A DNA stretch of 36,406 nt from Spirochaetes bacterium ADurb.Bin218. Lineage in GTDB: Bacteria > Spirochaetota > UBA4802 > UBA5550. The stretch covers positions 1 through 36,406 of the forward strand of contig MWCI01000030.1 of NCBI GenBank assembly GCA_002069965.1, in the 5' to 3' direction. A model generated the notes under the pieces. The model ran no database searches. It was not told where the DNA came from and saw only the letters and a list, made by a program, of their open reading frames with translations. The position numbers and the translations under genes are program-made. Of this stretch, positions 1 through 36,406 are shown in pieces; the stretch's first letter is position 1; each line of letters opens with the position of its first letter.

Positions 1-1014
1 CTTGGGAAAAGAGCTCTGGCTGATGATACTGACAAAGATAGCATGGTTACAATATATTTTACACCATCTCTGCGGGATATGATTGGAAGACACAAATTTG
101 GCAGAGTCTGGGCAAACAATCTAAAAAACAAGATCCTCAACCTTGACTTGCAAAACAGACCTGTTCACATAATAAGTGCTAACATGCACAGCGTCGTCAA
201 TGCCCTCTATGGCTTTGCTGCTCTAAAAGATAGATTTAAAAGCGAAAGCCTGGATCTATATGAGTTTATAACCCGCTCAAGAGATAGCCAGGATAGGATA
301 AAAAGCTTTGCCATAAACCACGGGCTTCATGAACTGCCAGATCTATCGGGATTTGCAATTGATGCTCAAATTATTGATACAGCAAAATGCAATAATCTGG
401 AGGTCCATCCTGATTTACAAATAAGCACATCCTTTGGTGAGAAAAGCCCTGTTATTATTGTCCTTGACTATGCCTTTGGTGCTCAAGCCTATGAGGTTAT
501 GGATGAATTGCTTAGCCCACATACTTCAAGTGACAGAGAACATTTCCTTGATGTCTGTTCTATTTCAATCATGGGAAAGGCAGGAATACTACCAGGGCAA
601 AAGGGAGATATAATGCTGCCAACAGCTCATGTATTTGAGGGCAATCCTCACAACTATATTGTAGAAAACGACCTTAGCCCAGAAGATTTTGATGGCTCTA
701 TACCTGTTTACATTGGACCAATTGTCACAGTCCTTGGAACTTCTCTTCAAAATAAAGATGTTCTGGAAAAATTTCAAAAATCAAGCTGGAAGGCAGTTGG
801 ACTTGAGATGGAAGGAGGCCATTACCATAGGGCAATAAGCGCTGCGATGATCAGAGGCCACATTCGCAGAGACGTTAAAGTCAGATACGCCTACTATGCC
901 TCAGATAATCCAATAATAAGCGGCCAGACTCTTGCCTCTGGACCTTTAGGTGAAGAAGGAATAAAACCCACTTACATGATAACAAAGGTTATCTTAGAAA
1001 AAATTCTAAACTAA
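1..1014 (+). CDS. Nucleoside phosphorylase-like protein, 5' truncated by window edge
   Basis: The reading frame is open to base 1, and the codons before the first ATG (43) read through without a stop. There is no ribosome-binding site before that ATG, so the gene most likely begins outside the window and at least 337 residues are visible. The C-terminal half carries GLEMEGGHY followed by a conserved Ala-Ser-Asp segment (YYASDNP), which resembles the EMEG substrate-binding loop and catalytic Asp of the purine nucleoside/uridine phosphorylase fold. MGKAGILPGQKGDIMLP fits the core strand-loop of that fold. I infer a nucleoside-phosphorylase-like fold, but substrate and activity are unknown, and the N-terminal half is not recognised. 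It converges with mutS2 on a shared terminator. Confidence 0.7.
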   Translation, partial: LGKRALADDTDKDSMVTIYFTPSLRDMIGRHKFGRVWANNLKNKILNLDLQNRPVHIISANMHSVVNALYGFAALKDRFKSESLDLYEFITRSRDSQDRIKSFAINHGLHELPDLSGFAIDAQIIDTAKCNNLEVHPDLQISTSFGEKSPVIIVLDYAFGAQAYEVMDELLSPHTSSDREHFLDVCSISIMGKAGILPGQKGDIMLPTAHVFEGNPHNYIVENDLSPEDFDGSIPVYIGPIVTVLGTSLQNKDVLEKFQKSSWKAVGLEMEGGHYHRAISAAMIRGHIRRDVKVRYAYYASDNPIISGQTLASGPLGEEGIKPTYMITKVILEKILN

Positions 1015-1057
1015 AATCAGTATTTGTTCCTTAACTTCTTTTAAAATAAAAATACTT

Positions 1058-1090
1058 TATTATCACCTCACCGAAGGTGAGGTGATAATA
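1058..1090. terminator. Bidirectional intrinsic terminator
   Basis: A perfect 15-bp stem (TATTATCACCTCACC paired with its complement) closes a 3-nt GAA loop. It is followed by TTTTCTT on the plus strand and by a T-rich run on the minus strand. It lies between the convergent nucleoside-phosphorylase-like gene and mutS2, so it probably ends both transcripts. Confidence 0.85.
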
Positions 1091-1161
1091 TTTTCTTAAT
1101 TTTACACTAAAAATTATATTGAGGACTAATTACTGAAGTAAAATATCAAATAGTGTGGCTG

Positions 1162-3573
1162 TTACCTTAGTCTTGCTACAGTTACACCATCTCCTCCCTC
1201 TCCATATTCCCCCGGTCTAAAATCTCGTACATAGATATTCATCTTGAGAGCATCCCTTATAGCCTGTTTTAAGGCTCCTGTTCCATGGCCATGTATTATA
1301 ATCACAGTTCCAATATTATTTCTATCCATTCTGTCAAGTTCCCTATCCAGAGAAATCAAGGCCTCTTCTACTCTCATCCCCCTGAGATCTATAGTGTTAT
1401 ATGATGTCTGTATTGTGCAGGGGATTGGATCTATCTCAGGCATAGATTGCTTTATTTTAATTGCCCCCTTTTTATCCGCTGGAGTGCTTTTGGGCAATAT
1501 AAATAAATCCTTGAGATTAAACCTTGCCTTAATTGTGCCACCAAGAATAACCTGTGCTGTTTTGCCAGAGCTATCCAGATCATCAAGAACCCCTTCCTTC
1601 TCTATAGTAGCAATAAAAACTGCCATACCCTTACAGGCCCTTTGTGGATCCAGGGGCTCCAGTTCATCTGAATATCTCTCCCTTGTTTCTTCAGCAAGTT
1701 GCTCTGTTATTTTCTCTCTTATCTTTGAAATTTCCTGAGAGAGATTATTTGCAGCATTGCGATCAAGATTTTGAAGATTTTCAAGATGCCTTGCTATAGC
1801 CTCTCTATATTGAGACAGTTCATCAAGGAAATCAATGCCCTTGCCTTTCTTTGTTTCAAAAATGAGCCTCTGGAGCTCCTGCTGTTTTTTTTCTATTTTT
1901 TCCCTTTCAAGGAGAAGCTCCTCAGAAAGGTTTTTGACCTTCTCTTTTTCTTTCAGTATTTCCTCTTCATATCTCTGGACCTTTTCAATTAAGGCCTCAA
2001 TAGAGGTTTCTTTGCTATCAATAAGCTGCCTTGCTCTGTTTAGTACAGAGTCCTTTATTCCAAAATTTCTGGCAATCTCCAGGGCATAGCTTATTCCTGG
2101 TATGCCTATTTTAAGCTCATAAGTTGGCCTCAGTGTATCCAGATTAAAAGTTACAGAGGCATTCTGAAATCTTGAATCATTTACAGCCAGTTCTTTTAGC
2201 TCTGTGTAGTGAGTTGATACAACTATTTTACAATCTCTTTCTATCATATTTTCAAGTATGGCCTGAGCAAGAGCAGCGCCTTGACGTGGATTTGTACCAA
2301 CAATAATCTCATCTATGATAACCAAGGTCCTATGATCTGCCTTTTGTAATATATCATTTATAATACTTAGCTGCCCAGAAAAAGTCGAAAGTGACTGAGA
2401 TAGATTTTGATCATCACCAATATCAGCCATTATGTTATCAAAAATTCCGATCTCAGAATCAGGCCCAGCAGGAATATGAAGGCCATACATGGCAAATAAA
2501 GCACAGAGTCCAATTGTCTTTAGCATTACAGTTTTTCCACCTGTATTTGCACCTGAAATTATAAGACAATTAAAATCCATGCCAAGGCTCACATCATTGG
2601 CAACTGTGCTCTCCGGTTGCATAATCTGTAATAGTGGATGGTGTGCACTATAAAGCCTCAAGATAGCATTGGAAATTATTTTTGGTTCATTACTTTTTGT
2701 TTTTATGCTAAATTTTGCAGCAGCTGTAATAAAATCAAAATAGGTAAGAGTTCGAAGATTGGAAAGCAAAACATAGTGATTCTGGGAAACAGCAAAAGAG
2801 AGTTCCGCAAGGATCTTCTGTATTTCCAGAGAGAGTTCCTTTTCTAACATAACAAGATTGTTATTAAGCTCTGTCAACTCAGCAGGCTCTATATAGACAG
2901 TTGCACCGCTTGCGGATATATCGTGGAGATTTCCCTTTATCTTCCCTCTCTGATTGGATTTTACAAGGAGAACATATCTGCTGTTTATTGTTGTATAAGT
3001 TTTTTCCTGGATAATTTTCTCATTTTCTGGGGAATGAATGATGGAAGAAATTTTCTTTTCAAGACTTTGCCTGGTACTATGTATTTCATTCCTTATTTTC
3101 TTTAAAATGTGATATTTTCCCTCATTTATATTTCCCTCATCGGTTATGGAGGAAGAAAGAATGCTATTTAGCTCTGCAAGAGATTCTATCTTAGAATATT
3201 CATCCTCCAGTGGGGGAAATTGATCATAAACTTCAAAAAGAAAACTCTTTATTTTTTCAGAGAGATGAACAAATCGCCTTATTTTAAAAAGCTCCTCAAG
3301 CTCAAGAATACCGCCCTTCCCTGCCCTTGCAGCATAAAGAGATATGTCATCAATTGCTGCTGGAGGAGGACTATCCCCTCTTAAAATAAGATTCTTAAGT
3401 GCAGAAATTTTTGCCATCTGAGATTTTATTTTATGCTCAGGAATAGGTCTTAATCTAAAAACTAAATTCCTTCCAGGCTCTGAGGCGCAGAGATCTCTCA
3501 ATTTTTCCTCAATAAGAGGCCATTCAAGTATATCAAGAATTCGCTTTTCCAGTGACTTTTTCATACTTTTCAA
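1162..3573 (-). CDS. mutS2: MutS2 family endonuclease/ATPase
   Basis: 803 residues, the usual MutS2 length. An N-terminal coiled/core region is followed by a MutS-type ATPase: Walker A GANTGGKT near residue 340, Walker B VIIDE near 416, and the STHYTEL switch. A long charged coiled coil lies at about 510-620. A C-terminal Smr domain (about 725-803) shows IDLRG and HGHGTG, the nuclease-associated motifs. MutS2 proteins act on branched DNA or on stalled, collided ribosomes; which role applies here is unknown. The loop after Walker B reads EIIVGTNPRQG, whereas the family usually has ELGAGTDPxEG, an unusual set of changes. The start is a TTG with AGAG about 5 nt upstream; an in-frame ATG three codons later is the alternative. 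Confidence 0.93.
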   Translation of the reverse strand: MKSMKKSLEKRILDILEWPLIEEKLRDLCASEPGRNLVFRLRPIPEHKIKSQMAKISALKNLILRGDSPPPAAIDDISLYAARAGKGGILELEELFKIRRFVHLSEKIKSFLFEVYDQFPPLEDEYSKIESLAELNSILSSSITDEGNINEGKYHILKKIRNEIHSTRQSLEKKISSIIHSPENEKIIQEKTYTTINSRYVLLVKSNQRGKIKGNLHDISASGATVYIEPAELTELNNNLVMLEKELSLEIQKILAELSFAVSQNHYVLLSNLRTLTYFDFITAAAKFSIKTKSNEPKIISNAILRLYSAHHPLLQIMQPESTVANDVSLGMDFNCLIISGANTGGKTVMLKTIGLCALFAMYGLHIPAGPDSEIGIFDNIMADIGDDQNLSQSLSTFSGQLSIINDILQKADHRTLVIIDEIIVGTNPRQGAALAQAILENMIERDCKIVVSTHYTELKELAVNDSRFQNASVTFNLDTLRPTYELKIGIPGISYALEIARNFGIKDSVLNRARQLIDSKETSIEALIEKVQRYEEEILKEKEKVKNLSEELLLEREKIEKKQQELQRLIFETKKGKGIDFLDELSQYREAIARHLENLQNLDRNAANNLSQEISKIREKITEQLAEETRERYSDELEPLDPQRACKGMAVFIATIEKEGVLDDLDSSGKTAQVILGGTIKARFNLKDLFILPKSTPADKKGAIKIKQSMPEIDPIPCTIQTSYNTIDLRGMRVEEALISLDRELDRMDRNNIGTVIIIHGHGTGALKQAIRDALKMNIYVRDFRPGEYGEGGDGVTVARLR

Positions 3574-3615
3574 TAATCTCTTTTTTGTGCTTTTTTTGTC
3601 AATTCCAAATATTAG

Positions 3616-3644
3616 TTGACTTATGCCTGATTACTCTTCATTAT
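3616..3644 (+). promoter_or_regulatory. Putative sigma-70 promoter for the TPR gene
   Basis: TTGACT (3616-3621), a 17-nt spacer and CATTAT (3639-3644) lie about 70 nt before the TTG start of the TPR protein gene. The -35 matches consensus at 5 of 6 positions and the -10 at 4 of 6. Confidence 0.4.
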
Positions 3645-3716
3645 GAAAGAACTCCTGCTGGGGTTTAAATTTTTGCAAAGCATGATGTGACATAACATAG
3701 AAAGGAGGGATAATCC

Positions 3717-5768
3717 TTGAATAGAGGCCGATCGCTAATTCTTTGTTTTTCTTTATGCATAATCTTATCTATCTCCTTTAGCCATCATATTTTTAGAGGA
3801 GAGAGTGCTGAAAATGCCATAAGTCTAAATCAATCTGGCTGGAAAAATCTCGAAAATGAAGATTATAATCAGGCCCTATATAATTTTCTGGCATCCATAC
3901 GGCTCAATCCCTCCTATGTGGATTCACGACTTGGCGCAGGTAAAGCATATCTCTCCTTAGGAGTCTATGATAGAGCCCTTGATATGTTTACCTCTGTGTT
4001 AAAATTCGACAATCAATCAGTTGATGCTTTAACAGGTGTTGGAATGATTCTTGCAGAAACAGGAAGATTTTCTGATTCTATCTCTTACTTTGAAAAAGCT
4101 CTTGCAATAAAGGAATCCTCACTGGAGGCCCATTATGGACTTGCTTACTCTTATTATAAGATGGATAAAAAGCTATGGGCAAAAAGACGACTTAACACAA
4201 TACTTAAGATAAATCCATACCACTTTGAATCTTTACTTTTACTTGCTGATATAAAAACAGAAGAAGGTAGATTAAAAGAAGCTCGTGAACTTGTAGAGAA
4301 GGCAATTGATGCTAAGGGACAATCTCCAGTGGGATTTGCCCGTTACGGAAGAATACTATTTAAAAATTATATTCTGGAAAATGACGAAAACTCTCTTACT
4401 GAAGCCAGGGAATACTATGCAAAATCCCTGTCAATAAAGCCTGATTATTTTATTGCAAACTTTGAAATGGGGCTCATTGAGCTATACGATCTTGAGAATA
4501 AAATCTATGAGGCTACCATATCAGGCTCTACCATAGATGTTGTGAATCAAAGCACTGCAGCTCTCAATTACCTTAAAAAAGCAGAAGGGACTCTAAAAAA
4601 TCCAGCTCTCCTATATGCTCAAGCTGTTGCCTATGAATTTATTGGAGATAAAAATCAAAGCGCAGAAAATCTTCTAAAACTCTATAAGGCAAATCCCTCT
4701 GATTCTATAGTAAGAAGCAAGCTGGAAGATTTTCTTGTGCTAAAGGAATTTAAAAGTGCACACCCCACAAGGGTTATGCTCTCAGGGGAAAACATCGCAC
4801 TGGCGGATAAATCCTTAAGGGAATCACTGCACAATAAGGTGATATATTATCTCAGAAGAGCTCTTCTTTTAAATCCTATCAACAAAGAGGTAAGAGAGAG
4901 ATTGATAAACTACTACTCCATACTTGATTATAATGCCATAATGATTGATGAGATAAAAAATCTACTGAGACAATATCCAGAGATCAAATATCAGGAAATG
5001 CTAAATATAGAGATTATGAAAAGGCGTGATCGCCTTGACTATAGGGAAGGATATACCCTTGAGGACATTCAACGAGATGTCCCTGTTGTTCTGGTAATGA
5101 ATTTTGACACCAATGGGAAAATCCTTAACCATTTTGATGCAGGAAAAACTCTTGCAAGGAATATTACCTTTGCCCTTCACCAAAATGGCAGAATGAAGGC
5201 TATAAATATTAAAGACAGAGAAGAAATTGCATCAATATTAAAAACTAATGGTGACAACCTCGCAAAGAGCATAAAAAAGATAAAAGAATACTCTGAGGCC
5301 AATAATCAAAAGATTGACTACATTCTCTTTGGTGATATTGCAGAGGTTGAGGATTACATAAAGCTCAACTGTAAGCTCCTTGATTTGCAGAGGGATTTTA
5401 TAATAGCGGAGTTCTCTGAATCGACAAAAGGAAAAGAGGCTGTGGCTGAAATTTCTCTATCTGTAGCAACCAGGCTCTATGACATTATACCATACAGCGG
5501 CCATGCTATAAAGATAAAAGAAAAAGGCATAATAGTAAACCTTGGACTTTTTGATGGAATAAAAAATGGCAGTCAGTTGATATATTTCAGAACTACCACA
5601 TCACGCAAAACAAAGGACCTGCAACGCTACATTGAACTTCTTACTGTAAAGGAATCCGATACCTTTATATGCTATGCAGAGCCTGACAATCCCGATTTAA
5701 TGAATGAACTGGATACCTCTTCTGTGATATATCCTTTAAAAAATCGCAGAGCAAAAAAGATAGAATAA
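3717..5768 (+). CDS. Exported TPR protein with CsgG/FlgT-like C-terminal domain
   Basis: 683 residues starting at TTG, chosen because a strong AAAGGAGGG site sits about 8 nt upstream. The N-terminus has a basic start and a hydrophobic stretch (about 5-22), a likely signal peptide. Residues about 30-340 form serial TPR units (for example ALYNFLASIRLNPSYVDSRL and the YYFEKALAIK-like helix pairs), with more helical repeats to about 440. From about 450 the protein changes to an alpha/beta domain (VVLVMNFD, then IDYILFGDIAEVED), resembling CsgG/LpoB-type periplasmic domains. A terminal segment (about 604-624, GIIVNLGLFDGIKNGSQL) resembles the FlgT C-terminal fold. Location is probably periplasmic or outer membrane. 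A role in envelope or flagellar assembly is inference only. Confidence 0.75.
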   Translation: MNRGRSLILCFSLCIILSISFSHHIFRGESAENAISLNQSGWKNLENEDYNQALYNFLASIRLNPSYVDSRLGAGKAYLSLGVYDRALDMFTSVLKFDNQSVDALTGVGMILAETGRFSDSISYFEKALAIKESSLEAHYGLAYSYYKMDKKLWAKRRLNTILKINPYHFESLLLLADIKTEEGRLKEARELVEKAIDAKGQSPVGFARYGRILFKNYILENDENSLTEAREYYAKSLSIKPDYFIANFEMGLIELYDLENKIYEATISGSTIDVVNQSTAALNYLKKAEGTLKNPALLYAQAVAYEFIGDKNQSAENLLKLYKANPSDSIVRSKLEDFLVLKEFKSAHPTRVMLSGENIALADKSLRESLHNKVIYYLRRALLLNPINKEVRERLINYYSILDYNAIMIDEIKNLLRQYPEIKYQEMLNIEIMKRRDRLDYREGYTLEDIQRDVPVVLVMNFDTNGKILNHFDAGKTLARNITFALHQNGRMKAINIKDREEIASILKTNGDNLAKSIKKIKEYSEANNQKIDYILFGDIAEVEDYIKLNCKLLDLQRDFIIAEFSESTKGKEAVAEISLSVATRLYDIIPYSGHAIKIKEKGIIVNLGLFDGIKNGSQLIYFRTTTSRKTKDLQRYIELLTVKESDTFICYAEPDNPDLMNELDTSSVIYPLKNRRAKKIE

Positions 5769-5771
5769 ATT

Positions 5772-6473
5772 TTATGTCATTGGGACAAGAATCTTAGCGT
5801 ATGTCTTTGAGACACCATCTGTGGAGACAACAAAATTCTTACTGGGTATGTTTATATTTTTAAGTAGCACAACAACCATAGAAAGCCCAAGTCCCATACC
5901 CTCTGCTTCTGGATCCGGGTTTTCAATAAAAAACTGTGCAATGTTATCGTATTTTGTAGATTTTCTTATTCTCTCATTAATTTTATCCATCTCTTTTTTG
6001 GATAATGGGATATTGTTTATAACCTCTATAAAAAGATGGCGTTTATATACCTTAAAATAAATCCTTGTTGAAAGATTATATCTTTTAGCCTTAAGCCCAT
6101 ATTCCAGAAGAGCCCTTTCGTTTAAAATCTTCCTTACCTTTGTTACAACCTCTTGAGGATCATTGGGGTTTTTGATTACTCCATCGTCAATGAGAATCTT
6201 TTTTGCTGTTGCCTTTGTTGCATTGGATATTAATTCTTTTATGCAGGAAAAAATTGGCGTAAAGAGATCAACCCTATCGTATTTCTCAAAAATTTTTGCA
6301 AGAGCAAACTTAATCTTCTCCTCTGTCTTTTCAATAGAAGAGTAAGTAACAAAGACAATATCGCTCTCGGAGTTTATTGCCATTATTATCTCATTCTGGT
6401 ATGATATGTCCCCTGTAACCACTGCCATAAAATGCCAAGAAAAATCCTTTACATTGAATAATAACTCCAGCAC
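5772..6473 (-). CDS. Orphan GHKL-type (histidine-kinase-like) ATPase
   Basis: 233 residues. An N-box (IKELISNATKA, about residues 80-90) and a G-box (EGMGLGLSM, about 190-200) identify a HATPase_c/GHKL fold. There is no HisKA phosphoacceptor helix, no transmembrane segment and no receiver domain, so it is not a standard sensor kinase. Family members of this shape can be anti-sigma or switch kinases, or stand-alone ATPases. The listed start is GTG with no clear Shine-Dalgarno; the ATG at residue 16 (MAVVTGD) is a credible alternative. It is convergent with the TPR gene (3 nt between stops) and divergent from fliG. Function unknown. Confidence 0.75.
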   Translation of the reverse strand: MLELLFNVKDFSWHFMAVVTGDISYQNEIIMAINSESDIVFVTYSSIEKTEEKIKFALAKIFEKYDRVDLFTPIFSCIKELISNATKATAKKILIDDGVIKNPNDPQEVVTKVRKILNERALLEYGLKAKRYNLSTRIYFKVYKRHLFIEVINNIPLSKKEMDKINERIRKSTKYDNIAQFFIENPDPEAEGMGLGLSMVVVLLKNINIPSKNFVVSTDGVSKTYAKILVPMT

Positions 6474-6514
6474 AAAATATGCTTGTATTTATTAACGATA
6501 ATTTATTGATTTTT

Positions 6515-6553
6515 TTCAAGAATAAATTTCTAATGCTTATAATATTTCTTGAA
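6515..6553 (+). promoter_or_regulatory. Putative fliG promoter flanked by inverted repeat
   Basis: A perfect TATAAT (6538-6543) sits about 45 nt upstream of fliG. The -35 region is poor (TTTCAA). An 8-bp inverted repeat, TTCAAGAA (6515-6522) and TTCTTGAA (6546-6553), brackets the -10 and could be an operator. Confidence 0.35.
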
Positions 6554-6588
6554 TAAATTTATCTTTTATAGAATATCCGGCGGAATTT

Positions 6589-7605
6589 ATGAAATCCATA
6601 TTTGATATGACTGGCACAGAAAAAGCTGCAGCTCTTCTTGTGATACTGGGTGCTGAAATTGCTGCAGAGATAATGAAACACCTTGATGAGGAGAGTATTG
6701 AAAAACTTAGCAAAGAGATGATAAAGATGCAATCCCTTCCACCTGAAGAAAAGGAGGAGCTAATTGGAGAATTTATCATAGAATTAAAAAGAAATTCTAA
6801 AAATCTATACGGTGGCAAAAATAGAGCAAAAAGGCTACTTTCTGATACCTTTGGTGAAGAGATGGCAGAGGAGCTTATAAAAAAAATAGAAAACAGAGAC
6901 GCTGAGTCTGCTTTTAAATTCATAGAAAATATACCTGATGGAGATTTTATAAATTTGATAAAAGATGAGCCGCCTCAGGTAATTGCTCTAATTATGAAAT
7001 ACATTGACCCCAAAAAGGGGGGCAAACTTCTAAAATCACTTGATACAAAAGTTGCCAAAGATGTTGCACTGCGCCTTGCAAAGCTAAAAGGTCATTCAGC
7101 GGAGGCCGCTGTTGCTGTTGCCCGTGCAATTAAAAAGAGATATAACGAATACAAAAAACAAAGCTCCGATGGACTTATGGCTGGAGGGATTGACTCTCTG
7201 TTAAGCATTATATCCCATATGAGCAGCGAGCAGGAGAAAAAACTTCTAAATAATATAGATATATCTATTCCAGAAATTTCAAGGGAACTTGCCGAAAGAA
7301 TTTTTACATTTGAAAATGTTGCAAACCTGACAAATGTTGAGATGAGAATACTCATAGATGAAATAAATGACGACTACCTCATTGCCAAAGCGCTCAAGGG
7401 TGCAACTGATGATATAAAATTCAAATTTCTCCGTAATATGAGCCAAAACAGGGCTACAGAAATTATAAATGAAATGAACCTTATGGGCCCAGTAAGACTT
7501 TCTGAGATTGAAGAATGCAGAGCAAAGATTGTTGATATAATGAGATACCTTGAGGAAAATGGTGTGATCACATTGAAGAGAGATGGAGAGATCTATGTTG
7601 AATGA
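6589..7605 (+). CDS. fliG: Flagellar motor switch protein FliG
   Basis: 338 residues, normal FliG length. The N-terminal domain starts with TGTEKAAALLVILG. The middle domain carries DEPPQVIALIMKYIDP (about 123-140), the EHPQTIA-like motif. The C-terminal torque domain has FTFENVANLTNVEMRILI, IAKALKGA and KFLRNMSQNRA, then GPVRLSEIEECR. FliG links the MS ring to the C ring and meets the stator. No fliF, fliH or fliI flanks it, so this is a stand-alone copy. Several spirochaetes encode two FliG paralogues, and this may be the second. The start is ATG with a weak GGCGGA site. Its stop abuts the moaE stop with no spacer. Confidence 0.93.
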   Translation: MKSIFDMTGTEKAAALLVILGAEIAAEIMKHLDEESIEKLSKEMIKMQSLPPEEKEELIGEFIIELKRNSKNLYGGKNRAKRLLSDTFGEEMAEELIKKIENRDAESAFKFIENIPDGDFINLIKDEPPQVIALIMKYIDPKKGGKLLKSLDTKVAKDVALRLAKLKGHSAEAAVAVARAIKKRYNEYKKQSSDGLMAGGIDSLLSIISHMSSEQEKKLLNNIDISIPEISRELAERIFTFENVANLTNVEMRILIDEINDDYLIAKALKGATDDIKFKFLRNMSQNRATEIINEMNLMGPVRLSEIEECRAKIVDIMRYLEENGVITLKRDGEIYVE

Positions 7606-8022
7606 TCAGTTTCTGTCTCCTATCCACTCAGATCCATCTGTGTAATACTCCTTTTTCCATATAGGGACTCGCTTTTTAATTTCATCAATTATATATCGAG
7701 AGCCTGAGTAGCTTTCTTCCCTGTGAGGTGAGGATGTTATTATAACGATTGAAGCTTCACCAATATTTACTCTTCCATATCTATGAACTATTATAACCCT
7801 GCTTAGATTCCATTTCTCAATGGCCTCATCTGCAATTTTGCTCATCTCCTTAATTGCCATTGAGTCATAAATTTCATAGTCAATAAATAAAACTTCTTTT
7901 GATCTGGAGTTGTTTCTCACCTTACCTATAAAAACAACATCAGAGCCATCATGGGGCATGGAGTTTTCTGCTAAAATAAGGCCAATCTCTATTGGTTCTC
8001 TCTGAGTAAAAATCTTCTTCAC
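7606..8022 (-). CDS. moaE: Molybdopterin synthase catalytic subunit MoaE
   Basis: 138 residues. The motifs IVHRYGRVNIGE, SSPHREESY and KKRVPIWKKE (lysines at about 116-124) match MoaE, which transfers sulfur from MoaD thiocarboxylate to precursor Z to make molybdopterin. The start is GTG at 8022, fixed by a GGAGGT site 4 nt upstream that is made of the last two Gly codons of moaD; the genes are 1 nt apart. It is translated after moaD in one operon. Other moa or mob genes are not in the window. Confidence 0.95.
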   Translation of the reverse strand: MKKIFTQREPIEIGLILAENSMPHDGSDVVFIGKVRNNSRSKEVLFIDYEIYDSMAIKEMSKIADEAIEKWNLSRVIIVHRYGRVNIGEASIVIITSSPHREESYSGSRYIIDEIKKRVPIWKKEYYTDGSEWIGDRN

Positions 8023-8023
8023 C

Positions 8024-8272
8024 TTAACCTCCGCTTACTGGTGGGAATATTGCCACAACATCGCCATCTTTCAATAGAGAGTTTCTGTCACAATACTCTT
8101 CATTAAGAGCAACAAGAAGATATTCCTCTTTAGCCTTTAAAGCAGGAAATTGTTCAACAATGTAGCTTAAAAATTTATTTACTGACATAGAGTCACTTAA
8201 TTGAATTTCCCTTTCTGAAAATTCACAGATATCTCTAAGGGATGCAAAAACTTTGAGTCTAACTGTTATCAT
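8024..8272 (-). CDS. moaD: Molybdopterin synthase sulfur carrier MoaD
   Basis: 82 residues with a ubiquitin-like beta-grasp pattern, DGDVVAIFPPVSGG at the end and the terminal Gly-Gly that is adenylated and thiocarboxylated. It is the partner of the adjacent MoaE. It starts at ATG 6 nt after the stop of the upstream small gene. I see no Shine-Dalgarno, so translation is probably coupled to that gene. Confidence 0.95.
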   Translation of the reverse strand: MITVRLKVFASLRDICEFSEREIQLSDSMSVNKFLSYIVEQFPALKAKEEYLLVALNEEYCDRNSLLKDGDVVAIFPPVSGG

Positions 8273-8278
8273 AAAAAA

Positions 8279-8572
8279 TTATTGTTTTTTAAGATTTCTT
8301 TTTGTCATAAAAACATAGTGCTTTATATAGGGCTGAAGACCCTCAGGGAATATTGAAGTATCTGTGCCTTTTGGATCCCCCATAAGTTGATCTATATCAT
8401 TTTTGGGAACATCCTCTTCACATGCGTCAATAAGCATCTTAAACCTTTTTAAGACCTCATTATCAACAGCATCTATTGAAAGCTTATTCATATGATTGTA
8501 TAATTTCATAAGATTTGTTTTTTTTGCGCTTTTGTTGACTTTTTTGGTTGTGCTCTTTGCCTTTGGCGGCAT
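8279..8572 (-). CDS. Small Lys-rich hypothetical protein heading the moaDE operon
   Basis: 97 residues, not recognised. The N-terminus is strongly basic (PPKAKSTTKKVNKSAKK); the rest is predicted helical with acidic patches, ending in KRNLKKQ. There is no signal peptide, transmembrane segment or Cys pair. A strong AAAGGAGGGG site precedes the ATG by about 7 nt, so it is probably real. It is the first gene of a three-gene operon with moaD and moaE. The basic tail suggests nucleic-acid or ribosome binding, which is only inference. Confidence 0.7.
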   Translation of the reverse strand: MPPKAKSTTKKVNKSAKKTNLMKLYNHMNKLSIDAVDNEVLKRFKMLIDACEEDVPKNDIDQLMGDPKGTDTSIFPEGLQPYIKHYVFMTKRNLKKQ

Positions 8573-8628
8573 AAAGGCCCCTCCTTTAAAAGTAAAAATG
8601 ATATTTCAGATTTAAGAAAAAGCTCTTA

Positions 8629-8654
8629 AACTGTAAAGACAATTTTTTACAGTT
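8629..8654. repeat. Inverted repeat upstream of the Lys-rich gene
   Basis: AACTGTAAA (8629-8637) and TTTACAGTT (8646-8654) are perfect 9-bp arms around an 8-nt AT-rich loop. It lies about 57 bp before the start of the 97-aa gene and could be an operator or weak hairpin. It shares the half-site TGTAAAGAC with the palindrome at 12619-12633. Confidence 0.4.
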
Positions 8655-8763
8655 AATGCTATTTGCCTAAAATTTCAATATATTTTTACGAATTATCCAT
8701 AAAAGAAACAGTTTCTTAAACTACAGGCTCATTTATCCCTTAAGTTTTTTCAACCCAACAGTG

Positions 8764-8785
8764 CTTCTACCTCAGATGGTAGAAG
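8764..8785. repeat. 8-bp perfect hairpin, role unclear
   Basis: CTTCTACC (8764-8771) and GGTAGAAG (8778-8785) flank a 6-nt loop. There is no T-tract on either side, so it does not look like an ordinary terminator. It could be part of a structured leader, an operator, or chance. Confidence 0.35.
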
Positions 8786-8928
8786 TATAATGTTATCACT
8801 GAAAAAGATTCTAAGGTATTATTAGAAAAATAATACACTTTGGAGCTACTGCAAATTTTTATCAAAAAACAAAGAAAAATTTTAACAGACAACAAAGTTA
8901 AATAGATAAAGAAAGCTGATAAATTTTT

Positions 8929-8955
8929 TAAAAGAATATCCACTTCTGCCGATAA
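8929..8955 (+). promoter_or_regulatory. Consensus sigma-28 (FliA) promoter
   Basis: TAAA (8929-8932), exactly 15 nt, then GCCGATAA (8948-8955): a full match to the flagellar sigma-28 consensus TAAA-N15-GCCGATAA. The predicted start of transcription is near 8962, about 24 nt before the ATG of the zinc-ribbon microprotein, on the same strand. Confidence 0.85.
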
Positions 8956-8985
8956 TATGAAAAATACATTTCAGGGGATAGATTT

Positions 8986-9117
8986 ATGAAATGTGCACGC
9001 TGCGGAAAAGATATAAATAAATTAAATCACTTCTATATACCTATAAAAGGAAGAAAAGAAGGTATAAGATATTGCATTGAATGTGCAAGAGAAGAAAAAA
9101 TAGTTACTCTTGTATAA
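8986..9117 (+). CDS. 43-aa zinc-ribbon microprotein under flagellar control
   Basis: The start is ATG with AGGGG about 8 nt upstream. The protein has two Cys pairs: CARC near the N-terminus (Cys3, Cys6) and CIEC (about residues 32-35), separated by a basic/aromatic linker, and a short charged tail. This is a minimal treble-clef/zinc-ribbon layout for binding one metal ion. No named family is recognised. A consensus sigma-28 promoter points at it, so it should be made with late flagellar and chemotaxis genes. The ABC-transporter operon starts 44 nt downstream with no terminator between them. A regulator or adaptor role is possible; function unknown. Confidence 0.8.
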   Translation: MKCARCGKDINKLNHFYIPIKGRKEGIRYCIECAREEKIVTLV

Positions 9118-9161
9118 AAGCAATTGATACTATTTCACCCTCTGTATTTTAAAAGCCTTTA

Positions 9162-10025
9162 ATGAAAAATCGCTTACTTATAATTTCAAGTTTTGTAGTA
9201 CTATACCTGATTTTAATTTTGCTATCGTGGATAGTCAACTATAACAAAACAGAAAAGCCCTATGGCTATAATGAATTTCATAAGGTAGTGTCTCTGTCAC
9301 CATCTGTCACGCGAATGATATTTGATCTGGAAGAAAAAGAAAGGCTCATTGGAATTACATCAAACTCCATAGACGAAAAATGCAATATTGAAATTATAGG
9401 AAGCTATGTATCCTTTGACATAGAAAAAATTCTAAATCTCAAACCAGATATAGTCATAACTACAGAGGATGAGTTAATTGTAAATAAAGCCAATATACTT
9501 CGCTACTTAGGCATAAATGTATTGGTTCTTCCATCAGGAAAAGATTTTGATTCCATTGAACAAAACTATATCACACTTGGTAGTTTATTTAACAAAAAAG
9601 ATCTGGCTATAAAAAAAATTTCCTTATACAGGGAAATGCTCCATTTAATAAAAAAAACTCAGCAACAGGGTAAAGTAGCATTTCTTGTATCTGGAAATCC
9701 CATCATTGTAGCAGGTGGTAGATCTTATATCTCAAAAATACTTAAAGATGCTGGAGCTATCAACGTATTTGAAAACAGTGACAGACTATACCCTCTAATA
9801 ACACTTGAGGCTTTACTGACTAAAAAGGCAGATGCAGTTATAGTAATGCTTAATTTTGATGCTAATTATCTAAGAAATACTTTGAACGACTTTAAATCTG
9901 TTTCTTTTATTTACAAAAATAATATTTTTGTTTCAGATGATAAAAACTTGCCATATTATACTCCCCGTGATTATGTGGAATCTGTTAAGAAAATTTCAGA
10001 ACTCATAAAAAACATAAAAAAATGA
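9162..10025 (+). CDS. BtuF/FepB-type substrate-binding protein, membrane-anchored
   Basis: 287 residues. KVVSLSPSVTRMIFDLEEKERLIGIT and IEKILNLKPDIVITTED are the typical first-lobe motifs of class III periplasmic binding proteins for cobalamin, haem or siderophores. The second lobe has GRSYISKILKDAGAINVF and ITLEALLTKKADAVIV. The N-terminus is one hydrophobic helix (about 5-24) with no Cys lipobox and no clear cleavage site, so it seems held in the inner membrane by an uncleaved anchor. There is no clear ribosome-binding site. It overlaps the permease gene by 4 nt (ATGA). The ligand cannot be told from sequence. Confidence 0.88.
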   Translation: MKNRLLIISSFVVLYLILILLSWIVNYNKTEKPYGYNEFHKVVSLSPSVTRMIFDLEEKERLIGITSNSIDEKCNIEIIGSYVSFDIEKILNLKPDIVITTEDELIVNKANILRYLGINVLVLPSGKDFDSIEQNYITLGSLFNKKDLAIKKISLYREMLHLIKKTQQQGKVAFLVSGNPIIVAGGRSYISKILKDAGAINVFENSDRLYPLITLEALLTKKADAVIVMLNFDANYLRNTLNDFKSVSFIYKNNIFVSDDKNLPYYTPRDYVESVKKISELIKNIKK

Positions 10026-10984
10026 AAAAGACTATAGTTTTTTTTACCCTACTCCTCTTATCAGCAGTAAGTATTGCAATAGGCATATCTCTCGGCAGCG
10101 AAACAATCAATCCCATAAAAATCTTTTATAATAAAAGTGATTTGTTATCCACTGAAATAATTACAAGACTACGCCTGCCACGGGTAATTACAGCCTTTAT
10201 TTCAGGGAGTTCTTTGGCTGTATGCGGAGTTGTGTTTCAATCCTTTTTTAGAAATCCCCTGGCAGATCCCTTTATAACAGGTATATCTGGCGGAGCTGCA
10301 CTGGGATATGCTATTTCTGTTGTCCTTGCCATTCCACCTCATTATGGGATCTTTTTTTCCATAGGAGGAAGCATTCTTGCTATTTTTATACTGAGTTCTT
10401 TAATTTCTAATTTTTCTGGCTCTACATCTTCATTTATATTATCAGGGATCTCCTTGAGCTTTATTTTTTCATCCTGCGTAATGTTAATCTTTGCCATTGC
10501 CAAAAGTGAAAGCGTTCATAAAATAATAATATGGATGATGGGGGATCTAAACTCAGCCAATAACGCTGCTTTCTCTATATACCTTGCACCACTTTTTATA
10601 TTGGCAATATGGTCTTTTCATAGACATATAGATCTAATCTCTCTTGGTGATGATTTTGCAAAAACCTCAGGAGTAAATCCATGGGAAGTCTTGCTAATAT
10701 TCTTACTTACCTCTGTGCTTGTTGCTCTTTCTGTTTTAATGGGAGGCATAATACCCTTTATTGGTCTTATGATTCCACATATAATAAGGCCATTATCCTC
10801 CTCTTTGACTTTTTATTCAATTCCCTTCTCTGCTCTATGCGGCGGTGCTTTCCTTGTTATATGCGACTCCATTTCCAGAAGCATAATCTCACCCTATGAA
10901 TTACCTGTGGGAGTTATAACTGGACTCCTTGGGGGATTATTTTTCTTTATGACTATTTTCCGCCAGAGGTCTACATCAGAATGA
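10022..10984 (+). CDS. FecCD/BtuC-type ABC permease
   Basis: 320 residues with about nine or ten hydrophobic helices and the family motifs RLPRVITAFISGSSLAVCGVVFQ (family R-L-P-R and GxxLaxxGxxfQ) and FRNPLADPFITGISGGAALGYA near the N-terminus. Later come GGIIPFIGLMIPHIIRPL and ELPVGVITGLLGGLFF, typical of the BtuC/FhuB fold. It imports cobalamin, haem or ferric siderophore with its partners. It overlaps both neighbours by 4 nt, a translationally coupled F-C-D order. Confidence 0.94.
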   Translation: MKKTIVFFTLLLLSAVSIAIGISLGSETINPIKIFYNKSDLLSTEIITRLRLPRVITAFISGSSLAVCGVVFQSFFRNPLADPFITGISGGAALGYAISVVLAIPPHYGIFFSIGGSILAIFILSSLISNFSGSTSSFILSGISLSFIFSSCVMLIFAIAKSESVHKIIIWMMGDLNSANNAAFSIYLAPLFILAIWSFHRHIDLISLGDDFAKTSGVNPWEVLLIFLLTSVLVALSVLMGGIIPFIGLMIPHIIRPLSSSLTFYSIPFSALCGGAFLVICDSISRSIISPYELPVGVITGLLGGLFFFMTIFRQRSTSE

Positions 10985-11781
10985 AAGAAATTATACTCCA
11001 GTGCAGCAACGTATCTGCAGGATATAACAAAAAAAACTTTATCACAGATTTATCCCTGGAGATATATAAAGGAGATTTCCTTTGCCTCATAGGGCAAAAT
11101 GGAGCAGGCAAGAGCACTGTGCTTAAGCTTTTGTCTTCGATTCTAAAACCATACAGTGGCGAGATAAGACTCAGAGGACAAAATATACTCAATATAGGTC
11201 ATAAAAAATTATCATCTCAAATGGCTGTTGTTAGAAATATCAATGGAATTATTCCAGATTTTTTAGTTAAAGACTTTGTCTCCTTTGGATCATTTCCTCA
11301 TGGAAGAGCCCTCTCCAAAATAAAGCAAAACCTCTGCAGTGAGATAATAAAGCAGACAGGCATTGATGATCTTAGCAAAAGAATCATAACAACACTTTCC
11401 TCTGGAGAATTTCAGCTTGTTCAAATTGCAAGAGCTCTCCTCCAGAGTAGGGATATTTTGCTTCTTGATGAGCCTGTTTCTAACCTTGATTACAGGCATA
11501 CTGTGGAGGTAATGAATCTGCTCAAAGAGTTTAACCACCAGGGGACAACCATAGTATGTGCCATACACGATCTTAATACTGCCTTGAATTTCTGTAACAG
11601 AATAGTTGCTCTAAAAAAAGGGAAAATCCTCTTTGATGGAAAACCAGAAGAATTAAATAATAAACTCTTAGAAAAAATTTATGACATAGACTTTATCTCT
11701 ATAAAAAATCCTGTAACAGGGAAACTTATGGTTTCCCCACTACAGGAGGTGACTAAAAAATATCACTCAAACAAAGAATAA
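10981..11781 (+). CDS. BtuD/FhuC-type ABC ATPase
   Basis: 266 residues. Walker A is GQNGAGKST (about 38-46), the signature is LSSGEFQLVQIARAL (a Ser replaces the usual first Gly of LSGGE), Walker B is ILLLDEPVSNLD, and the H-loop is AIHDLN. It powers the FecCD permease encoded just upstream, with a 4-nt ATGA overlap. It converges with flaA, 7 nt apart, and no terminator is seen in that gap. Confidence 0.94.
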   Translation: MKEIILQCSNVSAGYNKKNFITDLSLEIYKGDFLCLIGQNGAGKSTVLKLLSSILKPYSGEIRLRGQNILNIGHKKLSSQMAVVRNINGIIPDFLVKDFVSFGSFPHGRALSKIKQNLCSEIIKQTGIDDLSKRIITTLSSGEFQLVQIARALLQSRDILLLDEPVSNLDYRHTVEVMNLLKEFNHQGTTIVCAIHDLNTALNFCNRIVALKKGKILFDGKPEELNNKLLEKIYDIDFISIKNPVTGKLMVSPLQEVTKKYHSNKE

Positions 11782-11788
11782 AAGTATA

Positions 11789-12439
11789 TTACCACTCATC
11801 ACTTTGCTTGTCTTTATACTTATCTCTAACAGTTGCTGTTATATCATCAAGATAAAAATACTGCCACTGAGGATGAATCGTCTGATTTGCTGGTTGATAC
11901 TGTATGTGCATTATCCTGAGCTTTCTTTCCTGCTCAAGGTATTGATCCTGCTGCTTGATCCTGCTGTCTAAATTAACAGTGAGTTTTTTCCAACCAAGAA
12001 AGTTTAGCTTCCCAAAAGAAATTCTGTGATTTGTCCCATTGGCATCCTGTAAAATCATAAAAAGCTCTGCGGAAAAGTTCTTTCCATAAACCCAGATTGA
12101 TATGGACTTACAATATTTGTTAATCTCCAGGGGCTTTGCAGGAAAAATCTGAAAGGTATCCCCTTTTTTACCATAGACCTTTACTCCGAGATATTTTTTG
12201 GAGTTATTAAACTCAGCAGGATACTGATCCCTTATTTGAATGGAGCCCTCCTGATCTTTTGACTTTATAAATTTTAGATTGTCAGGACCATATTGTGTGT
12301 TTTCAAAATCCTCCAGAGTAATTTCTGTATAAACCTTCTGAAAGACCTGATTCACCTCTTCCTTCTTAGCTTCAGTCCCTTCTTGAGAAAATAGAGGTAT
12401 TGCAATGAGTGCAAAACACAGCAGTAATATTTTTTTCAT
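11789..12439 (-). CDS. flaA: Periplasmic flagellar filament sheath protein FlaA
   Basis: 216 residues. A signal peptide (about 1-19, hydrophobic core LLLCFALIAIPLF ending near FSQ) precedes a beta-rich domain: LEDFENTQYGPDNLKFIK, IQIRDQYPAEF, LGVKVYGKKGD, ISIWVYGKNFSAEL, then FYLDDITATVRDKYKDKQSDEW at the end. This is the layout of spirochaete FlaA sheath proteins, which coat the FlaB core of endoflagella in the periplasm. It stands alone here, so paralogues (FlaA1/FlaA2) may lie elsewhere. The ATG has GGAGG 8 nt upstream. It is the clearest taxonomic marker in the window. Confidence 0.92.
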   Translation of the reverse strand: MKKILLLCFALIAIPLFSQEGTEAKKEEVNQVFQKVYTEITLEDFENTQYGPDNLKFIKSKDQEGSIQIRDQYPAEFNNSKKYLGVKVYGKKGDTFQIFPAKPLEINKYCKSISIWVYGKNFSAELFMILQDANGTNHRISFGKLNFLGWKKLTVNLDSRIKQQDQYLEQERKLRIMHIQYQPANQTIHPQWQYFYLDDITATVRDKYKDKQSDEW

Positions 12440-12471
12440 TATACTATCCTCCGCATTTTTTAAACAATCAT

Positions 12472-12500
12472 AAAATAATCTTAATATAAGGTGATGTCAA
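12472..12500 (-). promoter_or_regulatory. Putative sigma-70 promoter for flaA
   Basis: On the minus strand, TTGACA (12495-12500), a 17-nt spacer and TATTTT (12472-12477) lie about 33 nt before the flaA start codon. No sigma-28 element was seen, which agrees with flaA being sigma-70-driven in other spirochaetes. Confidence 0.55.
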
Positions 12501-12618
12501 TCAAATCTTGATGTTTTATCCTAATTTTTATAGTATATTTTTTGAGTTGACATGTAGCAAGGATAAATTTAATTAATCAGATAATAAAAATTATACTTAT
12601 GCAAAAAAATAATTTTCC

Positions 12619-12654
12619 TGTAAAGACTTTACATTTTTATGAATTTATTATAAA
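12619..12654 (+). promoter_or_regulatory. Palindrome overlapping a possible promoter of the Mla operon
   Basis: TGTAAAGACTTTACA (12619-12633) is a perfect 7+1+7 palindrome. Its right arm TTTACA (12628-12633) could act as a -35, with TATAAA at 12649-12654 after 15 nt (or TAAAAA after 17). A repressor bound here would block transcription of the downstream operon. A second TTGACA at 12547-12552 lacks a good -10. Confidence 0.4.
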
Positions 12655-12706
12655 AATGGCACAGATTAAAATCCTCATTATTTATTTGAGGATTTAACAG
12701 GATATT

Positions 12707-14365
12707 ATGTTGAAAAATTTTAAGATAAAAACATTTTTTATATTTTTAATTCTCCTATCCTTGCTTTATGGAGAGGCTTCCTTTGCCAGAACTTCCACTG
12801 AAAAGGAAAGCCCTGATTGGTTCTGGTTTTTTTATGAATATTCCAGTGATGAAAAAGCAGAAACTGTAGTCTATAGGCCCTTTCTTCTTGAATCAGAAGG
12901 CTCTGGAAAGCTATTTCAGGCATCCCTCATGCCTCTATTTTTTTGGAGATATAAAGATGAGACAAAGGATGTGGTAAAGGGATTTTTTGGATTATATGGT
13001 TCAGATAGCTACTCTCACACTAAAAAGGGAGATGATTATGACTCAGGGCTTTTTCCTCTATATCTCTACGGTAGAGGAGCTTCTCATGAGGATAACTATC
13101 TCTTTGTTTATCCAATTGGTGGAAATATAAGGGGCAAATTTGGCTATGATCGAATTTCTCCATGGGTTTTCCCTTTTTTTACTCTCTTTTTTCTATTTCC
13201 TCCTTCTTCTATTTTCTCATGGCAAAGCCTCTTCCTTGGACTTGCTGCCCTTATACCAGTTTATACTGAATTTGAATTTAAAGATTATGAGGCTAAAGCT
13301 ATTTTTTGGCCCTTTATTGCCTGGGGCAAAGGGGATAAAAGAAGAGATTTTAGAGTTCTGCCTTTTTATGCTCATAATTATAAAGATGGATGGTATGATA
13401 ACTACTCATGGCTGCTGCTTATCAATTATAGAGAGCTCTATTTGAAAAATGATACTCACTATACCTTTTTCTTCTTCCCTTTCTATGGAAAAAAATGGAG
13501 CGACAGCGGAGATTTTCAGGCAACTACAATACTGTGGCCATTTTTCTCATGGGGCTACAATAAAAAAACAAATGATAGATCTTACAATCTGCCATGGCCC
13601 TTTGTCCAAATACGAGACTGCGACAGACCAAAGGTTTACAGCAGAATCTTCTTCCCTTTCTATGGAAAATACCACTATGAAAATAGTAAAACTTTTTTTG
13701 TAACGCCTTTATATTTCACGCTTCAAAAAGAAACAGAAAGTTATACTTCTGATTATAAATTTATCTGTATAATTATGTGGTATTTTAAAAGGGATTACCT
13801 TAAAACTCATGAATACTATGGCAATTCATGGGGTTACTTTAAACTCTGGCCTCTTTTACAGATTGAATGGAATGACAGAGGCATGTATGGAATCAATATA
13901 CTTTCTCTCCTGCCATTCAGAGACACCATGGGATACGAGAAGCTTTACCAGCCATTTTGGACTATCTTTGAATACAGAGTTAAAGAAAATGGAGAGAAGC
14001 ACCTTGGAATTTTGCTTAGAACCTATTATCAGGTATGGAGTCAAGAGTTTTTCAAAATGAAAATACCTCTAATTGTAAGCTATAGTTCCAAAAGAGGAAC
14101 AGTTACAAAAGCCACTTTTCTCCTCAATTCCTTTGGCTATGAGAAAAACTCTCAAGGCAAATTCTTGAAATTTTTCTGGCTTCCCTTGCGAATTGGAGAG
14201 GGGGATAAAGACCTTAAAATTTCCAATAATATAGACGAAGATATTAGTAACTATGAGACTCAGTCAGAGCATTATGTAAAGCTCTGTGGTTTTAATTATA
14301 ATCACTCGGATTTAAATAATGACTCTTATTCTCAAAACTTTTATATTGAGAGGAATTGCTTTTAA
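12707..14365 (+). CDS. Aromatic-rich repeat protein, probable outer-membrane partner of Mla
   Basis: 552 residues, family not recognised. A signal peptide-like N-terminus (about 8-27, ends near SFA) is followed by a protein exceptionally rich in Trp, Tyr and Phe. A WPF/PFY motif recurs, for example FWPFIAWG (about 198), FFPFYGKKW (254), LWPFFSWGY (275), LPWPFVQI (295), FFPFYGKYHY (314) and LWPLLQI (380). These are spaced by charged turns (Asp-Lys-rich), like antiparallel beta strands with aromatic girdles. One more hydrophobic stretch lies at about 150-185. Its stop codon touches the mlaE start (TAA-ATG), so it is the first gene of the Mla operon. I infer an envelope beta-barrel or beta-sheet partner for lipid transport. 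Confidence 0.7.
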   Translation: MLKNFKIKTFFIFLILLSLLYGEASFARTSTEKESPDWFWFFYEYSSDEKAETVVYRPFLLESEGSGKLFQASLMPLFFWRYKDETKDVVKGFFGLYGSDSYSHTKKGDDYDSGLFPLYLYGRGASHEDNYLFVYPIGGNIRGKFGYDRISPWVFPFFTLFFLFPPSSIFSWQSLFLGLAALIPVYTEFEFKDYEAKAIFWPFIAWGKGDKRRDFRVLPFYAHNYKDGWYDNYSWLLLINYRELYLKNDTHYTFFFFPFYGKKWSDSGDFQATTILWPFFSWGYNKKTNDRSYNLPWPFVQIRDCDRPKVYSRIFFPFYGKYHYENSKTFFVTPLYFTLQKETESYTSDYKFICIIMWYFKRDYLKTHEYYGNSWGYFKLWPLLQIEWNDRGMYGINILSLLPFRDTMGYEKLYQPFWTIFEYRVKENGEKHLGILLRTYYQVWSQEFFKMKIPLIVSYSSKRGTVTKATFLLNSFGYEKNSQGKFLKFFWLPLRIGEGDKDLKISNNIDEDISNYETQSEHYVKLCGFNYNHSDLNNDSYSQNFYIERNCF

Positions 14366-15175
14366 ATGGAAAACATAGCTAAGGAAAAGAGCATCTATAG
14401 TTTTTTCCATTCCATTGGCCAAAAGATGCTCTATCAAATATGGTTTTCCGGATTTACAATTGTTCTGTTTTTTAAGGCCTTACTGCAGATGAGATTTGCC
14501 TTTGCAAAGAGAAGAGAAATTGTAAAACAAATGTATGTCTCTGGTATAAAAAGCATGCTTGTTTGCTCAATTGTTGCTCTCTTTGGTGGGATGATACTTT
14601 CTCTCCATACAGGTGTTGAGCTAAAAAGATGGGGGCAGCAGGATGTAGTCCCTACATTGATGATAAATGTAATGAATAAGGAGATGGGGGCTTTCCTTAC
14701 TGGTATTATTCTCACAGCCTTTTCTGGTGCAGCCATGGCAGCAGAGCTTGCCACAATGAAGGTTTCTGAGGAAATCGATGCCCTTGAGATGATGTCAATT
14801 AATCCTGTGCGTTTTCTTGTAATGCCAAGGATTGTGGCTCTGATGATAATGCTGCCAACACTTTCAATATATACTGTTATACTGGGAGTTTTTGGAGGAG
14901 CTTTAATCTCTTACTTCCAACTTGGGCTCACATTTGAAGACTATTATCATAGAGTATATGAATCGATCTGGCTCAAAGATATGTATGTTGGCCTTCTCAA
15001 AAGCCTTGTCTTTGGTATTATAATTTCCTCCATAAGTTGTGCCAATGGTCTCATTGCAGAAAATGGAGCAGAAGGTGTTGGCCGTGCAACAAGGATTTCT
15101 GTTGTCTCTTCTTATCTAATGATCCTCATTGTGGGTTATTTTATAACAGCTCTTTTCTATGGAGGCTTTTTATGA
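14366..15175 (+). CDS. mlaE: MlaE-type ABC permease for lipid transport
   Basis: 269 residues with five or so hydrophobic helices. Conserved MlaE/TGD1 motifs: FGGMILSLHTGVELKRWG, GAFLTGIILTAFSGAAMAAELATMKVSEEIDALEMMSINPVRFLVMPRI and the terminal LIVGYFITALFYGGF. It forms the inner-membrane channel of an MCE lipid transporter with MlaF and MlaD. It starts directly after the upstream stop, so translation is probably coupled. Confidence 0.95.
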   Translation: MENIAKEKSIYSFFHSIGQKMLYQIWFSGFTIVLFFKALLQMRFAFAKRREIVKQMYVSGIKSMLVCSIVALFGGMILSLHTGVELKRWGQQDVVPTLMINVMNKEMGAFLTGIILTAFSGAAMAAELATMKVSEEIDALEMMSINPVRFLVMPRIVALMIMLPTLSIYTVILGVFGGALISYFQLGLTFEDYYHRVYESIWLKDMYVGLLKSLVFGIIISSISCANGLIAENGAEGVGRATRISVVSSYLMILIVGYFITALFYGGFL

Positions 15176-15915
15176 TAGAGCTGCATAATATTTGCAAACG
15201 CTTCGGCAGTAAAATTGTGCTTGATGATGTATCACTTAAAATAGAAGATGGAGAAACCTTTGTTATAATTGGTCAATCTGGCGTTGGCAAAACTACTATA
15301 TTGCGCGCCATAGCTGGTTTTTTTAATCCAGATTCAGGAGAGGTGCTCATCGATGGGATTCATATGGACAGAGCTACATCAAGAGTAAAAGCAAACTTAA
15401 GAGAAAAGATGGGTTTTTTATTCCAATCTGGCGCTCTCATAAACTGGCTATCTGTTAGGGAAAACGTAGCCTTGCCCCTTGTTGAACACAGAATTGGCAC
15501 AAAGGAAGAAATTGATCGCATAGTAGATGAAAAGCTTGAGTTGCTACAATTGACAGATGCTGCCGAAAAAATGCCCTCTGATATAAGTGGAGGCATGAAA
15601 AAGAGAGTGGGACTTGCCCGTGCAATAGTTCGCAATCCGCGGATAATTCTCTATGATGAACCCACATCTGGCCTTGATCCTGTCATGTCTGCAAAAATAG
15701 ATGAACTCATAATAAAAATGAAAAATGAGCTTAAAGTAACCTCTATTGTTGTAACACACGACATGGAAAGTGCCTATAGAATAGCAGATAGAATTGCCAT
15801 GATTTACAAAGGATCTGTCCTTCAATGTGGAACACCAGAGGAAATAAAAAATACAACAAACCCCTTTGTGCGGCAATTTATAGAAGGAAGACTCCATGGA
15901 CCTATAGAGGTATAA
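15172..15915 (+). CDS. mlaF: MlaF-type ABC ATPase
   Basis: 247 residues from the ATG at 15172, which overlaps the mlaE stop by 4 nt and has GGAGG (15161-15165) 6 nt upstream. A longer in-frame extension back to 15037 lies inside mlaE and is rejected. Walker A is GQSGVGKTT, the signature is ISGGMKKRVGLARAI, Walker B is IILYDEPTSGLDP, and the H-loop is VTHDM. It drives phospholipid movement through MlaE. Confidence 0.95.
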   Translation: MIELHNICKRFGSKIVLDDVSLKIEDGETFVIIGQSGVGKTTILRAIAGFFNPDSGEVLIDGIHMDRATSRVKANLREKMGFLFQSGALINWLSVRENVALPLVEHRIGTKEEIDRIVDEKLELLQLTDAAEKMPSDISGGMKKRVGLARAIVRNPRIILYDEPTSGLDPVMSAKIDELIIKMKNELKVTSIVVTHDMESAYRIADRIAMIYKGSVLQCGTPEEIKNTTNPFVRQFIEGRLHGPIEV

Positions 15916-15960
15916 AGTGTTTCAAAGTAAAAATTTTAATATAATAAAAGAAATAGTTTT

Positions 15961-16617
15961 ATGAAGAGAATAAATGAATTTATGGTTGGAATAGTATTTG
16001 TGGCAGCAATGACTGTGCTGGCATACTTTACCATTGTTAGAGGAGAATTCTTTAGCAAAAAAGAATACTATGAGATGTCTGTAATATTCTCTGATGTGGA
16101 AAGCCTTGCAGTGGGCAACAAGGTCCTTGTAAATGGAGTGGAGGCAGGAACTGTAGAGTCCATTGAACTTATGCCAGATGCAAAGGTTCTGGTAATAATG
16201 AAAATGTTTAAAAAATTTACTTTATATGAAAATTATAAAATTCTCCTGAAAAATCAAACAGCAATTGGTGGTCGTATTATTGTAATATACCCAGGAGAGG
16301 CAGCTATAGAAAATATTGCCTATGAAACTGTTGATACAGTTAAAAATCTCCATGGTTCAACTATCGGGGATCCTATTTCAAAAATATCTGAGGTAATTGA
16401 TGAAAACAGAGAGGATCTTCGCATTGCAATTAGAAATTTCAGGGAATTCAGTGAAAAGATAAATAAGGGCGAAGGCACAATAGCAAAATTAGTCAACGAA
16501 GGAACAATTCACGATGACACAGGAAAACTAATTCAGGAATTGCGTGATACAATTGAGGATTCCAGAGAGCAAGCTCCTGTCACAAGTTTTATAAGAGCTG
16601 CACTTACTGCATTTTAA
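15961..16617 (+). CDS. mlaD: MlaD-type MCE domain lipid carrier
   Basis: 218 residues. One N-terminal transmembrane helix (about 7-26) is followed by a single MCE domain (about 37-115: MSVIFSDVESLAVGNKVLVNGVEAGTVESIEL, then GGRIIVIYPGE). A helical tail with ISEVIDENREDLRIAIRNFREFSEKI and the GEGTIAKLVNEGTIHDD motif common in MCE proteins ends it. It is the periplasmic lipid-binding ring of the Mla complex. The gap to mlaF is 45 nt and the ribosome-binding site is weak. No MlaC or MlaA gene follows, so the outer-membrane link may be made by another protein. Confidence 0.93.
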   Translation: MKRINEFMVGIVFVAAMTVLAYFTIVRGEFFSKKEYYEMSVIFSDVESLAVGNKVLVNGVEAGTVESIELMPDAKVLVIMKMFKKFTLYENYKILLKNQTAIGGRIIVIYPGEAAIENIAYETVDTVKNLHGSTIGDPISKISEVIDENREDLRIAIRNFREFSEKINKGEGTIAKLVNEGTIHDDTGKLIQELRDTIEDSREQAPVTSFIRAALTAF

Positions 16618-16734
16618 TGTAAAATTTCCTTTGATAGGCCTATTATTATTGACAAATTTTCAAATACAAAAAAATTTTCTGCAAAACCTTAATTCTTAAG
16701 GATATTTATTTTTTGTCACAAAATGGCTTTGATA

Positions 16735-16765
16735 TTGACAAAAAGTATAACAATGCTTTTATACA
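16735..16765 (+). promoter_or_regulatory. Putative sigma-70 promoter for carB-pyrR-trxB
   Basis: TTGACA (16735-16740), a 19-nt spacer and TATACA (16760-16765) lie just upstream of the carB ribosome-binding site. A TTTATA at 17-nt spacing is the alternative. A second TTGACA at 16649-16654 has no good -10. No PyrR-type anti-terminator was recognised in the short leader. Confidence 0.4.
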
Positions 16766-16793
16766 AACAATAATATATATAAGGAAGGTAGAA

Positions 16794-19700
16794 GTGCCTA
16801 AGAGGGAAGATATAAAAAAAATATTGATTATCGGATCAGGACCTATAGTTATAGGTCAGGCCTGTGAGTTTGACTACTCTGGTTCTCAGGCTTGCAAAGC
16901 CCTAAAAGAAGAGGGATATGAGGTTATACTGATAAACTCCAACCCTGCAACAATCATGACAGACCCAGAACTTGCAGATAAAACCTACATAGAACCAATA
17001 GTCCCTGAGGTAATTGAAAAAATTATAGAAAAAGAACGACCTGATGCAATTCTTCCAACTGTTGGAGGTCAAACAGCTCTTAATGCTGCCATAAAGCTTG
17101 ATGAGCTTGGGATCCTAAAAAAATATAACGTTGAACTAATTGGAGCAAAGATTGATGCAATAAAAAAAGCCGAAGACAGAGAGCTCTTTAAAGAGGCAAT
17201 GATTAAAATAGGCTTATCCGTTCCAGAATCTGGTCTGGCTTCTACTGTTGAAGAAGCTATGGAAATCCTCAATAGAATTAAACTCCCCATTATAATAAGA
17301 CCTGCCTTCACCCTTGGAGGAAGTGGAGGAAATATTGTATATAACAAAGAAGACTTTGTAGATCTGGTAAAAAAAGGACTTGATGAATCCCCTATCAATC
17401 AGGTTCTTCTTGAAGAATCTGTCATAGGTTGGAAGGAATTTAAGCTTGAGGTGATGAGAGACAAAAATGACAATGTGGTCATTATCTGTTCCATAGAAAA
17501 CTTTGATCCCATGGGAGTTCACACTGGCGACTCTATAACAGTAGCCCCCCAGCAGACCCTTACAGACAGAGAATACCAAAACCTGCGAGATATGGCCATT
17601 AAGATAATCCGAGAAATTGGAGTTGATACTGGCGGTTCAAATATACAGTTTGCAATAAATCCAGCTGATGGAAGAGTTATAGTCATAGAGATGAATCCAC
17701 GAGTGAGTAGAAGTTCTGCCCTTGCATCTAAGGCAACAGGATTTCCCATTGCAAAGATTGCGGCAAAACTTGCAGTAGGACTCACCCTTGATGAAATTGC
17801 AAATGATATAACAAAGGAAACACCAGCCTCCTTTGAACCAACAATAGACTATGTAGTTGTCAAAATTCCAAGATGGGCCTTTGAAAAATTTGAAGGTGCA
17901 GACCCAAGGCTTGGCACTCAGATGAAGTCCGTTGGAGAGGCCATGTCCATTGGCAGAACCTTTAAGGAATCCATGCAAAAGGCTCTGCGCTCACTTGAGA
18001 TAGATCGCTTTGGTTTTGGGTCTGATGGCAAGATTAAACTTCATCACAATCTTACCTCTCTATCGGAAGATGAAAGAGATACTGTCTTTAGAAAAGAATT
18101 CACCTACCCTACATCAGAGCGAATCTTTTACATAAGAGAGGCCTTTAACTTTGGGAAATCCGTTGAGTGGATACATAACTTCACAAAGATAGATCCATGG
18201 TTTTTGAATCAACTTAAAGAAATAGTGGATGAGGAAAAGGCCTTTGTTAAGAGCTTTAAACAGGAGGGGCTTGCTGTTGAAAATGTTCTTAGAATGAAGC
18301 AATTAGGATTTTCTGACAGACAGATTGGATACCTTATAAACAAAGAGACAATAGATGAGCTATATTTAAAGGGTCCCCTATTTCAGAAAAAATATTCCAT
18401 GGCTCTCAGGCATGCAGAAAAAGACGTTCGTGATTTCAGGTTCAGCCACAAAATTTTTCCTGGATTTCGTGTTGTTGATACATGCGGCGGTGAGTTTGAG
18501 GCCTATACTCCTTACTACTACTCATCCTATGATACAGAGAACGAATCTTTAGCAACAGAACGCAAAAAGATAATGATACTTGGAGGAGGTCCAAACCGCA
18601 TAGGTCAGGGTATTGAATTTGATTACTGCTGCTGCCATGCATCCTTTGCATTAAAAGAAGAAGGCATAGAGTCAATAATGATAAACTCTAATCCTGAGAC
18701 TGTGTCAACAGACTATGACACCTCTGACAGGCTTTATTTTGAACCTCTCACCTTGGAGGATATACTGCACATATACAACAACGAAAAGCCCGATGGAGTA
18801 ATAGTCCAATTCGGCGGGCAGACTCCTCTTAGACTTGCCCGTGATCTTGAGGAAAATGGAGTGCACATCATAGGTACATCTCCAGACTCAATAGACAGAG
18901 CAGAAGACAGAGAAAGATTTGCAAAGGTCATTGAAAAACTTAAACTTAATCAGCCAGAAAATGGAATAGCCTTTAATCAGGATGATGCAATAAAGATTGC
19001 TGGCCATATTGGATATCCTGTTCTTGTACGACCTTCTTATGTCCTTGGTGGAAGGGCCATGGCTATAATCTTTGACGAGGAAAGCCTTGTCAATTATATA
19101 AACACAGCAGTTGAGCTTTCACCTGAACATCCAATTCTTGTTGATAAATTTCTTGAAGATGCAGTTGAGGTTGATGTTGATGCAATATGCGATGGGGAGG
19201 ATGTTTATATAGGAGCAATAATGGAACACGTTGAAGAGGCTGGAATTCACTCAGGGGATTCTGCATGTATAATTCCTCCTTTGACAATATCTGATAGGCT
19301 ACAGGAAGAAATAAAAAATACCACAAAGGCTCTGGCACTTGAGCTCAATGTAATTGGCCTATTGAATATTCAGTATGCAATTAAAGATGAAACTCTTTAC
19401 GTAATAGAGGTTAATCCACGAGCATCTCGAACTGTTCCCTTTGTGTCAAAGACCATAGGGATATCTCTGCCAAAAATTGCTGTAAAGGTAATGCTTGGTG
19501 CAAAGCTCAAAGATCTTGGCCTTATTGAAATGAAACGGATACCTTACGTCAGTGTAAAGGAAGCAGTTTTGCCTTTTAATAAATTTCCAGGAGTTGACAT
19601 ATTACTCTCCCCTGAGATGAGATCAACCGGTGAGGTCATGGGCATATCCATGGATTTTGGAGAGTCATATTTTAAGGCTGAACTTGCAGCGGGAGACAGA

Positions 19701-20120
19701 CTGCCTTTAAAGGGAACTGTATTTTTTAGTATAAATGATAAAAATAAGCCGGAGCTCCTTGAAGATGCACGCAAACTCGTCTCCAATGGCTTTAAGATAA
19801 TAGCAACAAAGGGAACTGCAAAATACTTCTCTGATCATGGCATTGAATGCGAAATGGTATACAAGGTAAACGAAGGACGACCAAATGTTGTCGATAGAAT
19901 AAAGGATCAAGATATAGACCTTGTAATCAATACCCCTCTTGGAAAAATGACCAGAGATGATGCCTATTCCATAAGACAGACAGCGATAAGATATAAAGTC
20001 CCAACAGTTACAACTCTCTCTGCTGCAAAGGCTGCAATAGAAGGGCTTATTTATGTAAAAAATAAAAATGGCGAACTATCTGTTAAATCAATTCAGGAAT
20101 ATTATAAAGAGGTCAGATAA
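16794..20120 (+). CDS. carB: Carbamoyl-phosphate synthase large subunit
   Basis: 1108 residues from GTG at 16794, chosen because [29 protein letters not shown] is the usual CarB N-terminus and AAGGAAGG lies about 6 nt upstream. A TTG 27 codons earlier is in frame but lies before a likely promoter. There are two ATP-grasp halves: the first with [21 protein letters not shown] and [18 protein letters not shown]; the second from about 600 with [42 protein letters not shown] and [15 protein letters not shown]. The C-terminal MGS domain (about 965-1108) has [14 protein letters not shown] and VINTPLG. It makes carbamoyl phosphate for pyrimidines and arginine. The small subunit carA is not in the window. 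Its stop overlaps the pyrR start by 1 nt. Confidence 0.96.
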
Positions 20121-20656
20121 TGTCAGAAAATAAAATACTGTCAGCAGGTGATATTGCTGCAATAATAGAGGAGCTGTCCCATAAAATCTATCAGGACATT
20201 CCATCTATCGATAATTTTGCGATAGTGGGCATCCACACAAGGGGAGTGGAAATTGCAGATAGAATAAGAACAAAGCTTGAGGCTCTTTCTGGCAAAGCTA
20301 TTAAGCATGGAACTCTTGATATATCCTTTTACAGAGATGATCTTGCCACACGGGGGAAACTCCCTGTTTTACGTGAAACACTTATAGAGTTTAATATAAA
20401 CAATAAAAACATACTTCTGGTTGATGATGTCCTCTATACAGGGAGAACAACAAAGGCTGCACTGGAAACACTAATGGCCTTTGGCAGACCTACTACAATC
20501 AAGCTCTGTGTCCTCATTGACAGAGGTGGCAGAGAGCTCCCTATTCAACCGGATTATTGTGGATATAAAGTGCAGACAGAGCACAGCGATCTTGTAAAAG
20601 TCCGCCTTAATGGAACTGACAAAGTGGAAGATGCAGTTTTCATTGTAACTCAATAA
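20120..20656 (+). CDS. pyrR: PyrR, pyrimidine regulator/uracil phosphoribosyltransferase
   Basis: 178 residues, the usual length. The PRPP-binding motif ILLVDDVLYTGRTTKAAL (about 97-114), GIHTRGVEIADR and DIRRD-like SFYRDDLATRG place it in PyrR. Family members are RNA-binding attenuators of pyr operons in Firmicutes and often retain uracil phosphoribosyltransferase activity. It is translated in a TAATG overlap with carB and is probably co-regulated with it. AGAGG precedes the ATG by about 8 nt. Confidence 0.93.
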   Translation: MSENKILSAGDIAAIIEELSHKIYQDIPSIDNFAIVGIHTRGVEIADRIRTKLEALSGKAIKHGTLDISFYRDDLATRGKLPVLRETLIEFNINNKNILLVDDVLYTGRTTKAALETLMAFGRPTTIKLCVLIDRGGRELPIQPDYCGYKVQTEHSDLVKVRLNGTDKVEDAVFIVTQ

Positions 20657-20668
20657 AATAGGTAATCT

Positions 20669-21598
20669 ATGGAAGATAAGATATATGACGTTGTAATTAT
20701 TGGTGCTGGCCCTGCGGGACTTACTGCAGGAATTTATGGAGCAAGAGCTGGCCTTGATATTGTTATAATCGAAAAATTCGCTCCAGGTGGACAGGTTGTA
20801 AACTCCTATGAGATTGAAAACTATCCAGGCTTCACTGAGCCCATTGCTGGATGGGATCTCATGGCAAAAATGGAAGAGCAGACAAGACGTCTTGGAGTTC
20901 CTATTGAATCTGGAGAGGTTACTTCCATGGAAAAGATTAATGATCTCTTCCATGTTAACACTATTGATAAAAAATACTTTTCCAGAGCAGCTATAATTGC
21001 CTCTGGTGCTCAAAACAGAAAGCTCAAAGTTGCAGGAGAAGAGGAATTTCTCGGTAGAGGTGTTTCTTACTGTGCCACCTGTGACGGAGCATTTTATAAA
21101 GACAAAGTAACAGTTGTTGTTGGCGGAGGAGATGTTGCCCTGGAAGAAGCATTTTTTTTGACTAAGTTTGCCGCAAAGGTTTATATTATACACAGACGTG
21201 ACAAATTTAGAGGAACTGATATTTTGCAAAAAAGAGTTTTTGGCAGCGATAAAATATCTATTTTATATAATAGTGTTGTAAAAGAGATATGTGGAAAGGA
21301 GAAGGTTTCCTCTGTCAGGATAGAAAATATTGCCACAGGACAAGAAAGTGTTATTCCAACGGATGGCCTCTTTATATTTGTAGGATACGATCCTGTGAAT
21401 TCTTTTGTTCCTCCTCAATTACTTAATAAAAATGGGGAGATCAAAGTAAACATGGATATGCAAACAGAAATCCCTGGACTTTTTGCAGCTGGGGATGTCC
21501 GCAGCAATTCCAGACGTCAGATTGTTATGGCTGCTGCAGATGGAGCAACAGCCCTGCTTGCAGCCCATGAGTATATCAATAATATTGCCTGTAAATAA
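20669..21598 (+). CDS. trxB: Thioredoxin reductase
   Basis: 309 residues, normal length. The FAD-binding GAGPAGLTAG near the N-terminus, the redox-active CATC (residues 135-138) within GVSYCATCDGAF, the NADPH-binding VVGGGDVALEEA and the C-terminal GLFAAGDVRSNSRRQIVMAAADG are all present. It reduces thioredoxin with NADPH in the cytoplasm. It lies 12 nt after pyrR, so it is probably in the same operon. Confidence 0.97.
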   Translation: MEDKIYDVVIIGAGPAGLTAGIYGARAGLDIVIIEKFAPGGQVVNSYEIENYPGFTEPIAGWDLMAKMEEQTRRLGVPIESGEVTSMEKINDLFHVNTIDKKYFSRAAIIASGAQNRKLKVAGEEEFLGRGVSYCATCDGAFYKDKVTVVVGGGDVALEEAFFLTKFAAKVYIIHRRDKFRGTDILQKRVFGSDKISILYNSVVKEICGKEKVSSVRIENIATGQESVIPTDGLFIFVGYDPVNSFVPPQLLNKNGEIKVNMDMQTEIPGLFAAGDVRSNSRRQIVMAAADGATALLAAHEYINNIACK

Positions 21599-21616
21599 AA
21601 TTTAAGGAGATGACTT

Positions 21617-22048
21617 ATGAAAAAACTTTTAGTGGGTTCACTTGCGGGATTTCTGTTTTTATTTGGCTGTGGAGGTGCTGGTAAATACGGAGATATCAAG
21701 GCTTTTATCAATGATGTGATAAAAACTCAAGAGGAATTTTTGACTTCCATTGAAAAGGCAAATAGTGCAGATGAAATGGTGGTAACCATCAATACTTTTA
21801 GTGAAAAAATCTTAAAACTTGCCCAGCAGAGTAACGAGATCAAAAAGAGATATCCTGATTTTGAAAAATGGGACAAAGAGCCTCCAGCAGAACTTAAAGC
21901 AGATATTGAAAGACTTGATGCTCAGGCTGAAAAATTTGGACAGGTTTTTTTAAGCGAAAAAATTCAAAAGTTTTATGGCGACCCCAAGGTTCAGAAGGCC
22001 TTGCTTGACATGAGCAAAAGAATGGAGGATGAGAAATTTTTTAAGTAA
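21617..22048 (+). CDS. Small helical lipoprotein
   Basis: 143 residues. The N-terminus MKKLLVGSLAGFLFLFGCGG has a basic start, a hydrophobic core and a Cys at about 18 preceded by LFG, a loose lipobox of the kind spirochaetes use. The rest is mainly amphipathic helix (for example KAFINDVIKTQEEFLTSIEKA). AAGGAG lies about 7 nt before ATG. No family recognised. It is 18 nt after trxB and is followed by a terminator-like hairpin. Confidence 0.8.
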   Translation: MKKLLVGSLAGFLFLFGCGGAGKYGDIKAFINDVIKTQEEFLTSIEKANSADEMVVTINTFSEKILKLAQQSNEIKKRYPDFEKWDKEPPAELKADIERLDAQAEKFGQVFLSEKIQKFYGDPKVQKALLDMSKRMEDEKFFK

Positions 22049-22059
22049 ATTTCAATCTT

Positions 22060-22090
22060 GTTTCGATAGGTTTAAGCGACCTATCGAAAC
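22060..22090. terminator. Hairpin between convergent genes
   Basis: GTTTCGATAGGT (22060-22071) and its exact complement (22079-22090) form a 12-bp stem with a 7-nt loop. Only short T runs flank it, so it is a weaker intrinsic terminator or a protective 3' hairpin for the lipoprotein transcript and perhaps for the opposite operon. Confidence 0.6.
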
Positions 22091-22138
22091 ACTTTCCTGC
22101 CATAGAGGCTCAGATGCTATAAACTAAATCTATGACCT

Positions 22139-22939
22139 TTAATAAGCCCTTTTAAAAAACTTTTTTAATCCTTCAAAAAAAAGCTCTTTTATATACAACA
22201 ACCGCTTTGAATCAATTGTGAGATTGTCCAGATCAAAAAAATTATCTGTCAAAAACAGAGATCTTGATAGAGATATATTCAACATATCAATGCCTCGTGT
22301 TCCATAATTACGCATAATATAACCACCACTGTTATCCCAAATTTTAAAATTGCCAGCAACAGTATCACCTTCACCAGAAAAGATCTTTCCCATAATTGAA
22401 GCTAAATCCGAAGCCTTTTCAAAACTTGCAGTTTTTTTCAAACCTGACTTTGTGTTTGCTGTATAAGATACAAGGACCAGCGGATTTGGCTCGTCCCTTC
22501 CTGGACCATACTTTAATCTAACAGGTGTGTGAGTATGACACTCCAGTATAAGACGAATATCATTATCCTTTATTGTATTGCGAACTCTTTCATGGAAAGG
22601 AAAGTAATATCTTTTGAGTATATTTGAAATTGCAATCTCATCTGGATAACAGCCTTCTAAAAATATATTGGCTCCTGTTAATGTTTTTGTTTTAATTACC
22701 CCATCCTCTGTATTTGGATAAAGCTCGGTAAATTCTCTATCCATATCAACAAACAATCTGGAGATATTGCTATAAATAACTCCACATAAATAATCATCTA
22801 AGGAGAATATATCAATTGCCCCTGCATCTGACTCAAAGAAGAGATTAAAGGAGTTAAGACTTTCATATCCCATAAGCTCCTCAGGAATAGAAATTCCGCC
22901 ATGGGGGATTATTACAAGAACAGGAAGCTTTTGCGACAT
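22139..22939 (-). CDS. N-formylglutamate amidohydrolase (FGase/HutG) family protein
   Basis: 266 residues. Family motifs: VLVIIPHGGISIPEELM at the N-terminus (metal/substrate region PHGG), SRLFVDMDREFTELYP (family R-F-V-D-x-N/D-R), YYFPFHERVR and LILECHTHTP. The fold is that of zinc-dependent amidohydrolases that cut N-formylglutamate in histidine degradation, but no hut gene is nearby. Its ATG abuts the stop of the GGDEF/EAL gene (TAA-ATG), so the genes are translationally coupled. Substrate is therefore uncertain. Confidence 0.85.
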   Translation of the reverse strand: MSQKLPVLVIIPHGGISIPEELMGYESLNSFNLFFESDAGAIDIFSLDDYLCGVIYSNISRLFVDMDREFTELYPNTEDGVIKTKTLTGANIFLEGCYPDEIAISNILKRYYFPFHERVRNTIKDNDIRLILECHTHTPVRLKYGPGRDEPNPLVLVSYTANTKSGLKKTASFEKASDLASIMGKIFSGEGDTVAGNFKIWDNSGGYIMRNYGTRGIDMLNISLSRSLFLTDNFFDLDNLTIDSKRLLYIKELFFEGLKKFFKRAY

Positions 22940-24766
22940 TTACACCCTCGCAGAAGAACAGCTAATCTGCGGTATTGCCTGAGATATAAACATTCCCTGA
23001 GAGTAATCTATACCAAAATCCTTTACTGCAATAAAAATTGATTCTGTTTCTACAAATTCCGCAATAGTTTTTATCCCAAGCTCTTTGCACAGCCAGGTAA
23101 TATTTTTTACTATGGAATTGCTGGTTATATCATAATCAATCCTCTGGATCAAACTGCCATCAAATTTAAGATAATCTATATGGAGACTGCTGAGATGAGA
23201 AAAATTTGAGTAGCCCGAGCCAAAATCATCTATTGCGAACCTGTATCCACATTTTTTTCCAAACTTTATAAAATCTGAAACAAGATTGTAGTTTTCAAAA
23301 TTCTCTGACTCAACAAGCTCAAGTATAATTCTATTATAGCAGGAAGGGAAATCATTCATCATCGAATCTATAAAATCCATGAATCCATAACTATAAATAT
23401 CACGGGCAGAAATATTTATGGAAAAAATTTTATCACAACTGGCAGCATTTTCAAAAATTTTTTTAAACATGATTTTTGTTATATCATTATAAAGTCTTGT
23501 TTTGTATGCAATATCCAGATATTCTCCAGGAAGACAGACTTCCCCTTCTATCATTTTTATGCGCAACAGGGATTCAAAAATTTCCTCCTTACCTGTTTTA
23601 TTATTTATAACTGGCTGAAAATAAGGCATTATCCTGTCATCTGCAATGGCGGATCTCAATTCATTAACCTTTTGAATATTGCTAAGATAGCTTTTCTTAT
23701 CGCTATCTCTTTTGCTATATATATGGAAAGGATGATTTTTTGCAACAGCATGGTGAAGGGCCATATTGGCCTGAGATAGAACATTGCTATCTTCATCTGT
23801 ATAAAAGGAAATACCAATGTAACAATTTAAAGGTATTGTTATATCTTTATAAAAAAAATCCTTATGAGAAAGATGTTTTAGCAAATCATTTGCAATTTTT
23901 TTAATTAACGGCAAGTCCCCTGCTAAGGAATTGCCTTCCATAAGCAGAGCAAACTCCCCACCACTGAGGTGATAAGACTTAAGCTTATGGGATGCACAAA
24001 AAGAATTAAGCCTTTCTCCAATAAAAGCCAGAAGTCTGTTTCCAGAGTCATAGCCAAAGAAAGTCACTATATCATGAAAATTATCAATCTTAAGAATAAA
24101 AAGCAAAGGATAGACTTTGTGAGATAAATCCTCCAGCAGCATCTTTCTATTAGGTTGACCACTGGCACTATCATAATAAAGCTGGCGCATAAGAAGTTTT
24201 TCTATGTTAGAATGCCTGAGCTCTGCATAATGGGCAAAAATAGCTGTAAAAACATAGATAATAAAAACAGTAGCAAGCTCACCAAAGGAGTAAACAGAAT
24301 GTATTAGCTGATATTTTACAAGTATACAGAGGGATATATAAAAAAAGGCAAAGATTATGTTCCATATAAAGCCAAAGGTAATGCCAGTAAGATTATAGAC
24401 CACAATGGGATATATCAAAACAATGGCATATTCATTGATCTTTGCTCCACGAATGGTCACAGCCATGTAAAGAGCAATTATCATTATCAGAGCAATTATT
24501 ACCCTGAAATTTATCTTATCCCCAACTACTCGATAGAAATAATATAAAGAGACAACAAAAAACAAAAAGACAAAGTGGCTTAATGAAAATACATAAATTC
24601 CAATTAGCAATCGAAGGATTAATACAGAAAGGCCAATTGCTACAGTGGTAATGAGTATTACAGGTATAAATCCATCTCTAACAACTATATTATAAATTAC
24701 AAGATCGTGCCTTGGGTCTATAACATAGGCCCCTTTTATTTTTTCCCTGAATTTTAAAAGAGCCAT
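22940..24766 (-). CDS. Membrane protein with degenerate GGDEF and EAL domains
   Basis: 608 residues. About six hydrophobic helices span residues 30-190. A GGDEF-like domain follows (about 195-345), in which the signature reads SGGEF with the metal-binding Asp lost, so it is probably not a cyclase. The EAL domain (about 370-605) retains ESLLR, INIS, ELVESE, DDFGSGYS, YLKFDGSLI and EFVE, the residues needed for c-di-GMP hydrolysis. I infer a membrane c-di-GMP phosphodiesterase with a regulatory GGDEF remnant. Sandwiched between a phosphatidyltransferase and an amidohydrolase gene in one operon, it may act locally on envelope or motility control. Confidence 0.9.
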   Translation of the reverse strand: MALLKFREKIKGAYVIDPRHDLVIYNIVVRDGFIPVILITTVAIGLSVLILRLLIGIYVFSLSHFVFLFFVVSLYYFYRVVGDKINFRVIIALIMIIALYMAVTIRGAKINEYAIVLIYPIVVYNLTGITFGFIWNIIFAFFYISLCILVKYQLIHSVYSFGELATVFIIYVFTAIFAHYAELRHSNIEKLLMRQLYYDSASGQPNRKMLLEDLSHKVYPLLFILKIDNFHDIVTFFGYDSGNRLLAFIGERLNSFCASHKLKSYHLSGGEFALLMEGNSLAGDLPLIKKIANDLLKHLSHKDFFYKDITIPLNCYIGISFYTDEDSNVLSQANMALHHAVAKNHPFHIYSKRDSDKKSYLSNIQKVNELRSAIADDRIMPYFQPVINNKTGKEEIFESLLRIKMIEGEVCLPGEYLDIAYKTRLYNDITKIMFKKIFENAASCDKIFSINISARDIYSYGFMDFIDSMMNDFPSCYNRIILELVESENFENYNLVSDFIKFGKKCGYRFAIDDFGSGYSNFSHLSSLHIDYLKFDGSLIQRIDYDITSNSIVKNITWLCKELGIKTIAEFVETESIFIAVKDFGIDYSQGMFISQAIPQISCSSARV

Positions 24767-24772
24767 ATTATT

Positions 24773-25609
24773 TCAGGAAACTCCTCCACTTTCCCTTATT
24801 TGTCTGAAAATATCTCTCATCCTTGAGACAGCAGAGGAGTTAATCAAAACAGTCATAAGAATAAGCAGAAATATTAAGCCATAGTCATCATTCATTCCAT
24901 AGCTTTTTTGAATAATCCGCAAAAAGGGATCAAGTATGGAATATATGGACAGCATCATTATTCGCTCTGGCCTTTGCATCAATCCAGATTTAGTAGTAAT
25001 ACCAACAGCCTCACCTCTGGCCTTAACATAGCTCACAGAGGCAGTGCCAAGCATCAGAAATAAAATCACAACTATCGCAATAAAATCCGACAAAGAGATA
25101 GTAAAATCTCCTCCAAAATAATTTTTGCTTAGAAAATACACAGCTATACCTATAAGAACAAAGGAATCGCTATACCTATCACTGCAGGAATCAAAAAATG
25201 CCCCTTCCCTTGTAGCTGTGCCAGTCTCCCTTGCAAGCCTACCATCTAACATATCAAGGGTTCCACTAATGACAAGCATCCACCCAGCAAAAGCAAAATT
25301 TCCTGTGGCATAAATAAGCCCTGTTATAAACGAAAGAAATATAGAAAGGGTTGTAATCTTATTTGGAGTAAAATGCAAAACTTTGAATATATAAAGCAAA
25401 GGATTTGTAAGCCAATACCAGAACTCTATCAAGAATATACCTATAAAGCTCTTGTGCACTCGAGATAAAGTTTCCTCTGAATGTTTTGTTCTTTTGTGCC
25501 AGGTTAAGGCAAAATATGTAAAGGCAAAGGCCATACACTCTATGGTAACAATTAAAGGCAGCAATGAATAATAAACAGATTCGTTGTTCATGAAATAAAT
25601 ATTCTCCAC
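24773..25609 (-). CDS. CDP-alcohol phosphatidyltransferase
   Basis: 278 residues, polytopic. The family signature is complete: DGRLARETGTATREGAFFD with a final SCSD, i.e. D-G-x2-A-R-x8-G-x3-D-x3-D (about residues 119-141). A later VSYVKARGEAVGI stretch is reminiscent of phosphatidylinositol-phosphate or related synthases. It joins a CDP-diacylglycerol to an alcohol in the inner membrane to make a phospholipid; the alcohol is not decidable here. The N-terminal approx. 70 residues are an extra hydrophobic extension. The start is GTG as listed; an ATG at residue 7 with GGAG 12 nt upstream is equally plausible. Confidence 0.88.
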   Translation of the reverse strand: MENIYFMNNESVYYSLLPLIVTIECMAFAFTYFALTWHKRTKHSEETLSRVHKSFIGIFLIEFWYWLTNPLLYIFKVLHFTPNKITTLSIFLSFITGLIYATGNFAFAGWMLVISGTLDMLDGRLARETGTATREGAFFDSCSDRYSDSFVLIGIAVYFLSKNYFGGDFTISLSDFIAIVVILFLMLGTASVSYVKARGEAVGITTKSGLMQRPERIMMLSIYSILDPFLRIIQKSYGMNDDYGLIFLLILMTVLINSSAVSRMRDIFRQIRESGGVS

Positions 25610-25610
25610 T

Positions 25611-25722
25611 ATGCTATGACTTCCTCAAGATTAGCTCTTTATAAGGAATAAAGCTAAAAATACAAGAATAATTTCAGTTAAAGATAATTTAAAGTCAATA
25701 AAATATTTTTGAGTCATAGCAT
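25611..25722. repeat. Inverted repeat pair flanking the intergenic space
   Basis: ATGCTATGACT (25611-25621) and AGTCATAGCAT (25712-25722) are perfect 11-bp inverted copies 90 bp apart in the 142-bp gap before the phosphatidyltransferase gene. Between them TTAGCTCTTTAT and ATAAAGCTAA (25631-25657) form a smaller bulged hairpin. Possibly a paired operator or a structured leader. Confidence 0.5.
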
Positions 25723-25728
25723 AAATTA

Positions 25729-25746
25729 CAACCAACTCATTGGTTG
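25729..25746 (-). terminator. Short hairpin after chemoreceptor gene
   Basis: A 7-bp stem CAACCAA/TTGGTTG with a 4-nt loop starts 5 nt after the chemoreceptor stop. It has few Ts after it, so it is only a weak terminator candidate. Confidence 0.3.
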
Positions 25747-25751
25747 AGCCA

Positions 25752-28223
25752 TCATAATTTAAAAAATGAAAGCTTCTCCTTGAGTAATTCCGCCTTTTTA
25801 GTCATATCCTCTGCCGATGAAGCTATCTCTTCTGCAGATGCAGCTGTATCCTGAGTTTTGCGATTTATCTGCTCCATGGTTTTTGTCATCTCTATATTAG
25901 AGAGCATCTGCTCATTTGTAGAAGATGAAATTATATCTGCCATTTCCATGAGCTTTTGCATATCAGCAAGAACGACCTCACTTGCCTTTGACTGATATTT
26001 TGCAGACTCTGTAATTTTTTGCACAAGACCTTCCATGGAGGCTATCAGGTTTATTATTACATTAAGAGCTTTGGCTGTTTCCTCAACATAATTTTTACCT
26101 CTGCTAACCTCAGAAAGCCCCTCATTGACTATCTCTGTAATGCTCTTTGCACTCATGGCAGTTTGATCCGCAAGCTTGGAGATCTCCTCAGCAACAACAG
26201 CGAAGCCTCGTCCATGTTCTCCTGCACGAGCTGCCTCTATACTTGCATTGAGTGCCAGGAGATTAACCTTATCTGATATATCGCTTATGGCCATAACCAT
26301 CTCTGCTATCTTTTGAGTGCTTATATCAATGCTATTCATCCCCTTAATTGCATTTTCCATAAGCTCTCTCCCCGCATTTGCCTGAGCTGTCATCTCTTTT
26401 GAATTGCTCAAAGCATCAACAGTTAATGACATAACTCCTGTTATGTGAGATTTTAGCTCCTCCATGGATGAGCAGGTTTTTGCAGTGAGTTCCTGCTGCG
26501 ATTTAGTATTATTATTGATAAGCTCAATAGCACCAGAAAGCTCCTCCAGAGACGCTGAGGATTCTTCAATGGCTGCTGCCTGACTCTGAGCAGCGTCAGA
26601 GAGCACTCTACTGGTATCAGAGAGAGCATTCGCTGCGGAGGTAAGATCACCAGTTGTGCCAAGAACGCTTTCAATCACCTCTTTCAGTTTTTTGATAAAA
26701 ATTTTAAGATTACGCAGCATCTCGCCAAATTCATCTTCAAGATAATCTTTTGTTTTGGCATTAAGATCACCACCGGAGAGAGCTTTAAAGACATTAATTG
26801 TATTGTGTATTGGACGTGAAAAGGTTCTTGATATGTAATATATCACCATAAAAGCAACTGCAGTTGATCCAATTAAAAGAATAATCATTGCAATTATAAG
26901 ATTATTAATCTCTTTTGTATAATCCTTTCTATTGAGAGAAAATACTAAATAAGTTCCTGTTGATGGAATAAGAGTTTTATATGAAATAGTTCTCTGTCCA
27001 TTAAAGACATAACTAAAAAAACTGTCTGAAGGCGATGTAACTAATTTTTCTACGTCCTTGTATATTTTACCATCATTTATTATATCAAGACCTACCTTTT
27101 TACCTATAAGCCTATCATCTGTTCCATGGAATAAAAACTTTCCATCACTGGATATGATCATAAAACGACCAGATTCACCTATCTTTTCTGAAGAAAGCAT
27201 TGAATTTATATCATCAACAAGAATTGTCACACCAAGGGCACCAACCAGTTCATCTCCTTTGAAAACAGGAACAACTCCAACCATTGCTCTCTTTTTGCTT
27301 ATCTGACTTATTAGAGGCTCAGAAAAAACAGTGCGTTTTTGGGCGATCATTGTCTTAAAGTATGGCCTCTCTGATATATCCCCTACACCACCAAAACTAT
27401 GAATACCCTTTCCAGTGAGATTGCCACAGAAATACATCTCCACAACGCCTTTCTTGGGATTTTTGCCAAGGCTTACCAAAAAGGGCATTATTTTATTATA
27501 ATCCATGCTTTGAATAAGCTCTGTCTTTGCATAGGAGTTCAACTCTGTCTCTACATTACCAAAAAATCTATCAACCTCAGAATTAACTTTTTTTACGCTG
27601 AGTGAGATCAATGTATTGATCTTATCAAGAGACTGAGCATCATATACTCTATATATTCCAGCATAAGCAAGGAGCATAAGTCCAAGAAAAGAGGCAATAA
27701 AAGGAATTGCAAGCTTTTCCATAAGGGATAAAGGCCTTAAGCCTGCTGCTATTTTAAACCTAAAAAGATAAATATTGACTATGTAATAAAAAACTGCCCC
27801 TGCTATAACAGAAAGAATAGCTCCCAGCAAAAAGAAAAAAACGCCCTGTTGTAGAGATAAAAAAATATCTCCTCTGTAACCAAAGAAAAGTGCTATAACA
27901 GGAGCAGAAAGTGATATGAGTATCAGAAGAGCCATTGAAATATATGGGTATGACTTAATGACATGAAAAGACTCATCCCCACTGGAGGTTGATATCTTAT
28001 CTATCTCTCGCAACAGAGCTCTGTTCCTTGCTGCAAAAACAAAAAATCCAATTAGTGCAATGGGTATATAAAAGACAACAATATATCCCAGAAGCACAAC
28101 AGAATTGCTAAATCCAATGGCAATTGCAAGCAACAGAAAATATACAAATGGCAACAGTGCTGCAAGAGTTAAAAAAGATCCTATTACACGTTTTTTTGTC
28201 CTTTCCATTAAAGACTCTGTCAT
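25752..28223 (-). CDS. Methyl-accepting chemotaxis protein with multi-helix N-terminus and Cache domain
   Basis: 823 residues. The N-terminal 190 residues hold about five hydrophobic helices, unusual for a chemoreceptor. A periplasmic double-Cache-like domain follows (about 200-440: RPYFKTMIAQKRTVFSEP, VGVVPVFKGDELVGALGVTI, GRFMIISSDGKFLFHG). Next are a further transmembrane helix (about 446-467), HAMP and a full cytoplasmic signalling domain with the hairpin tip NLLALNASIEAARAGEHGRGFAVVAEEISKLAD. It feeds the CheA/CheW array. A GGGGGA site precedes the ATG by about 9 nt. A sigma-28-like promoter lies upstream. Confidence 0.95.
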   Translation of the reverse strand: MTESLMERTKKRVIGSFLTLAALLPFVYFLLLAIAIGFSNSVVLLGYIVVFYIPIALIGFFVFAARNRALLREIDKISTSSGDESFHVIKSYPYISMALLILISLSAPVIALFFGYRGDIFLSLQQGVFFFLLGAILSVIAGAVFYYIVNIYLFRFKIAAGLRPLSLMEKLAIPFIASFLGLMLLAYAGIYRVYDAQSLDKINTLISLSVKKVNSEVDRFFGNVETELNSYAKTELIQSMDYNKIMPFLVSLGKNPKKGVVEMYFCGNLTGKGIHSFGGVGDISERPYFKTMIAQKRTVFSEPLISQISKKRAMVGVVPVFKGDELVGALGVTILVDDINSMLSSEKIGESGRFMIISSDGKFLFHGTDDRLIGKKVGLDIINDGKIYKDVEKLVTSPSDSFFSYVFNGQRTISYKTLIPSTGTYLVFSLNRKDYTKEINNLIIAMIILLIGSTAVAFMVIYYISRTFSRPIHNTINVFKALSGGDLNAKTKDYLEDEFGEMLRNLKIFIKKLKEVIESVLGTTGDLTSAANALSDTSRVLSDAAQSQAAAIEESSASLEELSGAIELINNNTKSQQELTAKTCSSMEELKSHITGVMSLTVDALSNSKEMTAQANAGRELMENAIKGMNSIDISTQKIAEMVMAISDISDKVNLLALNASIEAARAGEHGRGFAVVAEEISKLADQTAMSAKSITEIVNEGLSEVSRGKNYVEETAKALNVIINLIASMEGLVQKITESAKYQSKASEVVLADMQKLMEMADIISSSTNEQMLSNIEMTKTMEQINRKTQDTAASAEEIASSAEDMTKKAELLKEKLSFFKL

Positions 28224-28302
28224 TGTAACTTATCCCCCTCATATCTTAGAGATAGAAACTTTAATTAAATCCAAAGTGAATTCTAAAACTTTACAAATGT
28301 TT

Positions 28303-28328
28303 CTACCGGCTGGATGTATATTTTTTTA
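28303..28328 (-). promoter_or_regulatory. Sigma-28-like promoter for the chemoreceptor
   Basis: On the minus strand TAAA, 14 nt and GCCGGTAG (6 of 8 matches to GCCGATAA) lie about 80 nt before the chemoreceptor ATG. ATAA with 15-nt spacing is the alternative -35. It is weaker than the sigma-28 site at 8929-8955. Confidence 0.4.
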
Positions 28329-28416
28329 TAATAAACACCATATAAATCCAAAGTCAAGATCAAAAAAAATTTTTCAACTCTAAAATATTCATCTTTAATT
28401 ATTCTAATTATTATTG

Positions 28417-28446
28417 TTGACATAATAAAAAACTCCTATTTAAAAT
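28417..28446 (+). promoter_or_regulatory. Putative sigma-70 promoter for YtfJ-like gene
   Basis: TTGACA (28417-28422), an 18-nt spacer and TAAAAT (28441-28446) lie about 80 nt before the start codon. Confidence 0.5.
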
Positions 28447-28528
28447 AATTTACCTCAATTAAATACAAATAATCCTGGTCACAGGAAAATGAGGTTTTCT
28501 ATCTTTAAATTTTATAAGGAGATTTTTT

Positions 28529-29062
28529 ATGAAAAGATTTTCAAAAAGCTTAATTGCATTTTTAGCAGTAATTATCGCTTCTGCTTCTCTCTATGCGCTC
28601 TCTGTAGGCCAGAGCGTATCCAATGTCACAATAAGGGATGCCAATGACAACCCTGCAACAATTCCAGATCTTGGTGCAAAGGTTCTCACAATTTTTTACA
28701 ACGACGCTGAGGCTGCAGACATAAGTGACCCAATGTCCGATGCTTTAAAGGCAAAAAACTACCCAGAAACAAAAACCCGCGGTATAGGTATTGCAAATCT
28801 TAAGGATTCTGTTGCTCCAAACTGGGTAATCAGAAAGATAGTCCAAAGCAAAATCAAAAAATACAATTCCACAATACTCACAGATGTTGATTTAACCTTA
28901 GCAAAATCATGGGGACTTGGATATTGCAACAATAAATCTATTTGCATAATCATAGGCAAAGATTCAAAAGTAAAATACATAAAATATATGGATAAAAATA
29001 ACCCTCCATCTCAGGCAGATATCGACTATGTGGTCAAATTAGTGGGTGATTTAATAAAATAA
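28529..29062 (+). CDS. Exported YtfJ-like thioredoxin-fold protein
   Basis: 177 residues. A signal peptide (about 1-24, ending SLYA) precedes VGQSVSNVTIRDANDNPATIPDLGAKVLTIFYND, RGIGIANLKDSVAPNWVIRKIVQSKI, STILTDVDLTLAKSWGL and SICIIIGKDSKVKYIKYMDK. This order matches the YtfJ family (thioredoxin-like, periplasmic). There is no CxxC, so it is probably not a classical redox enzyme. AAGGAG is about 8 nt before the ATG. Role unknown; a hairpin terminator follows. Confidence 0.82.
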   Translation: MKRFSKSLIAFLAVIIASASLYALSVGQSVSNVTIRDANDNPATIPDLGAKVLTIFYNDAEAADISDPMSDALKAKNYPETKTRGIGIANLKDSVAPNWVIRKIVQSKIKKYNSTILTDVDLTLAKSWGLGYCNNKSICIIIGKDSKVKYIKYMDKNNPPSQADIDYVVKLVGDLIK

Positions 29063-29093
29063 AATCAAGTTAAATAAAATTTGACTTGATTTT
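29061..29093 (+). terminator. Terminator after YtfJ-like gene
   Basis: AAAATCAAGT (29061-29070) and its exact complement (29084-29093) form a 10-bp stem, extended inward by an AAAT/ATTT pairing across a T-G wobble. The right arm ends in TTTT and overlaps the -35 region of the next promoter. Confidence 0.65.
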
Positions 29094-29115
29094 AATTACA
29101 AAAGCTTGCTATAAT
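29086..29115 (+). promoter_or_regulatory. Sigma-70 promoter for satP
   Basis: TTGATT (29086-29091), an 18-nt spacer and a perfect TATAAT (29110-29115) lie about 33 nt upstream of the permease ATG. AGGGAGGA is the ribosome-binding site. Confidence 0.65.
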
Positions 29116-29148
29116 GGCCGCTAAAAAAATAAAAATAGGGAGGATTTT

Positions 29149-29712
29149 ATGAGTAATCAGAATCTGGCTAATCCAGCGCCAGTGGGTCTCCTCGGATTTG
29201 GGATGACTACAATTCTTCTAAACTTGCACAATGCCGGTTTGTATCCACTTGATGCAATGATTCTTGGTATGGGCGTTTTCTTTGGTGGACTTGCTCAACT
29301 TATTGCTGGCACAATGGAATTCAAAAAAGGCAACACCTTTGGTCAGGCTGCATTCATGTCTTATGGTGCTTTCTGGCTGCTTTTAGTCTTTCTTCTCCTC
29401 ATCCCTAAGGTAAGCATATGGGCACCTTTTGCTCCATCTCTCTTTTCTATGGGATGCTTCTTCACTGTTTGGGGAATTTTTACACTCTTTATGTATATTG
29501 GAACTCTAAACAGCAACAAAGCAACTCAGATCATTTTCCTTTCTCTTACAATTCTCTTTTTCCTTCTTGCTGCAAGGGATTTTCTTGAAAGCGAGCTTAT
29601 AGGAAAAATTGCAGGATGGGAAGGAATATTCTGTGGTCTTAGTGCTTTTTACACAGCTCTCGCTGAAATACTCAACGAAAAAATGGGGAAAACATTTCTC
29701 CCTCTTGGCTGA
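29149..29712 (+). CDS. satP: Acetate/succinate transporter (AceTr, GPR1/FUN34/YaaH family)
   Basis: 187 residues with six hydrophobic helices. The family signature NPAPVGLLGFGMTTILL (N-P-[AG]-P-L-G-L) is at the N-terminus, followed by GGLAQLIAGTMEFKKGNTFGQAAFMSYGAFWL. Members move acetate and succinate across the inner membrane. It is a single-gene unit with its own promoter and a strong terminator. ATG has GGGAGGA 7 nt upstream. Confidence 0.93.
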   Translation: MSNQNLANPAPVGLLGFGMTTILLNLHNAGLYPLDAMILGMGVFFGGLAQLIAGTMEFKKGNTFGQAAFMSYGAFWLLLVFLLLIPKVSIWAPFAPSLFSMGCFFTVWGIFTLFMYIGTLNSNKATQIIFLSLTILFFLLAARDFLESELIGKIAGWEGIFCGLSAFYTALAEILNEKMGKTFLPLG

Positions 29713-29743
29713 TTAAGAAGACAAAACTAAAGTCTTACTTATA

Positions 29744-29771
29744 AAAAGAGCTCTCAATTGAGAGCTCTTTT
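29744..29771. terminator. Bidirectional terminator between satP and tonB
   Basis: A perfect 28-bp palindrome (14-bp half AAAAGAGCTCTCAA) with A and T runs at its ends lies between the convergent satP and tonB genes and should end transcription from both sides. Confidence 0.85.
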
Positions 29772-29797
29772 ATATATCTTGCAAAAAAATTATACTC

Positions 29798-30445
29798 CTA
29801 CTCAAGAGTAAAATTCACAGGAAGATAATGAGCCATCTTTACCCTTTTGCCAGATTTATAACCAGGGGAAAAGCGCATCCTCTTTACCACTTTAAGAGCC
29901 TGCTCATTAAATCCATAGGGAGCCTTTCCTGAGGCAATATTTGCAGAAATCAAAGAACCGTTCTCATCAATCTGAACAAGTACCACAACCTGATATTCTT
30001 TTATATTGGCAGATTTTGCCTCTTCTGGGTAATACTGCCGCAAATCAAAATCAACAATAGCACGGGGAGGAGTATCGCCATTAAAGGAAAAGAGATAGCC
30101 ATCCTTATCTGTTCCATCTCCAGAAATCTGATTTGTATTTATATTTTTTTCCTCAGGATCATCTCCAGTCTTTGAAGAGCCCTCAACCCACTCATCCTTT
30201 TCCACATGAGCAGGAGAAGAATCACCACCAATAAGCTCTGGCGGGATATCCATTTCTATTTCTGGATGTTCCAGTTCAAAGCCCTGAGTAACACTTGCCT
30301 CTGCCTCAGCTGTCTTAATCTTTGTCATAAAATAAGGTGCTGCCAGAGTCAGATGGACAAACAGTGATACTAAAATCGAAATTCTAAATAGATGCTTTAT
30401 CTTGATCTTCTTCTTTTTTATGGTTATAATAAGAGACTCATCCAT
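29798..30445 (-). CDS. tonB: TonB energy-transducing protein
   Basis: 215 residues. One transmembrane helix (about 19-41) is followed by an acidic, proline-containing linker (about 55-125). A TonB C-terminal domain (about 130-215) has YYPEEAKSANIKEYQVVVLVQIDENGSL, GFNEQALKVVKRMRFSPGYKSGKRVKMAHYLPVNFTLE. It transmits proton-motive energy from ExbB/ExbD to outer-membrane receptors. It is the last gene of the six-gene uptake operon, 9 nt after exbD. Confidence 0.9.
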   Translation of the reverse strand: MDESLIITIKKKKIKIKHLFRISILVSLFVHLTLAAPYFMTKIKTAEAEASVTQGFELEHPEIEMDIPPELIGGDSSPAHVEKDEWVEGSSKTGDDPEEKNINTNQISGDGTDKDGYLFSFNGDTPPRAIVDFDLRQYYPEEAKSANIKEYQVVVLVQIDENGSLISANIASGKAPYGFNEQALKVVKRMRFSPGYKSGKRVKMAHYLPVNFTLE

Positions 30446-30454
30446 AAAAACACC

Positions 30455-30859
30455 TTACTTTTTAACAGAAAGAGCCATTCGAGTAACACCACACTTACGA
30501 AGCAATCCCATCACTCTTGAAACAGATCCATAAGAAAGACTTTCATCTGCAGAAAGAGTTACTCTCATATTAGGCCTGTATTTTACCTCACGGCTTATCT
30601 CATCTACAAGACCGGATTCCGAAACACTTCGACCTTCCAGAAAATACTTCCCTTCTTTTGTAATAGCAACCTGCTTTGACTCCTTAATATTTGGATCTGC
30701 AGCTGCAACCTTTGGAAGGTTTATATTGATTGACTCTTTCTTTAAAAAATTTGCTGTTACCATAAATATAACAAGCAACACAAGAATAATATCAACCATG
30801 GGAGTTATATTGATATCACTTATAATTCCATCATCATCTTTTGATGAACCAAAAGCCAT
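30455..30859 (-). CDS. exbD: ExbD/TolR-type biopolymer transport protein
   Basis: 134 residues. The membrane helix starts DINITPMVDIILVLLVIFMV, with the conserved proton-path Asp at residue 23 and the ITPMVD motif, followed by a periplasmic domain. It pairs with ExbB. GAGGTG precedes the ATG by about 7 nt; the gap to exbB is 39 nt. Confidence 0.95.
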   Translation of the reverse strand: MAFGSSKDDDGIISDINITPMVDIILVLLVIFMVTANFLKKESININLPKVAAADPNIKESKQVAITKEGKYFLEGRSVSESGLVDEISREVKYRPNMRVTLSADESLSYGSVSRVMGLLRKCGVTRMALSVKK

Positions 30860-30898
30860 TGTAGCACCTCTTTATTCTTTTATATTTAAAACTAAATA

Positions 30899-31507
30899 TT
30901 ATTCCTTTGCAGCACTTGCCAGAGCCTCTTTTGAAAGTATCTCCAGATTCTGCACAACGTTTTTTAGCCTCTTGCTAAAGTAGTTGTTTAGCATAACCAC
31001 AGGAATTGCAATAAGAAGACCACAGGCAGTTGCAAGCAAAGCAGTGGATATACTCCTCATAACAACCTCAGCACCTGTATTCCCAAGTGTACCAAGATTA
31101 TAAAAGGCCTTAATAATTCCAAGAACAGTTCCAAGGAGTCCAATAAATGGAGCATTGTTGCCCAGAGAAGAAAGTATTATTATACGTTTTTCAAGAAACA
31201 TTCTCTCTTCAATGATCTTACCTTCCATCATATGTCCAAGAGGTTTTTCACCTGATGAAAAATGTTCTTTTATAAAAGCAGCAAATCTTGCATAAACAGA
31301 TTCCGGATATTGCTCCATATAAATCCCAAGAGACTGAATTTCCTTAGATCTGAGCTTTCCAATTATCTCATTGAAAATCTTCTCACCAATACGAGCATTG
31401 TGTCTAAAGATAAGACCTCTTTCTATTACAACAGCAAGAGCCAGAACGCTTGCAAGTCCCATTATTGTGAAAATAATTCTCTCACCTAAAGTAAGTAAAT
31501 TTTCCAT
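30899..31507 (-). CDS. exbB: ExbB/TolQ/MotA-type proton channel protein
   Basis: 202 residues with three hydrophobic helices (about 10-30, 105-130, 148-175). SSLGNNAPFIGLLGTVLGIIKAF and ISTALLATACGLLIAIPVVMLNNYF are the ExbB/TolQ signature regions. It forms the proton channel with ExbD to energise TonB. A GAGG site lies about 7 nt before ATG; it is 24 nt after the upstream lipoprotein gene. Confidence 0.95.
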   Translation of the reverse strand: MENLLTLGERIIFTIMGLASVLALAVVIERGLIFRHNARIGEKIFNEIIGKLRSKEIQSLGIYMEQYPESVYARFAAFIKEHFSSGEKPLGHMMEGKIIEERMFLEKRIIILSSLGNNAPFIGLLGTVLGIIKAFYNLGTLGNTGAEVVMRSISTALLATACGLLIAIPVVMLNNYFSKRLKNVVQNLEILSKEALASAAKE

Positions 31508-31531
31508 AAAATTTCCTCATTATTTTGATCA

Positions 31532-31882
31532 TTATTTATAATAGCGAATAACCTTTCCGTGAACATGAACTATATCTACAGTTCCTATAATGTAAACCCT
31601 TTTCTCCCTTGTAATCTTTACCTCAATGAGATTATCTCCCCCCTTACTTCTTATTGCATCCACAATAGCCTCATCAATACTGACTTTAGGGGTAACAGAA
31701 AAAATAGAGAACAAAGTAAAGGATGAGGAGCTACCCTCCGCCTCGCCAATGACTTCATAATTGGGACTGGACAAAAAAGCTGCACTCTCTTCAATTGCTA
31801 CAGGATGAGATTTGCTATAGAGGCAACCAGAAAAAAATGCAGAAACAACTAAAAAAATTGTAAGTTTACAAAAAAATCTCAT
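31532..31882 (-). CDS. Lipoprotein B, paralogue of its neighbour
   Basis: 116 residues. A lipoprotein signal ends FFSGC (Cys about 20). The core reads SIDEAIVDAIRSKGGDNLIEVKI, then a strand-rich HGKVIRYYK end. The adjacent upstream lipoprotein has DMAIKDALSQKGGDTLINVRC at the same place, so the two are tandem paralogues. Its ATG overlaps the neighbour's stop by 4 nt. Family not recognised. Its place between receptor and exbB suggests an envelope role in uptake. Confidence 0.75.
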   Translation of the reverse strand: MRFFCKLTIFLVVSAFFSGCLYSKSHPVAIEESAAFLSSPNYEVIGEAEGSSSSFTLFSIFSVTPKVSIDEAIVDAIRSKGGDNLIEVKITREKRVYIIGTVDIVHVHGKVIRYYK

Positions 31883-32247
31883 TTTCCCTTACCCTTAGAA
31901 GAAGTATCCATTGAACCAAGGCGCACAGCCTCTCCCTCAACTACAACTGTATTTAAGCCAAATAAAAAATAATACCTGTAAACCTCATAGCAGCGAACAT
32001 TTATGAGAGTATCTCCTCCCTTTTGAGACAAAGCGTCTTTAATTGCCATATCAATATCCGGCCTACCAATCATAAAGAGTCCCAGAAATGACCAGGCAGT
32101 ATCACTCCCCTGACATTTACCAAGATTTTCCGTTATTACTTTGCCTGAAAGTGGGCTCAGAGATGATGTCACGCATACAGGGGTAGTGCTGCATGAGGAA
32201 AATGCAACTGCTATAATTGCTGCTAAAATAATAATTTTTATCTTCAT
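31879..32247 (-). CDS. Lipoprotein A, paralogue of its neighbour
   Basis: 122 residues with a lipobox ending FSSC (Cys about 19). The core DIDMAIKDALSQKGGDTLINVRCYEVYRYYFLFGLNTVVVEGEAVRLG is shared in outline with the next gene. It has AAGGAG about 7 nt before ATG. It starts 14 nt after the TonB-dependent receptor stop, so all are in one operon. Function unknown; possibly a receptor accessory lipoprotein. Confidence 0.75.
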   Translation of the reverse strand: MKIKIIILAAIIAVAFSSCSTTPVCVTSSLSPLSGKVITENLGKCQGSDTAWSFLGLFMIGRPDIDMAIKDALSQKGGDTLINVRCYEVYRYYFLFGLNTVVVEGEAVRLGSMDTSSKGKGK

Positions 32248-32261
32248 AAATCTCTCCTTGT

Positions 32262-34676
32262 CTAAAACTTAGCCTCTACACCAAAATTTGGCAAAATGGC
32301 AATATCATCTGTCTTTTTGATGCGAGGATTTTTGCCTTCTTCATAGGGGTATCTGTAATCATACCTATATTCTTTTGTTCTGTAATTATAGACATTGATA
32401 ATCTCAAAATACCAGCTGACAAATCCCCATTTATAGATTGTTCTGTAGCTATATCTCAAATCAAGGCGATGCTCAAAAGGCAGTGTCTTTGAATGGGGAG
32501 TGCCATATTCAGGAACATATCTGTCTGTTGGTCCTGAATATGTGGTATCAAGGGTTGAGCTAATTATAGGAGTATAGGGCAGGCTTGAATTAAACTGAAA
32601 CCTTGCACTCAATGTATGAGAGCCAGAGGTGTATCCCGCAACAGCCTTCAGGACGTGAACCTGCTCAAACCAGGTATGAAGCCACTGATCTCCATAGCTA
32701 TCTGTAAACATATTGGATTTAAAGCGGGAGTTGGTATAGGTATAACTTAACCAGCCAAAAAGACCCTTATCTCCTTCATCATTAACCTTTCCCATAAGCT
32801 CAAAGCCCCTGGATTTTATCTCTGCACAATTTCTAAAATTCTTAATATTTCCAGAAGAATCCGCCCATTCCTCTTCAACCATGAGATCCCAAAATTCATT
32901 GTTAAAGCCCTCAAGCTTTACTGTGTAATCTCCAAACTTCTGTTCTATGCTTAGGGATCTATGAATTGCCCTCTGGGGATCAAGGTAATCAATGCCTGCC
33001 AGCATTGGAGTATGGTTAAAGTAATTCCCATTGGTCTGGATAAAATGGCTGTAATAGCCACCTGCTACTCCCAATGTCGTCCCACTTTTTAAAGAAAGTG
33101 TTGCTGCTCCACGTGGATCAATCACCATTTTATCAGTCCGCTTAAGATACTCCGAATGGAGGCCAGGCACAAGACTTAGTGGTCCAAAGACAAATTTATT
33201 TTCCACAAAATAAACAAAGGTATAATTTTCAATAGTATCATCCAGTTCAATTATCCTAACAAGATCTGGATCGCTTGGATCAAAGTTGCCCTCACTCATC
33301 TTCCGTAAAAGAACCATTTTACCATCTATGTTGAATCTATAGTAATTAAACTCAACCCCAGCCTTAAGCTTTGCCTTGTTTTCCCACCATTCAAAGTCAA
33401 GCTTATCTTTAACACCAAAGATAAAAGGCCTTGAAGTAGTTCCAAGATCACGCGCCCATGCCACTTGAGATTTCGGCACATCGGCCCATCTATAATAAGT
33501 AGTCATAGCACCATAGGACATAAGTGTATTGGAAAATTTTTTCCCGGTAGTAAAGGTATAATAAAGGCCTACATTATGGGATTGCTGATTTTGCTTCCAT
33601 ACCATATCTTCCCATAGAGGGTCATCACCCTCTTCCATAGCATCTTCATTATAAATCAGCTTGAGCTTATCTTTGCTACCAAAGGAGAGAAATGTCAAAA
33701 AATTTTGCTCATCCAGTTTATACTTTGCCTTAAACTGATAATCATAATACTCAACCACCTGTTCAAGATTTTGATCAAGAACATACTCATAAAAAAGAGG
33801 TATAAATATAGTAAGATAGCCGACTCTTCCACCTGCTATGATATAGCCTTTGTTTTCTATTTTTTCCTTTCCATCTACATTATTGGTTTCTGTTAATGGT
33901 TCTTTCAAAAGCACGCTTGCAGATATAAGACCAACGTCAACATTTCCTCCTCGTTTTTCCACCTCATCTATTGTGTTTATATTTATAATAGCGCCCTGAC
34001 TGTTTGAAAACTGCGAAGGATAAGCAGAGGAGTATAAGTCAATCTCTCTTATCAAATCATTATTTATTACAGAGTGAAATCCGCCAAAGTGCATTGGGTT
34101 AAAAATAGGAATATCATCAATATAATATCCATTTACAGCATCATCTGCACCGCGAATAACCAATGGGCCAAAAATACCAAAGGGACGGCTCACGCTTGGT
34201 AAAGATGTAAGAGCATTAAGTGAATCTCCAAAGGAAGCAGGCACCTCCTTAATTTGCTTAACAGTCATTGTATGGCGGGAAATCTTTTGCACATCCCTTT
34301 CACCCCTTATTACAATGGCAGATCCCTTTGATATAAAAGGGGAGAGATAAAAATCCTGCAATGTATTCCCACTAACAACAATAGAGGTAGTTACACTCTG
34401 CAGACCTGTGGATTGAACTTTTACAGTATATGTTCCAGACCTTGGCAAAGAGACATAGTATTTACCCTGAGGAGCATTTACAACCAGCCCTGCCTCCTGC
34501 ACAATGATTATGGCAAAGGTGACATTTTTTTTAGTTGAAGAGTCTATGACATTACCACTGAGAGAATAGCTCTGTGCGAAGAGATCTGTCCCCAAGAATA
34601 AAGTTAATAATAAAAAAAACAGCCGACCAGAGTTTAAGGAAGGCTGCCTTTTTATCTGATTTTTGATAAGTTTCAT
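32262..34676 (-). CDS. TonB-dependent outer-membrane receptor with carboxypeptidase-like N-terminal domain
   Basis: 804 residues. A signal peptide (hydrophobic core about 19-33, end LFAQ) has an unusually long polar N-region (MKLIKNQIKRQPSLNSGR). A CarboxypepD_reg-like domain (about 37-115) is followed by a plug (about 125-240) with LNALTSLPSVSRPFGIFGPLVIRGADDAVNGYYIDDIPIFNP. A long beta-barrel ends in Phe (GVEAKF), the usual last residue. It imports a bound ligand across the outer membrane using the TonB/ExbB/ExbD encoded after it. Ligand unknown. Its leader and first 16 codons are duplicated in front of mntA. Confidence 0.9.
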   Translation of the reverse strand: MKLIKNQIKRQPSLNSGRLFFLLLTLFLGTDLFAQSYSLSGNVIDSSTKKNVTFAIIIVQEAGLVVNAPQGKYYVSLPRSGTYTVKVQSTGLQSVTTSIVVSGNTLQDFYLSPFISKGSAIVIRGERDVQKISRHTMTVKQIKEVPASFGDSLNALTSLPSVSRPFGIFGPLVIRGADDAVNGYYIDDIPIFNPMHFGGFHSVINNDLIREIDLYSSAYPSQFSNSQGAIININTIDEVEKRGGNVDVGLISASVLLKEPLTETNNVDGKEKIENKGYIIAGGRVGYLTIFIPLFYEYVLDQNLEQVVEYYDYQFKAKYKLDEQNFLTFLSFGSKDKLKLIYNEDAMEEGDDPLWEDMVWKQNQQSHNVGLYYTFTTGKKFSNTLMSYGAMTTYYRWADVPKSQVAWARDLGTTSRPFIFGVKDKLDFEWWENKAKLKAGVEFNYYRFNIDGKMVLLRKMSEGNFDPSDPDLVRIIELDDTIENYTFVYFVENKFVFGPLSLVPGLHSEYLKRTDKMVIDPRGAATLSLKSGTTLGVAGGYYSHFIQTNGNYFNHTPMLAGIDYLDPQRAIHRSLSIEQKFGDYTVKLEGFNNEFWDLMVEEEWADSSGNIKNFRNCAEIKSRGFELMGKVNDEGDKGLFGWLSYTYTNSRFKSNMFTDSYGDQWLHTWFEQVHVLKAVAGYTSGSHTLSARFQFNSSLPYTPIISSTLDTTYSGPTDRYVPEYGTPHSKTLPFEHRLDLRYSYRTIYKWGFVSWYFEIINVYNYRTKEYRYDYRYPYEEGKNPRIKKTDDIAILPNFGVEAKF

Positions 34677-34689
34677 AAAAATATTTCCA
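34630..34689. repeat. 60-bp direct repeat, copy A (receptor gene start)
   Basis: These 60 bp match 35260-35319 at 58 positions, in the same orientation and 630 bp apart. Copy A spans the 13 bp before the ATG and the first 16 or so codons of the TonB-dependent receptor. It begins immediately after the hepT stop codon. Confidence 0.9.
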
Positions 34690-35017
34690 TTACAATTTTA
34701 AATTCTCAATCTGAACAAGCAGTTCTGGAATTCTCTCTTTCACAGTAAGCCAGATTATCTCAGGATCTAATGAAAAATAACCATGGGCAATAATATTCCT
34801 CATGCCAATAATACCGCTCCAATTTATCTGGCCATTTTTATATCGAATTTCTTCAGGAATCCTTGCTGCAGACTCACCTATTACAAGAAGATTATGTAAA
34901 ACTGAATCGTAAGTTTTAGAATCAGATTCAAAACTCTCATAGGAAAAGCCATCTGTATTTCAAAATCTTGAAAGCAGCCTCCTTCATATCCTCAATATAA
35001 AGCTTATAATCCCTCAA
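34690..35017 (-). pseudogene. hepT: Frameshifted HEPN-domain toxin HepT
   Basis: Read from TTG at 35017 (overlapping the mntA end), the frame gives RDYKLYIEDMKEAAFKILKY and then stops early at 34937. A shift at about 34955-34958 restores TDGFSYESFESDSKTYDS, LVIGESAARIPEEIR and the HEPN catalytic motif GMRNIIAHGYF (R-x4-H), ending at a TAA at 34690-34692. The combined length is about 109 residues, normal for HepT. Loss of a TA dinucleotide at an ATATAC-like site, or a 1-nt gain, would explain it. As read it encodes only a short truncated peptide, so it is probably inactive, unless the read is wrong or recoding occurs. HEPN toxins cleave RNA. Confidence 0.8.
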
Positions 35018-35306
35018 TCCATTCAACCTCTTCCAGTATTTTACTGCGAAGTGCAGGTTTTAATCCCTTAACAGAAACAAGATCTACTTTTGCACCAACA
35101 ATGCTACTTAAATTTTCAACCAAATTTGCATAAGCAAAGAGATCAACTGGTCTGTCAAAATCTACTATAATATCAATATCGCTTTCTTCGCTTTGTTCAT
35201 CACGGACATAAGAGCCAAAAATTCCAACACGGCATATATGATAATTTCTCAAAAGAGCGGAGTTTAAGGAAAGCTGCCTTTTTATCTGATTTTTGGTAAG
35301 TTTCAT
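35004..35306 (-). CDS. mntA: Minimal nucleotidyltransferase antitoxin MntA
   Basis: 100 residues. The nucleotidyltransferase motif GIFGSYVRDEQSEESDIDIIVDF (G-S-x10-S-D-x-D) is intact, and VDLFAYANLVENLSSIVGAKVDLV gives the third-Asp strand. Enzymes of this type add AMP to the paired HEPN toxin and silence it. Residues 1-16 (MKLTKNQIKRQLSLNS) are nearly those of the adjacent TonB-dependent receptor, encoded by the direct repeat. The start and ribosome-binding region are therefore shared with that gene. It is followed by hepT with a 14-nt overlap. Confidence 0.85.
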   Translation of the reverse strand: MKLTKNQIKRQLSLNSALLRNYHICRVGIFGSYVRDEQSEESDIDIIVDFDRPVDLFAYANLVENLSSIVGAKVDLVSVKGLKPALRSKILEEVEWIEGL

Positions 35307-35319
35307 AAAAATATTTCCA
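35260..35319. repeat. 60-bp direct repeat, copy B (mntA start)
   Basis: The second copy of the repeat at 34630-34689, with two mismatches. It covers the leader and the first codons of mntA. Together the copies bracket about 570 bp that hold the mntA body and hepT. Confidence 0.9.
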
Positions 35320-35488
35320 AAAGAGTAATAAATTCACGAAAATGTTTATTAATAATTATGTCAATAATTTTTGATAATCAGTCATATTACTCCGCCGAAA
35401 AGACAATGCACATTTGGAATAGTATTTTACACTAAAAAAGGCCTTTAGTAATTATTTTTGTGAAAAATTATAAAAAAATCCAAAAGGG

Positions 35489-35517
35489 TTGACAAGGCTT
35501 AAATATCTCTATATAAT
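35489..35517 (+). promoter_or_regulatory. Consensus sigma-70 promoter for the right-edge chemoreceptor
   Basis: TTGACA (35489-35494), 17 nt and TATAAT (35512-35517): both hexamers and the spacing are perfect. The start of transcription should be near 35524, about 43 nt before the ATG. Confidence 0.88.
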
Positions 35518-35566
35518 TTTAAACAAAAGCTGCCAATTGACTAAATATACAAAAATAAGGAGTTTT

Positions 35567-36406
35567 ATGTTTCCCTTTTATAATTTCTTCTTTGGTGTTT
35601 ACCAGCAATCAGGTTTTATTACAAAACGAAAAGCTATTTTAGTTTTTACCTTTGCAAGCCTTGTTATAATATTACTTAATAGTGGAGTTATTTTATCCTT
35701 TATTTTTATAAGCTTCGAGAGAGGCTCAAACTTTCTTCAATCTGCAATTCCTGCTTCAATAGTTTCTCTAATCACAATATTTTTTATCAAAAAGGGAAGA
35801 TTGCAACTTGCCTCAAATATTCTGGTAATATTTTGTTCCCTTGTTGTGCTACTGGGGCTTTTTACAAAGGCCCCTCATGTTGGCTTTGTTACAATGAACT
35901 ATTTTATGTTTGTAACTCTTTTCTTTGCATCAGCCTTTTCTACAAGACTAATTGCTTCTATAATTTATTCATTTTATATAGCTGGTGTTATTTTGTATTT
36001 TATAATACACAAAATCCAGTCAGATCCAAAGATTACAGAACTCTTGCGCATAGGATTAATTGACTCAATAGCTGCCCTAAGCCTTGCATATGCAATTGCA
36101 ATGCTTACAATTACATCTTTTGAAAAAATGATAGCACTTGTAGACACAGAAAAAGAAAAGAGCATAAATCAACTTGCCACTTTACAACAGATGAATGCCA
36201 TCATAGATGACATATCCCGCAAGATGATAGAAATTTCCAAAACAATAGCTATAAAGATAGAAAACTTTCTTGGGAATATACAGGAACAAGCCTCTGCTAT
36301 TGAAGAAATAACAGCCTCAACAGAGGAGGTATCTGCTGGATTTGGCAATGTTAATCAAAATATCAGTAATCAATATAATTCATTGCTCAAATTCTTTGAC
36401 ACAATA
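35567..36406 (+). CDS. Polytopic methyl-accepting chemotaxis protein, 3' truncated by window edge
   Basis: 280 residues are visible and the frame is open to the last base. The start is ATG with AAGGAG about 6 nt upstream. Five to six hydrophobic helices fill residues about 24-190 with no periplasmic ligand domain, a layout seen in some spirochaete receptors. After a linker (FEKMIALVDTEKEKSINQL) a coiled coil starts, with QASAIEEITASTEEVSAGFGNVNQN, the methylation-helix pattern. The signalling tip lies beyond the window. Membrane-helix sensing of lipophilic or redox signals is possible but unproven. Confidence 0.85.
   Translation, partial: MFPFYNFFFGVYQQSGFITKRKAILVFTFASLVIILLNSGVILSFIFISFERGSNFLQSAIPASIVSLITIFFIKKGRLQLASNILVIFCSLVVLLGLFTKAPHVGFVTMNYFMFVTLFFASAFSTRLIASIIYSFYIAGVILYFIIHKIQSDPKITELLRIGLIDSIAALSLAYAIAMLTITSFEKMIALVDTEKEKSINQLATLQQMNAIIDDISRKMIEISKTIAIKIENFLGNIQEQASAIEEITASTEEVSAGFGNVNQNISNQYNSLLKFFDTI

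Follow-up and report, generated by a model that had tools for sequence, protein, structure and literature searches.

The 36,406-nt stretch analysed here (the window; contig 30 of 160 in a 3.03-Mb genome) carries a gene for a 43-residue microprotein that belongs to a single-copy family spanning its spirochaete order. The gene is preceded by a sigma-28-type promoter, a class that upstream sequences support as conserved, and its product is predicted to fold as a zinc finger. The likely sigma-28 regulon of this uncultured order thereby gains a strongly conserved microprotein family that matches no curated model. The features are:

8279..8572, minus strand: divergent 97-aa gene of unassigned family, the commonest neighbour (21/30 loci examined)
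8929..8932, plus strand: TAAA, -35 element of a promoter of sigma-28 type, from sequence; the same element is found at flgM in relatives
8948..8955, plus strand: -10 element GCCGATAA, from sequence and the CCGA core upstream of 33/35 distinct orthologues
8961..8963, plus strand: predicted transcription start region, placed by the distance normally seen from a sigma-28 -10
8973..8978, plus strand: Shine-Dalgarno-like AGGGGA, 7 nt 5' of the ATG; a comparable purine-rich site is found in orthologues
8986..9117, plus strand: gene for the 43-aa microprotein, a predicted zinc finger (ORF, orthologues, dN/dS, predicted fold)
9162..10025, plus strand: periplasmic-binding protein gene (Peripla_BP_2, BtuF-like), 44 nt 3' of the microprotein gene

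The ORF comprises 43 codons with the stop ending at 9117 (MKCARCGKDINKLNHFYIPIKGRKEGIRYCIECAREEKIVTLV). Its cysteines form two pairs, C3-x2-C6 and C30-x2-C33, separated by 23 residues and not by the roughly 25 given in an earlier, sequence-only reading of this DNA, which had correctly described a small ORF with two CxxC pairs and a ribosome-binding site. A strong single copy was found in 33 of 39 close genomes, the own genome being included in the search. Of 296 genomes sampled across the phylum, 46 belong to its own order; the gene was present in 39 of these (four of the seven without it are only 66-73% complete), and none of the 250 genomes outside the order had a convincing homologue. A pattern scan covering the genomes of 84,980 species returned 29 loci, 28 labelled as spirochaetes and one as 'uncultured bacterium'. 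Relatives in a public collection are uncultured Spirochaetota or metagenome bins, and the spirochaete host taken for granted by the earlier reading is supported. The scan of viral contigs found no relatives and PHROG matches were weak only; a phage origin was rejected.

Orthologues were 56-79% identical and almost always exactly 43 aa long, the single gap in a 29-row alignment being the deletion of one residue in one row. C6, C30 and C33 were invariant in this alignment, as were H15, P19, G26, R28 and A34, while C3 was replaced by R in one row. Among close pairs dN/dS was 0.02-0.14, computed with partial codons removed. Together with the conservation of orthologues, these values identify the ORF as a coding gene under strong purifying selection. 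Judged by comparative sequence evidence, the microprotein is a real gene of a single-copy, order-wide family, and the lack of conservation in relatives that the earlier reading had allowed for is not what was found.

AlphaFold2, run on the family alignment, gave a model with a pLDDT of 88.5 and a pTM of 0.60. Strands were predicted at residues 15-19 and 26-30 and a helix at 31-36, with the second CxxC reaching from the end of strand 2 into the first part of the helix. From the order of these elements the predicted fold is named a treble-clef zinc finger, a likely metal-binding fold as had been anticipated. Foldseek returned no PDB fold match at E 0.001 or better; the best neighbours were zinc fingers of eukaryotes and zinc-containing ribosomal proteins, and the ClpX zinc domain ranked lower. 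No Pfam or NCBIfam cut-off was reached. With fewer than 70 residues, two CxxC pairs and little else, the protein resembles the one-domain zinc-finger micro-proteins of Haloferax volcanii, HVO_0758 among them, which likewise stand alone; several of their deletion mutants affect swarming or biofilm (PMC6562870, PMC10716476). The HVO_0758-type proteins differ in being archaeal and outside sigma-28 control, and similarity to our family was limited to one member of the alignment that weakly matched the HVO_0758 models. The microprotein is a new family within this known kind, with a sigma-28-type promoter.

Several further families of small zinc proteins were compared and membership in each was rejected. 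The C4 finger of DksA/TraR (PF01258; YbiI) shares a CIxC-type second knuckle with the microprotein, and 19 of the 29 family members gave weak matches to PF01258 (best E 3e-4), but the window protein scored 19.1 bits against a cut-off of 24.9 with 12 residues matched. The DksA/TraR coiled coil, which enters the secondary channel of RNA polymerase, is missing from this 43-aa protein, whose model has no long helix. The N-terminal zinc-binding domain of ClpX is also a small treble clef (2ds7 in the Foldseek list); the comparison gave a Foldseek E of 3.0 and an hhalign probability of 2.6%, and the microprotein, unlike ClpX, stands alone without an AAA+ domain. BsaP, the biotin synthase auxiliary protein (NF052237), is likewise small with four cysteines and was weakly matched by 23/29 members, but the window protein reached 19.3 bits where the cut-off is 39, and no biotin gene was seen nearby. 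MsrB-like and other PDB sequence matches had E values of 0.02 or worse and were driven by cysteines and a short GLRYC string.

On balance we think it fairly probable that the microprotein is a one-domain C4 treble-clef zinc finger of the sigma-28 programme that acts as a binding adaptor. Judging from the promoter, FliA-RNA polymerase would make the protein when sigma-28 is active. The finger is predicted to fold round one Zn ion via C3, C6, C30 and C33. As a non-enzymatic adaptor it would dock on one conserved macromolecular partner through the LNH[FY][FY][IV]P strand, the C-terminal helix and the [IV]xTL[IV] tail, and docking might tune gene expression or protein handling in a motile, envelope-remodelling state. 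The very small size makes an enzyme unlikely, and conservation along nearly the whole length fits docking on a fixed partner; it is this conservation, with the predicted fold, that points to an adaptor. A predicted zinc finger that is conserved, consists of a single domain and has a regulated promoter to itself offers a compact, testable target for work on very small proteins in bacterial motility programmes.

Were the partner RNA or the ribosome, the microprotein might adjust translation, for example of flagellar messages. This is unlikely, even though the window protein is net positively charged, the Foldseek neighbours include zinc-finger ribosomal proteins such as L24e (weak, E about 1.5) and flagellin 5' UTRs contain likely CsrA hairpins, as no fold or sequence match was significant and treble clefs are diverse in function.

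A sigma factor as the partner is suggested by CsfB of Bacillus subtilis, a small anti-sigma factor made up of one C4 treble-clef domain with a C-x2-C ... C-x2-C arrangement (PMC5890618) and nonpolar residues directly after its helix (PMC5890618, PDB 5n7y). The microprotein resembles CsfB/Gin in being a small finger of this type with nonpolar residues after the helix, in its predicted order of elements and in its hydrophobic tail, and its own sigma-28 promoter would suit an anti-sigma factor that binds FliA or another sigma-70-family factor. Made by FliA-RNA polymerase, such a protein might, though this is quite improbable, provide negative feedback or keep programmes separate. CsfB/Gin proteins are longer, have a shorter loop between the cysteine pairs and inhibit sporulation sigma factors; hhalign of the microprotein against a single CsfB sequence was not significant (probability 0.8%, E 0.074), and membership in the CsfB/Gin family was rejected for lack of significant profile similarity. 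In addition, FlgM already serves as anti-sigma-28 factor in 38/39 relatives tested, and no sigma gene was found in the conserved neighbourhood of the microprotein. We treat CsfB and the haloarchaeal one-domain zinc fingers as working analogues, not demonstrated relatives. It is doubtful that the microprotein, made by FliA, attaches in CsfB-like fashion to RNA polymerase or one of its sigma factors alongside FlgM as a second, zinc-finger checkpoint on the sigma-28 programme; if true, such a checkpoint would set when one spirochaete order switches between motile and envelope-building states.

The preferred adaptor reading places the microprotein under sigma-28, and the promoter in the window is a full match to the sigma-28 consensus, as had been stated: TAAA-N15-GCCGATAA at 8929-8955 has a spacer of 15 and no mismatches. 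In the 3.03-Mb genome the perfect pattern has two occurrences and the reversed-pattern control none; within the window this is the only sigma-28 site with fewer than two mismatches. The earlier distance of 24 nt to the ORF holds when counted from the predicted start near 8962; from the end of the -10 to the ATG at 8986 it is 30 nt. FliA is encoded in the genome (293.9 bits against a cut-off of 189.6), as is a FlgM orthologue. The promoter is of the same class as those of the spirochaete FliA (sigma-28) regulon, such as that of Treponema denticola flaB2, which has the -10 CCGATAA (PMC9481697). The literature searched described no small zinc-finger member of spirochaete FliA regulons.

The assignment to the sigma-28 class is strengthened by relatives. 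In 29 of 30 of them flgM, a textbook sigma-28 gene, has a promoter of TAAA or TTAA, N15/16 and a CCGATA-type -10 that deviates by one or two bases in three of the 29; in the one remaining relative an assembly gap filled with Ns lies at the site. The CCGA core preceded the microprotein in 33/35 distinct relatives and was present in 33/113 control upstream regions, which were those of neighbouring genes. The relaxed form T[AT]A[AT]-N15/16-NCCGA[ACT][ACT], a pattern drawn up after inspecting these sequences, preceded 20/35 distinct orthologues versus 1/113 controls (Fisher p 2e-14, kinship among genomes ignored) and occurred in at least one member of each of the seven families of the order. Because the counts ignore kinship and the pattern is post hoc, the control regions, and not the p-value, carry the argument. 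The strict flgM-type site was found in only 3/35. Most relatives have CCGAA or CCGAC and/or TAAT at the -35, and some of their flagellin genes have sigma-28 sites relaxed to a similar degree. Use of sigma-28 in relatives may thus be weak or replaced, and the perfect consensus in the window is partly peculiar to its own genome. Taken together, the promoter class is supported as conserved, while its strength probably varies across relatives.

That the promoter is not sigma-28 at all, and the conserved CCGA belongs to a sigma-70 promoter or to the site of another regulator, seems distinctly unlikely. A sigma-70-like TTAAAA-N17-GATAAT with 9/12 positions matched does overlap the site at 8928-8956, and strict sigma-28 sites are rare in relatives. 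Sigma-70-like matches around the microprotein promoter were, however, at chance level (6 found versus 3.8 expected), a sigma-70 -10 would not keep the CCGA seen in nearly all relatives, and the site matches flgM promoters at the correct spacing.

With the promoter taken as sigma-28, the regulon was mapped by a pattern search for sites at promoter distance with at most one mismatch from the consensus. In the own genome such sites lie ahead of flgM and of genes for a CheY-like receiver, for envelope proteins of the LysM and LysM-M23 types, and for RlpA-like, SPOR-like and OmpA-family proteins, among others; the CheY-like, RlpA-like, SPOR-like and STAS-like proteins and one LysM protein were assigned by reading the sequence, without a Pfam match. 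Envelope hydrolases are among these genes, as are partner-switch genes for an RsbW-like kinase (HATPase_c_2) and the STAS-like protein. The sites before envelope, STAS-like, RsbW-like and CheY-like genes are at loci L001, L004, L012, L013, L021, L136, L137, L145 and L161. The picture bears a resemblance to the sigma-D autolysin regulon of Bacillus. Since envelope and partner-switch genes share these sites, sigma-28-type control is no evidence for a purely flagellar role, and to judge by the sites sigma-28 here probably has a role broader than flagella. The analysis indicates that in this order sigma-28-type sites also serve envelope and partner-switch genes. Because almost the whole phylum has FliA-type matches, the joint occurrence of FliA and the microprotein carries no information.

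For this reason the sequence-only reading went too far in tying the protein to motility as a regulator or an assembly factor, and gene order also speaks against that tie. The most lasting neighbours are non-flagellar: the divergent gene of about 100 aa, lysine-rich and found in 35/39 relatives, and, next in frequency, moaD and moaE, beside which the divergent gene lies in many loci. The divergent protein had no Pfam match, and no sigma-28 site was found upstream of its gene at any of 21 loci, and sigma-28 control of it was rejected. In a sister genome (G018, about 90% complete) the divergent gene is followed directly by a btuF-like gene with no CxxC ORF between them. This species, which lacks the microprotein at the syntenic place, retains FliA and FlgM, so the microprotein is probably not essential to flagella, although at that completeness a copy may lie elsewhere in the genome.

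It is very improbable that the microprotein serves the BtuFCD-type transporter encoded downstream, whether as a leader peptide or as an accessory such as a metal sensor for uptake: no terminator was found in the 44-nt gap and adjacency to btuF (btuFCD) is kept in 8-9/30 loci, about a third, but the next gene is convergent or unrelated in the remaining loci, the sister genome has the transporter beside the divergent gene without the microprotein, no riboswitch or structured RNA was found in the window (Rfam), and a leader peptide of btuF as such was rejected because the downstream gene is not conserved.

Four further features were noted. A perfect hairpin, CTTCTACC-TCAGAT-GGTAGAAG, lies at 8764-8785 between the two divergent genes and has no terminator tail. 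Most flgM promoters carry TTGACA within the sigma-28 spacer (ATTAAAGAATTGACAAANNNNCCGATA...TAGA; L106-L135, the own genome being L106, in the last 60 nt before the start), which suggests from the sequences that a sigma-70 and a sigma-28 promoter overlap at flgM and that this arrangement is conserved throughout the order. At flagellin loci (L163, L182, L186 and others) TWTAAANG-type units recur at a spacing of about 10 bp roughly 100-170 nt upstream of the start, as in CTTTAAATGACTTTAAATGACTTTAAATG, possibly as stacked UP elements or curved DNA. Finally, flagellin 5' UTRs (e.g. L165, L171, L174) contain hairpins with AGGA or GGGA loops (CTATCAAGGATGATAG) together with AAGGAGG at the ribosome-binding site; these are shaped like CsrA sites, which makes post-transcriptional control probable here.
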